Assembly: GCA_009835985.1 (NCBI GenBank)
Contig: VXWI01000036.1
Span: forward strand, 1-64,000
Direction: 5' to 3'
Length of the DNA: 64,000 bases
Origin: Acidobacteriota bacterium
GTDB lineage: Bacteria > Acidobacteriota > Vicinamibacteria > Marinacidobacterales > Marinacidobacteraceae
The position numbers and the translations under genes were made by a program. Positions 1-64,000 of the stretch are shown one piece after another (positions within the stretch are counted from its first letter, which is position 1; each line of letters opens with the position of its first letter). The notes under the pieces are model-generated. The model had not been told where the DNA came from. It did not search any database and saw only the letters and a list, made by a program, of their open reading frames with translations.

Positions 1-408
1 GACAGCTCCCCTCCCCCACCGCCCTCGCCGCGGGACGTCCAGATCGCGACCGCCGTACTCCTGCTCGAAGTATCGGCAGCGGATCACGACGTGGACGAGC
101 GGGAGAGCCGCGAGATCGTCCGGAGCATCGAGTCGGCGTTCGCGCTGAGCGCGGACGAGACCGCAGAAATCGTCGAGATCGCCGACCAGCGGTCGTCCGA
201 GGCGGTTTCGCTCTACGAGTTCACCCGGCTCGTGGACCGGAGCCTCTCCCGGGAACACAAGGCAACGATCATCGAACTGCTCTTCCGGGTCGCGTTCGCG
301 GACGGCTGGCTCGCGGGCGAGGAAGAACAGGTCATCCGCAAGGTGGCGACGCTGCTGCACGTGGAGCACCCGGCGTTCATCGCGGCGAAGCTGCGGGCGA
401 AGGGCTGA
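1..408 (+). CDS. TerB-like (tellurite resistance TerB family) protein, 5' truncated by window edge
   Basis: Frame 1 is open from base 1 (DVQIATAVLLLEVSAADHDVDERE...), giving the typical TerB pattern of acidic alpha-helical segments (ATAVLLLEVSAAD; ELLFRVAFADGWLAGEEE). The ORF track starts internally at GTG 91. Confidence 0.65.
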   Translation, partial: DSSPPPPPSPRDVQIATAVLLLEVSAADHDVDERESREIVRSIESAFALSADETAEIVEIADQRSSEAVSLYEFTRLVDRSLSREHKATIIELLFRVAFADGWLAGEEEQVIRKVATLLHVEHPAFIAAKLRAKG

Positions 409-456
409 GGGACGGTTCGGCGGAATAGCGCTGAGCGTTTCGCGGCCCGGTGGGCC

Positions 457-648
457 GCGATGCCGGCCGGAGGCCGGCGCTCCGAGCCGTGCGGGTCGTC
501 TCCGCCGCGGAGCGCCACGCCGAGGTGGGAGCCATCCTTCCGGGTGGGGGTTGCGACCTGCGCGCTGCGGAGCACCGCGCGTGCCGGCTGAAGCCGGCGT
601 TCCAAGCCGCTGCGCGTGCCGGTCTGAAGGGCCCCACCGGGAGAACTG
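457..648 (+). repeat. REP/BIME-like cluster A (three modules, includes CCCCACCGGGAGAACTG at 632-648)
   Basis: GCGATGCCGGCCGGAGGCCGGCGCTCCGAGCCG (457-489), GCGCGTGCCGGCTGAAGCCGGCGTTCCAAGCCG (577-609), then GCGTGCCGGTCTGAAGGGCCCCACCGGGAGAACTG; the modules recur elsewhere in the window. Confidence 0.8.
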
Positions 649-665
649 CCCGGCGGTCCCGGCGG

Positions 666-2390
666 CTAAGCCTGGAACATCGTCTTGCCGCCGACGACGG
701 TGCGGTGGATGGCGATGTGCTTGAGCTGGTCCGGATCGTCCGCGGCGACATCGTGAGGATCCTGCTCGAGCATCACGAAGTCGGCGAGCTTGCCGATCTT
801 GATGCTGCCCTTGATGTCCTCCTCGAAGGAGGCCCAGGCGCCGTTGATCGTGCCGATCCGGAGCGCCTCGTCCATCGTGACCTTCTGGTTTCCGCCCCAC
901 ACCCGGCCCTGGGTGTCCTTGCGGGTCACCATGGCCTGGAGCGCCATCATCGGCTCGTAGGGTCCCGGCACGTAGTCGGAAGCGCCCGCCACCTTGATGT
1001 CGCAGTCGAGGAAGGACTTGTGGGCGAACATCCACTTCATCTTCTCTTCGCCGTACTCCACCCACTTGTTCCCGTGGTAGTGGACGTAGGTCCAGAACGG
1101 GGTGGGAATCGAACCGGACTCGTGGATCCGCTGGAGCAGTTCGGGGTTCACCAGCGAGCAGTGCTCGATGCGGTGCCGCGCATCCCGGGGCGCATCGGCG
1201 AGCACCTTCTCGTAGGCGTCGAGCACGTAACCGATGGTCAGGTCGCCGTTCGCGTGGATCCCGATGTGGAAGTCGTGGGCGTGGGAGTCCTCGACCGCCT
1301 CCATGATCTCCTCGGGAGTCATGGTCAGGATTCCGTGGTCGTCGGTGCCTTCGTACGGCGTGCTCATGTACATCGTGCGGCCCGAGGCGGAGCCGTCGGC
1401 GCCGTACTTGATCGCTCCGATCCGGAGCCACTCGTTCCCGAAGCCGCGGTGGATCTTGGCGTTCTTCAGTCCGCGGTGGAGGTCGGAGTCCGCGGAAGCG
1501 AAGTAGTACATCCGGTAGCGGAGGTCGCCGGCGGCATAGGCGTCTTCCAGGGCGAGGAGGCCGTCGGAGTCGCCGCCGGTCTGATGCACGCTGGTGATTC
1601 CGGCGGCGGTCATCAGCTTCGACATGTGGGCCACGCCCTGCTGGAACTCGGCGCGGCCGTAGACGCGGCGCTGTCCGACCCCGTCGAAGACGTCGTCGGC
1701 CTTCTCCTCGACGAGCCCGGTCAGTTCACCGTCTGCATCCTTCTCGAACCGGCCGCCGGGAGGATCGGCGACGTCCTTCGTGATGCCGGCCATCTCGAAC
1801 GCCTTCGAGTTGTACCAGTAGATGTGGCCGCCCCGGTGGGACACGCGCACCGGAACGTCCGTCGTCGCCTCGTCGAGATCGTGCCTGGTGATCCGGCGGT
1901 ACTCCCCGTTCTCGCCGGTGACCTTCGTGTCGTCGTACTTGAACCCGTCCACCCAGTAGCCCGGCTGGGTGTCGGCGGCGGCGGCCCGGATCGCCATCTT
2001 GATGTCCTCGATGGTGCGGACGTCGAGGTTCACCTCGAAGAGGTCCCGCATCCCGCCCGGATGGCAGTGGGCGTCGATGAACCCGGGCACCACGGTCATC
2101 CCGCCCGCGTCCACCACTTCCGTTCCCGGCCCGGCGAGATGCAGCACGTCCTCGTCCGAACCCAACGCGACGAACTTGCCGTGGTTGACGGCGAGCGCCT
2201 GGGCCTGGTCCATGGTCTCCCCGCCCTCGCTGTACTCGGCCGTGTACACCCGGGCGTTGTGGACGATCAGCTGCGGGGTTGCCGAGCCCCCACCCGCACC
2301 GCAGGCGGTCGTGAGTCCGGCAGCCGTGGCGGCGCCCGAGAGCTTCAGGAATTCGGCGCGGCTCAGATTCTTGTCAAGCAGACGGGACAT
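666..2390 (-). CDS. Amidohydrolase family 3 / YtcJ-like metal-dependent hydrolase, probable exported lipoprotein
   Basis: Signal-like N-terminus SRAEFLKLSGAATAAGLTTACG, metal-binding GFIDAHCHPGG, and HIGIHANGD / HRIEHCSL motifs. Confidence 0.85.
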   Translation of the reverse strand: MSRLLDKNLSRAEFLKLSGAATAAGLTTACGAGGGSATPQLIVHNARVYTAEYSEGGETMDQAQALAVNHGKFVALGSDEDVLHLAGPGTEVVDAGGMTVVPGFIDAHCHPGGMRDLFEVNLDVRTIEDIKMAIRAAAADTQPGYWVDGFKYDDTKVTGENGEYRRITRHDLDEATTDVPVRVSHRGGHIYWYNSKAFEMAGITKDVADPPGGRFEKDADGELTGLVEEKADDVFDGVGQRRVYGRAEFQQGVAHMSKLMTAAGITSVHQTGGDSDGLLALEDAYAAGDLRYRMYYFASADSDLHRGLKNAKIHRGFGNEWLRIGAIKYGADGSASGRTMYMSTPYEGTDDHGILTMTPEEIMEAVEDSHAHDFHIGIHANGDLTIGYVLDAYEKVLADAPRDARHRIEHCSLVNPELLQRIHESGSIPTPFWTYVHYHGNKWVEYGEEKMKWMFAHKSFLDCDIKVAGASDYVPGPYEPMMALQAMVTRKDTQGRVWGGNQKVTMDEALRIGTINGAWASFEEDIKGSIKIGKLADFVMLEQDPHDVAADDPDQLKHIAIHRTVVGGKTMFQA

Positions 2391-2446
2391 CAGGCGATTT
2401 CCTCCTGACTGGTGAGGCGGATTCGGAGGTCAACGGACTCACAATC

Positions 2447-5400
2447 TTATGGACGTGGCGTAAGACGCGGTGGGCCAGCGCTTTGCAGCGCCTCGTTCAG
2501 CGCTCCGATCTGCCTCCGCACCACTTCCCAGGCCGCAATCCGCTCGTCGTACTCCGCGCTCAACGCGTCGATCCGGGCGAGGACCTCGGCGTTCGGGGCC
2601 TCGGTGTAGGCGTCGAGGTTCCGGGCCTCGGCCCCGATCCGGGCGAAGAGTGGCCGCGGCCAGGCGCGGAATCCCGGACGGCCCTCGTTGCGCGAGAGGT
2701 TCTTCGCCGCCTCCGCGGCCGCCTCCCGGAACTCCCCGACCCGGGTCTTCAGATCGCTGTCGGATTCCATGGCAAACGCCTGGACCAGCTCCGCCGCTTC
2801 CGTGGCGGTCGCCTCCGCCGCCTCGTGGGCCTTCGTCATCCCCGCGACCATCGCGGTGAGGCGCACCAGGGCGTCGTGGTTGGCGCGGCGGTCGGACTCC
2901 GGAATCTGGATGCGGGGGTCCTCCGACACCGCGACGGATCCCTCCGCCGAGGCGTCGCCGCTCGCCACCCGCAACGAGTACGCGCCGGGAAGCACCCGCG
3001 GACCCCGCGGCGGGCCGCCAAAGCCCTGACCGCCGTCCGGGACCGGGGAGTCGTAGCGGAGGTCCCAGTTGATCCGGTTGAGCCCCGGCTCGAGCTCGGC
3101 CTTGAGGGTGCGGACCGCGTCGCCGCCCGCGGCGCTGACCGTGATCTCGGCCTCTCCGGCCGTTTTCGCATAGATGTGGAAAAGGGCGCCCTCGGGCGGG
3201 TTCTCCGCGATGAAGAACTTGTGGCCGGTGTTCCCCTTGTGGGTGTAGATGCGCCAGGCGACGGCGTCCCGCACCGGGAACAGGTGGAGGTCCTTCTCGA
3301 ATACCGAGGCGTCGAGGGTGGTGAGCGGCGCGATGTCGTCGGCGATCCAGATGCTCCGGCCGTGGGTGCCCAGGATCAGGTCGTTCTCGCGTGGGTGGAT
3401 CGCGAGGTCGTCCACCGGCACGGTGGGGACCTGACCGCGGATCCGGTGCCAGTTGGCGCCGCGGTCGAGCGTCACGTACACCCCGAACTCGCCACCGGTC
3501 ACCAGGAAGTCTTCGTTGTCATGGTGCTCACGGATCACGTTGAGCGCGGCCTCCGGCGGGAGCGTGCCGGCGATGGACTGGAAACTGTCCCCGTAGTCGT
3601 CGCTCCGGAACGCGTAGGTTGAGTAGTCGTCGTTCCGGTGTCCGTCCAGCGTGACGTAGACCCGGGACGCCGAATGCGCCGACGCGATGAGGCGGGTGAC
3701 ATAGGTCTGGTCCGGCACTCCGGGCAGGTTCCCGGTCAGGTTGTCCCAGGTCTGGCCCCCGTCGCGGCTTCGCTGCAGGTTGCCGTCGTCGGCCCCCACG
3801 TAGATGACCCCCTCCTCGAGCGAGGAGACGGCGATGGTCACGATCTGGCCGAAACTCGAAATCCCGTCGTGGCGCGACAGCGTGTCCTCGGTCACCGGGA
3901 CATCCATGATGGGCAGCTCGTCGCGGTCGAGGCGCTTCGTCAGGTCATCGGTCCGGGTCCAGACGTCGCCCCGGTCGGACGAGATGAAGAGCCGGTTTCC
4001 GCCGTAGTACACGGTTTCCGGGTCGTGCGGGGAGATCACGATGGGGCTGTTCCAGTCGAAGCGGTAGCGCTCGCCGCCGTTCTCCGGTTGTGGCCGGATC
4101 AGCTTGGTCTCGGAGGTCCGGCGGTTCAGGCGGCGCAGGTTGCCGTTTTGGGACTCCACGTAGACCGTGTCCGGGTCGCCCGGGATCGCTTCGGTATAGA
4201 ACCCGTCCCCGCCCCCGATCCGGAACCAGTCCTCGTTGCTGATCCCCTGCCGGAAGAAGGTGCGCGACGGAGCGCCCCAACTCCCGTTGTCCTGAAGGCC
4301 GCCATAGACCATGTACGGCGTGCCCATGTCGTGGCCGATCTCGTAGAACTGCCCGAGCGCGATGGTGTTCACGAAGTCCCAGCTCCGGCCCCGGTCCCAG
4401 GAAATGTGGATGCCCCCGTCGTTCCCGAGCACCATGTGGTTCGAGTCGGCGGGATCGATCCAGAGGGCGTGATGGTCCACGTGGATGCGCTGGACCCAGT
4501 CGGTGGCGAAGGTCCGGCCGCCGTCCTGGGAGTAGTACATCTGGGTTCCGAGGACCCAGATGCGCTGGTCGTTGTTGGGATCGATCCGGATCTGGCTGTA
4601 GTACATGGGTCGCGGGTTGGTGTCGCTCATCCGCTCCCAGGTGAGTCCCTTGTCCTCCGACCGGAAGACGCCACCCTCCTTGTTCTCGACGATCGCGTAG
4701 ACGATCCGCGGATCGCGCCGGTACACGTTGAGCCCGATCCGTCCGGTGTCGCCCTCGGGGAGCCCGCCGCCCAGCTTCGTCCAGGTGTCTCCGCCATCCG
4801 TGGTGCGGTGGATGCCGCTGCCCGGTCCGCCGCCCGCAAACCCGTAGGCGCGGCGCCGGCGCTGGTAGAGCGCGGCGTAGAGAGTGTCCGGGCTCTCCGG
4901 GTCCATCGCGAGCTCCACGGCGCCGGTGTTCTCGTCCCCGTGGAGCACGCGGTCCCAGGTCTCCCCACCGTCGCGCGTCCGGTAGACGCCCCGCTCCTCG
5001 TTCGGGCCCCAGAGGTGGCCGAGCGCAGCCACGTACACGGTACCCGGGTCGGTGGGATGCACCAGCACCCGGCCGATGTGGTGCGTGTCCTCGAGCCCCT
5101 TGTGGTTCCAGGTGCTTCCCCCGTCGGTGGAGACGTACACGCCGTTGCCCCAGGAGCTGCTCTGCCGGTTTGCGGGTTCCCCGGTGCCGACCCACACCAC
5201 CGACGGGTCGGAGGGCGCCACCGCGATGGAGCCGATCGAGGACACCTCCTCGTCCTGGAACTGCGGGATCCAGGTGACGCCGTGGTTCACGGTCTTCCAG
5301 ACGCCCGCGGAGGCGGTGCCGACCCAGAACACCTTGGGGTCGGACTCGACGACCGCGAGGTCGTCGATGCGGCCTCCCATGATCGCCGGTCCGATGTTGC

Positions 5401-5545
5401 GCCACTCGATCCGGTTGAGGATCGACTCGACCTGCTCGGCGGTCTGCGCAGTCGCCGGGGCGGCGGCCAGCAGCAATCCGCAGGACAACAGCAATGAGGT
5501 GCGGGCACTCCGGGCCCTCCGGCGCGTTTTCAACGGAACAAACAT
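2447..5545 (-). CDS. VPS10/sortilin-domain BNR-repeat beta-propeller glycosyl-hydrolase-like exported protein
   Basis: Signal peptide, then repeated Asp-box/BNR motifs (STDGGSTWN, TRDGGETWD, TTDGGDTWT, SRDGGQTWD). Start chosen at MFVPLKTRRR after a GGGAGG RBS; the ORF-track start at 5611 is too early. Confidence 0.88.
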   Translation of the reverse strand: MFVPLKTRRRARSARTSLLLSCGLLLAAAPATAQTAEQVESILNRIEWRNIGPAIMGGRIDDLAVVESDPKVFWVGTASAGVWKTVNHGVTWIPQFQDEEVSSIGSIAVAPSDPSVVWVGTGEPANRQSSSWGNGVYVSTDGGSTWNHKGLEDTHHIGRVLVHPTDPGTVYVAALGHLWGPNEERGVYRTRDGGETWDRVLHGDENTGAVELAMDPESPDTLYAALYQRRRRAYGFAGGGPGSGIHRTTDGGDTWTKLGGGLPEGDTGRIGLNVYRRDPRIVYAIVENKEGGVFRSEDKGLTWERMSDTNPRPMYYSQIRIDPNNDQRIWVLGTQMYYSQDGGRTFATDWVQRIHVDHHALWIDPADSNHMVLGNDGGIHISWDRGRSWDFVNTIALGQFYEIGHDMGTPYMVYGGLQDNGSWGAPSRTFFRQGISNEDWFRIGGGDGFYTEAIPGDPDTVYVESQNGNLRRLNRRTSETKLIRPQPENGGERYRFDWNSPIVISPHDPETVYYGGNRLFISSDRGDVWTRTDDLTKRLDRDELPIMDVPVTEDTLSRHDGISSFGQIVTIAVSSLEEGVIYVGADDGNLQRSRDGGQTWDNLTGNLPGVPDQTYVTRLIASAHSASRVYVTLDGHRNDDYSTYAFRSDDYGDSFQSIAGTLPPEAALNVIREHHDNEDFLVTGGEFGVYVTLDRGANWHRIRGQVPTVPVDDLAIHPRENDLILGTHGRSIWIADDIAPLTTLDASVFEKDLHLFPVRDAVAWRIYTHKGNTGHKFFIAENPPEGALFHIYAKTAGEAEITVSAAGGDAVRTLKAELEPGLNRINWDLRYDSPVPDGGQGFGGPPRGPRVLPGAYSLRVASGDASAEGSVAVSEDPRIQIPESDRRANHDALVRLTAMVAGMTKAHEAAEATATEAAELVQAFAMESDSDLKTRVGEFREAAAEAAKNLSRNEGRPGFRAWPRPLFARIGAEARNLDAYTEAPNAEVLARIDALSAEYDERIAAWEVVRRQIGALNEALQSAGPPRLTPRP

Positions 5546-5667
5546 CGTTTCGCCTCCCTTGCCGCGCGGGTTCTGACACCGCCGCACGGGCAACCAGCGA
5601 GCGTACACCACGTGTCCCGGAACCTCCGGGTGGACCCTTGGTTCGCGACGAGGCGGCGCCGGCGGGC

Positions 5668-6180
5668 CTATTCGCTCAGGGCGCCGGCGTTGATCCAGTC
5701 CCGGATGGCCTCGATCTCCTCGGCGGTAAGCGGATCTCCGATGGGCGGCATGCGGTCCCGGACGATGCCCGCGCGGCCTTCCAGCTTATGGACCAAGTAG
5801 CTGTTTTCGGCATCTCCGGGTTCCACCAGATCGAGTGCGGTCTGGGTGCTCGGCACATTCACCAGCGCCGCGTGCGACATCCCCTCACTGAGGTCGAGCC
5901 CGGCCTGCACGGTGTCACCCCCGTGGTGCGCAACGCAGCGGGGATCGAACACCAGCGTCTGGATGCTCGAGAGCGTGGGCATCAGCGTCTCTTCCATGGG
6001 TGGAGGTGCGGGCAGAGGCGCTGGGGTCGCGGGGGGTGGAGCCGTCGGAGCGGCCGGAGCCGGAGCATCCGACGAACCGCACCGGACGAAAACCCCGGCC
6101 GCCAGCAACAGAGCCGTCAGTCGAGCCGTGCGAAACATCGCACGAACGCTAACAGCGATCGCCCGAACTGAAAACCGCAT
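5668..6180 (-). CDS. Cytochrome c-like domain lipoprotein with altered haem motif (CVAHH)
   Basis: Lipoprotein-like VRCGSS; FDPRCVAHHGGDTVQAGLDLSEG...MPPIGDPLTAEEIEAIRDWINAGA resembles c-type cytochrome domains (..CxxCH..GLDLS..MPP...L...E...I..WI..GA). Confidence 0.6.
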   Translation of the reverse strand: MRFSVRAIAVSVRAMFRTARLTALLLAAGVFVRCGSSDAPAPAAPTAPPPATPAPLPAPPPMEETLMPTLSSIQTLVFDPRCVAHHGGDTVQAGLDLSEGMSHAALVNVPSTQTALDLVEPGDAENSYLVHKLEGRAGIVRDRMPPIGDPLTAEEIEAIRDWINAGALSE

Positions 6181-6201
6181 CCCGGCGGGGAGGACGGCCC
6201 G

Positions 6202-7341
6202 CTACAGATAGAGGTGCAACTGCAACAGCAACCGCCTGTCGAGCCGATCCGAAAACACGAAGCGGTCCCGGTACCAGGACAGGTTCACGTGCCAGTGGGT
6301 GCGCGGGTAGAGATCCAGTCCGTAGACCATCCGGTGGATCTCGGCGCGCGAGTCGTCCGGCACCCGATATCTCTGCGGCGAGATCCGGAGCCAGACACCG
6401 CGCCACACCTCGACGGACGTCTGGTTGGTGAGGATGACGGCGCGATCATCGGGAGCCGAGTCCCGGAACTGGACGTCCAGTTGCGTCCAGGTGGTGAGCC
6501 ACGGCGCCGGGGCGTATCCGAACGAGGCTCCCACCGCAGTACGGCGGGCGGCCCGGTCCGCTGCGCCGCGATGGAGCACCGAGGCGACCGCCACGGTGCG
6601 GGAACCGAGATCCCGCTGGGCACGGCCGCTGACGGTGAGGGCCGCTCGCCCGTCGTCGTCCAGGAGCGACTCGGCCCGCCCCGGCCCGGCGGCGACCTGG
6701 AGAAGCCAGCGATCGGAGGAGAGTCCCAGCTCCACCCCGTAGACCTGGTCGTCCTCGCCAAGACCCAGTTGCCTTCGGGAAAGTGCGGTGTGATCGGCGA
6801 ACCGCACCCCGTAGGCCGGGAGGAAACGTCCTCCGCGGATGCTGACCCGGTCCGAGACCTGTCGCGCGAGCCAGTGCTCGTACGAGACGAAGTCACCGCC
6901 GGGGCGCCGCCCCGCCGTCCCATAGGCCGTCCAGCCCCCGAAGCGCCAGGCCGCCTGCAGATCCAGGTTCATGAGGAAGTTCCGGTCCGGCAGGTCACGG
7001 CCGGCGACCTCGATCTGGAGTTGCGACGGCCGGAAGTCCAGCCCGAGTTGCAGCGGGCTGTCACTGCCGACCGCTCCGAAGAGGAATTCCTCCTCGGCCC
7101 GGTCGCCCGCTTCCGCGGTCGCGTCCCGGCGGCCGAAGGTCGAGAGTTCCTCCCGCGAGAGCGAGCGCCCGTAGGGCGTCAGGAGTCCTCCGCCGGAAGG
7201 GGAGTAGTGGCAAGCAGTGCACCGCGGATACTGCTTCGACAAAAACGTGGGTTCCGCGGCGGCCGGCACGGCGATCCACGCCGCCCACGCGCCGACGAGG
7301 GCGAGACGGAAGTACCCGCGAGGCCCTCCCGCCCCGGTCAC
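6202..7341 (-). CDS. Outer-membrane beta-barrel-like protein with N-terminal single CXXCH (CTACH) motif
   Basis: Signal peptide, KQYPRCTACHYSPSGGGLLTPYGR, then amphipathic beta-strand pattern ending LLLQLHLYL. Confidence 0.6.
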   Translation of the reverse strand: MTGAGGPRGYFRLALVGAWAAWIAVPAAAEPTFLSKQYPRCTACHYSPSGGGLLTPYGRSLSREELSTFGRRDATAEAGDRAEEEFLFGAVGSDSPLQLGLDFRPSQLQIEVAGRDLPDRNFLMNLDLQAAWRFGGWTAYGTAGRRPGGDFVSYEHWLARQVSDRVSIRGGRFLPAYGVRFADHTALSRRQLGLGEDDQVYGVELGLSSDRWLLQVAAGPGRAESLLDDDGRAALTVSGRAQRDLGSRTVAVASVLHRGAADRAARRTAVGASFGYAPAPWLTTWTQLDVQFRDSAPDDRAVILTNQTSVEVWRGVWLRISPQRYRVPDDSRAEIHRMVYGLDLYPRTHWHVNLSWYRDRFVFSDRLDRRLLLQLHLYL

Positions 7342-7949
7342 GGCGGCGCTCCCGGAGAAGGAGCGACCGCGGACTCGAAGGTGACCGTGATCCGGACTTC
7401 ATCGCGCACGCCCACCCCGAGATAGCGGGGGGGTGGAATCGCGAACTCCGTGAGACTCAGCGGGAACTCGGCTTCAACCCGCACCCGTCCGTCGCGCCGC
7501 CCGAGGCGCACGTCTCCCTCGATCGGCCGCTCCAGTCCGTGGAGCGAAAGCAACCCTCGGAACCCCGTTTCGTGATCGCGGGCTTCGGGAGGAAGCGCCT
7601 CGACAAGCTCTACGGCGGTCAGGACCGCCACCCGGAATTGCTCCCCCCGGTCAACCTCCAGGTAGGTCTCCCGAAGGTGCCGATTGCGGAGTTCGATGCC
7701 GGTGTCCAGCGAGTCGAGTCGCACCCGGACGTTTCCAGCACCCCCAGGAGCGCCGGCGTCCTCCAGCCGCAGGGTTCCGGAAATCTGCGACGTGACCGCG
7801 TCGAAGCTCCCCCCCACCGTGAGCCGGCACCGGACCCGCACCTCGCCCGACGTGAACGTCCAGGACTCCCCGGCCGCGGCGGTGACCGCGACGGCGAGCG
7901 AGGCGAGCGCGAGCGCGACGACGCGACGGGGGATCCTCATTCGGCGCAC
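7338..7949 (-). CDS. YceI family periplasmic protein
   Basis: Signal peptide followed by YceI-like pattern (SGTLRLED, VRVRLDSLDTGIELRNRHLRE..., SLHGLERPIEGDVRL, FPLSLTEFAIPPP); overlaps the downstream gene by 4 bp. Confidence 0.7.
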   Translation of the reverse strand: MRRMRIPRRVVALALASLAVAVTAAAGESWTFTSGEVRVRCRLTVGGSFDAVTSQISGTLRLEDAGAPGGAGNVRVRLDSLDTGIELRNRHLRETYLEVDRGEQFRVAVLTAVELVEALPPEARDHETGFRGLLSLHGLERPIEGDVRLGRRDGRVRVEAEFPLSLTEFAIPPPRYLGVGVRDEVRITVTFESAVAPSPGAPP

Positions 7950-7956
7950 TCCACGA

Positions 7957-9705
7957 TCAGGCGCGTCCTTCCACCTCCACCGTCACGATGTCCACGTCCG
8001 GGTACTTCTGGTGACGCACCGAACTGGCGTAGTGCCGGAGGAGGCGCAGCGAGATCTCGCTCTCGTCGGGAACCTCCGGCCGGTCGCCGAGCATCGTCAT
8101 CCGGTCCTCGATGTTCACGTCGCCGGCCACCGCCACGAACTCCAGTTCCGCGGAGCGCCGTCCCGTCCGCGCGGTGAGGCGGAGCTGCCGGACCTCGGCG
8201 TCGCCTGCCTCCCCGACCTCCAGCAGCGTCAGCAGCGCCTCCTCGCCGGCCGAAACGAGGCGGGCGGTGGAACTTCCATCCCAGCCGCGCCGGAATGCCT
8301 CGGAGGTCAGGAATTCGTCGATCTTCGGTCCCGCCTCCATGTCGAGAATGGTGGCGAGCCGCTTCGGGCGCGCTCCGGTGAGGTTGAGGAAGACCATCAG
8401 CAGGATGGCCATCAGACCGCCGGCGGTCATGCCGTTGTCCAGCAGGACTCCCCAGAAACCCTCGAGCAACTCGGGGAAGATCGCGGCGCCCTGGAAGCCG
8501 CTGCCGACCCAGAAGGAGAGGCCGACGATGACCGCCTTCTGGAGATTCATCCCGTCCTTCACGACCATGTGCATTCCCAGACTGAACAGGATGCCGATGA
8601 GGCCCATCCCGAAGGCGCCGACCACCGGACCCGGGATCGCGAGGAAGAGAGCCGCGACCTTGGGCAACAGCGCGAGTCCGAGGAAACTGATCCCGATCCA
8701 GGTCCCGACCCGGCGCGAGGCCACGCCGGTCAACTCCGTCATCGAGATGCTGTTCGAATAGGTCGTGTTGGGGACCGTGGCGAGGACGCCGGAGAGCAGG
8801 TTGCCGACACCGTCAGCGGCCACCGCACCGGCTACGACCCGGTAGTCCGGCGCCTGGGGCTTCCGCCACGAGACCCGCTGAATGGCGATGGAGTCGCCGA
8901 TCGTCTCGATGGCCCCGATAAGGGTCACGAAGATGAAGGCGGGCAGGAGCGCCCAGAAGGAGGCTCCGAAGGAGAAGTCGAGTCCCGGCCACCCGCTCGG
9001 GATGCCGATCCAGCCCGCGTTCGCGACCGGCGCGAAATCGAAGATTCCGGTAAGGGCGCCGACGGTGGAGCCGACGACCACACCAATGATCGGAGCCCAG
9101 AGCCGCAGGAGCCCCCTTCCCCGGAGCGCGAGACCGGCGAAGACCGCGAGCGCGATGCCGGCGCTCAGCGGGGCTGCCAGCGGGCTGGCTCCCTCGGGCA
9201 CGTCGCCAAGCAGCGGGAACAGGATGGGCATCACGGTCGCCGCGATGAGCATGATGACGATCCCGGCGACGGTCGGGGTGATCACCCGGCGCAGCCAGGT
9301 GAGCCGGAAGGCGAGACCGAACTGGAACAGGGAAGAGACGAGGACCAGGACCGCGAGCAGCGCCGGCCCCCCTTCCCGGAGGGCGGCGACCGAAATCGCG
9401 ATGAAGGCGCCGGAGGTTCCCATGAGCAGGACGTGTCCGGCGCCAAACCGGCCGACGCGGTTCGCCTGCAGGATGGTGGAGAGACCGCACACGGTAAGCG
9501 CGGCGAAAACCGCCCAGGAGAGATACGGCTCGCCCAGTCCCGCGGCGCGGATCACGATGGCGGGCGTGAGGACGATGCCGGCGACCTGCAGGATCGCCAT
9601 CTGGAGTCCGAGGCCGAAGGCGAGCGCCCCCGGCGGTCTTTCGTCCGGCTGGTAGCGGATCGAGGACGCCGGGGCGCCGCCCGCCGAAGATTGTGCTGCT
9701 GTCAC
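7957..9705 (-). CDS. NCS2-family xanthine/uracil permease with C-terminal extension
   Basis: Multiple TM helices, LQMAILQVAGIVLTPAIVI, GAIETIGDSIAIQR, TTYSNSISMTELTGVASR, characteristic of nucleobase:cation symporter-2. Confidence 0.85.
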   Translation of the reverse strand: MTAAQSSAGGAPASSIRYQPDERPPGALAFGLGLQMAILQVAGIVLTPAIVIRAAGLGEPYLSWAVFAALTVCGLSTILQANRVGRFGAGHVLLMGTSGAFIAISVAALREGGPALLAVLVLVSSLFQFGLAFRLTWLRRVITPTVAGIVIMLIAATVMPILFPLLGDVPEGASPLAAPLSAGIALAVFAGLALRGRGLLRLWAPIIGVVVGSTVGALTGIFDFAPVANAGWIGIPSGWPGLDFSFGASFWALLPAFIFVTLIGAIETIGDSIAIQRVSWRKPQAPDYRVVAGAVAADGVGNLLSGVLATVPNTTYSNSISMTELTGVASRRVGTWIGISFLGLALLPKVAALFLAIPGPVVGAFGMGLIGILFSLGMHMVVKDGMNLQKAVIVGLSFWVGSGFQGAAIFPELLEGFWGVLLDNGMTAGGLMAILLMVFLNLTGARPKRLATILDMEAGPKIDEFLTSEAFRRGWDGSSTARLVSAGEEALLTLLEVGEAGDAEVRQLRLTARTGRRSAELEFVAVAGDVNIEDRMTMLGDRPEVPDESEISLRLLRHYASSVRHQKYPDVDIVTVEVEGRA

Positions 9706-9753
9706 GTGGAACCTCCTCCTTGTGAAGACCCTTTGCCCCGATTCGGGGACCTG

Positions 9754-10827
9754 CTATCCGTCCTCCGGCCCTGTCGTCCGGCTGCCCGGGCCGGTTACTT
9801 CCAGCCCGGTGCGGAGATACAGGTTGCGGATGGGGTACGGGATCTCGATCCCGGCCTCGTCGTAGCGGCGGTGGAGCCGCTTGATGAAAGCGCTGGCCAG
9901 GTCGAACCGGTCGAGTGGCTTCCTCGCCTGCAGGATCGCGTCGAACGTGATCGCCGAGTCCCCGAATTCCTTCCAGCGGATGTGGCCCGCGAAACCGGGC
10001 ACACCGGCTTCGGTTCCGTTCTGGACCTCGCGGATGACCTCCCGCGCGATCCGGTCCGCCTCCTCCAGGTCGGTGTCGTAGTGGACACCGACCCCGATGC
10101 TGAGCCGGACGCGCGGATCGGGGGTGTGCAGGTTGGTCAGCACCGAATCCGCGAGCTGCGAATTGGGGATGATCACGTAGTTGTCGAGCAGGGTTCGGAG
10201 CGTGGTCGTCCGCCAGCCGATGTCGGTCACGTAGCCCTCGACTCCCGCCTCGTTGACCCGCAGGAAATCTCCCACCTTGAACTGCGCCGCGGCCACGAGC
10301 TGGATTCCGGCGAAGATGTTGCCGAGGGTCGGCTGGAGCGCGAGGGCGAGGGCCAACGCTCCGACTCCCAGGGTCGCGAGCAGGGGCGCCACCGAGATCC
10401 CGAGTTGGTCCAGCACCACCAGGATGCCGACCGTGAGCGCCACCCCGACCAGGGTGTTGCGGAGGATGGAGACGCCCTGGTGGCCGAGCCGCTGCTGCCG
10501 CATGCGGAGGCTGGCGAGCCCGATGTCCACCCCGACCCGGATGGCGGCGAGCACCAGCACCACCTGCAGGCCGGTGGTGACGAGCGGCTCCACCACCGCC
10601 GACGGTGGCCGGAGCGCCATCAGGACCCGCGTCGCGACCACCGCCAGCAACAGGGAGGGCACCAGGTGGAATCCCTCGGTGGCCAGCCAGTCGTCCCAGT
10701 CGGTTCGGGTCTTTTCCGCCTTCTTGCGGAAGAAGGCGCGCGCGGCCCGTTCGATCACGAGCCCGGCGCCGAAGGCGACCACCAGGACCGCCGCGTAGAG
10801 GCTCAGCGCGACGAAGAGGGTGGACAT
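9754..10827 (-). CDS. MscS-family mechanosensitive ion channel
   Basis: GVGALALALALQPTLGNIFAGIQLVAAAQFKVGDFLRV...GYVTDIGWRTTTLRTLLDNYVIIPNSQLADS. Start set to ATG 10827 (MSTLFVALS), overlapping the upstream gene stop. Confidence 0.9.
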   Translation of the reverse strand: MSTLFVALSLYAAVLVVAFGAGLVIERAARAFFRKKAEKTRTDWDDWLATEGFHLVPSLLLAVVATRVLMALRPPSAVVEPLVTTGLQVVLVLAAIRVGVDIGLASLRMRQQRLGHQGVSILRNTLVGVALTVGILVVLDQLGISVAPLLATLGVGALALALALQPTLGNIFAGIQLVAAAQFKVGDFLRVNEAGVEGYVTDIGWRTTTLRTLLDNYVIIPNSQLADSVLTNLHTPDPRVRLSIGVGVHYDTDLEEADRIAREVIREVQNGTEAGVPGFAGHIRWKEFGDSAITFDAILQARKPLDRFDLASAFIKRLHRRYDEAGIEIPYPIRNLYLRTGLEVTGPGSRTTGPEDG

Positions 10828-11588
10828 CAGCTTGCCGACGCGGCGGTCCACATGATCTCGAACAGGAGGTCCTTCGCACCGCTCAACCGATGGTCGCCGC
10901 CCTCGATCTCGATGAGTTCCGCGGCGTTGCAAGACCCGGCGAAGTCCCGTGAGAGTTCCACCGGAACCACCGCGTCCGCGTCTCCGTGGATCAGGAGGGA
11001 CGGGGTCCCGAGATTCGCTGCCAGCCGCTCGGTCGGATAGCCGTCCTCGTCCGGAACCATCCCCCAACCGATCTCAAGGTCCCGGTCCCCGACCGACACG
11101 GACAGGAACCCCCGACCGGCCCATTCCCGGCGCGCGGCGGCGGAAAGGCTGGCCGCGAAACGGGCCGCCATCCGGAAGGCGGGAGCGATGACGAACACCC
11201 GGCGGACCGCGCCCGGAAAGAGCGCGGCGTACCAGAGCGCCGCGATCCCCCCCATCGAGGACCCCACCAGAACGAGTGGCGCCGCGGGCGCCTCCTCCCG
11301 AAGGAAGGAAACGGCCCGCCCGACGTCCTCGAGATTCCGGGTCAGCGAGAGACCGTGGCAGTCGCCCCCCGAGTCGCCGTGCCCGGTGAAGTCGAGCGAC
11401 AGGAATCCGGGTCCGCGTCCGGCGAGGTGGTCACGGAACCGGGCCGCCTTTTCTCCCTTCCGGTCGGAACCGAGCCCGTGGAGGAAAACCCAGACCGGCG
11501 CCCCGGTATCGGTTCCCGGGGTCCAGCTCAGCGCGAGACGGTCGCGTCCCGGATCGTCGGGCTCGAGGAACTGCTCCTGCGCGGTCAT
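10827..11588 (-). CDS. Alpha/beta hydrolase
   Basis: VFLHGLGSDRKG, GSSMGG nucleophile elbow, LLIHGDADAVVP, GGDHRL. Confidence 0.82.
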   Translation of the reverse strand: MTAQEQFLEPDDPGRDRLALSWTPGTDTGAPVWVFLHGLGSDRKGEKAARFRDHLAGRGPGFLSLDFTGHGDSGGDCHGLSLTRNLEDVGRAVSFLREEAPAAPLVLVGSSMGGIAALWYAALFPGAVRRVFVIAPAFRMAARFAASLSAAARREWAGRGFLSVSVGDRDLEIGWGMVPDEDGYPTERLAANLGTPSLLIHGDADAVVPVELSRDFAGSCNAAELIEIEGGDHRLSGAKDLLFEIMWTAASAS

Positions 11589-11676
11589 TCGGGATTCCGG
11601 CCGCACATTCTGACGGATGCCGCGTCATATCCGCGTCCTCCCGCACGCCCGGCCCATCCATGAAGACGGCGGAAAC

Positions 11677-11909
11677 GGCTCGAACTCGGAGCGCCGGCCT
11701 CTCGCCGGCGGCCAGTTCTCCCGGTGGGGGCCGTGGCCGCAGGCCGCGAAACGCACGCCTCAGCCGATTCCCATGGCGTGATCCCAACCAGGAACCGCTA
11801 CTCGGCTCCCGAAACGAGCCGAACGTGGGCCCCACCCTCAAGGGCAGGAGCGCCATCAGCGCGGGTTTCGCGCTCCCGCGCGATGCCAGCCGGAGGCTGG
11901 CGCTCCGAA
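11677..11909. repeat. REP/BIME-like cluster B (two modules in opposite orientation)
   Basis: 11677-11730 is the reverse complement of CCCCCACCGGGAGAACTGGCCGCCGGCGAGAGGCCGGCGCTCCGAG; 11860-11909 contains GCGATGCCAGCCGGAGGCTGGCGCTCCGAAG. Confidence 0.8.
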
Positions 11910-11934
11910 GGGGGCTGCGACAATCGGGGCGCCC

Positions 11935-12618
11935 GTGCCCCTCCCCGCCGACTTCCACTCGCGCGTTACCGCCTGCCGGGCCTGTCCGCGGCTCGTGGCC
12001 CATCGCGAGGCCGTCGCGCGCGAGCCGCCGCGGCGGTTTCGCGGCCTCGAGTACTGGGCCCGGCCCGTCCCGTCGCTTGGGGACGAAGGCTTCCGCCTGC
12101 TCATCGTCGGTCTCGCTCCGGCGGCCCACGGCGCCAACCGCACGGGCCGGATGTTCACCGGAGACCGGTCGGGGGAGTGGCTCTACGAGGCGCTCCACCG
12201 GTTCGGGTTCTCGTCGGCGCCGTATTCGCCGAATCCCGGCGACGGGCTCCGGTTGCTCGACACCCGAATCACCGCCGCGATCCACTGCGCTCCCCCGGCC
12301 AACCGCCCGACCGCCGCGGAACTCGCCGCCTGCCAACCGTTCCTCGAGGAGGAGATCCGCCGCGCAGCCAGGCTCCGGGTGGTCCTCGCCCTCGGCTCGA
12401 TCGCTTTCCGGACCTTTCTCCGTACCTGGAGGGCGCTCGGCCGCGCGGTCCCGACGCCGCTCCCCCGCTTCGGTCACGGCGCCGCGGCCCGGATCGCCCC
12501 CGGAACCCACCTGCTCGCGAGCTACCACCCGAGCCAGCAGAACACCTTCACCGGCCGGCTCACCCGGCCCATGTTCCACGAGGTCTTCGCGGCCGCCCGG
12601 GAACTGTGCGGGGAGTGA
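11935..12618 (+). CDS. Uracil-DNA glycosylase, family 5-like
   Basis: CRACPRL, LLIVGLAPAAHGANRTGRMFTGDRSG, AIHCAPPANRP, LLASYHPSQQNTFTGRL. Confidence 0.85.
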   Translation: MPLPADFHSRVTACRACPRLVAHREAVAREPPRRFRGLEYWARPVPSLGDEGFRLLIVGLAPAAHGANRTGRMFTGDRSGEWLYEALHRFGFSSAPYSPNPGDGLRLLDTRITAAIHCAPPANRPTAAELAACQPFLEEEIRRAARLRVVLALGSIAFRTFLRTWRALGRAVPTPLPRFGHGAAARIAPGTHLLASYHPSQQNTFTGRLTRPMFHEVFAAARELCGE

Positions 12619-12620
12619 CG

Positions 12621-13577
12621 ATGGAGCAGCGGCCCCGGGTCCGGATCGCGGTTTCGGGCTGCCTCCTCGGCGAAGAGGTGCGCTACGACGGCGGGCACCG
12701 CCGGAGCAGCTATGCGACCGACGCGCTCGGCGGCGCTTTCGAACTGGTCTCCGAGTGTCCCGAGGTCGGCATCGGCCTGGGGGTGCCGCGGCCGAAGATC
12801 CGGCTCGCACGCAGTGGAGGCGTCACCAGGCTGCTCGACTCCCGGGAGAAGGACCTGACCCCGGTCATGGACGACTACGCGCGCCAGGCCGCCACCCGCT
12901 TCGCCGAGGCCCGCGTCGCCGGGATCGTGCTCAAGTCCCGGTCACCGAGCTGCGGCATGGGTGACGTGAAGCTTCACGCGGGCGGCGCGGTGATCTCGGA
13001 GGACGGGACCGGGATCTTCGCGAGCCGGCTCGCGGCGGCGCTTCCCGAGGCGCCGCGGATCTCGGAAACCGACCTCGAGAGCCCCGCGCGTCGCGACCAC
13101 TGGCTGACCCGGGTCTTCGCCCTCGCGGAGATCCGGGAAGTGTCTTCGGGCTCGCCCGACGCCGCGAGGCTCTACGCCTTCCACGCGCGCTGGAAGATGG
13201 TCCTGATGGCGCACTCGGAACGGACTGCCCGCCGGCTCGGCCGCTTTCTCGCCGCCACCCGGGACGCGCGGGACGCGCTGCCGCGCTACCGGGAAGCGTT
13301 CCTCGCCGGGCTCGCCGAACCGGCATCGGTGGGGACGCACCACAACGTTCTCCTTCACCTGGCCGGACACCTCAGGAGACCGCTCGATCCGGCGGCTCGA
13401 GAGCGCCTGCGCCGCGAGATCGCGGCGTTCCTGGCGCGCGAGGTCCCCCTGGCGACGCCGGTCCGTTCCCTCTCCGCCTGGGCGGCACGACTGGAGGTTC
13501 CGAGCCTCGGGAACCAGGCGTACCTCGCCGAGCGGCCGAAGTCCCTCGCCTACCGCGAAGGGATCTATCCCGACTAG
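12621..13577 (+). CDS. DUF523-DUF1722 (YbgA-type) fusion protein
   Basis: N-terminal RIAVSGCLLGEEVRYDGGHRRS...VSECPEVGIGLGVPRPKIRL...LKSRSPSCG (DUF523); C-terminal YAFHARWKMVLMAHS...LLHLAGHLRRPLD (DUF1722). ATG at 12621 is within a longer ORF. Confidence 0.88.
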   Translation: MEQRPRVRIAVSGCLLGEEVRYDGGHRRSSYATDALGGAFELVSECPEVGIGLGVPRPKIRLARSGGVTRLLDSREKDLTPVMDDYARQAATRFAEARVAGIVLKSRSPSCGMGDVKLHAGGAVISEDGTGIFASRLAAALPEAPRISETDLESPARRDHWLTRVFALAEIREVSSGSPDAARLYAFHARWKMVLMAHSERTARRLGRFLAATRDARDALPRYREAFLAGLAEPASVGTHHNVLLHLAGHLRRPLDPAARERLRREIAAFLAREVPLATPVRSLSAWAARLEVPSLGNQAYLAERPKSLAYREGIYPD

Positions 13578-14713
13578 CAGCCGGTGGGGACACCGGCCGT
13601 CACCCGCCGGTAGAGGTCCTCGTACCGGGGCAGGACGATCTCCCGCGCAAAGTGGGTGATGGCGCGCGTCCGTCCCGCGTCACCCATCGCCTGGCGCGCC
13701 GGCTCGTCGGTAAGGAGCCGGACCGCTTCCGTGGCCATCCCCCGCACCTCGCCCACCGGGAACAGCCGCCCGGCTTCGCCATCGGTGACCACTTCCGGGA
13801 GGCCGCCGATGGTGGTCGCGATCACCGGTACCCGGCTCACCATCGCCTCCAGCGCCGTCAGGCCGAAGCTCTCCTGTGCACTCGGCAGCAGCAAGAGATC
13901 CGCGCATGCGAGGGGCCCCCGGATGTCGTCCTGCTGGCCGAGGAAGACCACCTCCGAAGTCAGTTCGAGTTCCCGCACGAGCTGCTGCGCGAAGAGCCGC
14001 TCCGGGCCTTCTCCGACCAGGACCAGCTTTGCGGGGAACTGCCGGCGGACCTCGGCGAAGACCCGCACCACATCGCTGATGCGTTTCACGGGCCGGAAGT
14101 TCGAGATGTGCATCAGGATCCGTTCCCCGTTCGGCGCCCAGGCCTCGCGGGCGTAGCGCTCCGGACCGGGGGCCGGCAACTCGGTATCCACGAAGTTGGG
14201 AATGACCTCGACCGGAACGTGGGGAGCGAAGTCGCGCTGGGTGCGGTCGGCGAGATAGTCCGAAACCGCGGTGACGGCATCGGAACGCTCCAGCGCGAAG
14301 CGGATGACCCGGTGGAAGGACTTGTCCGCGCCGACCAGGGTGATGTCGGTGCCGTGGAGGGTGGTGACCACCCGGGTGCGGCCGCCGCCGATGATCTCGC
14401 GCGCCAGGAAGGCGCTCACCGCGTTGGGGACGGCGTAGTGGGCGTGGATGATGTCGAAGTCGCCGTCCTCGTCGGCGACCTCGGCCAGTTTGGTCGCAAG
14501 CCCCAGCGTGTACGGGGGATAGCGGAACAGTGGGTAGGACGCGATCTCCACCTCGTGGATCCGCACGCCCGGGTGGAATCGGCGCAGGCGGAAGGGAACC
14601 GCGTAACTCACCACGTGGACATCGTGTCCGGCGTCCGCCATCCCGATCGCCAGATCGGACGCGACCGCGCCACTCCCGCCGTGGGTGGGATAGCAGACGA
14701 TGGCGAGGCGCAT
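13574..14713 (-). CDS. bshA: GT4 glycosyltransferase, N-acetyl-alpha-D-glucosaminyl L-malate synthase (bacillithiol biosynthesis)
   Basis: MRLAIVCYPTHGGSGAVASDLAIGMADAGHDVHVVSYAVPFRL, LHGTDITLVG, HISNFRPVKRI, SAQESFGLTALEAM. Confidence 0.88.
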   Translation of the reverse strand: MRLAIVCYPTHGGSGAVASDLAIGMADAGHDVHVVSYAVPFRLRRFHPGVRIHEVEIASYPLFRYPPYTLGLATKLAEVADEDGDFDIIHAHYAVPNAVSAFLAREIIGGGRTRVVTTLHGTDITLVGADKSFHRVIRFALERSDAVTAVSDYLADRTQRDFAPHVPVEVIPNFVDTELPAPGPERYAREAWAPNGERILMHISNFRPVKRISDVVRVFAEVRRQFPAKLVLVGEGPERLFAQQLVRELELTSEVVFLGQQDDIRGPLACADLLLLPSAQESFGLTALEAMVSRVPVIATTIGGLPEVVTDGEAGRLFPVGEVRGMATEAVRLLTDEPARQAMGDAGRTRAITHFAREIVLPRYEDLYRRVTAGVPTGC

Positions 14714-14847
14714 GCGCGGTTCGGTCCTATGACGGAAAGGCGGGCAATTCTGTTCCCTTTCGCATGCGCCTCGGGGGGAAATTGCCATCACGCCCGCCTT
14801 TTGCGAAACTAGCCGGTCTCGAACCACGATCACCGAAGGACAACGTC

Positions 14848-15285
14848 ATGGACCCGCTGCTCAAGATCAGCCACCGGCCGGCGACCCGGGTTGCCCCGGA
14901 AGAGACCGTCAGTGCGACGGTGAAGGCCATGGTGCAGGACCGGACCGGGGCGGCCGCGGTCATGAATGCCGACGGCTCGCTCGCCGGGATCTTCACCGAG
15001 CGTGACCTGATGACCCGCGTGGTGGCCATTCACCGGGACCCCGAGACCACCCTCGTCGGAGACGCAATGACCACGGAGCCGGTCACCATCACCCCGGACA
15101 CCTCGCTGGAGCAGGCTCTCGAGATCATGGTCACCAATGACTTCCGGCACCTCCCCATCGTGGACGGCGACGAGGTGGTCGGGGTCGCGACCGTGCGCCG
15201 CGTGCTGAAGCACAAACTCGACGAGGAAAAGGAAGCACTCGAGTCCGTGGTCAGCTTCTTCACTGCCGACGGCATCGGGGGTTGA
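14848..15285 (+). CDS. Tandem CBS-domain protein
   Basis: Two CBS units: GAAAVMNADGSLAGIFTERDLMTRV and FRHLPIVDGDEVVGVATVRRVLKH; ATG at 14848. Confidence 0.88.
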   Translation: MDPLLKISHRPATRVAPEETVSATVKAMVQDRTGAAAVMNADGSLAGIFTERDLMTRVVAIHRDPETTLVGDAMTTEPVTITPDTSLEQALEIMVTNDFRHLPIVDGDEVVGVATVRRVLKHKLDEEKEALESVVSFFTADGIGG

Positions 15286-15301
15286 GTCCGGAACGCCGGG
15301 C

Positions 15302-15532
15302 TCAGCGCGCCGCCGGTGGCCGCTTCTTCGAGAGCAGCCATCCGGTAACGAACAGCGCCGCTCCCACCCCCGTGAACACCAGCATGCGGCGCTCGGCATC
15401 CGCTCCGAAAAACAGAGCCGCGGCGCCGGTCACCACCAGCATCCCCAGCATCATCAGCGTCCGGCCGGCGAAGTAACGAATCCAGGCGAGCGTCACCGCG
15501 ATGGGCAACGGCTTCCTGCTGCGCGACGCCAT
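15302..15532 (-). CDS. Small two-TM hypothetical membrane protein
   Basis: 76-aa ORF with two hydrophobic segments, ending just upstream of a CDS. Confidence 0.5.
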   Translation of the reverse strand: MASRSRKPLPIAVTLAWIRYFAGRTLMMLGMLVVTGAAALFFGADAERRMLVFTGVGAALFVTGWLLSKKRPPAAR

Positions 15533-15537
15533 CCTGG

Positions 15538-17319
15538 TCAACTCCGTCCGAAACGCCGCTCGATGAACGGCAGGTCGAGGCGCAGCACCGTGGGGCGGCC
15601 GTGCGGGCAGGTCGAGGGATTCGCCGTTCCCCAAAGCGAGGCGAGCACCTCCTCCATTCGCTCGGTCGTGAGGGTGACCCCGGCGGTCACCGCGGCATGG
15701 CACGCGACGCGCGCCATGATCCGGGCACGGGCGTCGTGGGCGGCGGCGGCCGTGCATTCGTGCTCTTCGGAAGCGAGCGAACGCATGAGGACATCCAGCC
15801 CGCGGCCCACTCCCAGCGCTTCCGGTACTCCACGAAGGATCCAGGCGTCGCCTCCGAAGGGTTCGATGTCGAAGCCGGCGCCGGCCAGCCGCTCGTGCTC
15901 CTCGGCGAGCACCGCCCGCTCCACGGGCGAGAGTTCGAGCGGCACCGGCTGCAGGAGTTCCTGGGTCCGGACCTCGCTCGGCGCGTCCATCAAACGGTTG
16001 TAGATGACCCGTTCATCCGCGGCGTGCTGATCGATGAGAAGCAGTTCCGAGCGTTCCTCGGCGAGGATATAGGTGCGCCGGAACTGGCCGAGCACCTTCG
16101 GAGGCGTCGTCCCGAAGTCCAGATAGCTGCCCCGCACCGGCTCCTCGACCCGGTCCGCGCCGTAGAGCAGTTCGCCGACCCCGGCCCCGTCCCATCCGGC
16201 GGGTTGCCCCATCCGGCTCCCCGGCGGAGCGGCGCCCCGCCCGATATCCCCAGCGCCGCCGGCGCGCTGTCCCGTTCCCGCGGGAGCATCTGCGGCGCGT
16301 CCGCCGCCGGCCACTCCGAGGTCCACCCGCTTCGGCGACCCCTCGAGGCCCGCACGCACGCTGCGGAAGACGGCGCCCCAGGCCGCTTCGGGATCCGCGA
16401 ACCGCACCTCCGCCTTCGCCGGATGCACGTTCACGTCCACGGCGTCCGGCGGCGCCTCGATGAACACGTAGGCCTTCGGCGTACCGCTCAGGCTCGATAG
16501 CCGGCGGTAGCCCTCCGTGACGGCGTGGAAGAGCCGCCGGTCCTTGATCGGCCGTCCATTCAGGAACAACAACAGCCGGGAAGAAGCGCCGCGGCGCGCC
16601 ATCGGAGGCGACAGGAAGGCCCGGACCGTGAACTCCCCGGCCCGCGCCTCGATCGGGATGGCATCCCGGGCCCAGCGCGGATCCAGTTGCTGGAGACGCT
16701 CCGCGGCGTCACCCGCCGGCTCGAGGGCGAACACCTGCCGCTCTCCACTCTGCAGATCGAAACGGATCTGGGGCCAGGCGAGCGCCAGGTTCGTAACCGC
16801 CTGAACGATGTAGGAGGCTTCGGTCCTTTCCGCCCGCAGGAACTTGCGCCGGGCCGGCGTGTTGAAGAACAGGTCACGTACCTCCACGATGGTGCCCGGC
16901 CGCGTGCCGGCCGGCCGGTCGGCGATCGTCGCGCCGCCGTCGACCCCGACCTCCCAGCCGGACTCGGCCTCTCTCTCGCGGGTCCGCAGCCGGAATCGGG
17001 AAACCGAGGCGATCGAGGGCAGTGCCTCCCCCCGAAAGCCCAGCGACCCGATGGAAGTCAGGTCATCCACCGAATCGATCTTGCTGGTGGCATGGCGCTC
17101 GATGGCCAGCCGGGCGTCCTCGGGAGTCATCCCCACGCCGTCGTCGCTCACCCGGATCTCGGTTCTCCCGGCATCCCTGACGCGCACCGAGACCGCCGTC
17201 GCCCCGGCGTCGATCGAGTTCTCGACCAGCTCGCGGACCACCGCCGCCGGCCGCTCGACCACCTCCCCGGCCGCGATCTGGTTGGCCACCGCCGGCGGGA
17301 GCCGACGAATCTGCCCCAT
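15538..17319 (-). CDS. mutL: DNA mismatch repair protein MutL
   Basis: MGQIRRLPPAVANQIAAGEVVERPAAVVRELVENSIDAGAT; GFRGEALPSIASV; C-terminal DQHAADERVIYNR, ACHAAVTAG, CPHGRPT. Confidence 0.96.
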   Translation of the reverse strand: MGQIRRLPPAVANQIAAGEVVERPAAVVRELVENSIDAGATAVSVRVRDAGRTEIRVSDDGVGMTPEDARLAIERHATSKIDSVDDLTSIGSLGFRGEALPSIASVSRFRLRTREREAESGWEVGVDGGATIADRPAGTRPGTIVEVRDLFFNTPARRKFLRAERTEASYIVQAVTNLALAWPQIRFDLQSGERQVFALEPAGDAAERLQQLDPRWARDAIPIEARAGEFTVRAFLSPPMARRGASSRLLLFLNGRPIKDRRLFHAVTEGYRRLSSLSGTPKAYVFIEAPPDAVDVNVHPAKAEVRFADPEAAWGAVFRSVRAGLEGSPKRVDLGVAGGGRAADAPAGTGQRAGGAGDIGRGAAPPGSRMGQPAGWDGAGVGELLYGADRVEEPVRGSYLDFGTTPPKVLGQFRRTYILAEERSELLLIDQHAADERVIYNRLMDAPSEVRTQELLQPVPLELSPVERAVLAEEHERLAGAGFDIEPFGGDAWILRGVPEALGVGRGLDVLMRSLASEEHECTAAAAHDARARIMARVACHAAVTAGVTLTTERMEEVLASLWGTANPSTCPHGRPTVLRLDLPFIERRFGRS

Positions 17320-17333
17320 TGGGGGACCTTAGG

Positions 17334-17385
17334 GAACGCCGGTCTTCAGACCGGCACGCGCGGCGCCCCCCACCGGGAGAACTGG
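17334..17385. repeat. REP/BIME-like module C
   Basis: Inverted repeat GCCGGTCTTCAGACCGGC followed by CCCCCCACCGGGAGAACTGG between glyS and mutL. Confidence 0.75.
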
Positions 17386-17417
17386 CGCACCGCGCGCGTC
17401 ACAACCCCTACCGGCCT

Positions 17418-19574
17418 TCATGGCGCCGAGGCTTCTATCTGACTCAGATCACCAACCTCGCTGAACAGGGCATCCAGCCGGGCGAGCAGCGCCAGCCGGT
17501 TCGCGCGCACCGCGGGGTCCTCGGCCATCACCAGCACGTCGTCAAAGAAGGTGGCGATGGCGGGCGAGAGGGTGGCCAGCGCCCGAAACGCCGGGAAATA
17601 CCGGTTCTCCGCAAAGCAGCGAAGGACCTCCGCCTCCTCGCGTTCGAGCCTGGCGTAGAGCCGCTCCTCCGCCGGCTCCGTCAACAGGGCCGGATCGAGA
17701 TCGGTTCCCCTGCCCTCCCGGACCTCGGGCGCCAGGATGCGCCGGACACGCCGCGACGCCGCCGCCAGCGTGGCGTAGTCCCCGCTGCCCACGGCTTTTG
17801 CGAGATCGGTGATCCGCTGCCAGGTGTCGGCGACCGGATGGGACCAATCTCTGATCGCGAGCACGGCGTTCACCACCCCCCTCGGCGTCGAGGGACCGAC
17901 GAACGCGTGCGGGAGGCGGTCGTTCACGAAAGTCACCAGCTTTCCGGCAACGACGGCCCCCTGTTCATCGTCCGGGTGGTGTCCGTCGAGAGCCCGGCCC
18001 AGCAGGGCTGCCGGTGACGGCCAGCCGCTTCGAAGTCCCGGGTACTCCGCGGGGGCGTCCCGCAGCACCCGAATCAGCGAGAGTGCGGCCCGGCGCAGCG
18101 CGAACGGGTCACCCGACCCCGAAGGTTCTTCCCCGGCGAGGAAGAGGCCGGCGAGCGTGTCCGCCCGGTCGGCCAGCGAAACCGCTGCTCCCTCCGGGCT
18201 CCGCGGAAGGTCTCCGTCAAGCCCCGCGGGCCGGTAGTGGTCGTGGACCGCCTGCCACACCGCTTCCGAAGCGCCCTCCTCGCGCAGGAGAAGTCCTCCC
18301 GCGACTCCCTGGAGCGACGCGAACTCACCGACGAGATTGCCGGTGAGGTCGCACTTGGCGAGTCCGGCAGCCTTCGACGCCGCATCGGCGTCGGCGCCGA
18401 CGGCTTCCGCGATCCACCCGGCGAGGGGCTCCATCCGGTCGGCTTTTTCCCGAAAGCTGCCGAGTCTCTGATGGAAGACCACGCCGGCGAGGCGCGGCCG
18501 GGTCTCGGCGAGCGGGACCTTCCGATCCTCATCCCGGAAGAACCGCGCATCCCGCAGCCGGGCCACCACGACCCGTTCGGCGCCGCGGCGGACGCGCCCC
18601 TCGGGGTCGTCCGGCAGGTTGGTGACGGCGATGAAAGACGGACTCGTGGGAAACGGGAAGAACTTCTGGTGGTGAACCAGAACGGTGTCCCGGATCTCCT
18701 TCGGCAGCGACAGGAACTCATCGGGGAACCGGCCCAGAACCGCCCCGGGAAACTCCACCAGGTCCTTGTGCACGTCGGCCGCGGCGCCGACCTCCGCGCA
18801 CTCTCCGGCCTCGGTCTCACAACGCCCGATCGCTGCGAGCAGCCGAGCCCTCCGTTCCTCGGCGTCGAGCAACACGTAACGGTTCCGCAGGCCCTCGACG
18901 AGACTCTCGAGCGAATCCACGAGAAACGCAGCGCCGGGACTCTCGCCTGGCACCGCGGTCCGCGCGCGGTGGCCGTAGCTGACATTGCCGGCCACCACCG
19001 GCGCGCCTCCCGTCACCTCGATCCGGAAGGGGATGGCCTCGTCTCCGAAGAGGGCCACGATCCAGCGGATGGGGCGAACGAAGGCGAACGGCTTCGCTCC
19101 GATGGAGGCATCCCAGTTCATGGCCTTCGGGAGCGGTACGGCGCGCAGCGCGTCCTCGAGGATGCCGGGCAGGATCCGGATCGCCGGCTCTCCCGGTGCG
19201 ACCTGACGGATCCCCAGGTATTGGCCGCGGGGAGTCTCCACTGCCTGCAGGCGCTCTTCGAAGTCCCGTTCCTCGATTCCCTGACGCCGGGCGAAGCCTG
19301 CGGCGGCCCGGCTCCACCCGCCGCCGGCGTCCCGCGCGACCCGCCACGGGGGACCCAGGACCTCGCGAACCTCATCGGGCTGGGATTCGGGTATCCCGGC
19401 GCCGTGGACCACCAGCCGACGGGCGGTGCTGTGCGAGCCGATCGTGTCCGCGGTCAGCCGCTGCCGGTCGAGACCTTCGGCGACGGCGGTCTCGAACCCC
19501 TTCGCGAGACCCGCGACCCAGTCGGCGGGAATCTCCTCGCACCCGATCTCGATCAGGAGTGTCCGTCCGCTCAT
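17418..19574 (-). CDS. glyS: Glycyl-tRNA synthetase beta subunit
   Basis: MSGRTLLIEIGCEEIPADWV...; RPIRWIVALFGDEAIPF; FPKEIRDTV-like LPKEIRDTVLVHHQKFFPF; DPFALRRAALSLIRVL. Confidence 0.95.
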   Translation of the reverse strand: MSGRTLLIEIGCEEIPADWVAGLAKGFETAVAEGLDRQRLTADTIGSHSTARRLVVHGAGIPESQPDEVREVLGPPWRVARDAGGGWSRAAAGFARRQGIEERDFEERLQAVETPRGQYLGIRQVAPGEPAIRILPGILEDALRAVPLPKAMNWDASIGAKPFAFVRPIRWIVALFGDEAIPFRIEVTGGAPVVAGNVSYGHRARTAVPGESPGAAFLVDSLESLVEGLRNRYVLLDAEERRARLLAAIGRCETEAGECAEVGAAADVHKDLVEFPGAVLGRFPDEFLSLPKEIRDTVLVHHQKFFPFPTSPSFIAVTNLPDDPEGRVRRGAERVVVARLRDARFFRDEDRKVPLAETRPRLAGVVFHQRLGSFREKADRMEPLAGWIAEAVGADADAASKAAGLAKCDLTGNLVGEFASLQGVAGGLLLREEGASEAVWQAVHDHYRPAGLDGDLPRSPEGAAVSLADRADTLAGLFLAGEEPSGSGDPFALRRAALSLIRVLRDAPAEYPGLRSGWPSPAALLGRALDGHHPDDEQGAVVAGKLVTFVNDRLPHAFVGPSTPRGVVNAVLAIRDWSHPVADTWQRITDLAKAVGSGDYATLAAASRRVRRILAPEVREGRGTDLDPALLTEPAEERLYARLEREEAEVLRCFAENRYFPAFRALATLSPAIATFFDDVLVMAEDPAVRANRLALLARLDALFSEVGDLSQIEASAP

Positions 19575-20410
19575 TGGTCGGCCAGGTAGCGCTGCGCGGC
19601 CGCCGTCGCCAAGCCGCGCACCGCGAGGATGCGGCGTGGGCGGTCGCTGACGGAGACGGCCCCCCGGGAATCGAGCAGGTTGAACAGATGCGAGGCCCGC
19701 AGGCACTGCTCGTAGCCCGGCACCACCATTCCTCCCTCGATCAGGCGGGCGCCCTCGGCGATCGCCTCGTCGAAGTTGCGGCTCAGCACCGCCGTGTCCG
19801 CCGCCTCGAACGCGTAACGCGAGGACTGCTGCTCGTCGGCCAGCCGGACGGTCCGGTAGTCAACGCCCTTCGCCCACTCGAGGTCGTACACGTCGTCCAC
19901 GTCCTGTAGATACATCGCGAGCCGCTCCAGCCCGTAGGTGATCTCCACCGAGATGGGAGCCAGTTCGAGGCCCCCGGCCTGCTGGAAGTAGGTGAACTGG
20001 CTGATCTCGAGGCCGTCGAGCACGACCTGCCAGCCCACGCCCCAGGCCCCGAGGGTGGGCGCGGCCCAGTTGTCCTCCTCGAAGCGGAGATCGTGCCGGG
20101 AAGCGTCCACCCCGCACTCCGCGAGGCTCTCGAGGTACAGGTCCTGAATGTCCTGGGGAGACGGCTTCAGGATGAGCTGGAGCTGATGGTGCTTCCCGAG
20201 GCGGTTCGGGTTCTCGCCGTAGCGCCCGTCGGCGGGCCGGCGGGAAGGCTGCACGTACACCACCCTCCACGGCGTTTCTCCGAGCACCCGGAAAAACGTC
20301 TCCGGATGCATGGTCCCGGCGCCCATCTCCATGTCGTACGGCTGGACGACGACGGCGCCCTGGTCGGCCCAGAAGCCCGTCAGCTTCGCGATCAGTTGCT
20401 GAAAGGTCAC
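19571..20410 (-). CDS. glyQ: Glycyl-tRNA synthetase alpha subunit
   Basis: TFQQLIAKLTGFWADQGAVVVQPYDMEMGAGTMHPETFFRVLG...VYVQPSRRPADGRYGENPNRL; GTG start at 20410 and 4-bp overlap with glyS. Confidence 0.95.
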   Translation of the reverse strand: MTFQQLIAKLTGFWADQGAVVVQPYDMEMGAGTMHPETFFRVLGETPWRVVYVQPSRRPADGRYGENPNRLGKHHQLQLILKPSPQDIQDLYLESLAECGVDASRHDLRFEEDNWAAPTLGAWGVGWQVVLDGLEISQFTYFQQAGGLELAPISVEITYGLERLAMYLQDVDDVYDLEWAKGVDYRTVRLADEQQSSRYAFEAADTAVLSRNFDEAIAEGARLIEGGMVVPGYEQCLRASHLFNLLDSRGAVSVSDRPRRILAVRGLATAAAQRYLADQ

Positions 20411-21183
20411 TGCGCGCGATCCCGGGCGGGGCTGAGGCGGGGTTCGAGGAGCCCCTCGAGGGCATGGCGGGCCGGTAGCGCCCGCTCCGCGAAGCCGGCG
20501 GTGAGCCGCCCGTGGAACCGGAAGAGCTCGCGAGCGGTCGAGCCTTCCGGAACCGAAGCCGAGGGCGGTGCGACCCAGAAGGTCTCCAGCAAACCGAGCG
20601 CCCCGGCGGACAGGCGATCGGTCGGCTCTCCGTGCCCGGGAGCGCAGCGGGTGCAGGCGTAGACCGGACCGGCGGCGAAGAACACCGCCCCGCCCTGCTC
20701 GAAGCCGGCGCCGCAGGCGCAGCGCCCGGGCCGCGGGTAGAGCCCCGCCAGGCGCAGCAGCCACGCCTCGAAATAGGCGACCACCACTTCCGCGGGCCGG
20801 CGCTCGAGGAGCGCGTCCCGGCAGGCAGAGATCAACCGGTAGAGCTTGGGGTCGGCTTCCCGGTCGGGGGCGAAGGTGTCCACGAGCCGGGAAAGGTAGC
20901 CCAGTGCGGCGGCGCTTACGGGGTCACGGGCGAGCGGCAAGGCGGAAGTCACGAGTTCACAGCGGTCGAGATGCACGAGTTCCCTGCCCTCGCGCTCGTA
21001 CCAGCCCGCCTCCACCTCGTTCCCGATGTCGAGCGCGCTCCCGTAGCGCGATTTGGGCCGCCGCGCCCCGCGCGCCCACGCCCGGACCTTCCCCTCCTCC
21101 CCGCTGAACAGCACGGCGACCCGGTCCGCCTCGGCGACCGCGTAGGTGCGGAGAACGAACGCGCGGGATTGTTTGAGCGGCAT
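20407..21183 (-). CDS. recO: DNA repair protein RecO
   Basis: MPLKQSRAFVLRTYAVAEADRVAVLFSGEEGKVRAWARGARRPKSRYGSALDIG; Cys cluster CACGAGF...CTRC; overlaps glyQ by 4 bp. Confidence 0.9.
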   Translation of the reverse strand: MPLKQSRAFVLRTYAVAEADRVAVLFSGEEGKVRAWARGARRPKSRYGSALDIGNEVEAGWYEREGRELVHLDRCELVTSALPLARDPVSAAALGYLSRLVDTFAPDREADPKLYRLISACRDALLERRPAEVVVAYFEAWLLRLAGLYPRPGRCACGAGFEQGGAVFFAAGPVYACTRCAPGHGEPTDRLSAGALGLLETFWVAPPSASVPEGSTARELFRFHGRLTAGFAERALPARHALEGLLEPRLSPARDRAQ

Positions 21184-21265
21184 GGGAAGCGGCTGGTCAG
21201 AGGCTAACCGGTGTTTTCGCTATCGCTCGGAGGACCGCGCGGTTTCGCGACCCTCCCGGGCCGCG

Positions 21266-21315
21266 GCCCCCACCGGGAGAACTGGCCGCCGGCCAGAGGC
21301 CGGCGCTCCGAGCCG
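21266..21315 (+). repeat. REP/BIME-like module D (composite)
   Basis: CCCCCACCGGGAGAACTGGCCGCCGGCCAGAGGCCGGCGCTCCGAGCCG between recO and mgtE. Confidence 0.82.
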
Positions 21316-21322
21316 TCTCGCC

Positions 21323-22681
21323 TCAGAGGTACGTCAGGGCTGCCACCCCGATGCTCAGGAACAGCAGGAAGCCGGAGACATCCGTGGCGGTGGTGACGAA
21401 GACCGAGGAGGCCAGCGCCGGGTCCACCTTGAGCCACCGCAGGGTCAGCGGCATCAGCGTGCCCACCACCGCGGCCACCACCATGGTGCCGACCATGGCC
21501 AGCGCGAGAGCCAGCCCGATGCGGGGGTCCCCCTTCCAGACCCAGGAGACCCCGGCGATCAGGACGCCGATCATCAGACCGTTGGCCGAACCGACCGCGA
21601 GTTCCTTGAAGAGAGCCTGCCGGCTGTTCTTCCAGCTCAGCTCTCCGAGCGCGATGCCGCGCACCATCACGGTCAGCGTCTGGTTGCCCGCGTTGCCGCC
21701 AAGCAACGGCACCATGGGCATGAAGACGGCGAGGATCGCGAACCGGGCGATGTCTTCCTCGAAGAGGCTGACCACCCAGGCCGCCACAAAGGCGGTGGCG
21801 AGGTTGACCGTCAGCCAGGGGATGCGCATCCGGATGGAACGGGACGCCTTGGTGAAGACGCTCTCGGAAACCCCGAGCCCGGCCATCCGGTACATGTCCT
21901 CGGTGGCCTCTTCCTTGATCACGTCGATGATGTCGTCCACGGTGATGACTCCGACCAGCTTCCCCTGCTGGTTCACCACCGGGACCGCGAGGATGTTGTA
22001 GCTGGCCACCAACTGGGCGACCTCCTCCTGGTCCATCTCGGTGCGCACCCGGAGGACGTCGGTCACCATGACCTCCGAGAGCAGCGCCTCCGGGCGCCGC
22101 TGGAGGAGCTGGCGCAGCGAGAGCACCCCCACCAGGGTCCCGTGGCCATCCACGACGTAGATATAGAAGACCATCTCCACGTCGGGCGACTCCTGGAGGC
22201 GCGCGATGGTCTCGCCGATGGTGGCGTCCTCGGGGACCGAGAACACCTTCGGGCTCATGATCCGGCCGGCGGTCTCCTCCGGGTACTGGAGCAGGTCCTC
22301 GACATCGGAGGCCTCACGGGTCCGCATGCCCCGGAGCACCCGCTCGCGGAGTTCCTCGGGGAGCTCGCTCAGGAACTCGGCGGCGTCGTCGGGGTCGAGT
22401 TCCTGGAGAAGCTGGGAAATCTCCGCGGGCTCGAGCCGCGGCATCAGGTCGGCGGCGCGCTCGACCCCGAACTCTCCGAGCGCCGCGGCGGCGAGATTCA
22501 GATCCCGCTGGAAAACGACCCGGAACGTCTTCAGCCGGTAGGCCTCCGGCAGGTCGGCGAGAACCTGCGCCACATCCGCCGGATGCAGCTTCTCGAGGAT
22601 GCGGTGTGCGTTAGCGAAGGCCCCCCGGGACACCAGTTTGCGCACCGTCTCCGCGAGCAGCGGGGTCTTGGTGAGAACCAT
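21323..22681 (-). CDS. mgtE: Magnesium transporter MgtE
   Basis: N-domain DPDDAAEFLSELPEELRERVL, CBS pair, TM domain with MPMVPLLGGNAGNQTLTVMVRGIALGEL. Confidence 0.95.
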   Translation of the reverse strand: MVLTKTPLLAETVRKLVSRGAFANAHRILEKLHPADVAQVLADLPEAYRLKTFRVVFQRDLNLAAAALGEFGVERAADLMPRLEPAEISQLLQELDPDDAAEFLSELPEELRERVLRGMRTREASDVEDLLQYPEETAGRIMSPKVFSVPEDATIGETIARLQESPDVEMVFYIYVVDGHGTLVGVLSLRQLLQRRPEALLSEVMVTDVLRVRTEMDQEEVAQLVASYNILAVPVVNQQGKLVGVITVDDIIDVIKEEATEDMYRMAGLGVSESVFTKASRSIRMRIPWLTVNLATAFVAAWVVSLFEEDIARFAILAVFMPMVPLLGGNAGNQTLTVMVRGIALGELSWKNSRQALFKELAVGSANGLMIGVLIAGVSWVWKGDPRIGLALALAMVGTMVVAAVVGTLMPLTLRWLKVDPALASSVFVTTATDVSGFLLFLSIGVAALTYL

Positions 22682-22818
22682 GGCGGGTACCGGAAGGGCG
22701 CACCTCGACGGGGGCGGTTCTCCGGCTGGGTTCCGGAGGTTGGGCGGATTCGTCGAGCTGCATCAGGGGGCGGAGGGTACCACGGAGCGCGTCCCCTCCG
22801 GCGGGTCTCCCCCGGCGT

Positions 22819-23331
22819 TTACGGCTTTCGCTCACGCGAGGACGGCTTGCCGGCGAGCGGGCAGACCGCCTCGACCTTCGCCGCGATCTCCCGCCCGACC
22901 GCCGCGAGCTGCGATGCGTCCAGTTGGCCCTGGATTTCCTCGAACAACTGGCGCTCCTCGGTGCGGATGTGGCCGTGAAGCACCTCTGCGAACCGCCGCA
23001 GGAGCGGGATGCGCTCTTCGTCGGTCGCCCCGGCGATACGCCGAACGAGGTCTTCCATCACCCGGTGCTCCGCGACGAGGCTGTCGAGCAAGGCGCCCGA
23101 GCGAAGGAAGGGCCGGACCGCCGGGAAGAGGACCTCCTCCTCGACACGAAAATGCCCGAGGAGTTCGACCTCGGCGAGGCGGGCCACCTTGTCCGCGAGT
23201 TCGAGCGCTTTCTCCCGGGTGGGCTCCGCCTTCAGACCACGGTCGATGAATACCGTGAGGGCCAGGCCGTGCTGGTGCTGATGGGAGAGCGGGATGAGGC
23301 CCGGATCCCGGTGCAGCGGTTGCGGGGCCAT
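22819..23331 (-). CDS. Hemerythrin HHE cation-binding domain protein (copy 1)
   Basis: LSHQHQHGLALTVFIDR, HFRVEEEVLFPAV, EHRVMEDLVRR, HIRTEERQLFEEI. Confidence 0.88.
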   Translation of the reverse strand: MAPQPLHRDPGLIPLSHQHQHGLALTVFIDRGLKAEPTREKALELADKVARLAEVELLGHFRVEEEVLFPAVRPFLRSGALLDSLVAEHRVMEDLVRRIAGATDEERIPLLRRFAEVLHGHIRTEERQLFEEIQGQLDASQLAAVGREIAAKVEAVCPLAGKPSSRERKP

Positions 23332-23471
23332 CCCCGCACTCTAGTCGCAGTGGCCGGGCCGGCGGGATGGATGCGGGTCGCGACAGCTGGCGCCGCGTTC
23401 CCTGCCGTCGTTGCCTCGAGGCCGAGCAGCGTTGCTACGGGAGCGTTGCCAGCTGCTCGGGAGACCCGGTC

Positions 23472-23984
23472 CTACCAGAGCCTGTGGACCGTGAGGCCCA
23501 TCGCCCGTCTTGCCTCGTCAACCTTGAGGCCGAGCTCTTCCCGTCCCGCTTCGTCGAGTCGGCCATCGATCTGCCGGAAGAGTTCCACCTCCTCCATGCG
23601 GATGTGCCGGCGAAGCGATGCTCCGAACTGCCGCAGCAGCGAGGCGCGCTCGTGAGCGGAGGAGCCCGCGAGCCGCCCGACCAGTGTCTCCATGTTCCGG
23701 TGATGGGCAATCAATTGGTCGATCAACGGATCGGAGTCGAGCGCCTGCCGCAACGCGGGTAAGAGAGCGGTCTCCTCCACCTGGAAGTGGGGGAACAGTT
23801 CCTTTTCCGCGAACCCGGCCACTTTGCCGGCGATTTCCGCCAGTCTCCCGGGGGTCGGATCCACCTTGAGATAACGGTCGATGAGCACGGCCACCGCCAG
23901 GGCGTGCAGGTGATGTGCGGACAACCGGTCGATTCCGGGGGCCCGGGGCAGAGTCGGGGTCACCGGGCGAATTGTACGGGTCAA
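23472..23984 (-). CDS. Hemerythrin HHE cation-binding domain protein (copy 2)
   Basis: LSAHHLHALAVAVLIDRYLK, HFQVEETALLPAL, HHRNMETLVGRL, HIRMEEVELFRQID; clear paralog of the preceding gene. Confidence 0.88.
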   Translation of the reverse strand: MTRTIRPVTPTLPRAPGIDRLSAHHLHALAVAVLIDRYLKVDPTPGRLAEIAGKVAGFAEKELFPHFQVEETALLPALRQALDSDPLIDQLIAHHRNMETLVGRLAGSSAHERASLLRQFGASLRRHIRMEEVELFRQIDGRLDEAGREELGLKVDEARRAMGLTVHRLW

Positions 23985-24018
23985 ACGCGTTTCGCCGGCA
24001 TCGTCTCGGCCGGACGCT

Positions 24019-25128
24019 CTAACTCCGGCGCCGCCGCGTACCGGACGAACCCTTGCCGAGGAGCAGCGCCAGCGAGGCGAGCGCGGCGCGATCCGGGACC
24101 CGGGTGGTCTTCATCCGCAGGTCCATCTCGGCCAGTTGCCTGAGCATGGCCCTGAGTTCGGCCGGGCGGAAGCGGCGGGCCGCGCGCTCGAGATCGTCGG
24201 CGACCCGGCGGGGCACGCGCAGCGCCTCGGCGAGGGGTTCGTCCCCGCCGTGGGCCTGGGCCAACTGGATCTGGGTCACGAGCCGGTACAGCAGCGCCAT
24301 GAGCGCCTGCGGCGACTCCCCGTCCCGAAGCAGCGATTCGAGCGAAGAAAGCGCCGTCTCGGTGCGGCCCGCCTGCAACGCATCGGTGAAACGGAAGCGG
24401 TCCTGGACACTGCCGCCGCCGAGCACCTGTTCCATGTCCGCAAGGGTGACGTCACCACCCTCGTCGCTGGCGGCGTACACGGCGAGTTTCTCGATCTCGT
24501 TCACCTGCTGGCGCAGTTCCCGGCCGAACCGCTCGAAGAGCAACTCCGCACCCTGTTCGGGCAGGTTGAGGCCGCGCTCGCGCGCGGCGCGCCGGATCCA
24601 GTGGACCATCCGGGCCGGAGGAGGCGCGTCGCAATCGAGCACCAGCGCCCCTCCACCGGCGACGGCATCGCCCAACGAAGAGGCCAGCGCCTTCCAGTCC
24701 TTGCGCCGCCGGTCGGGGCTCCGCTCCCATTCGAGAGCGATGACGGCCCGTCCCGGCGGTCGATCGACAAGCTCGAGCACGACGCCGGCAAGCCCCGTGG
24801 CGCTGGCGGGCGGCTGGGAGATCCGCAGGCCGTTTTCGATGAGAACGACGGGAGCGCCGCTGAACGAAACCGTGCGGGTGGCGCTCACCACCTGCTCGGC
24901 GCTCGCCGCCCGGCCGTCGAAACGGCGCAGCCGGAACGGCGCCGGCGGCCGTCCCAGATGGTGGTCAGCCAGCCGCCGCAGGGTTCGCTGCCGGAGCCAG
25001 CTGTCCGCGCCCCCCACGACATAGAAGGCGCCCGCTTCGGGGGCCGGCAGCCGATCGACCATCTTCTCCGCCGGAACGGGCCCGAGCGCGGCGAAAGTCT
25101 TGCCGAACCCGGCCTCGGCGAAGGCCAT
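24019..25128 (-). CDS. holA: DNA polymerase III delta subunit
   Basis: FYVVGGADSWLRQRTLRRL; DCDAPPPARMVHWIRRAARERGL; FGRELRQQVNEIEKLAVYA; position directly after lptE. Confidence 0.85.
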   Translation of the reverse strand: MAFAEAGFGKTFAALGPVPAEKMVDRLPAPEAGAFYVVGGADSWLRQRTLRRLADHHLGRPPAPFRLRRFDGRAASAEQVVSATRTVSFSGAPVVLIENGLRISQPPASATGLAGVVLELVDRPPGRAVIALEWERSPDRRRKDWKALASSLGDAVAGGGALVLDCDAPPPARMVHWIRRAARERGLNLPEQGAELLFERFGRELRQQVNEIEKLAVYAASDEGGDVTLADMEQVLGGGSVQDRFRFTDALQAGRTETALSSLESLLRDGESPQALMALLYRLVTQIQLAQAHGGDEPLAEALRVPRRVADDLERAARRFRPAELRAMLRQLAEMDLRMKTTRVPDRAALASLALLLGKGSSGTRRRRS

Positions 25129-25700
25129 CAGAACCCCTCGAGAATCGCCACCAGCAGGGAGTCCGCGAAAGCGCTGGCGATCCGCGAGAACGCGAGCCCC
25201 TCCCGGTCGAAGGCGGCATCGGGATCGTCCCCGATCGAGAACTCGTCACGCAGCGTGAACTCGTCCGACTCGAAGAGCACGACGTCATTGACGACGTCCG
25301 TGAACTCCACGGTGGCGCGCACGATGATGAGATACGTGGAGGCCGCTCCCGTCGCCGGATCGAGCTGCGCCGGCGAGAAATCCACGCTCAGCACCGTGCC
25401 CCGCATCACCGCGTCGGCCCCCTCCTCGGTCTCCTGGACCTCGTAACGGCCCCGCCGGTTGAACCCCGCGATGATCTGTTCCGTCATCCCCTCTTCCACC
25501 TCGGGGAAGGCGCTCTCGTTGTCGAAGGGGAGGATGGCGACGACCTGGACGTGGCCGGGGAGCCCCCCGCCGATGCCTGCAAGCCGGTAACCGCATCCCC
25601 CGAGGACGCCCAGCCACACGAGTCCGAACAGCGCCGGACGCCTCCAGCCCCGGCGGGCGCAAACGGCGCCCCGACGGGCGGAGCGGATGGCGGAGTTCAC
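25128..25700 (-). CDS. lptE: LPS assembly lipoprotein LptE
   Basis: Lipobox GGCGYRLAG, VAILPFDNESAFPEVEEGMTEQIIAGFNRRGRYEV..., and leuS-lptE-holA context. Confidence 0.82.
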   Translation of the reverse strand: MNSAIRSARRGAVCARRGWRRPALFGLVWLGVLGGCGYRLAGIGGGLPGHVQVVAILPFDNESAFPEVEEGMTEQIIAGFNRRGRYEVQETEEGADAVMRGTVLSVDFSPAQLDPATGAASTYLIIVRATVEFTDVVNDVVLFESDEFTLRDEFSIGDDPDAAFDREGLAFSRIASAFADSLLVAILEGF

Positions 25701-28177
25701 GACGGGCGGGCCGCCACGAAGTTCACGAGCCGGTCCGGCACGGTCACGATACGGCGAACCTCGAGTCCCTCCAGGTGACGGCGGATTCCCGCGTTCTCCC
25801 GGGCCTGGTCGACGAGCACCCCCCGCTCGAGGCCCGCCGGCACCTCGAGGCGGCCCCGGAGTTTTCCGTTCACCTGCAGCACCACGAGCACCTGCTCATC
25901 CCGGGCGAGATCCTCGTCGCATTCGGGCCACGGGGCTTCCACGAGCATCGTCTCGCCGCCCAGCCGCTCCCAGAGTTCCTCCGTGAGATGGGGCGCCATG
26001 GGGTTGAGGAGCGAGACGACCGTTTCGACCGCCTCGCGCACCGTCCGGCGGGAGGCCTCGCTGGCGGCGTCCGACAGGCGCTGCGAAAGCGCTGAGGTCA
26101 GTTCCATGACGGCGGCAATCGCGGTATTGGGATGGATGCGGTCCTGGAGGTCCCGGGTGACCCGCCGAATCGTCTGATGGGTCTTGCGGCGGAGCGCCAC
26201 GTCCTCGGGCGCGAAGTCCTCGTCCCCAACCGGTGGCGGTGTGGACACCAGCCAGTCCGCGTCCCCGGGAATCAGTCGTTCCAGCCGTCGCAGGAAGCGC
26301 GCCGGCCCGGAGAGACGGGCATCGGTCCAATCCATCTCCTTTTCCGGAGGCGACTCGAAGAGGACGTAGAGACGGATCGCGTCGGCCCCGTGCCGTTCCA
26401 CCACGGCGTCCGGGTCCACGACGTTGCCCTTGCTCTTGGACATCTTGGCGCCGTCCTTGATGACCATCCCCTGGCTCAGTTGGCGGACCACCGGTTCATC
26501 GGTGCCGGCCAGCCCGAGGTCCCGCATCATCTTGGTCCAGAACCGGCAGTAGATGAGGTGCAGGATGGCGTGCTCGACGCCGCCGATGTAGAGATCAATG
26601 GGGAACCAGGCGCGGGCCTTCTCCGCATCGAAAGGCGCCCCGGCGTTGTGCGGATCGAGGTAGCGGTAGAAGTACCACGACGAGTCCACAAAGGTGTCCA
26701 TGGTGTCGGTCTCGCGGCGTGCGGCACAACCGCAGCGCGGGCAGTCCACCTGGAGCCAGGACTCCATCTTCGAGAGCACGGACCCTCCCATGCCCGTGAT
26801 CTCGACATCGCGGGGCAACTCGACCGGGAGATCGTCCTCGGGCACCGGAACCTCGCCGCACTCCCCGCAATGGATCATCGGAATGGGCGTGCCCCAGTAC
26901 CGCTGCCGGGAGATTCCCCAGTCGCGGAACCGCCAGGCGATCTTGGGCTCGCCGTAGCCGCCTTCGCGGGCGTGCTCCGCCATTGCGGTCTTTGCCTCCT
27001 CCGTGGGCAGACCGCTGAACGGGCCGGAATCGACCACGGTCCCGTGGTCCACGAAGGCGCCGTCCGCCGCCGCGAGGTCGGAATCGTTCGGGATGACGAC
27101 GGTCCGGATCTCGATCCCGTACGTCTTCGCGAACTCGTGGTCGCGCTCGTCGTGCGCCGGAACCGCCATGACGGCGCCGGTCCCGTACTCCATGAGCACG
27201 TAGTCGGCGACGAAGACCGGAATCTCCTCTCCCGAGAACGGGTTCAGCGCCTTGAAGCCGGTGTTCACTCCAGTCTTTTCGGTCTCGCCGGTCGAGTGGC
27301 TCTCACCGGGGCGCGGCGCGGCGGCGGTGCGGACGTAGTCGGCCACCTCCGGGTTCCGGGCCGCGATGGCCAGGGCCGCGGCATGACGGGGAGCGAGCAC
27401 CAGTGCGGTCGCGCCATAGATGGTGTCGACCCGGGTGGTGAACACCGGGACGTCGCCCCCGTCTCCCAGCGCCGGGATCCGGAAGTGGATCTCCGCGCCT
27501 TCCGAGCGCCCGATCCAGTTGCGCTGCAGCACCAGCACCTTGTGCGGCCAACCGGGCATCCGCTCCATCTCGTCGAGCAGCTCGTCGGCGTAGTCGGTGA
27601 CGCGCAGGAACCACTGGGGGAGTTCCCGCTCCTCGACCACCGCCTCGCAGCGCCAGCACCCCCCGGCCTCGACCTGCTCGTTGGCGAGCACGGTTTCGCA
27701 ACCGGGGCACCAGTTGACGGCGCCGTTCTTCCGGTAGGCGAGCCCGCGCTCCCACATCTTGACGAAGAACCACTGGTTCCAGCGGTAGTAGGACGAATCG
27801 CAGGTGGCGAACTCGCGCTCCCAGTCGTAGCTGAACCCGAGCCGGCGGAGCTGGCGCCGCATGTGGTCGATGTTCTGCGTGGTCCAGTCGGCCGGGTGAG
27901 CCCCGCGCTGGAGCGCCGCGTTCTCGGCCGGCAGGCCGAGAGCGTCCCATCCGATGGGATGCATCACGGTGAAACCGTTGCGCCGGTAGAAGCGGGCGAC
28001 CACGTCGCCGATGGAGTAGTTCCGCACATGGCCCATGTGGATGCGCCCGGACGGATAAGGAAGCATCTCGAGGCAGTAGAAGCGCGGCCCCTCCGGCAGG
28101 TCCGGCGCGCGGAAGGAACCCTCCCGCTCCCAGCGGTCCTGCCACTTGGTTTCGACGCGTTCGTGAAAGGTGCTCAT
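25697..28177 (-). CDS. leuS: Leucyl-tRNA synthetase
   Basis: EMLPYPSGRIHMGHVRNYSIGDV (HIGH region), GMVIKDGAKMSKSKGNVVDPD (KMSKS), HIGGVEHAILHLIYCRF-type block. Confidence 0.97.
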   Translation of the reverse strand: MSTFHERVETKWQDRWEREGSFRAPDLPEGPRFYCLEMLPYPSGRIHMGHVRNYSIGDVVARFYRRNGFTVMHPIGWDALGLPAENAALQRGAHPADWTTQNIDHMRRQLRRLGFSYDWEREFATCDSSYYRWNQWFFVKMWERGLAYRKNGAVNWCPGCETVLANEQVEAGGCWRCEAVVEERELPQWFLRVTDYADELLDEMERMPGWPHKVLVLQRNWIGRSEGAEIHFRIPALGDGGDVPVFTTRVDTIYGATALVLAPRHAAALAIAARNPEVADYVRTAAAPRPGESHSTGETEKTGVNTGFKALNPFSGEEIPVFVADYVLMEYGTGAVMAVPAHDERDHEFAKTYGIEIRTVVIPNDSDLAAADGAFVDHGTVVDSGPFSGLPTEEAKTAMAEHAREGGYGEPKIAWRFRDWGISRQRYWGTPIPMIHCGECGEVPVPEDDLPVELPRDVEITGMGGSVLSKMESWLQVDCPRCGCAARRETDTMDTFVDSSWYFYRYLDPHNAGAPFDAEKARAWFPIDLYIGGVEHAILHLIYCRFWTKMMRDLGLAGTDEPVVRQLSQGMVIKDGAKMSKSKGNVVDPDAVVERHGADAIRLYVLFESPPEKEMDWTDARLSGPARFLRRLERLIPGDADWLVSTPPPVGDEDFAPEDVALRRKTHQTIRRVTRDLQDRIHPNTAIAAVMELTSALSQRLSDAASEASRRTVREAVETVVSLLNPMAPHLTEELWERLGGETMLVEAPWPECDEDLARDEQVLVVLQVNGKLRGRLEVPAGLERGVLVDQARENAGIRRHLEGLEVRRIVTVPDRLVNFVAARPS

Positions 28178-29319
28178 GGGTCGCCGGGCGCGGAGACTAG
28201 CAGCCGCTCAGATGGTTTCCCGGCCGCTCGGCTGGTCGAACCGACCCGCTGCAGCGCCTTTCGCAGCATGGACCCGGACGGGATCCGATCGAGCTCCCGC
28301 GGGTGCACGAAGCGGCCCGCCGGACCGATCCCGCTGGGCGCCGGATCCACGAGATCGGCCTCGAACGGAACCACCGCGATCCTTCGATTCATCACGGTGT
28401 GCCGGAAGCCGGACAGTGCTCGCGCCGGCTGCAACCGGATCCCGTAGCGCGAGGCGGCCTCCCGGACGAGCGCCGTGTCCGCGGACTCATCGCTCCGGTA
28501 TTCACCGCACGGCAACTCGTAGAGGCCGCGCATGGGGCTTTCCCCACGCCGAAACACCAGGATCCGGCCCTCCCGGTCCCGGACGACGGCCACCGCGAGG
28601 CGTACGGAAACCGCCCGTGGACGCGCCGGACGCTCGGGAAACTCCGTCTGCCGCCCCGCCACGCGCGACCAGCAGAACTCACGGACCGGACACGGTCCGC
28701 ACCGGGGAACGGCCGGCGTGCAGACCGTCGCTCCGAGTTCCATCAGCGCCTGGTTCCAGTCGCCCGGGTCCCGGGCGCCATCCGCTTCCATCAGGCGGCC
28801 GGCCAGGTCCCGGACGCGCCCCTCGAACGGCGCCCGTCCCCGGACCCCCCCGACCATGAACAGCCGGGACAACACCCGGCGCACGTTTCCATCGACCGCG
28901 GCCACCGGTTCGCCAAAGGCGATGGAGGCGATGGCCGCCGCGGTGTACTCGCCGATCCCGGGGAGGCCCCGCAGCGACTCGGCCTTGCCGGGGATGTCCC
29001 GGTCTTCCGCAGCCAGTTGCCGCGCCGCCCGGTGGAGCGCGCGGGCGCGGCCGTAGTAGCCGAGGCCCGCCCAGGCGGCGAGGACCTCGTCCTCGGACGC
29101 GTCAGCCAGCGCCCCGGGGTCCGGAAAGCGAGCGACGAAAGCCCCGTAGCGCGGCAGCACGGCTTCCATCCGCGTCTGCTGGAGCATCACCTCCGACACC
29201 CAGACGCGCCAGGCATCGGGGGATTCGCGAAACGGAAGCTGGCGCTTGTTCTTCCGGAACCAGGCGAGCAGGGTCCGCCGCAGGAGACGGAACGGGGAGG
29301 CTGGAGGAAGGTCGGACAT
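28174..29319 (-). CDS. mutY: A/G-specific adenine glycosylase
   Basis: WVSEVMLQQTRMEAVLPRYGAF, LPGIGEYTAAAIASIAFGEPVAAVDGNVRRVLSR, MELGATVCTPAVPRCGPCPVREFC 4Fe-4S loop, C-terminal NUDIX-like region. Confidence 0.95.
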   Translation of the reverse strand: MSDLPPASPFRLLRRTLLAWFRKNKRQLPFRESPDAWRVWVSEVMLQQTRMEAVLPRYGAFVARFPDPGALADASEDEVLAAWAGLGYYGRARALHRAARQLAAEDRDIPGKAESLRGLPGIGEYTAAAIASIAFGEPVAAVDGNVRRVLSRLFMVGGVRGRAPFEGRVRDLAGRLMEADGARDPGDWNQALMELGATVCTPAVPRCGPCPVREFCWSRVAGRQTEFPERPARPRAVSVRLAVAVVRDREGRILVFRRGESPMRGLYELPCGEYRSDESADTALVREAASRYGIRLQPARALSGFRHTVMNRRIAVVPFEADLVDPAPSGIGPAGRFVHPRELDRIPSGSMLRKALQRVGSTSRAAGKPSERLLVSAPGDP

Positions 29320-29374
29320 GTGGCCGGAGCGAGCCGCCTCTGGCCGCCGCTCCGCGGCCGGCGCGCTGTCGCGC

Positions 29375-30388
29375 CTAGAGGAGCTCGTGGGCGATCTTCT
29401 GGTAGTAGCCGACGGCGTCCACCAGGTCGCTCTTCAGCACGTGTTCGTGAGCGGTGTGGGCGTCGTGGATGCTGCCCGGGCCGATGAGCAGCGGGGTGCC
29501 CCAGGAGGGCATGAACGGGATGTCGGTCGAATACGACATCGAGGCCACCGCGAAACCGGGCAGCGTCCGGCAGAAGACCGCGTCGTTCTGGCCGACGTGT
29601 TCGTAGCTGAGGTTGCCGTCCGCGGACAGGATCTCCTCGAGGCGGCGCCGCGCCGGTTCCGCCTCCCCGACCAGCCGCCAGTAGAGCGTCGCCTCCGCGG
29701 AAGGAGCCAGCACGTTGCCGGCGACGCCCCCGGAAATGAGGCCCACGTTGAGAGTTGCCGAGCCGAGGACCTCGCTATGCCCCCAGTCAAGCGACTGGAG
29801 ATGCGCGATCAGCGCCAGCAGGCGATGGATCGCCGAATCCCCGGACTCAGGGTAGGAGGAGTGCGCCGCCTTCCCGCGAACCATGATCCGGGCCCGCAGG
29901 GTCCCCTTGTGGCCGGCGGCCATGATCCCCTCGGTGGGTTCCCCGCACACCAGGTGGAGCCCGTCCACCGGCGCACCGGGACCCCGCGCGTCGAGGTGGA
30001 TGGCGCCAGCGCTGTCCACTTCCTCCCCGACGGTGAAAACGAGGCCAAATCCCGCAACACCATCCTCCCGGAGCCGGCGGGCCGCGAAGAGCATCGCCGC
30101 CAGGATGCCCTTCGCGTCACAGGAACCGCGGCCGACGATGTGGGTCTCCGTCTCGCTCGACGGGAAGAAGGGCGGCACCGTGTCCAGATGCGTGCAGTAC
30201 CAAAGTCGCGTCGGACCATTCCCGGCGCGTGCGATCAGGTTCGGCCGGCCCGGGGCGGCCTCGTCGAACTCGACGTCGAGTCCGATGGCCGCGAGGTCCG
30301 AACCGACACGCTCGGCGACAGCTTCTTCATCGCCGGTCACCGAGGGGATGTCCACGATTTCCCGCAGATATCGGAAGAGCTCGTCCAT
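29375..30388 (-). CDS. M20-family peptidase / ArgE-DapE-like deacylase
   Basis: LWYCTHLDTVPPF, GRGSCDAKGILAAMLFAARRL, TVGEEVDSAGA, VCGEPTEG; start chosen at MDELFRYL. Confidence 0.88.
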   Translation of the reverse strand: MDELFRYLREIVDIPSVTGDEEAVAERVGSDLAAIGLDVEFDEAAPGRPNLIARAGNGPTRLWYCTHLDTVPPFFPSSETETHIVGRGSCDAKGILAAMLFAARRLREDGVAGFGLVFTVGEEVDSAGAIHLDARGPGAPVDGLHLVCGEPTEGIMAAGHKGTLRARIMVRGKAAHSSYPESGDSAIHRLLALIAHLQSLDWGHSEVLGSATLNVGLISGGVAGNVLAPSAEATLYWRLVGEAEPARRRLEEILSADGNLSYEHVGQNDAVFCRTLPGFAVASMSYSTDIPFMPSWGTPLLIGPGSIHDAHTAHEHVLKSDLVDAVGYYQKIAHELL

Positions 30389-30395
30389 GGCGTGC

Positions 30396-31643
30396 TCAGG
30401 AATCCTCAGGTTGACGGAACAGCAAGGAGACGTTCGTGCCGCCAAAGCCGAAGGAGTTGGAAAGCACGCTCCTCACCGCCGCGGGACGGGCGGTGTTGGG
30501 AACGATATCCAGATCGCAGTCGGGATCCGGGGTCTCGTGGTTGATCGTCGGAGGCAGTGTCTGGTGGTGGAGCGTCAGGCAGGCAATGCCGGCCTCGAGG
30601 CCTCCGGCGCCGCCGAGCAGGTGCCCGGTCATCGACTTCGTGGAACTCACCGCGAGCCGGTCGGCATGCCCGCCGAACACCCGCCGGATGGCGGCCGTCT
30701 CGATCCGGTCGTTGAGGGGGGTGGAGGTGCCGTGTGCGTTCACCGCATCCACGTCTTCCGGCGAGGCTCCGGCTTCGGCGAGCGCCGCCTGCATCACCCG
30801 GACCGCGCCACCCCCGTCCTCCGCCGGCGCCGTGATGTGGAACGCATCCCCACTCATTCCGTAGCCGATCACCTCCGCGTACAGCGTAGCGCCCCGCGCG
30901 CGCGCCCGCTCGCGCTCCTCCAGGATGAGGATGCCCGCTCCCTCACCGACCACGAAGCCGTCGCGGTTCCGATCGAACGGGCGCGACGCGCGCTCAGGGT
31001 CGCTATTGCGGGTGGAAAGCGCTTTCATGGAGGCGAATCCGCCGATGCACATCGGGGTAATCGTCGCTTCCGCCCCACCGGCGACCATCACGTCGGCGTG
31101 TCCGTGGCGGACGAGGCGGAAGGCCTCGCCGACCGCGTGAGCACCCGCGGAGCACGCGGTCGCCATCGCCGAGTTGGGTCCCCTGGCGCCCAGCCGGATC
31201 GACACCCAACCGGCTGCCAGGTTCACCACCATCGCCGGCACGAAGAAGGGAGAGATGCGGCGCGGCCCCTTCTCGAGCAGCTTGCGGTGCTCCCGCTCGA
31301 TCGTCTCGAAACCGCCGATTCCCGAAGAGATGACCACCCCGACGCGGTCGGGGTCTTCCAGCGGAGTCTCCAGGGCGGCATCTTCGGCCGCGAACAGCGA
31401 AGCCGCGAGCGCGTACTGGATGAAGGTGTCCATCTTGCGTGCGTCGCGGCGGTCCGCGTAGTCGAGCGGATCAAAACCCTTGACCTCGCACGCAATCCGC
31501 GACGTGAAGTCGGAGGCGTCGAAACGCGTGATCCGCCCGGCGCCGGAACGGCCCGCGACCAGACCGTCCCAGGTCTCCCGGGTTCCGATGCCCAGGGGGG
31601 ACACGAGGCCCACCCCCGTGACCACGACCCGACGCGCTGTCAT
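30396..31643 (-). CDS. fabF: 3-oxoacyl-ACP synthase II
   Basis: RRVVVTGVGLVSPLGIGTRETW, ACSAGAHAVGEAFRL, NAHGTSTPLND, TKSMTGHLLGGAGG, NSFGFGGTNVSLLF. Confidence 0.95.
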   Translation of the reverse strand: MTARRVVVTGVGLVSPLGIGTRETWDGLVAGRSGAGRITRFDASDFTSRIACEVKGFDPLDYADRRDARKMDTFIQYALAASLFAAEDAALETPLEDPDRVGVVISSGIGGFETIEREHRKLLEKGPRRISPFFVPAMVVNLAAGWVSIRLGARGPNSAMATACSAGAHAVGEAFRLVRHGHADVMVAGGAEATITPMCIGGFASMKALSTRNSDPERASRPFDRNRDGFVVGEGAGILILEERERARARGATLYAEVIGYGMSGDAFHITAPAEDGGGAVRVMQAALAEAGASPEDVDAVNAHGTSTPLNDRIETAAIRRVFGGHADRLAVSSTKSMTGHLLGGAGGLEAGIACLTLHHQTLPPTINHETPDPDCDLDIVPNTARPAAVRSVLSNSFGFGGTNVSLLFRQPEDS

Positions 31644-31739
31644 CGGCGCTGAAGCGTGCGCCGCGACCCGGGCCGCACCGCCGGTTCGCCGGCCTGCGGC
31701 AAGGCCCGGCAGTCTCGCAGGGGCAAGACCCGCCCTCCC

Positions 31740-32021
31740 TCAGTTGATGCGCTGCTCGATGAAAGCGACTGCATCGCCGACGGTCTGGATCCGCTCCGCC
31801 TGATCCTCCGAGATGTCAATCCCGAACTGCTCCTCGAGCGCCATCATCAGCTCGACCATATCCAGTGAATCGGCGCTCAGGTCACCCACGAAGGTGGCCT
31901 CCGGCGTGACCTCGTCGGGGGACACGGAAAGCTGCTCGCAGATGAGTTCCCGGACGCGCTCGTCCACCGGGAGCTCTTCCGGCTCCGGCGCGCCTTCCGC
32001 TTCCTTGGCTTTGTCGGGCAT
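31740..32021 (-). CDS. acpP: Acyl carrier protein
   Basis: [47 protein letters not shown] (DSLD phosphopantetheine site). Confidence 0.97.
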
Positions 32022-32076
32022 TGGTCTTTCTCCTGTCTCTGCTCTTCCGCGCCCGCCGTAGATCCGGCGACACGGG

Positions 32077-32847
32077 CTAAAGCGCGAGTCCTCCGGTTAC
32101 TTCGAGAACCGCGCCGGTGATGTAGCTCGCCTCGGCCGAAGCGAGGAAGGCGACCGCGGCCGCCACTTCTTCCGGCGATCCGGAACGTCCCATGGCGATG
32201 GCGCTTCCGAGCTGGGACCGCGCCGCCTCGGGCAATTCCCGGGTCATGTCGGTTTCCACGAGCCCCGGAGCCACCGCGTTCACGGTGATGTTCCGGCGCG
32301 CCAGTTCCTTCGCCAGCGCCTTCGTGAAACCGACGATGCCGGCCTTCGAAGTTGCGTAAGCGGTCTGACCCGGATTGCCGCGAAGTCCAACGATGGAACT
32401 GAGGTTGACGATGCGACCGTAGCGAGCGCGCATCATAGGCCGGACGGCAGCCTGGCAGCAAGCGTGCAGTCCGTCCAGGTTGGTCGCCATGACCTCGCGC
32501 CAGGCGTCCGCCGATTGACGCGCGAGCAGCCCATCGCGGGAGACTCCGGCGTTGTTGACGAGGATCTGCAACCCGCCGTTCGCGCTGGCCCCCGCCACGC
32601 AATGCCTGACCGATTCGGGATCGGTGAGGTCAAGCGCCAGGCCTCGCACGCGGCCGCGGCCGGCGTCGAGCACCTCGGCGGCGGCTTCGGCGCGGGACGC
32701 ATCGGTCCCGGTGAGGTACACCACGGCCCCCTCGTCGGCGAGCCGGGCGGCAATCGCGTGGCCGATCCCGCGGGTGCCGCCGGTAACGAGCGCCGTCTGC
32801 TCTTCGAACCGCATCCCGCGGGGGTCCTGGGCGGCGGAAACCATCAT
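32077..32847 (-). CDS. fabG: 3-oxoacyl-ACP reductase
   Basis: [71 protein letters not shown]; start ATG 32847 or 32844. Confidence 0.94.
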
Positions 32848-33800
32848 GCGCTCGCGACCGGCTCCAACACCAGCTCCTGAAGCCGTTCGACGCCGTCCGG
32901 ATCGGATACTGCGAACGCGGAGGAATTCGGGAGCACCTTGCGGACCATTCCGGTCAGCACCCTGCCCTGACCGATTTCCACGAATGCGGCAGCGCCGGCC
33001 GCCGCCATCCCCCGGAGCGTCTCCTCCCAGCGTACCGGCGAGGCCACCTGGCGGCGGAGAGCCTCCCGCGCCTCCGCGCCGGTACGGATGGGAGCCGCAT
33101 CGACGTTCGTCCACAGCGGCGCCGAGAGGTCGCGGAAGGGGGTGGCGTCGAGTTCGGCCGAAAGGCGTTCGGCGGCCGGTTCCATCAGCCGCGTGTGGAA
33201 CGGCGCACTCACCGGGAGCGGGAGTACGCGCCGCGCGCCGCGGGATTTCAACTCCTCCCCGGCTGCGGACACCGCAGCCCGGTGGCCGCCGATGACCACC
33301 TGGCCCCCACCGTTGAAGTTGGCAGGCTCCACGAGGCCCTCGCCGCGGCCGGTCACCTCGGAAGCGACCTCGGCCACGGCCTCCGCCGACAGCCCGAGAA
33401 CCGCCGCCATCGCGCCCTGCCCCTCGGGCACCGCCTCCTGCATGAATTCGGCCCGGCGCCTGGTGAGCCGCAACGCGTCCGTGAACGAGAGCGCTCCCAG
33501 TGCGACCAGCGCGGAGTACTCCCCCAGGCTGTGCCCGGCGGCCATGTCCGGGGCCGCTCCGCGCACCGCGATCGCCCGCCAGGCGGCAAAGCTGACGGTG
33601 AGCATGGCCGGTTGGGTGTTCCGGGTGCGCCGGAGGTCCTCCTCCGGTCCTTCGAAGCAGAGGTTCGAGAGCGGTTCTCCGAGCACCTCGTCCGCTTCTT
33701 CGAAAACCGCCCGGGACTCCGGGAAGGCATCTCGAAGCGCCCGGCCCATACCGGGTCGCTGCGAACCCTGGCCGGGGAAGAGGAAGGCCGTCTTGCTCAC
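32844..33800 (-). CDS. fabD: Malonyl-CoA:ACP transacylase
   Basis: KTAFLFPGQGSQRPGMGRAL, GHSLGEYSALVALGAL, PVSAPFHTRLMEPA, QVASPVRWEETLR. Confidence 0.96.
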   Translation of the reverse strand: MSKTAFLFPGQGSQRPGMGRALRDAFPESRAVFEEADEVLGEPLSNLCFEGPEEDLRRTRNTQPAMLTVSFAAWRAIAVRGAAPDMAAGHSLGEYSALVALGALSFTDALRLTRRRAEFMQEAVPEGQGAMAAVLGLSAEAVAEVASEVTGRGEGLVEPANFNGGGQVVIGGHRAAVSAAGEELKSRGARRVLPLPVSAPFHTRLMEPAAERLSAELDATPFRDLSAPLWTNVDAAPIRTGAEAREALRRQVASPVRWEETLRGMAAAGAAAFVEIGQGRVLTGMVRKVLPNSSAFAVSDPDGVERLQELVLEPVASA

Positions 33801-33825
33801 GTCGTGGGGCGGACCGTCCGCGCCT

Positions 33826-34008
33826 TCACACGTCGTCTACGTCAAGGACTTTCTTGCCCTTGTAGTAGCCGCAATACTTGCAGACCACGTGCGGGCGGAC
33901 CCGGCGGTTGCACTCGACGCACACCGAGAGGCCCGGAGGCTTCAGGCTGTCGTGCGAACGCCGGTTGTTCCGGCGGCCGGGGGAGTGCCGCCTCTTGGGT
34001 TGTGGCAT
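33826..34008 (-). CDS. rpmF: 50S ribosomal protein L32
   Basis: MPQPKRRHSPGRRNNRRSHDSLKPPGLSVCVECNRRVRPHVVCKYCGYYKGKKVL. Confidence 0.96.
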   Translation of the reverse strand: MPQPKRRHSPGRRNNRRSHDSLKPPGLSVCVECNRRVRPHVVCKYCGYYKGKKVLDVDDV

Positions 34009-34088
34009 TTCGATTCTCCTGTCAGTTCGCTGGAGGAATGGTGTTGTCGGCTGGCCGCTGGCAAGCGCGGGTGGCTGTTCGCGGCTGA

Positions 34089-34673
34089 CTATCCCGGAGC
34101 CTCCGTGAAGCCTGCCAGCTCACGGAGGGCACCGAGCCCGCTCCGGTCGGGACGGCCGGTATTCTCGTCACGACAGCACCCGGGATGGTGGTTGCGGTCG
34201 GCTCCGCACGAACTGCAGAGCCCGAGACAGCCGGAGGAACACAGCGGTTTGCTCGGCAAGGCCAGGTGAAGCTGCTCCCAGACCGTCTCGGCCAGTTCAA
34301 GGCGATCTTCGTCGTAGAAGGACACATTCATGTCGGAGGCCTCGAGAGCACGCTCGCCGCCTCCGAGGGAGGCTGACTCGGCGACCCGCGGCAGGTACAC
34401 GAGGTCGAGTTCTTCGTTCACGGGAAGCGGAACGGGAGCGAGACAGCGGACACACTCGAGCCGCAACTCTCCTCCGAGGTGCGCCCGCAGCCGAAAGCCG
34501 TCGCGCTCCAGACGATCGAGGCGGCCATGCAGCCGGAGACCACCCACGATCTGGAACTCCGCCTCCGGGAATCCGAAGGCCTCCCGCGCGGTGGAGACGG
34601 CGACGCGGGCGCCCTGCGAAGGCACTGCCGCCAGATTGACGCTCAGGGCGGAGGGATCGTGGGGCGCGGACAC
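34089..34673 (-). CDS. YceD/DUF177 family protein
   Basis: LECVRCLAPVPLPVNEELDLVYLP ... CSSGCLGLCSSCGADRNHHPGCC; located 5' of rpmF as is typical. Confidence 0.82.
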   Translation of the reverse strand: MSAPHDPSALSVNLAAVPSQGARVAVSTAREAFGFPEAEFQIVGGLRLHGRLDRLERDGFRLRAHLGGELRLECVRCLAPVPLPVNEELDLVYLPRVAESASLGGGERALEASDMNVSFYDEDRLELAETVWEQLHLALPSKPLCSSGCLGLCSSCGADRNHHPGCCRDENTGRPDRSGLGALRELAGFTEAPG

Positions 34674-34737
34674 GGGCGCCGCATTCTACCGTCGGGGGGG
34701 ACGGTTCGGGCCCGCGCGGGCCGGAGGCGGCACTTAA

Positions 34738-34872
34738 CAGCCTGTGGCAAAACCCACGCGGCGTTCGACGGGCGATGCATACCGGCTGAACCGCACCTCT
34801 GCGAGGCGCTCTGCGTTGCGTTTCGGTCGGAATACACCCGGTATTCCTCCCTCACGCGCCTTGTCAGCCGGA
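34738..34872 (-). repeat. Truncated copy 2 of MITE-like element (opposite orientation to 52468-52650)
   Basis: CAGCCTGTGG...GAGGCGCTCTGCGTTGCGTTTCGGTCGGAATACACCCGGTATTCCTCCCTCACGCGCCTTGTCAGCCGG matches the reverse complement of 52468-52650 at roughly 90% by hand alignment over ~134 bp; lacks the distal ~45 bp. Confidence 0.88.
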
Positions 34873-34891
34873 CCCCCACCGGGAGAACTGG
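34873..34891 (+). repeat. REP-like leader motif E (CCCCCACCGGGAGAACTGG)
   Basis: Exact 19-mer, abutting the truncated MITE-like element. Confidence 0.75.
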
Positions 34892-34965
34892 GCCTCGCCC
34901 GTCTCGGCGCTCACGTGGGTTTCACCACCGGCTGTTGAGCGCCGCACCGCATAGAATCGTGGGCC

Positions 34966-35946
34966 ATGCGTGGTTCGGTGCTGCCCTGGATCCTGTTCGC
35001 CGTACCGGTATCGGTCGGCGCCTGCAACACACCGCCGCCGGTGGAAGAACCCGAGGTCCGACCCTGGGAGTGGACCGAGGCGGAGTGGCGGGCGCCGATC
35101 GAAGCGGTCCGCGCCGGACGCCGGCTGGCGCCGTCGGAGTGGCCGGGCGGGAACCGCGTCGCGGTCGCCCTGTCCTTCGACTTCGACAACGAAACGGTGT
35201 CGCTCCGGGACAACAACACCTCGGCGTCCGTTCTCTCCCGGGGACAGTACGGGTCCAGGGCCGGACTGCCACGGGTCCTGAACCTGCTGCGGAAGTACGA
35301 GATCCCCGCCTCCTTCTTCATCCCGGCGGTCAGCGCCCTGCTCTACCAGGAGGATGTGGCCGAAATCGTCGCCGACGGACACGAGATCGGCGTCCACGGC
35401 TGGATCCACGAACGCAACTCGCTCATCCCCGGCGATGCGGAACGGGAACTCATCGAGCGCGCGACCGACACCCTCACCGAACTGACGGGAACGCGTCCGG
35501 TCGGGCTCCGCACGCCATCGTGGGATTACAGTCCGAACACGCTGCAGATCGTCCGCGACCTCGGCTTCCTCTACGACTCCAGCCTGATGGCGGACGACTG
35601 GCCCTACGAGATCGTGGCGAATGGCGAACCCACCGGCGTCGTGGAACTCCCCGTGGAGTGGATCCTGGACGATGCCCCCTATTTCGGTTTCAGCCGGTAC
35701 TCGGCGCTGCGTCCGCACAGCACTCCCGACGACGTGCTGTCCATCTGGAAGGCGGAATTCGACATGGCGCACGCCGAGGGCGGCATGTTCCTGCTCACCA
35801 TGCATCCCCACGTCATCGGCCACCGTTCCCGCATCGCCATGCTGGAGCGGCTGATCGAGCACATGGGCGCGGCCGGTGGCGTCTGGTACGCCACCCACGA
35901 AGAGGTGGCCCGCTACGCCCTCGAAAACTCCGGAGGCCCGGACTAG
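34966..35946 (+). CDS. Polysaccharide deacetylase (NodB-homology) family, lipoprotein-like N-terminus
   Basis: VAVALSFDFDNETVSL, ASFFIPAVSA, HEIGVHGWIHERN (HxxxH), GLRTPSWDYSPNT, MTMHPHVIGH. Confidence 0.85.
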   Translation: MRGSVLPWILFAVPVSVGACNTPPPVEEPEVRPWEWTEAEWRAPIEAVRAGRRLAPSEWPGGNRVAVALSFDFDNETVSLRDNNTSASVLSRGQYGSRAGLPRVLNLLRKYEIPASFFIPAVSALLYQEDVAEIVADGHEIGVHGWIHERNSLIPGDAERELIERATDTLTELTGTRPVGLRTPSWDYSPNTLQIVRDLGFLYDSSLMADDWPYEIVANGEPTGVVELPVEWILDDAPYFGFSRYSALRPHSTPDDVLSIWKAEFDMAHAEGGMFLLTMHPHVIGHRSRIAMLERLIEHMGAAGGVWYATHEEVARYALENSGGPD

Positions 35947-36019
35947 CCGGGCCTGTCTCTGGGGGGATGGGACAGTTCAGTTTTCGCATGTACAGCCCGG
36001 GATGGGCGGAGGAAACATC

Positions 36020-37387
36020 ATGAAAACGCGATTTGCGCGTACGGCATTCGTCGCGATCCTTGCTTGCGGTCTCGCGGCGCCGGCGGCGGTGGTGGCCAGC
36101 GACTCCCCACCAGCTGCCGCAGTGACCACTGTGGAACTGGAAGCCGAGATCCGTAGCGAACTGGATTCGTTGCGCGAGCGGATCGAGGATCTCGAAGTCC
36201 TGCTTGCGACCCTCGTGGCCGCCCGCGACAGCGAAGTTCCGCCCGCAGGCGCGGAGCCCAGCCTGCCGCTCGCGGCGGCCGATGCCGGCGCGTCTCGAGG
36301 TTCTGACCTGCCCTCTCCGGGGGCCCAGGACGATGCTTTGGCAATGCCCGAGGGCGTGGCGAGCACCGGCGGGCAGCCGCTCTCCATCACCGGCCTGGTC
36401 GATACCTACTACACCCACAACGCGAACGATCCCGAAGACGGGAACAACACGCTCTACTACACGAACCCGAACGCCCGGGGATTCGGCCTCAACCAGTTGA
36501 AGCTGGAGATCGAGACCACCGGCGACGGCCCCTTCGGTTTCCGGTCCGACATCTGGTTCGGCTCCGGGGCGCGTCTGTTCCGCGACGGACTCGAACCAGG
36601 GCCGCTGGCCGACCTGTTGTACGTCCAGCAGGCCTACGGCTACTACCAGTTCGGAAACGGCGCCCAGCTCGACATGGGCGCCTTCGGGACGATCGCCGGA
36701 CTCGAGGTCGCCGAATCGCACCTGAACTGGAACTACACCCGCGGGATCCTGTGGGCCTGGAACGAGCCCTTCTCGCACGTCGGAGCGCGGCTGGGCGTGC
36801 CGCTCAGCGACACCTTCACCGGAACCCTGATGCTGGTGAACGGTTTCGACAACGCCTGGGACCAGAACACCGGCAAGTCCTACGGCGTCCAGGGTTCGCT
36901 CGCTCCCAGCGAGCAGTTCAACACCACGCTGACCTGGATCAACGGACCCGAGAACGCCGGCACGAACGACGGGTGGCTGCGGGATCTGAGCTGGAACGCC
37001 TACGTCGGACTCACCGACCGGGTGGAGGCCATGGTGAACATGGACTACATCTCCGCGACGGACGAGATGGGGACCAGCGCGACTTCCTGGGGACTCGGCG
37101 GATACCTCCGCTTCCACGTCAACGACCAGGTGCGGATCGCCGAGCGCTACGAGTTCATGAACGATCGCGAGGCGCGCTCCACCGGCCTCGAGCAGATGCT
37201 CATGGAGAACACCATCACGCTGGAGTTCCAGCCGGTGGTGGACGACCCGCGCTTCCTCGCCCGGCTCGAGTACCGGCGGGACTGGTCGGATGCCGAGTTC
37301 TTCAGTTGCTCCGGCTGCGGTGAGGGACTCTCGAAGAGCCAGAACACGTTCACGATCGGGATGTCCTGGGTCTTCGGACCGAAGTAA
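36020..37387 (+). CDS. Outer-membrane porin, beta-barrel porin-2/OmpL-like, with N-terminal coiled coil
   Basis: Signal peptide, coiled coil EIRSELDSLRERIEDLEVLL, then ITGLVDTYYTHN...LKLEIET...; C-terminus FTIGMSWVFGPK. ATG at 36020. Confidence 0.78.
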   Translation: MKTRFARTAFVAILACGLAAPAAVVASDSPPAAAVTTVELEAEIRSELDSLRERIEDLEVLLATLVAARDSEVPPAGAEPSLPLAAADAGASRGSDLPSPGAQDDALAMPEGVASTGGQPLSITGLVDTYYTHNANDPEDGNNTLYYTNPNARGFGLNQLKLEIETTGDGPFGFRSDIWFGSGARLFRDGLEPGPLADLLYVQQAYGYYQFGNGAQLDMGAFGTIAGLEVAESHLNWNYTRGILWAWNEPFSHVGARLGVPLSDTFTGTLMLVNGFDNAWDQNTGKSYGVQGSLAPSEQFNTTLTWINGPENAGTNDGWLRDLSWNAYVGLTDRVEAMVNMDYISATDEMGTSATSWGLGGYLRFHVNDQVRIAERYEFMNDREARSTGLEQMLMENTITLEFQPVVDDPRFLARLEYRRDWSDAEFFSCSGCGEGLSKSQNTFTIGMSWVFGPK

Positions 37388-37398
37388 CGACCGGAGCG

Positions 37399-38043
37399 CT
37401 ACCCGCCCCGGGTCGGGCCGCAGGCAGCGGTGGTGGCGACAAAGGCCGCCACCGCTCCGGCGACCTCGTCGCGGACGTCGGCGGCGGTGCGTCCGGTCTC
37501 CGCGAGGATCGCTTTCGGCACCCGGAACCCGTGGTCGCCCCCCGTGATCCAGCTCACCTCGGCGCGGGCGGCGGCGACCACGGGGTTCAGTAGCGCCGGC
37601 GGCGCGAAGGGATCCCGGTCACCGCTCACGAAAAGGGTCGGAACGCCGATCCGGGGAAGGTGCTCCATCCGCTCCGGAGGGACCTCGGCCTTGCCCGGCG
37701 GTTTCAGCGGATAGGCGAGGAGCACCAGGCCCGCTACCCGGCGGCGCGTTCCCGTGTCCGGGTCCGCGAGCAGGAGCGACGCCATCCTTCCGCCGAACGA
37801 GCGGCCCCCGAGGAAAAGGGGCGCCCCGAACTCCCGCGCGGCCCAGTCCGCGACCGCAGCGACGCAACCGATGGCGCGTTCGGAGCGGTCAGGGCGTCGC
37901 CGTCCGGCTTCCGCGGCCGGCAGGTTGAAGCGGAGCGTCCGGATGTTCCGCTCCGCCAGGGACTCGGCCAGCGAAACGAGTCCCGGCGTGTCCCGATTCC
38001 CGCCGGCGCCGTGGGTGAGGGCGAGTAGTGGGGTGTCGTTCAC
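37399..38043 (-). CDS. Alpha/beta hydrolase (Tex30/KANL3-like)
   Basis: LALTHGAGGNRDTP, LRFNLPAAEAGRRRPD, LGGRSFGGRMASLL, LFVSGDRDPFAPP, GGDHGFRVPK; GTG start at 38043 proposed. Confidence 0.75.
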   Translation of the reverse strand: MNDTPLLALTHGAGGNRDTPGLVSLAESLAERNIRTLRFNLPAAEAGRRRPDRSERAIGCVAAVADWAAREFGAPLFLGGRSFGGRMASLLLADPDTGTRRRVAGLVLLAYPLKPPGKAEVPPERMEHLPRIGVPTLFVSGDRDPFAPPALLNPVVAAARAEVSWITGGDHGFRVPKAILAETGRTAADVRDEVAGAVAAFVATTAACGPTRGG

Positions 38044-38134
38044 GGCAGTTGAAGGTTCGTGAAGCGCCGCGCTGACCGTTCCCGCGTGGCCGTCGGGTAG
38101 GTGAAGGATTCCTGGAGACAAGGGAGAGCCGCGA

Positions 38135-39097
38135 CTATCGATTCGGCAGAATCCGCTTGCCGAAGGCGGAGGCGACCAACTCGGCGGCCGCTTCGGCGGT
38201 CCGGTTCCCGACATCACGCCGCGGGTTCACTTCGCCGATGTCCATCGACCGCAGACCGCCGCTCTCCGCTACGCATTCCATCAGCAGGCGCGCTTCTCGG
38301 AATGTCAGACCCCCGGGCTCGGGAACGCTGACGCCCGGAGCCACCGCCGGGTCGAGCGCGTCCACGTCCACGCTGAGGTGCAGCCCGTCGGTCCCGTCCA
38401 GAGCCCGCCGCACGGCGTCTTCGACGACGGCGATGATGCCCCGCCGATCCACTTCTTCCATCGTGCAGGTCCGGACACCGATATCGGCGATGACTTCATC
38501 CTCTCCGGCGTCCACGCTCCGGACGCCGATGAGGACGGTGTTCTCCGGACGGACGCGGCACGCTCCGGCGGCAAAACCGCCCACGCCGGCATAGGCGCGC
38601 CGTCCCCGACCGAAGAGAGCCGCCAGGGGCATTCCGCTCAGGTTTCCGGTCACGGTTGTCTCCGGCGTATTCGCGTCGGGGTGGGCGTCCACCCAGATCA
38701 GTCCCAGCGAGGCGGTCCGGCCTCCGACACCTCGCCCGGAATCGCCGGTGCCGGTCATCCCCGACAGGGCGCCCAGTCCGACCGAGTGGTTGCCGCCCAA
38801 CACCAGGGGGATCCGTCCCTCGTCCCGGGCTCGCCGCACCGCCGCCGCCAGGTCCTCGAGAACCGGGACCAGTTCTGCGAGATAACGGGCCTTGGGGTCG
38901 CCGGGGCCGGCCGTGGCCTCCGGGGTCGGGACATCGAGGTCACCAACATCTTCGACCACGTAACCGAGCCGCTCGAGGCGCGCGGCGATGCCCGCCGCCC
39001 GGAGCGCTGCCGGGCCCTGGTTCACGCCACCGAAACCGTCCGCGAGGTCCACCGGCGCCCCGATCAAGCGCACCGCTCGTCGTTGCCTGGCCCCCAT
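38135..39097 (-). CDS. Arginase/agmatinase family protein (paralog 1)
   Basis: LVLGGNHSVGLG, IWVDAHPDANTPETT, HLSVDVDALDPAVAPGVSVPEPGGL; ATG at 39097. Confidence 0.88.
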   Translation of the reverse strand: MGARQRRAVRLIGAPVDLADGFGGVNQGPAALRAAGIAARLERLGYVVEDVGDLDVPTPEATAGPGDPKARYLAELVPVLEDLAAAVRRARDEGRIPLVLGGNHSVGLGALSGMTGTGDSGRGVGGRTASLGLIWVDAHPDANTPETTVTGNLSGMPLAALFGRGRRAYAGVGGFAAGACRVRPENTVLIGVRSVDAGEDEVIADIGVRTCTMEEVDRRGIIAVVEDAVRRALDGTDGLHLSVDVDALDPAVAPGVSVPEPGGLTFREARLLMECVAESGGLRSMDIGEVNPRRDVGNRTAEAAAELVASAFGKRILPNR

Positions 39098-39123
39098 GGC
39101 TCCCGCCTTCAGGATCACGCCGC

Positions 39124-40071
39124 CTACGACGGTAGCGTCCGCTTGCCGAGCGCGGACGCCACCAGCTCGACCGCGAGTTCGGCAGTCTGGTTGCGGACGT
39201 CGCGGATCGGATTTACCTCCGCCACCTCGAGCGACCGGAGTCCGCCGCTCTCCGCCACCGCCTCCATCAGGGTGTGCGCCTCCCGATAGCTGAGTCCACC
39301 CCGTACGGGAGTCCCGACCCCGGGGGCGATCTCCGGATCGAGTCCGTCCATGTCGAGACTGAGGTGCATCCCGTCGGTCCCGTCGAGTACGCGGGCAACC
39401 GCCTCGTCCACGACGGTCGCGAAGCCCCGGCGATCCACCTCTTCCATCGTGTACACCCGGACCCCCAGATCCTCCACCACCTCCGCCTCGGCCGGATCGA
39501 CGCTCCGGACCCCGATCAGGGCGGCGTTGTGGGGTTCCAGCCTCGGGGCTCCCGCCGCGAAACCTCCCACCCGGGTGAGGGCCTCGGGACCCCGGCCGAA
39601 CAGTGCGGCCACCGGCATCCCGTGCAGGTTGCCGGTGGGGGTGGTCTCCGGGGTATTCGCGTCCGTGTGGGCATCCACCCACAGGAGCCCGAGACGTTGT
39701 TCCAATGGGTAGCCGCCCCCGCGATGCGCGCATCCGGCCATGCCGGAAACCGTGCCGAGCGCGATGGAGTGATCGCCGCCGAGCACCACGGGCAGCCGGT
39801 CCGCCTCCCGATGACGCCGCACCTCCCGTGCCAGGTGCTCGAGGACGCCCACGACCTCCTCGAGATAGCGGGCGTTCGGTTCGCCCGGTCCGGCCAGCGT
39901 CTCGGCGAGGGGCGCGTCGATGTTCCCGGCGTCCTCCACCACGGCTCCGAGCCGGTCCAGCCGCGACGCGATCCCCGCGCGGCGGATGGCCGAGGGCCCC
40001 ATGTCCACTCCCCGGCATCCGGCTCCCAGGTCCAGCGGCACACCTATCAGACTGATCGCTTTCCTCTCCAT
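39124..40071 (-). CDS. Arginase family protein (paralog 2)
   Basis: VVLGGDHSIALGTVSG, LWVDAHTDANTPETT, HLSLDMDGLDPEIAPGVGTPVRGGLSYREAH. Confidence 0.92.
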   Translation of the reverse strand: MERKAISLIGVPLDLGAGCRGVDMGPSAIRRAGIASRLDRLGAVVEDAGNIDAPLAETLAGPGEPNARYLEEVVGVLEHLAREVRRHREADRLPVVLGGDHSIALGTVSGMAGCAHRGGGYPLEQRLGLLWVDAHTDANTPETTPTGNLHGMPVAALFGRGPEALTRVGGFAAGAPRLEPHNAALIGVRSVDPAEAEVVEDLGVRVYTMEEVDRRGFATVVDEAVARVLDGTDGMHLSLDMDGLDPEIAPGVGTPVRGGLSYREAHTLMEAVAESGGLRSLEVAEVNPIRDVRNQTAELAVELVASALGKRTLPS

Positions 40072-40152
40072 GTCTCTCATCCTATAGCGGGGGTCCGGTT
40101 TCGAGGGAAGGCCGGACCGGGCCGGCTCCGCCCGGTACCCTCCACCTTGCCG

Positions 40153-42033
40153 ATGTCCTACCGGTCGCTCACCGACGCCGTCGCCGACCTCGAAGCCAAC
40201 CGGATGTTGATCCGCGTTCCGGGCGAGGTGGACGGCCATCTCGAGGTCGCCGAGATCCAGCGTCGCGCCTATGCCGCCGGCGCCCCCGCCATCCTCTACG
40301 AGAACGTGAGGGGTTCGGCGTTTCCGTGCGTTTCCAACCTCTTCGGAACCATGGAGCGGGCGCGGTTCCTGCTGCGGCACGGGCTCGACGGGGCAAAGGC
40401 GGCCGTCCGCTACCGGGCCGCGCCGGGCAAGGTCCTTTCGGATCTCCGGAGCCGTCCCGCCGCCCCGCTGGACGCCGCGAAAGCAGCGATCCACTCCCTG
40501 CCCCGCCGGGTGGTCAAGGCGCCGAGCCAGGCGCATCCCATCACCCTCTCCGATGTCCCCCGCATCGCCTCGTGGCCGGACGACGGGGGGCCGTTCATCA
40601 CCCTGCCCCAGGTCTTCACCGAGGACCCCGACGTTCCCCCCGGAAAAGGTCCGCTCGGCGCTCCCCTCTCCTCGAACGTCGGGATGTACCGCATCCAGCT
40701 GGCCGGAGGCGACTACGGCGGTGGGGAGGCCGGCATGCACTACCAGATCCACCGCGGGATCGGGGTTCACCACACCGCCGCCGAGCGCCGCGGCGAACCG
40801 CTCCGGGTGAGCATCTTCGTCGGCGGCCCTCCGGCGCACACGCTCGCGGCGGTGATGCCGCTTCCCGAAGGGCTCAGCGAACTGCTGTTCGCCGGGATGC
40901 TGGCCGGACGACGCTTCGCCTGGAAGCGGCGTGATGACGGTTTCGTGGTCTCGGCGGACGCCGATTTCACGATCACCGGCTGGGTCGATCCGGGGCGCAC
41001 TCTCCCGGAAGGGCCTTTCGGGGACCACCTCGGCTACTACAGCCTGACCCATCCCTTCCCGGTCCTGCGGGTGACCTCCGTGACGCACCGCAAGGGAGCC
41101 ATCTGGCCACTCACCGTGGTGGGCCGTCCCCCGCAGGAGGACACCACCTTCGGCCAGCTGATCCACGAGATCACCGAACCGATGGTCCCCACCACCCTGC
41201 CGGGGGTCCATTCAGTGCACGCCGTGGACGCGGCCGGCGTCCATCCACTGTTGCTCGCCGTTGGGAGCGAGCGTTACTCGCCCTTCACCGGCCGGCGGCC
41301 GCAGGAGCTGTGGACCATCGCCAACGCGATCCTTGGTTTCGGACAGTGCTCGCTGGCCAAGTACCTGTTCATCGCGGCCCGCGAGGACGCTCCGGAACTG
41401 GCCGCCCACGACATTCCCGGAATGCTGGACCACGTTCTCCGCCGCGTGGATCTGGCCTCCGATCTCCACTTCCAGACCCGTACCACCATCGACACCCTCG
41501 ACTACTCGGGCACCGGCCTGAACGCCGGCTCCAAGCTGGTGATTGCCGGGGCGGGAGCGGAACGACGGGCGCTCGCCCGCGAAGTCCCGGCACAAGTGGG
41601 CGCACTTCCGCCGGGGTTCTCGGGCCTTCAGGTGGTGCTGCCGGGCGTCTTCGTCCTGGGCGGACCGCGATTCGAGTCCTACGAACGGGTGGAAGGTGAC
41701 CTGGCCCCGCTGTGGGACGCGCTCGATGCCGCGGAACGCGCCGGCGCCGATCTGAGCGGGATGCCGCTGGTCATCCTCTGCGACGATCCCGGCTTCGCCG
41801 CCGAGACCCTCCGCAACCTGCTCTGGGTGGCCTTCACCCGGTCCAATCCGTCTCATGATGTCCACGGCCGGCAGGCCGCGATCCAGCACAAGCACTGGAG
41901 CTGCGTGGAACCCGTGCTCATCGACGCCCGTCTCAAGCCTCACCATGCCCCCCCGCTGATCGAGGACCGCGCGGTCAGCCGCCGGGTGGATGCGCTCGCG
42001 GCTCCCGGCGGGCCGCTCCACGGAGTGATCTGA
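40153..42033 (+). CDS. UbiD-family decarboxylase
   Basis: VSNLFGTMERARFLL, GMYRIQLAGGDYGGGEAGMHYQIHRGIG, ITGWVDPGRTLPEGPFGDHLGYYS, TTFGQLIHE; ATG at 40153. Confidence 0.9.
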   Translation: MSYRSLTDAVADLEANRMLIRVPGEVDGHLEVAEIQRRAYAAGAPAILYENVRGSAFPCVSNLFGTMERARFLLRHGLDGAKAAVRYRAAPGKVLSDLRSRPAAPLDAAKAAIHSLPRRVVKAPSQAHPITLSDVPRIASWPDDGGPFITLPQVFTEDPDVPPGKGPLGAPLSSNVGMYRIQLAGGDYGGGEAGMHYQIHRGIGVHHTAAERRGEPLRVSIFVGGPPAHTLAAVMPLPEGLSELLFAGMLAGRRFAWKRRDDGFVVSADADFTITGWVDPGRTLPEGPFGDHLGYYSLTHPFPVLRVTSVTHRKGAIWPLTVVGRPPQEDTTFGQLIHEITEPMVPTTLPGVHSVHAVDAAGVHPLLLAVGSERYSPFTGRRPQELWTIANAILGFGQCSLAKYLFIAAREDAPELAAHDIPGMLDHVLRRVDLASDLHFQTRTTIDTLDYSGTGLNAGSKLVIAGAGAERRALAREVPAQVGALPPGFSGLQVVLPGVFVLGGPRFESYERVEGDLAPLWDALDAAERAGADLSGMPLVILCDDPGFAAETLRNLLWVAFTRSNPSHDVHGRQAAIQHKHWSCVEPVLIDARLKPHHAPPLIEDRAVSRRVDALAAPGGPLHGVI

Positions 42034-42066
42034 GGATTCCGGGTTCAGCGATATGGTGGGCCGCCC

Positions 42067-43563
42067 ATGACGAGTAGCGGCGGCGCTGGCTCCCACTCCG
42101 GGCTCGCCCGGAACCTGGGCCTCATGGGGCTCGCCGCCACCGGGATCTGCTCGATGCTCGGGGCGGCGATCAACGTGATGCCGTTCGCGCTGCTCCGGGG
42201 CATCCCGGAGATCGGGCCCTACGTCCTGCAGGCCTACCTCTTCGCGGCCCTTCCTGCCTTCCTGGCGGCGCTCGCCTACGGCAGCCTGGGATCGGCGATG
42301 CCCCGGGCCGGCGGCAGCTACGTCTACGCGAGCCGAGCGCTCAGCCCCTGGTGGGGGTTCATCGCCAGCTTCTCCCAGTGGTTCGGCCTGTCCATCGCCA
42401 TCGGGGTGGTGTCGTACCTGCTCGTTCCCTTCATCCGCGACATGGCCGGTGCGCTGGGCTACTCCGCGGTTGCCGCAGCCCTCGAGCGCGGCCCGGTGCG
42501 GGTCGGCATTTCGATCGCCTTCCTCTGGACCTTCGTGCTGGTGAACGTGCGGGGACTGAAGCTCTACGAGCGGACCCTGGTCCCGATGATGTTCCTCATG
42601 TTCGCGCTTGGCGGGGTGGTGATCGTCAGCGGCTTCGCGTTCGACCACGCGGACTTCGCCGCCGCGCTGATGGCGAGCGAGGGCCGTTCGGTCCCGGACG
42701 CGCCCGCCACGCCACTCCAGCTCGTCCCGTTCGTGACCGCGGCCGTCGTGCTCTTCGCCACCTTCATCGGGTTCGACTCGATCGCGCAGGCCGGTGGCGA
42801 GGCGAAAAACCCCGGCCGCAACATCCCGCTCGCCATCGGGATCGCGATCGCCTCGGTCGGCGGGTTCTATTTCCTGTTCACCGCCGCGATGTACCACGCC
42901 GTGCCGTGGCAGTTCGTCGCCGAAGAAGCGGCCGTCCGCGACGTGACCGCGCCGGGACTGCTCGGCTACCTGCTGCCGGCGGCCGGCACCGCGGCGATCC
43001 TCGCCGGGGCCGCGGTCGCGCTCATCAACGACCTGCCGGCCATGCTGCTCGCCGTGTCCCGCATGATGTTCGCCTGGGCCGAGGACGGCATCTTCCCGAA
43101 GGGGGTGGCCACCGTACACCGGAGCTTCCACACCCCCTGGGTGGCGATTCTGCTGAGCGGCACGATGGCGACGGTGGGGATTGTGGGAAGCCACCTCGCG
43201 GGCGACTTCTTCCTCGGGATCGACATCCTGGTGACCTCGATGCTCGTCAATTTCGGGCTCATCTGCCTCTCGCTGGTGACCCTCCCCCGCCGCAACCCGG
43301 ACCTCGCCGCCGACGTGAAGGTCCTGGGGAGGCCCGCGCAGGTGGTGGTCGGTGGCGGGGGCGCCGCGTTGCTCGGGCTGTTCCTGGTCCTTCACATCGT
43401 CAAGGACCTCTCCACCGAAACCGCCGCCTGGTACTTCCACTCGACCTGGGTGTGGCTGCTCGTGATGGGGATTGCCTCGCTGATCTACCTGCGGGAGATG
43501 TCGCGGCTCCGCCGGCGCGGCGTGGACACCGACCGTTTGTTCCGCGCGTTGCCGCCCGAGTGA
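42067..43563 (+). CDS. APC-superfamily amino acid permease
   Basis: NLGLMGLAATGICSMLGAAINVMPF, AMPRAGGSYVYASRALSPWWGFIASFS, FIGFDSIAQAGGEAKNPGRNIPLAIG. Confidence 0.92.
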   Translation: MTSSGGAGSHSGLARNLGLMGLAATGICSMLGAAINVMPFALLRGIPEIGPYVLQAYLFAALPAFLAALAYGSLGSAMPRAGGSYVYASRALSPWWGFIASFSQWFGLSIAIGVVSYLLVPFIRDMAGALGYSAVAAALERGPVRVGISIAFLWTFVLVNVRGLKLYERTLVPMMFLMFALGGVVIVSGFAFDHADFAAALMASEGRSVPDAPATPLQLVPFVTAAVVLFATFIGFDSIAQAGGEAKNPGRNIPLAIGIAIASVGGFYFLFTAAMYHAVPWQFVAEEAAVRDVTAPGLLGYLLPAAGTAAILAGAAVALINDLPAMLLAVSRMMFAWAEDGIFPKGVATVHRSFHTPWVAILLSGTMATVGIVGSHLAGDFFLGIDILVTSMLVNFGLICLSLVTLPRRNPDLAADVKVLGRPAQVVVGGGGAALLGLFLVLHIVKDLSTETAAWYFHSTWVWLLVMGIASLIYLREMSRLRRRGVDTDRLFRALPPE

Positions 43564-44972
43564 GCGCGGTAGAACGGACCCGGCTGGCCGCCGGACTGGA
43601 GGCGTCCCGGGTCCTGACCGGGCTGTGGCAGGTCGCCGACCAGGAGCGGGGCGGCGACGCGCTGGAAACGGAGAGGGCCGCTCGTGCGCTCGAACCCGCA
43701 GTCGATGCCGGCTTCACCACGGTGGACGTGGCGGACCACTACGGATCCGCCGAACTGATCGCCGGCGCGCTTCAGCGACGTCGTCCCGAGATCCGGGTGC
43801 TGACGAAATGGGTTCCGGAACCCGGGGTTTCGTCCCGAACCGACGTGGAAGCCGCCATCGAGCGGTCACTCGACCGGATCGGGACCGGCCGCCTCGACGC
43901 GCTCCAGTTCCACGCCTGGAGCTACCCCGATCCGGGTTGGCTCGACTGCCTGTTTCACCTGATGGAGATTCAGGCCGAGGGACGGATCGGCCAGCTCGGC
44001 GTCACCAACTTCGACGCGGTCCATCTCGATCTCGCGGTGCGGAGCGGAATCCCGATCGTCACGAACCAGGTCGCCTACTCGCTGGTGGACCGCCGGCCAG
44101 CGGGACCCATGGCCGAGGTGTGCCGCACGCACGGGGTCGGGCTGCTCGCCTACGGCACCCTTGCCGGGGGACTGCTGAGCGATCGCTGGCTCGGAGCGGC
44201 GGAGCCTCCGATCGACGACTCGCTGACCTGGTCGCAGATGAAGTACCGCCGCTTCATCGACCAGGCGGGCGGCTGGGACCGCTTCCAGGTGGTGCTGCGC
44301 GCCGCGCGCCGGGTCGCGGACCGCTACCGGGTGTCCATCGCCAATGTCGCCGTCCGCTACGTGCTGGAACAGCCCGCCGTGGCCGGGGTGATCGTGGGAG
44401 CCCGTCCCGGGGAACGAACCCATCTCGAGGACAACCTGCGGCTCTTCGATTTCTCGCTCAACGAGCGGTCCCGGGCGGAGCTTGCCGAGGCGCAGGCCGG
44501 TCTGGACCCGATTCCCGGCGACTGCGGCGACGAGTACCGGCGGCCGCCCTACCTGACCGCGTCCGGCGACCTCCACCACCACGTCTCCCACTTCCCGGCG
44601 CCGTATGCCGTGCGGGACACGGATCGGGGCCTCGAGCTGGCTCCGGAGGCGGGCTTCCCGGAAGCGGTTCGCGCCGGGCCTGACATCCGGATTTCCGGGG
44701 TCACTCCGACCCATCGTGGCCGCCTCATCGGCGGCGGCGACATCCGGTCCCAGACTCACTTCGTGGTCGACCGGATGGAAGGCGCCCTCCAGTCGCTGAA
44801 GGCCAGGCTCGCCGATGTGGTGCGGATTCGCGGACGCACGGCCGAAGCCGACTGGCCCGGCGTAGAGACGGTCCTGCGCGAACGTCTTCTCTCAACCGTG
44901 AACGTCGCCCGCGCTGCGGAGCAGCCGTCACACCCCCACCGCGTCGCAATCGACGTCGAGGCGCGGACTTAG
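43560..44972 (+). CDS. Aldo/keto reductase with C-terminal RidA/YjgF-like domain
   Basis: AKR: TVDVADHYGSAE, VLTKWVPEPG, LDALQFHAWSYPD, QAEGRIGQLGVTNFD, IVGARPGERTHLEDNL. C-terminal ISGVTPTHRGRLIGGGDIRSQTHFVVDRMEGALQSLKARLADVVRIRGRT...VAIDVEA is RidA-like. GTG start overlaps the previous stop. Confidence 0.78.
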   Translation: MSAVERTRLAAGLEASRVLTGLWQVADQERGGDALETERAARALEPAVDAGFTTVDVADHYGSAELIAGALQRRRPEIRVLTKWVPEPGVSSRTDVEAAIERSLDRIGTGRLDALQFHAWSYPDPGWLDCLFHLMEIQAEGRIGQLGVTNFDAVHLDLAVRSGIPIVTNQVAYSLVDRRPAGPMAEVCRTHGVGLLAYGTLAGGLLSDRWLGAAEPPIDDSLTWSQMKYRRFIDQAGGWDRFQVVLRAARRVADRYRVSIANVAVRYVLEQPAVAGVIVGARPGERTHLEDNLRLFDFSLNERSRAELAEAQAGLDPIPGDCGDEYRRPPYLTASGDLHHHVSHFPAPYAVRDTDRGLELAPEAGFPEAVRAGPDIRISGVTPTHRGRLIGGGDIRSQTHFVVDRMEGALQSLKARLADVVRIRGRTAEADWPGVETVLRERLLSTVNVARAAEQPSHPHRVAIDVEART

Positions 44973-45026
44973 CGCGGCCGGGTCACGCCGCCGGTTCCGC
45001 CGCAAATTTCCGCCCGAGACGGTGGC

Positions 45027-45079
45027 GCGACGGCTTGGAGCGCCGGCCTCCGGCCGGCATCGTTCGCCGCAGGCGAACG
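45027..45079 (-). repeat. REP/BIME-like module G plus adjacent perfect hairpin
   Basis: Reverse complement reads ATGCCGGCCGGAGGCCGGCGCTCCAAGCCGTCGC; followed by CGTTCGCC-GCA-GGCGAACG. Confidence 0.78.
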
Positions 45080-45117
45080 AAAAGGGTGCGCACCGGACCA
45101 CCCTCACGGCGCCGCTC

Positions 45118-45558
45118 TCAGGTACAGCAGACCCCTTCGGCCCCTTCCGTCTCCATGTCGGCCCCATCCGTCGCGATCACCACGTTCTGCAATTGCTCCG
45201 CATCCCCCGACTTCACGTACCACTCCCACCGGGCCCCGTCCGGATCCGTGACCCAGGTTTCGGTCTTTTGCGCGTAGCAGCATTCGGTGTCGTCAACGCC
45301 GGTCGTCTCGAGCCCCGACTCCCGGAGCCGCCCTTCGGCCGCCCGCACCTGCGGCGCCGCCTCGACCTCCACCCCGAGGTGGTTGATCGTGGCGCCCTCA
45401 GAGCCTTCGAAGAGCACCAGCTTGAGCGGCGGATCGGCGATGGCGAAGTTGGCGTAGCCGGGTTTCACCTTCGCCGGCGCGGTCGCGAACATCCGCGAGT
45501 AGAAGTCAATCGCCTTCTCGAGGTTCGTCACGTTCAGGGCAAGCTGCAGTCGGGACAC
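45118..45558 (-). CDS. Glyoxalase/VOC family protein of the CadI/ArsI (C-As lyase-like) type
   Basis: LQLALNVTNLEKAIDFYSRMFATAPAKVKPGYANFAI, NHLGVEVE, DTECCYAQKTETWVTDPDGARWEWYV; C-terminal CCT. GTG start proposed; overlaps arsR. Confidence 0.8.
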   Translation of the reverse strand: MSRLQLALNVTNLEKAIDFYSRMFATAPAKVKPGYANFAIADPPLKLVLFEGSEGATINHLGVEVEAAPQVRAAEGRLRESGLETTGVDDTECCYAQKTETWVTDPDGARWEWYVKSGDAEQLQNVVIATDGADMETEGAEGVCCT

Positions 45559-45898
45559 AGTCGTTTTCCTCCGTCGTTTGGGCCGAAGGCGCACCCGTGC
45601 AGCATTCGGCGGTCAGAAAGTCCATGAGCTGGTTCATGACGGCAAAATCAGGACGCGAACGCACCTCGCGGCCCCGCTGCTCCTGTTCCACCAGCCCGGC
45701 CCGGGTCAGGCAAGCCAAGTGGTGGGCGAGCGTGGAAGCGGGCGTGCCGAGCATGCGGATGAGCGTCCCCACCGGGAGTCCGGGCTGACCCGCACGGACC
45801 AGTAGCCGGTAGAGCCTGAGACGTGTCGGATTCCCAAGCGCGCCCAGACTCGCTGCCGCGATGTCCTCGTTCAGAGGGATCGTGGTCGCCATGACCAC
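45506..45898 (-). CDS. ArsR-family transcriptional regulator
   Basis: ALGNPTRLRLYRLLVRAGQPGLPVGTLIRMLGTPASTLAHHLACLTRAGLVEQEQRGREV, C-terminal cysteines AECCTG...NDC; start GTG 45898 or ATG 45892. Confidence 0.9.
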   Translation of the reverse strand: MVMATTIPLNEDIAAASLGALGNPTRLRLYRLLVRAGQPGLPVGTLIRMLGTPASTLAHHLACLTRAGLVEQEQRGREVRSRPDFAVMNQLMDFLTAECCTGAPSAQTTEENDCVPTAACPERDEPREGD

Positions 45899-45900
45899 AT

Positions 45901-45931
45901 AACTATATCACTAGTGATTTAGTTCTATCAA
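45901..45931 (-). promoter_or_regulatory. Predicted sigma70-like promoter with palindromic ArsR operator in the spacer
   Basis: Minus strand: TTGATA - 18 bp - TATAGT; 24-bp palindrome AACTAtATCACTAGTGATtTAGTT (45901-45924, one mispaired position per arm) with a perfect 12-bp core ATCACTAGTGAT (45907-45918). Confidence 0.7.
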
Positions 45932-45972
45932 TGGATGGCAAAGCGAGCCTGGCTCCTTCGCAATAGAAGCCG

Positions 45973-46341
45973 CTAGCGCTTCGGTTCTTCGAGACGGCCG
46001 TCTTCGGACAACCCGCCCCCGTCAGCTTGTTCCACGCGGAGCCGCAGAACTCCCTCGATTCGCGAAACACGCTGCTCCAGGCTGATCAGCCTCTCCTCGA
46101 GACGATCCATCCGAGCCTCGAGACGATCCATCCGAGCCTCGAGGCGATCCATCCGAGCCTCGAGGCGGACCTCCAGGCGATCCATGCGCGTTTCCAGGCG
46201 GTCGATCCGCTCGAAACCGAACGCGGCGATGGTGAGGTTCATCACCGCCATGAAGACCCCGAGCGACACGAACGGAATCCACTCTTTCCTCTTCACACTG
46301 CCTCCAGCCGGTTCCCGGCCGTCGAGCCCTTTGGGGCTCAT
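45973..46341 (-). CDS. Membrane-anchored coiled-coil protein with RMDRLEA heptad repeats
   Basis: N-terminal TM (WIPFVSLGVFMAVMNLTIAAF), then RIDRLETRMDRLEVRLEARMDRLEARMDRLEARMDRLEERLISLEQRVSRIEG. Confidence 0.65.
   Translation of the reverse strand: MSPKGLDGREPAGGSVKRKEWIPFVSLGVFMAVMNLTIAAFGFERIDRLETRMDRLEVRLEARMDRLEARMDRLEARMDRLEERLISLEQRVSRIEGVLRLRVEQADGGGLSEDGRLEEPKR
46096..46158. repeat. Tandem repeat, three 21-bp units (CTCGAGRCGATCCATCCGAGC)
   Basis: Units 46096-46116, 46117-46137, 46138-46158; encode one coiled-coil heptad each on the minus strand. Confidence 0.9.
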
Positions 46342-46439
46342 CGAGTTGTCAAGCGTCAAGGTGTTCCGTCCGCGTTGCGGACGCGTCAAGTTCCTCGTGA
46401 CCCAGCGCCGAGAGTCTACCGCCGCAACCCGGTGGCGGG

Positions 46440-47480
46440 CTACACGACCGCCGGCTCCAGCAGCCGGATCGTGCCGCGGTCCGCGTCCATCTCGGCGCGG
46501 CCCCCGATCGGCAAGGTGAACTGTTCGGGGATGTGCCCGATCATGCTCCCCCGGAAGGCCGGGATGCCGAGCGGGGCGATGTGGTCTTCGAGCACCTGCT
46601 CCAGGGTGAGCGAACCGAACCCCGATCCGGGGTCGCAGTCCGTGCAGCGCCCGAAGATGAAGCCGGCGATCCGGTCGAGGACCCCGGCGAGCTTCAGGGT
46701 GGTCATCATCCGGTCCACCCGGTAGACCGCCTCGTCCACGTCCTCGAGGAAGAGGATGGAACCGGAGAAGTCGGGCAGGTACTCGGACCCGATGATCGCG
46801 GTGAGCACGGTCAGGTTTCCGCCAAGGAGCGGCCCGGTCACCCGGCCGCCCATGATGGTGCGGATCCGATGCTCCCGCGGCACGATGTGGTCTCCGGGGT
46901 CGTCGGCCAGGTTCTCGAGCAGCCCAGCTTCGCCTTCCATCAAGGTGCGGCGGAAGTGCTCGGTCGAGAAGCGGTTCCCCGGACCGGGACCATGCATCAC
47001 GACGAGGCCCGTATTCGCGTGGACCCCGGTGAGAAGCGCGGTCGCGTCGCTGTAGCCGAGCAGGACCTTGGGGTTCGCCCGGATCACGTCGTAGTCGAGG
47101 AGCGGCAGAACGCGCGCCGACCCCCAGCCGCCCCGGGCGAAGATGCCCTTCACGTTGGGGTCGGCGAAGAATTCCATGATGTCCGCCGCCCGCTCCGCGT
47201 CGCTCCCGGCGAAATAGCCGCGGCGCCGGTAGTAGTTCGATCCAAGCCGAGGTTCGAGTCCCACCGCCCGGAAGGCGTCCGCGAAGACCTCCGTTGGGTC
47301 GGTCTCGAAGGCAGCGGTGGCGGGACTGACGATCCCGAACGCATCCCCCGGCTGGACTCGCGGAGGGCGAATCAGGGCCGGCTGTTGCGAACGGGGCCTC
47401 GTGGCCGCCAGGAACGGAATCGTGGCCGCACTCCCGAGCAGCGAGAGGGCCGCCCGCCGAGGGATGCGATGTTTCTGCAT
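46440..47480 (-). CDS. Peptidase S66 / LD-carboxypeptidase family (MccF-like)
   Basis: GDAFGIVSPATAAF, IFARGGWGSARVLPLLDYDVIRANPKVLLGYSDATALL, VVMHGPGPGNRF, LGGNLTVLTAIIGSEY, LFLEDVDEAVYRVDRMM; ATG 47480 before a signal-like N-terminus. Confidence 0.9.
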   Translation of the reverse strand: MQKHRIPRRAALSLLGSAATIPFLAATRPRSQQPALIRPPRVQPGDAFGIVSPATAAFETDPTEVFADAFRAVGLEPRLGSNYYRRRGYFAGSDAERAADIMEFFADPNVKGIFARGGWGSARVLPLLDYDVIRANPKVLLGYSDATALLTGVHANTGLVVMHGPGPGNRFSTEHFRRTLMEGEAGLLENLADDPGDHIVPREHRIRTIMGGRVTGPLLGGNLTVLTAIIGSEYLPDFSGSILFLEDVDEAVYRVDRMMTTLKLAGVLDRIAGFIFGRCTDCDPGSGFGSLTLEQVLEDHIAPLGIPAFRGSMIGHIPEQFTLPIGGRAEMDADRGTIRLLEPAVV

Positions 47481-47571
47481 CGCTCGCGCAGGACTCCGTC
47501 TCCCTGAGTTCGCGAGTGCACGGGCCCACTCAATCATTCCGCCCTTCTTCCTTGCATGGCGCGGCGCCATC

Positions 47572-47678
47572 GCGCGGGTCTCGGGCTCCCGCGCGGCCCC
47601 CACCGGGAGAACTGGCCGCCGGCTGAAGCCGGCGTTCCAAGCCCCCGCGCCATGCCGTCCGGAGGCTGGCGCTCCGAG
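47572..47678 (+). repeat. REP/BIME-like cluster F (composite plus second module)
   Basis: CGCGGGTCTCGGGCTCCCGCGCGG hairpin, then CCCCCACCGGGAGAACTGGCCGCCGGCTGAAGCCGGCGTTCCAAGCC (47597-47642), then ATGCCGTCCGGAGGCTGGCGCTCCGAGCG. Confidence 0.82.
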
Positions 47679-47683
47679 CGCCG

Positions 47684-50600
47684 TCAGTTCTCCTCCGTGG
47701 CGACGAGCACCGCCGGGACCCCGAGGCTCGCAACCCGCTCGTTGAACGGATTCAGGTGCTCGGACATGGCGGCCTCGAGGTCCGCGTGGATGGCGTCGAG
47801 CTCGGGCTTCAGGTCGTCGAAGCGCTCGTAGGCGCCTGCGGTCGGCTCATAGTCCCCCTGCACGATGTAGCCGTAGAGCGTCACCAACTGGTTGTCGATC
47901 TGCGGCGGGAAGTTGATCGGGTCCTGCGACGACTTGCTGTTCGTCTGCGTAATCGTTTCCTCGATCTCCGTCAGGCGATCCGTGAGCGCCTCGCTGAGGG
48001 TCCCGAGCTCCTCGTCCGCCTTGCCGGCCTTCCGGAGCCTCCCGACGATGTCGCCCGCCTGGGACTTGACGTCGCGGAGCCGGTTGAGCGCGTCGAAGAG
48101 CTTCGTGATCTCGCCGGCAACGGTCTCGCCGAGCTCACGCTGCTTCGCGAGGTCGTCGGCGGTGGAAGAGAGGTTCGGATTCATCGCCACCTCGAGCGGC
48201 TGCGTGTGGGTCTCCTCCCCGACCGTGAGGCGAACCTCGTAGGTTCCCGGGACCACCGAGAGTCCCGGCGTGCCGCCCCAGTGGACCACCCCGGCCGGGC
48301 GCTGGATGCCCTCGCTGCGCAGGTTCCAGCGGAACGAGTTGAGCCCCGCCGCGGCGGGGAGCCGGGCGCGCGGACCTCCGCCGAAGAAAGCCGCAAACGG
48401 CGAGACCGGGCCGGTCGGAGCCGCCGCCCCGGGCTGCCCGGTGACCTTCCGCACCGAGTTGCCGTCCGAGTCCAGGATCTCCAGGGTGATCGCGGAGTCC
48501 GGCTGCTCTTTCAGGTGATACCGGATCTCCGCCGCACTGCCGAAGCCGCCCCGGTACGCGGTCCGGGGGGCATAGAGGACAGAGGCCGCCGCCATCGTCT
48601 CGTCGGTGACCTGGTGGAGCGGGCTCAGGTCGTCGAGCACCCAGAAGGACCGGCCCTGGGTCGCGATCACGAGGTCTTTCCGGTGCACCTGCAGATCGGT
48701 GATCGGGCTTACCGGGAGGTTGTTCTGGAAGCGCTGCCAGTGGGCGCCGTCGTCGAACGAGACGTAGAGCCCGAACTCGGTTCCCGCGTAGAGCAGTCCC
48801 TTGCGGTCGTGATCCTCGCGGATGGCGCGAGTGAAGTGCGTCGGCGGAATGCCGTTCGTCCCGTCGGTCAGCAGGTCCCAGCTCTCCCCGGAGTCGTTGG
48901 TCCGGAAGATGTAGGGCCGGAAGTCATTCTCCCGGTAGCGGTACACCGCGATGAACACCCGCGCGGGATCGTGGGAGGACATCTCGATGACGTTGACCGT
49001 GCCCCCTGCCGGCATGTCGTCGGGAGTGATCTCGGTCCACGTGTCGCCGCGGTCGCGGGAGATGTGCACGCGGCCGTCGTCACTGCCCGCCCACAGCTCG
49101 GCGGGCGTGTGCGGCGACTCCTCGAACGAGAAGAGGGTGTTGTAGACCTCGACACCGGTGTTGTCGCGGGTGATCGGTCCCCCGGCGTAGTCCTGGTGCT
49201 CGGGGTTGTTGGTGGTCAGGTCGGGGCTGATCACCTGCCAGCTCTGGCCCTGGTCTCGGGACATGTGGACCACTTGCGAGGCGTGGTAGAGGATGTCCGG
49301 GTCGTGCGGAGAGAGCCGGATCGGGGCGTTCCACTGGAAGCGGTAGTTGAGATCCCGGGCCGCCTGGCCGAGCTGGAGCTGCGGGTAGTGGAGGATCTGC
49401 CGGAATTCACCGGTCCTCCGGTTCACGCGCGTGATGGAACCGCCGTAGCAGCCCGCGTAAATGATGTCGGGGTCGCGGGGATCCACTGCGATGTGGCCGC
49501 TCTCGCAGCCACCGACCTGGTACCAATCGCGAACCACGGTGAAGCCGCTCCGTGACGGCACCGAGATGGTGCTGTTGTCCTGCTGCGACCCGTAGATCCG
49601 GTAGGGCCACTGGTCGTCGACGTACACCCGGTACATCTCGGAGGTTTCCTGCCCCATCTGGTCGGTCCAGCTCTTCCCGCCGTCGAACGACACGTTGGCG
49701 CCGCCGTCGTTGGCGTTGATCATGTTGAGCGGGTTGTCCGGGTTGATCCAGAGGTCGTGGTTGTCGCCATGCGGCACCCGGATGCGCTCGGGGAACGTCC
49801 GTCCCCCGTCAATCGACTTGTGGAAGGCCACGTTCAGCACGTAGACGGTGTTCTCATCGTGGGTGTCGGCGTAGAGGTGGATGTAGTACCAAGGGCGCTG
49901 CCGGAGGGCCGCGTCACCGTTGATCCGGGTGAACGATTCGCCGCCGTCATCCGAGCGGTACAACCCGCCGCGCTCCCCTTCGGCTTCGAGGAGAACCCAG
50001 ACGCGGTCCGAGTTCGCCGCGGAAATGGCGACCGCGGTCTTCCCGATCATCCCGGAGGGAAGCCCGTTCTCCACCCGCTCCCAGGTGTCCCCGCCGTCGC
50101 GGCTGCGGAAGATCCCGCCGTCCTCGCTGCCCGAGATCATGGTCCACGGCTTCCGCTCGGCGCGCCACGCTCCTGCGTAGAGGATGCGCGGGTTGTTGGG
50201 ATCCATCTGGATCTCCACGAAACCGGTGCGGTCGGAGATGTGGAGCACCCGCTCCCAGGTCTGGCCGCCGTCCTTCGTCCGGAAGATGCCGCGCTCGTCG
50301 TTGGGGCCGAAGATGTACCCGAGCGCCGCCGCGTACACGAGGTCGGGATCCTCCGGGTGGATCGCGAGGGCGCCGATCTGGCCCGCGTGCCGGAGCCCCA
50401 CGTGCTCCCACGTCTTGCCCGCGTCGTCGGAGCGGTACATGCCGTCACCGACCGAGATGTTTCCCCGGGTCGAGGCGGAACCGGTGCCCACATAGATGAC
50501 GTTGGTGTCCGAGGGGGCCACCCGGACGGAGCCCACCGAGCCGACGCCGAAGAAGCCGTCGCTGACGTTCGTCCAGCTGTGCCCGGCGTCGGTCGTCTTG

Positions 50601-50866
50601 AAGACGCCCCCGCCGGTGCCGCCGAAGTAGTAGGTCAGCGGATCGCCCGGAACTCCCGTCGCCGCGGTGGAGCGCCCGCCACGGGTGAAACCGACGGAGC
50701 GGAACCGCATGTCCTCGTAGTACTCCGGCGGGACCGTGACGTTCGCTTCATCGAAGTGCTCGTCGTAGTCGCGATGACTCCCCTGCCCCAGCGCGAACGG
50801 CGCGGCGAGCAACACGGCCATGGCAAGCGCCGCAGAAATGCGAAGAAATCGTCCAATGTGCATCAA
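47684..50866 (-). CDS. VPS10/sortilin-domain BNR-repeat beta-propeller exported protein (second copy)
   Basis: Signal peptide; TTDAGHSWTNV, SDDAGKTWEHV, TKDGGQTWERV, SRDGGDTWERV, SRDRGDTWTEI Asp-box repeats. Confidence 0.9.
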   Translation of the reverse strand: MMHIGRFLRISAALAMAVLLAAPFALGQGSHRDYDEHFDEANVTVPPEYYEDMRFRSVGFTRGGRSTAATGVPGDPLTYYFGGTGGGVFKTTDAGHSWTNVSDGFFGVGSVGSVRVAPSDTNVIYVGTGSASTRGNISVGDGMYRSDDAGKTWEHVGLRHAGQIGALAIHPEDPDLVYAAALGYIFGPNDERGIFRTKDGGQTWERVLHISDRTGFVEIQMDPNNPRILYAGAWRAERKPWTMISGSEDGGIFRSRDGGDTWERVENGLPSGMIGKTAVAISAANSDRVWVLLEAEGERGGLYRSDDGGESFTRINGDAALRQRPWYYIHLYADTHDENTVYVLNVAFHKSIDGGRTFPERIRVPHGDNHDLWINPDNPLNMINANDGGANVSFDGGKSWTDQMGQETSEMYRVYVDDQWPYRIYGSQQDNSTISVPSRSGFTVVRDWYQVGGCESGHIAVDPRDPDIIYAGCYGGSITRVNRRTGEFRQILHYPQLQLGQAARDLNYRFQWNAPIRLSPHDPDILYHASQVVHMSRDQGQSWQVISPDLTTNNPEHQDYAGGPITRDNTGVEVYNTLFSFEESPHTPAELWAGSDDGRVHISRDRGDTWTEITPDDMPAGGTVNVIEMSSHDPARVFIAVYRYRENDFRPYIFRTNDSGESWDLLTDGTNGIPPTHFTRAIREDHDRKGLLYAGTEFGLYVSFDDGAHWQRFQNNLPVSPITDLQVHRKDLVIATQGRSFWVLDDLSPLHQVTDETMAAASVLYAPRTAYRGGFGSAAEIRYHLKEQPDSAITLEILDSDGNSVRKVTGQPGAAAPTGPVSPFAAFFGGGPRARLPAAAGLNSFRWNLRSEGIQRPAGVVHWGGTPGLSVVPGTYEVRLTVGEETHTQPLEVAMNPNLSSTADDLAKQRELGETVAGEITKLFDALNRLRDVKSQAGDIVGRLRKAGKADEELGTLSEALTDRLTEIEETITQTNSKSSQDPINFPPQIDNQLVTLYGYIVQGDYEPTAGAYERFDDLKPELDAIHADLEAAMSEHLNPFNERVASLGVPAVLVATEEN

Positions 50867-50927
50867 GAGGTCCCCCCGGGAACGAGCCGGTCAGTTTACC
50901 GGGGAGCGCGGGGCGCAGGGTCTCGGC

Positions 50928-51875
50928 TCAGTCACCCGGCGTCTCGCGAAACGCGACGATCTCGTCGAGCCGCGAAGCTCCGAGAGCCGCCATGACCAGG
51001 CGGTCCACGCCCAGCGCCACCCCCGAGCAGCGCGGGATGCCCGGATGCTCGAGGGCAGCCAGGAATCGCCCGTCGGGGTGGGCGGCGGGCTTTCCGGCCC
51101 GCGCCCGCGCCCGGTTCTCGGCCGCGAAGCGCCGGCGGTGCTCCTCCGGGTCCTGCAACTCGTCGTAGCCGTTCGCGAGTTCGAGTCCGGCCCAGAAGAC
51201 CTCGAATCGCTCCGCGGTCCGGGAATCGTCGTCGCTCAGCCGGGCGAGCGCCGCCAGGGGAGCCGGAAACCGGGTCACGATCGTGGGGACCCCCGCCCCG
51301 AGACCGGGTTCCACGAGCCGTGAGAACAGGTAGTCGAGGGCCGCGGCGCGGTCATCGGGACGACCCGGGTAGCCGTGCGCTTCGGCCAGCGTCACCAGGC
51401 GGTCCTCGGCCGCCGTCAGCGGGTCCACCCCGGCAGCGGCGAGGAAGAGCTCCCGGTAGGTGCGCCGCTCGGCCGGGAGCGTGCCCAGGATGTCTCCCAG
51501 CAGCAGGTCCATTTCCGTCAGCAATCCATCGAGCGGACCCATGCGGTACCACTCGGCGATCGTGAACTCGACCGCGTGGTGCCGTCCCGACTCCCCCGCG
51601 CGAAACGCCTTGACGATCTGGAAGATGGGACCGCTTCCCGCCGCCAGCAGGCGCTTCATGGCGAACTCCGGCGAGGTGTGGAGGAAGCCCCCGGCCGCGG
51701 GCACCGACTCCAGATGCCGATCGGGTGTGGCGTGCGGCCCGAGGATCGGGGTCTCGACCTCCAGGTAACCCCGGGCGGTGAGAAAGGCCCGCAACCGGGC
51801 GACGAGTCCGGAGCGCTCCCGCAGGTTCCCGAGGGACGCGGCGGGGCCCCACCCGGGACTGCCCGTGCCGGTCAG
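50928..51875 (-). CDS. epmA: EF-P--(R)-beta-lysine ligase (EpmA/PoxA/GenX)
   Basis: [92 protein letters not shown] start at 51875 proposed by comparison with the EpmA N-terminus. Confidence 0.9.
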
Positions 51876-52444
51876 TTCTTTACCCGGGAAACGTACTCGC
51901 CGGTGCGGGTATCCAGGCGGAGCGTCTCGTCCACCTCGATGAACAGGGGCACCCGCACGACCGCACCGGTTTCGAGGGTCGCGTTCTTGGACCCCCCGGT
52001 CGCCGTGTCGCCGCGGATCCCGGGTTCGGTCTCCACCACTTTCAGGTCCACGAAGTGCGGCGGGTGAATGAGGAGGATCGCGTCGTTGTAGAGCGTGACG
52101 CCGCAGGTCATCCCCTGGAGCAGCCACTTCTCGTGGCCGCCGAGCGCCGATTTCGCCGCCGAGTACTGCTCGTACGTGTTGGGGTCCATGAAGTGCCAGT
52201 CGCCGCCGTCGCTGTAGAGGAACTCCATCTCGGTGTCGAGCACGTCGGCCGCTTCCACTTTCTCGCCCGACTTGAACGTCTTGTCGAGGACCCGGCCGGT
52301 CTTGAGGTTCCGGTAGCGGATCCGGGTGAACGCCTGCCCCTTCCCGGGCTTCACGAACTCGCAGTCCAACAGGACGCACGGATCGGAATCGAGCAGCACC
52401 TTGAGCCCGCTGCGGAACTCGTTTGTCGCGTAGGTGTTGGCCAA
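51872..52444 (-). CDS. efp: Elongation factor P
   Basis: [72 protein letters not shown]. Start codon is TTG (52444) with GAAGGGAG upstream. Confidence 0.96.
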
Positions 52445-52467
52445 GGAATCGCTCCCTTCAGGGGTCT

Positions 52468-52650
52468 AGCAGCCTGTGGATAAAGTGGCGTGAGTACCGA
52501 GAATGCCGAGGCGCCCGGCTGACAAGGCGCGTGAGGGAGGAATACCGAGTGTATTCCGACCGAAACGCAACGCAGAGCGCCTCGTAGAGGCGCGGTTCAG
52601 GCGGGATGCATCGGCGTTCGAATGCCGCGTGACTTTGTCCACAGGCTGCT
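52468..52650 (+). repeat. MITE-like element, full-length copy 1 (~183 bp)
   Basis: Terminal inverted repeats AGCAGCCTGTGGATAAAGT / ACTTTGTCCACAGGCTGCT (18/19 paired) and internal stems GGAATAC-N5-GTATTCC and GCGCCTC-N3-GAGGCGC; second copy at 34738-34872. Confidence 0.88.
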
Positions 52651-52718
52651 GGGTGGCCCGAATCGTACCAACGGGGGCGCGGCGCGCGGTCGGCGGTGCC
52701 CGAGTGGAGCCGACGGTC

Positions 52719-53954
52719 CTACACCTCGGTCAGGAGGTGCCCCATGCGCTCCTTCTTGGTGCGCAGGTACTCGCGGGAGTACTTGTTCGCCGGAACCTCG
52801 ATGGCGACCCGCTCCTCGATCACGAGCCCGTGGGCCTCGAGCGCGACGAACTTCCGCGGGTTGTTGGTCAGCAGACGAATCCGTCCGACGCCAAGGTCCC
52901 GGAGAATCTGGGCGCCGACGCCGTACTCGCGCTGGTCGGCCCGGAAGCCGAGGTGGGTGTTCGCGTCCACCGTGTCGAGGCCACCGTCCTGGGCCGCGTA
53001 CGCCCGCAGTTTGTTGACCAGCCCGATGCCCCTTCCCTCCTGGTTCAGGTAGAGCAGCACCCCGGCGCCCTCTTCCCCGATCCGGGCCAGCGCCGCCTCG
53101 AGCTGCGGGCCGCAGTCGCACCGCAGCGATCCGAAGACCTCTCCGGTCAGGCATTGGCTGTGGACGCGCAGCAGGACCGGCGTGTCCGGCCGGGCTTCGC
53201 CGAGCTGGAGAACCAGGTGCTTGGTCCCGTCGAGGGTGTTCTCGTAGGCGACCGTGCGGAACTCGCCGAACCGGGTCGGTAGTACGGTGGATGCCAAGCG
53301 CCGCACCAGGGACTCGGTGCGGAGCCGGTAGCGGATCAGGTCCGCGACGCTCACGATCGCCATCCCGTGCTTCCCGGCGAAGGCCAGGAGGTCCGGAAGG
53401 CGGGCCATCGTGCCGTCTTCCTTCATCACCTCGCAGATGACCGCGGCGGGGTAGAGCCCGGCGATTCGCGCCAGGTCCACACCGGCCTCGGTCTGTCCCG
53501 CCCGCTGCAGCACCCCACCGGGGCGGGCGCGGAGCGGGAACACGTGGCCTGGCCGGACCAGGTCGGACGGCTGCGTTTCCTCGCGGATCGCGACCTGGAC
53601 GGTCCGGGCTCGATCCGCGGCGGAGATTCCGGTCGTCACCCCATCCCTTGCCTCGATGGAGACGCAGAACGCCGTCTCGTGCACCGAGGTGTTGTCCCGG
53701 ACCATCAGCGGGATGTCCAACTCGTCGAGGCGTTCCCCGGTCATGGGCATGCAGATGAGGCCGCGACCGTGCGTGGCCATGAAGTTGATGGCTTCGGGAG
53801 TGACCTTTTCGGCGGCGATCGTCAGGTCGCCCTCGTTTTCGCGGTCCTCGTCGTCGACGACGATGACCATGCGTCCGGCGGCAACCTCGGAGACCGCCCG
53901 CTCCACCGGCCACAACGCCGTGGATTCGCTCTTTCCCGTGTCAACCACGCGCAC
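52719..53954 (-). CDS. ribBA: Bifunctional 3,4-DHBP synthase / GTP cyclohydrolase II
   Basis: [91 protein letters not shown] start 53954 or 53948. Confidence 0.95.
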
Positions 53955-54007
53955 AACACCTCGTCGGGCCCGGGGGCCCTCGTCCGGAAACCGTCTCGAA
54001 AAGGAGT

Positions 54008-54637
54008 TTAGCCCTCGTCCGGGGTCGCCTGACCGGGACCGGGTGCGGAATCCTGGACCAGCCCGGCGACGTACTTCGCCAGGATGTCGTACTCCAGGTT
54101 GACGCGGTCCCCTTTCCGGAGCGCCCCGAGGGTGGTTGCCGTGCGCGTATACGGAATCAGCATGACGCCGAAACACCCCTCGCCAGGCGAAGCGGCCGCC
54201 ACCGTCAGGCTGACCCCGTCGATCGCAACCGAACCCTTGCGGACGATCCAGCGGGACTCGCGGTGCCGGATCCTCAACCGGTAGTCGTCGTCGGAACCCC
54301 CGGCCTCCACCACCTCGCCGCGACCGTCCACGTGTCCCTGGACAAAATGCCCGCCCAGACGGTCCGACGCGCGCAGGGGCAACTCCAGGTTGACCCGGCT
54401 CCCCGGCCGCAGGTCCCCGAGCGTCGTCACGGAGAGCGTCTCGGCCGCAACTTCGAAGGACGCGGATGCGGGCTGGACCGACACCGCGGTCAGGCAGACC
54501 CCGGACACCGCGACGCTGTCGCCGACCGAGAGCCCCGAGACCTCGCCGCCGCCATGCCCCACGGTGAGAAGTCGTCCGGCCGCGAGGTCGCGGACCGCGT
54601 GCACCTCGCCGACCGCGATGACGAGTCCCGTGAACAT
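54008..54637 (-). CDS. ribE: Riboflavin synthase alpha subunit
   Basis: [69 protein letters not shown]. Confidence 0.95.
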
Positions 54638-54759
54638 GCGGCTGGGAGATTGCCCGATCCTCCCCCAATCGCGCAAGGAGGCGCTGAGACGCCGGGCGTC
54701 TCCGCTGCCTCGGCGCCCACGCGACCTCGATCGGGGCTCATCGCCATACGATCCCCTCC

Positions 54760-55899
54760 GTGGACGATCGCTTCATGCGGCGGGCCCTCGAACTCGCCCG
54801 GCTCGGCCAGTACACCGCCCCGCCCAACCCGGCGGTGGGCGCCGTCCTCGTCCGCGATGGACGGGTCCTCGCCGAGGGCTTCCACGCCCGCGCCGGCCGT
54901 CCGCATGCGGAGGCGCAGGTGCTCACGGTGGGACAGGCGGCGCGGGGCGCGACGCTCTACGTCAATCTGGAACCCTGCTGTCACGTCGGACGGACCCCGC
55001 CGTGCGCCGAACGGATCATCGCCTCGGGAGTGCGGCGCGTCGTGGCATCCCATCCCGACCCGGACCCGAGAGTGCGCGGCGGAGGTTTCGATCGCCTGCG
55101 GGACGCCGGCGTCGAGGTGACGACGGGCGTCCTCCGCGAGGAGGCGCAGGACCTGAATCCATCGTTCTTCAAGTTCCTCCTGTCCGGCACGCCGTGGGTA
55201 ACGGTGAAGGCCGCGGTCTCCGTGGATGGAGTCATGGCCCCGCCCGGGACCCGCTGGATCACCCGCCCGCGCAGCCGCCGTCATGGCCGAGTCCTGCGCC
55301 GGGAGAACGACGCCATCCTCACCGGAATCGCGACCGTGACGGCCGACGACCCCCTGCTGACGCCCCGGCCCCGGCGCGGATCCCGTCCCCTGCTCCGGGT
55401 GGTCCTCGACCCCAGCCTCCGGATCTCCCCCGAGGCGCGGCTCCTGCGTGGCCTCGACCGGGACCCGGTGCTCGTCATCTGTGCGCCCGGCGCACCCGTG
55501 GCGGCCCGCCACCGCCTCGAGCACCTGGGCGTCGAGGTCATCGAGGCGGAGGTGGACAGCGACGCGGACCCCTCGAAGGGGGAGGTCACCCAGCCGATCG
55601 CTCTCGCAGCGGTGCTGGCCGAAGTAGGTCGCCGCGGCGCGCACACCCTGCTGGTCGAGGCGGGTCCCCGGCTCACGTCGGCATTCCTGCAGCAGGGGCT
55701 GGCCGACCGGCTGGTGCTCTACCTGGCCCCGCGGTTCCTGGGTCGTGCGGAGGGAACCGGACTCTTCGACGCTACCCGGGCGCCAGCCGGCGCGCGTCGC
55801 GAGTTGCCACCCGTTCAGCCCAAGCCTCGCTCGGCGCGCTACGCCTGCCTAGGACCCGACCTCCTCGCCGACTTCCGGCTGGTGGAGCGACGGGGGTAA
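54760..55899 (+). CDS. ribD: Bifunctional riboflavin deaminase/reductase
   Basis: DRFMRRALELARLGQYTAPPNPAVGAVLV, HAEAQVL, TLYVNLEPCCHVGRTPPCAERII, VTVKAAVSVDGVMAPPGTRWIT; GTG start. Confidence 0.95.
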   Translation: MDDRFMRRALELARLGQYTAPPNPAVGAVLVRDGRVLAEGFHARAGRPHAEAQVLTVGQAARGATLYVNLEPCCHVGRTPPCAERIIASGVRRVVASHPDPDPRVRGGGFDRLRDAGVEVTTGVLREEAQDLNPSFFKFLLSGTPWVTVKAAVSVDGVMAPPGTRWITRPRSRRHGRVLRRENDAILTGIATVTADDPLLTPRPRRGSRPLLRVVLDPSLRISPEARLLRGLDRDPVLVICAPGAPVAARHRLEHLGVEVIEAEVDSDADPSKGEVTQPIALAAVLAEVGRRGAHTLLVEAGPRLTSAFLQQGLADRLVLYLAPRFLGRAEGTGLFDATRAPAGARRELPPVQPKPRSARYACLGPDLLADFRLVERRG

Positions 55900-55923
55900 C
55901 GGCCATCAGACGCGGACGTCCGG

Positions 55924-56580
55924 TCAGCCCCTCGTCAGGGGGAAACGCTCGAGACGTTCATAGACCGCTCCGGCCGGACGGAGCACGCTGGCGAAGAGAC
56001 CGAACTCCCCCGCTTCGAACCCGGAGGACCAGGCGGCATCCGGCGCCCGCGGCCGGGCGGCATCCAGGTCCCCGGCCGAAAGACGCGAGGGGACCCGCAG
56101 GCGGCCAAGCGTCACATGGGGAACGAAGGGCCGTGTTTCCGGAGGGAGGCCGAGGTCGCGGGCAACCGACTCGACCCCCCGCTGCAGGGGAAGGAGCCGT
56201 CCGGGATCGCCCTCCGGAACTCCGTCCTCAGTGAGCCGCACCCAGACAATCCGGGCGCGGCGGAGCGAGCCGAATGCCGAGACCTCGGCCGCCTTCAGCG
56301 TCAGAGGCCCCGGGGAACAGGCCTCGAGGCGCTCCCGGAGGAGCGCCGCGATGCGCTCGCGGTCAACCGGGCCCCCTTCCGGGCCGAAGAACCGCAGGGT
56401 GAGATGGAGGTTCTCGGGAGGAACGCGGCGGAAGACGGAAGACGGCAGCAGCCGGGCGATCGCTCCCGAGGCGGCGAAGAGTTCGTGGCGGAGCGATCCG
56501 GGGAGCGGCAGCGCAGCAAACAGCCGCGGTCCCCGGGCGGCGCCTCCGGGCTTTCGCGCGACCGCCCCGGCCTTTCGCAT
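55924..56580 (-). CDS. thpR: RNA 2',3'-cyclic phosphodiesterase (2H family)
   Basis: RLFAALPLP, two HxTL motifs (ENLHLTLRFFG; FVPHVTLGRL). Confidence 0.87.
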   Translation of the reverse strand: MRKAGAVARKPGGAARGPRLFAALPLPGSLRHELFAASGAIARLLPSSVFRRVPPENLHLTLRFFGPEGGPVDRERIAALLRERLEACSPGPLTLKAAEVSAFGSLRRARIVWVRLTEDGVPEGDPGRLLPLQRGVESVARDLGLPPETRPFVPHVTLGRLRVPSRLSAGDLDAARPRAPDAAWSSGFEAGEFGLFASVLRPAGAVYERLERFPLTRG

Positions 56581-56598
56581 TGCCGCAACCGGTTCCGG

Positions 56599-57903
56599 TC
56601 AGCCCGGCGCCTCGCCCCCCTCGGCCTCCCCGCCTCGTTGTTCGCCGGCCGCCAGCATGGTCTGGCGCAGCAGGTCGAGCGCCGCCGTCGCGGTGAGCTG
56701 CCGCACGAGCGGCCGATCTCCCGGCAGGCGGAACCGTCTGGTAAGGGAGACCGGGCCACTGACCGCGACCCAGACGAGACCGACCGGTTTTGCCACGCTC
56801 CCTCCTCCCGGACCGGCGATCCCCGTGACCGCGACGCCCCAGGCGTTGCCGGAGCGGCGGCGCGCACCTTCGGCCATTGCCATCGCTACCGCTTCGCTGA
56901 CCGCTCCGTGCGCAAGGAGCGCTGCTTCGGGAACCTCCAGCAGGTCCCGCTTGGCTTCGTTGGCATAGGCCACCACCCCCAGATCGAACCACCCGGACGA
57001 TCCGGGAACGCGAGTCAACCGCTCGGCAATCAGCCCGCCGGTGAGAGATTCGGCGAACGCGGCGCGCTCGCCCCGCCGCTCGAGGAGTCGTCCCACCGCG
57101 TGCTCGAGGTGCTCTCCGGCGACCCGGCTGAAGACCGCGGGTCCCAGCCGTTCCGCGATTCGATCCGCGAGCCCGCGGACCTCCGCGGACCGTCCGGCGG
57201 GTCCGGTGACCCGGATCTCGATCTCCCCGCCGGAAGCGAGGATCGCGAGTCGGTCCGCCGCGTCCCTTGCCGGGGTGAGATCCAGGATCCTCTCCTGCAG
57301 AACCGATTCGGGAAGTCCCGCGACCATCAGCGTCTCGCGCACCCGGCCCCCGGTCCGTCCGGATTCGCGTTCGAGACGCGGCCGCACCTCCGCATCGAAC
57401 ATCGCGGCCAGTTCCGCGGGCGGACCCGGCAGGAGCACGAGCCACGCTCCCGCGCCCGTGCGCGCCAGCACGCCTGGTGCGGTCCCCGCCGGATTCGGCA
57501 GGGCCGCCGCCCCTTCGGGAATGAGGGCCTGCCGCCGGTTCACTTCCGGCATCTCGATCCCGCGGTTCCTGAACCGCGCCTCGATGCTCGCCAGCGAGGT
57601 CGCATCCTCGACCAGCCGGGCCCCGAGGGCGTCTGACGCCGCGAAACGCGTCAGGTCATCGGTCGTCGGACCGAGACCCCCGCAGACCAGCACATACCGG
57701 CAGCGGCCCAGGGCCATCCGGAGGGTCTCCTCCAGGAGCGACCGTTCATCGGGAGCGACCGCCGAAAACCCAACCGCCACTCCCAGGTCCGAGAGCCGCT
57801 CCTTCAGCAGCGGGGTGTTCCGGTCCGGGCGGCCGGAGGCGAGAAGTTCGGTGCCGACCGCGATGACGGCCGCAACGGGCGGCGGACCCTCCCCCCGGGT
57901 CAG
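56599..57903 (-). CDS. cinA: CinA family protein (competence/damage-inducible, with PncC amidase domain)
   Basis: VIAVGTELLASGRPDRNTPLLKERLSDLGV (upstream of the ORF-track start), VCGGLGPTTDDLTR, LLPGPPAELAAMF, FAESLTGGLIAERLT, GIAGPGGGSVAKPVGLVWVAV. CTG start at 57903 with GGAG 8 nt upstream. Confidence 0.9.
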   Translation of the reverse strand: MTRGEGPPPVAAVIAVGTELLASGRPDRNTPLLKERLSDLGVAVGFSAVAPDERSLLEETLRMALGRCRYVLVCGGLGPTTDDLTRFAASDALGARLVEDATSLASIEARFRNRGIEMPEVNRRQALIPEGAAALPNPAGTAPGVLARTGAGAWLVLLPGPPAELAAMFDAEVRPRLERESGRTGGRVRETLMVAGLPESVLQERILDLTPARDAADRLAILASGGEIEIRVTGPAGRSAEVRGLADRIAERLGPAVFSRVAGEHLEHAVGRLLERRGERAAFAESLTGGLIAERLTRVPGSSGWFDLGVVAYANEAKRDLLEVPEAALLAHGAVSEAVAMAMAEGARRRSGNAWGVAVTGIAGPGGGSVAKPVGLVWVAVSGPVSLTRRFRLPGDRPLVRQLTATAALDLLRQTMLAAGEQRGGEAEGGEAPG

Positions 57904-58001
57904 AAGACCGGCTCCCGAAGGACCGCCTCACCCGCCCGCCCGCCGGGCGTCGCCCTCCGAGCAGGAGAGCGGAACCGCGCCGCCGCGAACTCCACCGGCC
58001 G

Positions 58002-59063
58002 TCAGATGCCGAGGGCGAGCAGGAGGACGATGCGTACGACGCCTCCTGCGACCAGGTCGTCGGCCATGATGCCGATGCCCCCCGGAAGTCTCTCGACCTG
58101 TCGTATGGGGGGCGGTTTCACGATGTCCAGGAAACGGAACGCCACGAAAGCGGCCACCATCACGAGGACTGACGGATTGGCGCCGACGAGCGCAAGCCAC
58201 ATCCCGCAGAACTCGTCCACCACCACCGACCGCGGGTCCGGCTGCCGGAGGTCCTTCGCGTGGCGCGCCCCGGCCCAGAGGCCAACCGCCAACGCCACGA
58301 TGAACAGGGCCACGGGAAGGCTGCCCGGCAGGTTCCGCGTCAACAGGAAGGCAACCAGGCCGGCGGCCGCGCCGGCGGTTCCCGGCGCGACCGGGACCCG
58401 CCCGATGAACCCGCAGGTGGCGATGAAGGCGGCGATCCGCGACGGAGGGCTCGCCGGCAGGGTCTCGCCGGCAGGCGCCGGCGCCTCTTCGTCCCCGGTC
58501 CAGGGCTCGTCCCAATCGGGCGTGTCTTCAGGCCGGAGGGGCAGATCCTCCCGCCCGGCGCCAGCGGCGACATCGCGCCCCGGTCCCGGCGGAACCAGCT
58601 TCGGCGAAGCCGCCGCCGGGCCGGCGCTCCGGCTCCGGCGATCCTCGGCTTCCAGAAGGCGCCGCTCCACCCGTTCGCGGACTTCCGAGGCCGCAGCGGC
58701 GCGGGAGGCCGCGCCCTCGTCCTCCCCATCCGCCGTCCCGGCCTCCGGTGCCGGACGTCCCTCGGCCACGCGCCTGCGAATGGTCGAACTCCAGTGTTCC
58801 CCGGCCGAGGGCTCGGGGGACGGATCGGGCGCGGAGAGCCGTTCCCGGTCCCCGGGGGAATCGGATTCGTCGGCGGCAGGCGCGGCGCGGCGGCGGAGCG
58901 CCTCCTCCACCCGCTCGCGCGTACCGGGCTCCCGGTCTTCAGCCGCGTTGCCGGCAGGGTCCGCTTTGTGAGCTTCTCCCGACGGCAGGTCGGGCTTCGC
59001 GGCGCCTGCCCTTTCTTCCGGAACGGATCCGGCCGCGCCCTCTCCCCGATCGTCCGGGCTCAC
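58002..59063 (-). CDS. pgpA: Phosphatidylglycerophosphatase A-like protein with long disordered N-terminal extension
   Basis: C-terminal FIATCGFIGRVPVAPGTAGAAAGL...DPRSVVVDEFCGMWLAL...FRFLDIVKPPPIRQVERLPGGIGIMADDLVAG; preceded by ~190 aa of acidic/Pro-rich sequence. GTG start at 59063 proposed. Confidence 0.83.
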   Translation of the reverse strand: MSPDDRGEGAAGSVPEERAGAAKPDLPSGEAHKADPAGNAAEDREPGTRERVEEALRRRAAPAADESDSPGDRERLSAPDPSPEPSAGEHWSSTIRRRVAEGRPAPEAGTADGEDEGAASRAAAASEVRERVERRLLEAEDRRSRSAGPAAASPKLVPPGPGRDVAAGAGREDLPLRPEDTPDWDEPWTGDEEAPAPAGETLPASPPSRIAAFIATCGFIGRVPVAPGTAGAAAGLVAFLLTRNLPGSLPVALFIVALAVGLWAGARHAKDLRQPDPRSVVVDEFCGMWLALVGANPSVLVMVAAFVAFRFLDIVKPPPIRQVERLPGGIGIMADDLVAGGVVRIVLLLALGI

Positions 59064-59199
59064 GGAACGGAACCGGGGAAAACACGCATCATGGGTCGAC
59101 CCCGCACCGGAAGTGGCGAGGAGCAGCGAAACTATACTGCCGGCTTCCGGGGCGGAACGGCCGGATTTCTCCACGAACGGGCCCGGCGAGGAGAGCGGG

Positions 59200-60126
59200 A
59201 TGGGCAACGACTCACCGGCGCCGGAAGAACTTCTCGAGGCGGTCCCGAACTTCAGTGAGGGACGATCCCGGCAGACGCTCCGCCACCTGGCGGCGGCGGG
59301 GGGGCGGTCTCTCCTCGACCTGCATGCGGACCCTTCCCACCATCGCTCGGTCCTGACCCTCGCCGGCAGCGCCGCGCAGCTGCGTTCCGCCGCGCGCGCC
59401 CTCTTCGAGACCGCCGTCCGCCGCATCGACCTGCGGCGCCACCGCGGGGAGCACCCGCGCATCGGCGCGCTCGACGTCCTCCCGATCGTACCCTTGGGAG
59501 AAACCGCCATGGAGCGGGCGGTGCGCCTCGCCGTCTCGCTGGCCGAAGAAATCGGCGCCGGCCGCGTGGTCCCCGTCTTCCTCTACGGGGAAGCCGAGCC
59601 CGGCCGGCGCACCCTGCCGCAGATTCGGCGCGGCGGACTGCGCGGCCTCGCGGACCGGCTCGCCCGGGGGGATATCCGTTCCGACTACGGCCCCGCCGCG
59701 CTGCACCCGTCGGCCGGAGGCATCGCCATCGGCGCGAGGTGGCCACTCATCGCCTTCAACGTCAACCTCGACACGTCCGACGCGGGAATCGCGCGAGGCA
59801 TCGCCGGGCGGATCCGGACGAGCGCGGGCGGCCTTCCCGCGCTCAGGGCGCTGGGGGTGCGGCAGGCCGATCCCGGGAGCCGCCGGGTCCTCGCCCAGGT
59901 CTCGATGAACCTGCTGGACTGGCGCCGGACCTCCCTGGCAGACGCGTTCCGCCGCGTGCTGGCAGAGGCGGGCGCGGCCGGTACCGGGGTCGTCCATTCG
60001 GAGATCGTCGGACTCGTTCCCCGGGGAGCGACCTGGCCCGGGATGGAAATGGACATCGCTCTCCGGGAGCCGGCCCGAACGATTGAGGGCGTGTACGCTG
60101 CCCACTCCCTGGAGCCACCATCGTGA
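59200..60126 (+). CDS. Glutamate formimidoyltransferase
   Basis: LLEAVPNFSEGR, LLDLHADPSHHRSVLTLAG, DLRRHRGEHPRIGALDVLPIVPL, FNVNLDTSDAGIARGIAGRIR; ATG 59200. Confidence 0.92.
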   Translation: MGNDSPAPEELLEAVPNFSEGRSRQTLRHLAAAGGRSLLDLHADPSHHRSVLTLAGSAAQLRSAARALFETAVRRIDLRRHRGEHPRIGALDVLPIVPLGETAMERAVRLAVSLAEEIGAGRVVPVFLYGEAEPGRRTLPQIRRGGLRGLADRLARGDIRSDYGPAALHPSAGGIAIGARWPLIAFNVNLDTSDAGIARGIAGRIRTSAGGLPALRALGVRQADPGSRRVLAQVSMNLLDWRRTSLADAFRRVLAEAGAAGTGVVHSEIVGLVPRGATWPGMEMDIALREPARTIEGVYAAHSLEPPS

Positions 60127-60614
60127 AATGCCCGTATTGCGGCCATCCCGAAGATCGGGTCGTGGACTCGCGTGAGAGCCGGGAAGGCGAGGTCATTCGC
60201 CGCCGGCGCGAGTGCATCCTGTGCGGGAAGCGGTTCACCAGCTACGAAGCGGTCGAGGAAATCCCGTGCATGGTCGTCAAGAAGAACGGCGACCGGGAGG
60301 TCTTCGACCGGGGCAAGGTGCTGTCGGGACTCAAGAAGGCGTGCGGAACGCGGGTCGCGGAGGGGAAGATCGGGGAGATTGCGGACCGGGTGGGCGCGCT
60401 GGTGGCCAAGAGCCCCGACCGGGAACTCCCCGCCGCCGAAATCGGCGAAATCCTGATGGAGGAGCTGAAGCGGGAGGACCACGTGGCCTTCGTGCGCTTC
60501 GCGTCGGTGTACCGCGACTTCCAGGACACCCGCGACTTCGTGAAGGAGGTTCAATCCCTTTTGCGGAAGCGGGCCCCCGCGAAGCGGCGGAAGAAGGTTC
60601 GGAAAACGCGCTGA
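60123..60614 (+). CDS. nrdR: Transcriptional repressor NrdR
   Basis: MKCPYCGHPEDRVVDSRESREGEVIRRRRECILCGKRFTSYE; FVRFASVYRDFQD; GTG start overlaps the previous stop. Confidence 0.97.
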   Translation: MKCPYCGHPEDRVVDSRESREGEVIRRRRECILCGKRFTSYEAVEEIPCMVVKKNGDREVFDRGKVLSGLKKACGTRVAEGKIGEIADRVGALVAKSPDRELPAAEIGEILMEELKREDHVAFVRFASVYRDFQDTRDFVKEVQSLLRKRAPAKRRKKVRKTR

Positions 60615-60740
60615 GTCTCGAAGCTGGCGAAGACCTCACCCCGGCGGGACTCGGGAGGCCCGGGCCCCGGGAAACCGAGAACCGGCGAACGCCTGCTTCC
60701 GTTATGTTCGGTTGACGGGGAGAAGACCGAAGCGCCGCCA

Positions 60741-61340
60741 TTGGATTCCCCCGTACAGATCTCCGATGCCCAGCTCGTCACCCAGTGCCTGTCCGGCCAT
60801 GAGGACGGGTGGCGTACGTTCGTGGACCGTTTCCGGACGCCCGTCTGGCACATCGCGGTTCGCTTCGCGGCTACGCCGGACGACGCCGACGAACTCACCC
60901 AGGACGTCTTCATGCGGCTCGTGAACGTGTTGCCCAGCTATCGCCCGAGCGGCGCGCTGGGGGCCTGGGTGCGGCAGGTGGCCACCAACGTGGCCATCGA
61001 TGCCTACCGGCGCCGGCGGCGGACACCGCTCCTGCTGTCCGACGAGGAGATGCCCGAAGCTCCCGTACCCGCGTCCTGGCAGCCGGACGCGATCGCCGAG
61101 CGGCGTGAGGAAGCCGCCCGGATCAGGGCGCTTCTCGACCGATTGCCGCCCGAGCTGTCGGAGCCGCTCATCCTGCGCGACCTGATGGACTGCGACTACC
61201 CCGAGATCGCGGAGCGGCTGGCCATCCCGCTCGGTACCGTGAAGTCCCGGATCCACCGGGCCCGTCAGACGCTCGCGCGGGCAGGGCGCGCCCTGGGCCG
61301 CGGCGGGCCGGTCCGGATCGGCAGGGGAGAAGACCGTTGA
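60741..61340 (+). CDS. ECF-type sigma-70 family RNA polymerase sigma factor
   Basis: FVDRFRTPVWHIAVRFAATPDDADELTQDVFMRLV; ELSEPLILRDLMDCDYPEIAERLAIPLGTVKSRIHRARQTL; TTG start. Confidence 0.92.
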   Translation: MDSPVQISDAQLVTQCLSGHEDGWRTFVDRFRTPVWHIAVRFAATPDDADELTQDVFMRLVNVLPSYRPSGALGAWVRQVATNVAIDAYRRRRRTPLLLSDEEMPEAPVPASWQPDAIAERREEAARIRALLDRLPPELSEPLILRDLMDCDYPEIAERLAIPLGTVKSRIHRARQTLARAGRALGRGGPVRIGRGEDR

Positions 61341-61942
61341 CGGCCGCTCGTTCGGACGACCGCTTCCGGGACCTGGTGTCCGCCCTCGCCGCGGGAGAAC
61401 TCAAACCGGCGGAAGCTCAGCGCGTGCGGGCCCGACTGACGGAGGATCCCGAACTCGCCCGTCTCTACGGCGAGATCCGGGCAGCGCGCCGGAGTCTCGA
61501 CGACTTCGCCGCCGGGACGGCAACGCCGCCTCCGGGCCTCGAGGGCCGCATCCTGGCCGCGACGCTGCCGGCGTTCCGCTCGCTCTACGTGCGGCGGACG
61601 CACTACTGGCCGACCTGGCTCGCGGCGGCCGCCGCGGCCGCCATGCTGCTGTTCTTCCAGCCTCCGCTGGTCCGGGGCGCGCTCGAATCGCTCCCCCGGG
61701 CGTCGGACGGGGTCAGCAGCCTGCGGGCAGCCGCGAATCGCCACACCGACCGGGCGCTCGCGGAATTCGGCGTGCTCCGGGCCTCGGTCTCCTTCGCGCT
61801 GGAAGACCAGATGGACCGGCTCGAGGACCGGCTTCGGGACCTGGAACGGGCAACCCGTCACCGTGACGCACTGTTGTCCGCTCCCGAATCGGACGCCGAC
61901 GCGGCCCCCAGCAACGACCCGCAAGGAGAAGTCTCCCCATGA
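61337..61942 (+). CDS. Putative single-pass anti-sigma factor
   Basis: Overlaps the sigma gene by 4 bp; N-terminal helical domain (FRDLVSALAAGELKPAEAQRVRARLTEDPELARLYGEIRAAR), then a TM segment and a coiled-coil C-terminus. Confidence 0.65.
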   Translation: MTAARSDDRFRDLVSALAAGELKPAEAQRVRARLTEDPELARLYGEIRAARRSLDDFAAGTATPPPGLEGRILAATLPAFRSLYVRRTHYWPTWLAAAAAAAMLLFFQPPLVRGALESLPRASDGVSSLRAAANRHTDRALAEFGVLRASVSFALEDQMDRLEDRLRDLERATRHRDALLSAPESDADAAPSNDPQGEVSP

Positions 61943-62472
61943 ACCGTTCACCGGGACTCGCTGGAGTCCTTTCCGTGGTGTTCCCCGGCCTAGGTCACCT
62001 GTATGCCGGAGCCACGGCGCGCGGACTGGCGCTCGCCGGGGCGTTTATCGCCCTCCTCCAGGAGGAACTGGTCCCCTTCGTGCTGGCCGTCTGGATCTTC
62101 GGGATCGTGAACGCGATCCGGACCGCCGAGGAGATCGTGCGGGCGCACGCCGAAGGCCGGCCGGCGGCCGTCTCGCTGGACCGGAACTGGGCTACCGGAC
62201 TGATGGCGGCGGGCGTCCTCGCGACGCTGGCGCTCATTCCCGACCTCGAGTGGGCGCTGAGGTTCTGGCCGCTCCTGCTGGTCTGGGTCGGATTCCGGCT
62301 CTACCAGGGACAGCCCGTGATCCCCGGATCCGCCGGTGCGTCGGCGGGGGCTTCGGGGGCCGCCCCGCCGGCCGAAGCGCCGGACCCAGCGCCAGCCGCG
62401 GGTCCGCCCCCCGCTCCACCCGCACCGGACAACGGCCCGCCCCTGGCTCGGACGGGCGAGGAGGAAGACTAA
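61939..62472 (+). CDS. Multi-TM hypothetical membrane protein
   Basis: GLAGVLSVVFPGLGHLYAGATARGLALAGAFIALLQ; translationally coupled within the sigma operon. Confidence 0.65.
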   Translation: MNRSPGLAGVLSVVFPGLGHLYAGATARGLALAGAFIALLQEELVPFVLAVWIFGIVNAIRTAEEIVRAHAEGRPAAVSLDRNWATGLMAAGVLATLALIPDLEWALRFWPLLLVWVGFRLYQGQPVIPGSAGASAGASGAAPPAEAPDPAPAAGPPPAPPAPDNGPPLARTGEEED

Positions 62473-62474
62473 GC

Positions 62475-62675
62475 ATGGCTCGCAACGACAACTGGTCGGG
62501 ACCGATCCTGATCGTCATCGGAGTCGTCTTCCTGCTGTCGAACCTCGACATCGTCGATCTGGGCGATCTCCTTCGTTTCTGGCCACTCATCCTGATCGCG
62601 GTCGGCGCGCGACTGGTGTTTCGTGACCGCGGCTCCGGTTCGGGACCGTCATCCGGCGCCCCGCCCCCTCCGTGA
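62475..62675 (+). CDS. Small LiaI/LiaF-N-terminal-like TM protein
   Basis: NWSGPILIVIGVVFLLSNLDIVDLGDLLRFWPLILIAVGARLVFRDR. Confidence 0.7.
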   Translation: MARNDNWSGPILIVIGVVFLLSNLDIVDLGDLLRFWPLILIAVGARLVFRDRGSGSGPSSGAPPPP

Positions 62676-64000
62676 CGGACCCGGGAGCGGCGGGCGACCC
62701 GCCACGTTCCGGGAGCGGGTGCGGCGTCGCCTTCGGAATCGGGCTGATCCTGGCGGGAGGGGTCTTCCTCTGGGTCAACCTCACGGACACGCCTGTGGCG
62801 CTGCTTCTCCTCGACGCGCTGCCGCTGGCGGCGGTCTGGTGGCCACTCCTGCTGGTGGTCTGGGGCGCCTGGAAGGTCGTCACCCGGCTGCGGACCGGGC
62901 GGGCCGGCCTTCGATTCGGGGAGGTCTTCGTCCTGCTGCTGTTCGTCCTCGGCGGCACTGTTTTCACGCTGGCCCAGCGCGCCATCGAAAGCCAGGGGTT
63001 GGAGCGCCGGTTGACGGAAGTGCGCCGTCTGGTCGAGCAGCAGTCGGAACCGTTCCCCGTCCATGTCTTCGTCACGGAAGAGTCCGTTTCCCTTTCGGCC
63101 GAGGGTGAGGTGGAGATCCTGATTTCGCTGCCCGCCGGCAACCTCCGCGTGGAAGCGGCGGCCGCCACCGACCCTGGCGCCCCCGCGGCTCCCGATCCGG
63201 AGCCGGAGGGCCAGGACGGCCCCGGCGGGGCCGGAATCGAGGGTCGGCTGCGGCTCGTTAAGCGGGTCTGGGCCACCGACGGCGCAGCGGCCGCCGCCCG
63301 GGCCGAGGCCGTGCGGCTCCGGACCGGCCCCCTTGACCCGGCAACCCGCCGGTTCCCTGTCCGGGTCGAAGACTCCGGAACGTCCGAAGTGGCGCTCGAG
63401 TTGCTCGCCACCCTGCCGCCCGGCGTGCGGATCTCCGCCTTCACCGACGAGGGATGGGTGCGGGTGTACGGTCCGTTCGCCCGGGTGGAAGCCCGCACCA
63501 ATGACGGTCCCGTCGAGGTCCGGGGCACGGGAGGCCCCGTCTCGCTCACGGTGCGCAACGGGGCGGCGTGGGCCTCGGGGATCGAGGGTGCGCTCGCGAT
63601 CGAGTCGCGGCGCGCCCCGGTCGAAGTAGACGGGGTCGCGGGGACCACCACCGTCGATGCGGAGGGCGCTCCGGTGTGGATCGCGGGAGCGGAGTCTTCC
63701 GTGACGGTTCGCGGCCGCAACGCACCCGTGGCGGTCGAGGACTCGTTCGGCCCGATCGAGATCGAGACCCGGATCGCTCCCATCCGCCTGGAGCGGATCG
63801 GCGGTTCCGCGGTGGTGCGTTCCGAGTTCGGCGACGTGGTGGCCATGTCCGTCGAAGGTCCGCTCGAGATCCGGACCGACTCCGCGGACCTGGAGGTGCG
63901 GAGGGCCCGCTCCGGGGCGGCGATTCAGGCGGCCGGCGGACTCCTGATTCTCGACGAGGTGGCCGGACCGCTGACCGTGACCAGCGGCCGCGGCGAGGTA
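62672..64000 (+). CDS. Membrane protein with DUF4097-like adhesin beta-repeat region, 3' truncated by window edge
   Basis: GTG at 62672 overlaps the previous TGA; the frame stays open to 64000 (TM helices, then VRVYGPFARVEARTNDGPVEVRGTGGPVSLTVRNG...repeats). Absent from the ORF track because it has no stop in the window. Confidence 0.75.
   Translation, partial: MTDPGAAGDPPRSGSGCGVAFGIGLILAGGVFLWVNLTDTPVALLLLDALPLAAVWWPLLLVVWGAWKVVTRLRTGRAGLRFGEVFVLLLFVLGGTVFTLAQRAIESQGLERRLTEVRRLVEQQSEPFPVHVFVTEESVSLSAEGEVEILISLPAGNLRVEAAAATDPGAPAAPDPEPEGQDGPGGAGIEGRLRLVKRVWATDGAAAAARAEAVRLRTGPLDPATRRFPVRVEDSGTSEVALELLATLPPGVRISAFTDEGWVRVYGPFARVEARTNDGPVEVRGTGGPVSLTVRNGAAWASGIEGALAIESRRAPVEVDGVAGTTTVDAEGAPVWIAGAESSVTVRGRNAPVAVEDSFGPIEIETRIAPIRLERIGGSAVVRSEFGDVVAMSVEGPLEIRTDSADLEVRRARSGAAIQAAGGLLILDEVAGPLTVTSGRGEV

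What the first reader, a model, noticed from the sequence alone, without database searches (positions are those of the whole stretch)
52468..52650. MITE-like ~183-bp element with 19-bp terminal inverted repeats upstream of efp
AGCAGCCTGTGGAYAAAGT forms near-perfect TIRs around a non-coding, multi-hairpin interior. A second copy lies 18 kb away in opposite orientation. There is no ORF with recognisable function inside, so it would be mobilised in trans or act as a structured RNA. It ends 23 bp from the TTG start of efp, so it must overlap or replace that promoter region.
Basis: partly seen in the sequence, partly recalled or inferred. Interest (0 to 1): 0.6.

Follow-up and report, generated by a model that had tools for sequence, protein, structure and literature searches.

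The report
Jumping hairpin repeat of Acidobacteria
A 180-base stretch of non-coding DNA next to a translation-factor gene is one of about 55 copies of a jumping repeat found across Acidobacteria, and unusually evolution preserves the hairpin that one of its two strands folds into, as for a working RNA, although no enzyme that moves it could be found.

Summary
Window 52468-52650 is one of about 55 full or nearly full copies in its own genome, with 7-62 copies in each of seven same-genus genomes, and relatives across an acidobacterial class and beyond. It is mobile. Sister species with 98-99% identical EF-P have the empty site. Copies nest. In 88 copies from public genomes, 34 have exact 4-bp duplications (mainly YTAR) and 11 have exact 5-bp ones (CTWAG). 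The less expected result: the whole element is a long imperfect hairpin whose pairing, rather than its end sequence, is conserved. In distant copies 37 of 59 pairs covary while unpaired motifs stay fixed. In the terminal stem G.T pairs outnumber A.C mismatches 150 to 8, and all 82 intact genus copies fold better on the + strand, so selection sees one strand as RNA (or ssDNA). No Rfam family matches. No insertion sequence sharing its ends was found, and four transposase families tested are absent from the host. Best reading: a non-autonomous MITE-like element, moved in trans by an unidentified DDE-type enzyme, whose folded + strand is itself needed. The claim that it replaces the efp promoter is not supported.

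The parts
52470..52648 (+). the mobile element proper (179 bp); + is the strand whose fold is conserved
   Evidence: duplication analysis over 88 + 97 copies; empty site in G003 and G006
52466..52469 (.). left copy of the target duplication, CTAG
52649..52652. right copy of the target duplication, CTGG (one substitution from CTAG)
   Evidence: empty site reads GGGGTCTGGTGGCC in G003 and G006
52470..52496 (+). 5' arm of terminal stem P1 (includes the left terminal inverted repeat)
   Evidence: helix 1, 97.8% of cells paired, 13 of 26 pairs change on both sides (counted from alignment column 1)
52623..52648 (+). 3' arm of terminal stem P1 (includes the right terminal inverted repeat)
   Evidence: helix 1
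52501..52522 (+). 5' arm of internal helix 2
   Evidence: 6 of 20 pairs change on both sides
52597..52619 (+). 3' arm of internal helix 2
52529..52568 (+). inner hairpin A with the conserved GCGTGAGGGAGGAATACC..GTATTCCGACC..ACGCAAC motif
   Evidence: helices 3-4; homologous motif fixed in distant copies
52577..52593 (+). inner hairpin B (present in the genus, absent from the 162-bp type elsewhere)
   Evidence: helix 5, 4 of 5 pairs change on both sides
34736..34936 (-). second copy in the window, 201 bp
   Evidence: includes an inserted repeat unit with CCCACCGGGAGAACTGG at 34875-34891
51872..52444 (-). efp, elongation factor P, whose start codon is 23 bp from the element
   Evidence: Pfam EFP domains
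52719..53954 (-). ribBA, the other neighbour
   Evidence: Pfam DHBP_synthase and GTP_cyclohydro2

Best explanation
It is a non-autonomous, MITE-like transposable element with a conserved single-strand fold. SHOWN: high-copy dispersal; recent insertion at this site; insertion into YTAR (usually CTAG or TTAA, often a TAG/TAA stop codon) with a 4-bp duplication, or into CTWAG with a 5-bp duplication in a sub-family; no coding capacity of its own; conservation of a strand-specific long hairpin and of its unpaired motifs. INFERRED: a DDE-type transposase, encoded elsewhere or now lost, cuts and inserts the element in trans. INFERRED: the + strand is folded as RNA (less likely as ssDNA), and that fold is needed for the element to be propagated or tolerated, so copies with G.T wobbles survive while copies with A.C mismatches do not.
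For: Copies and distribution. Empty site and an independent second insertion in the same gap in G002. Nested copy. Exact 4-bp duplications in 34 and 5-bp ones in 11 of 88 copies, outer/inner agreement above shuffles and the same correlation in the genus. Covariation 25 of 64 pairs and 37 of 59 pairs, 0 of 500 shuffles reaching the score. Strand asymmetry measured without folding: 48 to 4, 150 to 8, 32 to 14 in distant copies. All 82 full-length genus copies fold better as +. Mutation bias excluded at unpaired sites. An IS1182-like element in G001 has similar CTAG|GAGCCTGTCC ends.
Against: No partner insertion sequence was found, and PF05598, PF01609, PF13701 and PF13546 are absent from the host. 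No promoter is conserved inside the element and no transcript is known. The strand asymmetry is weaker in the distant set. On the most recent branches other mismatches (19) are commoner than A.C (2), which simple pairing selection does not predict.
Confidence: 0.6

Rival explanations
1. Ordinary MITE. The arms covary only because several sub-families carry the ends of different transposases, and the arms are kept alike by two-ended recognition or by palindrome correction. The fold has no role of its own.
For: Ends show partly shared consensus positions (AG, CC.GT, AAGT), as insertion-sequence ends do. Target duplications are of DDE type.
Against: Two-ended recognition and palindrome correction are blind to the strand, but G.T exceeds A.C 150 to 8. 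Internal helices covary too. Unpaired interior motifs are the most conserved part. Two copies in one relative (L043) have entirely different terminal stems.
Confidence: 0.22
2. Propagation through a folded single strand: an RNA copied back into DNA, or an ssDNA intermediate as used by HUH enzymes on REPINs. The hairpin is the substrate of the mobilising protein.
For: Strand-specific structural constraint across the whole element. Selection is visible even between copies with 8 or fewer differences. Stem sequence is nearly free. No DDE partner was found.
Against: 4-5 bp target duplications are not made by IS200/IS605-type HUH enzymes (established knowledge) and are what DDE enzymes make. Reverse transcriptases and HUH genes were not searched.
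Confidence: 0.15
3. Host-used RNA element (mRNA stability or processing hairpin, for instance an RNase III site) that happens to be spread by transposition.
For: Copies sit between genes, often directly at stop codons. Correia elements are processed by RNase III (PMC10969869).
Against: In the host most copies are antisense to both neighbours (26 against 4), so read-through mRNA carries the less constrained strand. Insertion sites differ between sister species. Stop-codon placement follows from the YTAR target.
Confidence: 0.1
4. DnaA-box carrier: TGTGGATAA in the arm is a DnaA box and the repeats titrate DnaA.
For: This copy carries TGTGGATAA and TGTGGACAA in its two arms.
Against: Only 6 (left) and 8 (right) of 97 genus copies keep the 9-mer. 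The positions drift freely as long as they stay paired.
Confidence: 0.01

Closest known systems
Bacterial MITEs of the RUP / Correia (CREE, nemis) / ERIC type
   Same: Under 200 bp, non-coding, terminal inverted repeats, target duplication, tens to over a hundred copies, insertion into one another, extensive fold (PMC3049150, PMC10969869).
   Different: YTAR (4 bp) or CTWAG (5 bp) duplication; GC-rich; terminal sequence not conserved but pairing is; strand-specific wobble asymmetry; fixed unpaired motifs; class-wide range; no partner insertion sequence known.
REPINs mobilised by RAYT (HUH) transposases
   Same: Dispersed hairpin-forming non-autonomous repeats with common compensatory changes (PMC3116915).
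   Different: REPIN ends are invariant 16-mers with a less conserved spacer (PMC3116915); here stems vary and the unpaired interior is fixed, and there are 4-5 bp duplications. The 17-mer CCCACCGGGAGAACTGG repeat in the same genome is the more REP-like thing.
IS1182 / IS5 family ends (transposases with DUF772 / DDE_Tnp_1)
   Same: CTAG or YTAR target; a similar end CTAG|GAGCCTGTCC in G001.
   Different: No transposase in the element; no such gene in the host; TIR sequence differs.
Structured RNAs tied to mobile elements (IS605 omega RNA / HEARO, IS110 bridge RNA, group II introns)
   Same: A conserved RNA-like fold tied to a mobile element (own knowledge).
   Different: No Rfam match; those RNAs accompany a protein gene, and this element makes 4-5 bp duplications and has no gene.

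Membership tests
MITE (non-autonomous DNA transposon) | Short, non-coding, terminal inverted repeats | tested here: met
   179 bp between duplications, exact arms
MITE (non-autonomous DNA transposon) | Many dispersed copies | tested here: met
   about 55 in the host, 7-62 in same-genus genomes
MITE (non-autonomous DNA transposon) | Target site duplication and empty orthologous site | tested here: met
   45 of 88 exact duplications; empty site in G003 and G006
MITE (non-autonomous DNA transposon) | Autonomous partner sharing the ends | tested here: inconclusive
   None found in the host or in G030, but draft MAGs can lose multi-copy insertion sequences
IS1182 / IS5 derived MITE | YTAR / CTAG target with 4-bp duplication | tested here: met
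   a sub-family uses 5-bp CTWAG instead
IS1182 / IS5 derived MITE | Matching transposase in the same genome | tested here: not met
   PF05598 and PF01609: 0 hits in G000, G002, G005
RUP / ERIC / Correia | 2-bp TA duplication (own knowledge) | tested here: not met
   positions -2/L-1 and 2/+2 also agree beyond shuffles
REPIN / RAYT | Invariant REP ends, no target duplication | tested here: not met
   ends vary with pairing kept; duplications present
REPIN / RAYT | RAYT (Y1_Tnp) gene in the genome | not tested
Known structured RNA (Rfam 15) | Match to a family model | tested here: not met
   nothing at gathering score on the element or on distant copies
Structured RNA (any) | Covariation and strand-specific wobble tolerance | tested here: met
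Structured RNA (any) | Transcribed | not testable with these tools
   no expression data; no sigma-70-like promoter predicted nearby

The most novel reading that the evidence does not exclude
A class of bacterial mobile element that is propagated, or whose propagation is licensed, through a folded single strand (RNA or ssDNA): structure rather than end sequence is the recognised feature, the mobilising protein is unknown, and dozens of copies per genome occur across Acidobacteria and perhaps other phyla.
Probability: 0.3. Interest if true: 0.85.

Novelty: new variant of a known kind. Interest (0 to 1): 0.6.

Why it matters
Bacterial MITEs are usually seen as inert leftovers defined by the transposase binding sites at their ends. 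Here the opposite part is conserved: a strand-specific, full-length fold with fixed unpaired motifs, while the ends drift as long as they pair. With tens of copies per genome and compensatory changes visible between copies of one genome, the family is a natural mutagenesis experiment on what makes a small element succeed. It also predicts an unknown mobilising or RNA-binding protein in a widespread, poorly cultivated soil phylum.

Tried and rejected
(1) DnaA-box reading of the arms: the 9-mer is kept in only 6-8 of 97 copies. (2) 2-bp TA duplication (IS630 style): rejected because -2/L-1 and 2/+2 agree beyond shuffles and non-palindromic 4-mers recur. (3) C-to-T mutation bias as the cause of the G.T excess: rejected. 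(4) Replication-strand orientation: both orientations occur within contig C52 and the window GC skew is nearly flat, between about -0.05 and 0. (5) Targeting of stop codons as such: explained by YTAR sites. (6) Autonomous element: a 2.6-kb TIR pair in L068 encloses ordinary host genes, a 1.2-kb inverted pair in L173 encloses a host-like ORF, and unpaired TIRs in G030 are single degenerate or deleted copies. (7) Carriage by viruses or plasmids: no hits in IMG/VR, nothing credible in PLSDB. (8) My first alignment mixed orientations because loci are not turned; redone. (9) The orientation bias of 26 against 4 in the host is weaker in genus relatives (24 against 15) and absent in public genomes (23 against 30), so I do not build on it.

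Full report
What is there. The element lies between ribBA (52719-53954, -) and efp (51872-52444, -). Its 19-bp arms are exact matches at 52468-52486 and 52632-52650 with none expected by chance. The window belongs to a 3.34-Mb, 124-contig draft genome.

Copy number and spread. Blastn finds 45 matches in the host. A covariance model built from 28 of them finds about 55 strand-consistent copies there. Seven same-genus genomes hold 7 to 62, other members of the class hold up to 44, and many hold none. I did not verify those labels. Copies outside the genus are usually 162 bp and lack one inner hairpin.

Mobility. Orthologous efp-ribBA gaps in G003 and G006 read CTTCAGGGGTCTGGTGGCC without an insert, whereas the window reads ..GGGGTCT-element-GGGTGGCC. 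G002 has an independent copy in the same gap, inserted at the CTAG of the ribBA stop codon. A copy at C52:90050-90232 sits inside another copy. Among 88 copies from public genomes, 34 have identical 4-bp flanks (CTAG, TTAG, CTAA, TTAA, also TCAA, TTGA, TTTA) and 11 have identical 5-bp flanks (CTTAG or CTAAG). Agreement of the outer with the inner position exceeds shuffles. In the genus the same correlation holds, although exact 4-bp duplications are rarer there (11 of 57).

Target choice. In this GC-rich genome YTAR is rare: 24 sites in 64 kb, of which 10 are at stop codons and 9 elsewhere in non-coding DNA. Insertions exactly at stop codons (15 of 39 in the host, 32 of 72 in public genomes) follow from the target sequence and from gene density. 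The duplication restores the stop codon.

Structure. The + strand forms a long imperfect hairpin. In the own-genome alignment 25 of 64 pairs show changes on both sides, and the covariation score is 0.261 against 0.124 in shuffles. In 23 diverse 162-bp copies 37 of 59 pairs do, with 0.444 against 0.150, and slid registers reach at most about 0.10. Helices far from the ends take part. Unpaired motifs (GCACCGAG, GCAAGGCGCGA, GAGCAACGC, GATGC, CGAATGC) are nearly fixed while the stems vary. This is the opposite of what transposase-bound ends would give.

Strand. If pairing mattered only in double-stranded DNA, G.T and A.C mismatches would be equally common. Using the arms by position alone, without any folding program, the own-genome set has 48 G.T and 4 A.C, the genus set 150 and 8, and the distant set 32 and 14. 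Single changes between nearest neighbours in the genus are 70 to wobble and 7 to A.C. All 82 full-length genus copies fold better as + than as -, and the consensus energies are -92 and -37 kcal/mol. A C-to-T bias on one strand is excluded: A-to-G wobbles are also in excess and polarised changes at unpaired sites show no such bias. A point I cannot explain: on the most recent branches non-wobble mismatches (19) are commoner than A.C (2).

Mobiliser. No transposase of families PF05598, PF01609, PF13701 or PF13546 is in the host. TIR scans of the host and of G030 give no IS-sized pair. An IS1182-like element in G001 has similar CTAG|GAGCCTGTCC ends. Collapsed insertion sequences can be missing from draft MAGs, so the search is not closed. 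No trace was found in viral contigs or plasmids.

Effect on efp. The insertion is 23 bp upstream of the TTG start and leaves the conserved efp leader intact; the block GAATCGTACCAACGGGG, shared with most sister species, stays on its far side. If transcription starts beyond that block, efp mRNA now carries the complement of the element in its leader. No promoter was predicted. This remains untested.

Comparison. It works like a MITE and meets those criteria except for a known partner. It resembles REPINs in compensatory change (PMC3116915, read) and RUP or Correia elements in size and folding (PMC3049150; PMC10969869). It differs from both in that pairing and unpaired motifs, on one strand, are what is conserved. 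It matches no Rfam family.

Noticed in passing
window 633-649, 11712-11728, 17369-17385, 21269-21285, 34875-34891, 47599-47615; own genome: A second dispersed repeat around CCCACCGGGAGAACTGG: 99 places in the genome against 2 for the reversed control, often beside GCCGGC hairpins like REP sequences, sometimes near contig ends, and inserted into many copies of the element, giving 201- and 219-bp variants.
   Followed up: partly
G030 C187:15179, C206:59839, C16:84633, C36:96711, C25:49040, C163:17636, C232:6496: Shrunken elements of about 29-91 bp that keep both arms but have lost the interior, as if hairpins had been deleted by slippage.
   Followed up: partly
L109 2872-3093, L124 5814-6053: Extra hairpin modules (CCCCAGCGCGG..CCGCGCTGGGG) inserted on both sides of the element's stem in distant relatives.
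   Followed up: no
L074, L121, L132, L097, L100, L129, L138: Element copies in MAGs labelled Gammaproteobacteria, Nitrococcus, Desulfobacterales and Elusimicrobia, several with exact duplications; either horizontal spread or misbinned contigs.
   Followed up: partly
G005 and G003 efp-ribBA gap (L237, L232): The ends GGCTGCTAG next to the ribBA stop codon look like possible remnants of a lost copy.
   Followed up: no
own genome C64:45375-45599 (L189) and C81:5758 (L025): Elements or fragments with the same kind of ends (AACAGCCCGTGGAAAAAG, AGCAGCCCGTGGAAAAAGTG) but different interiors, perhaps a second family using the same ends.
   Followed up: partly
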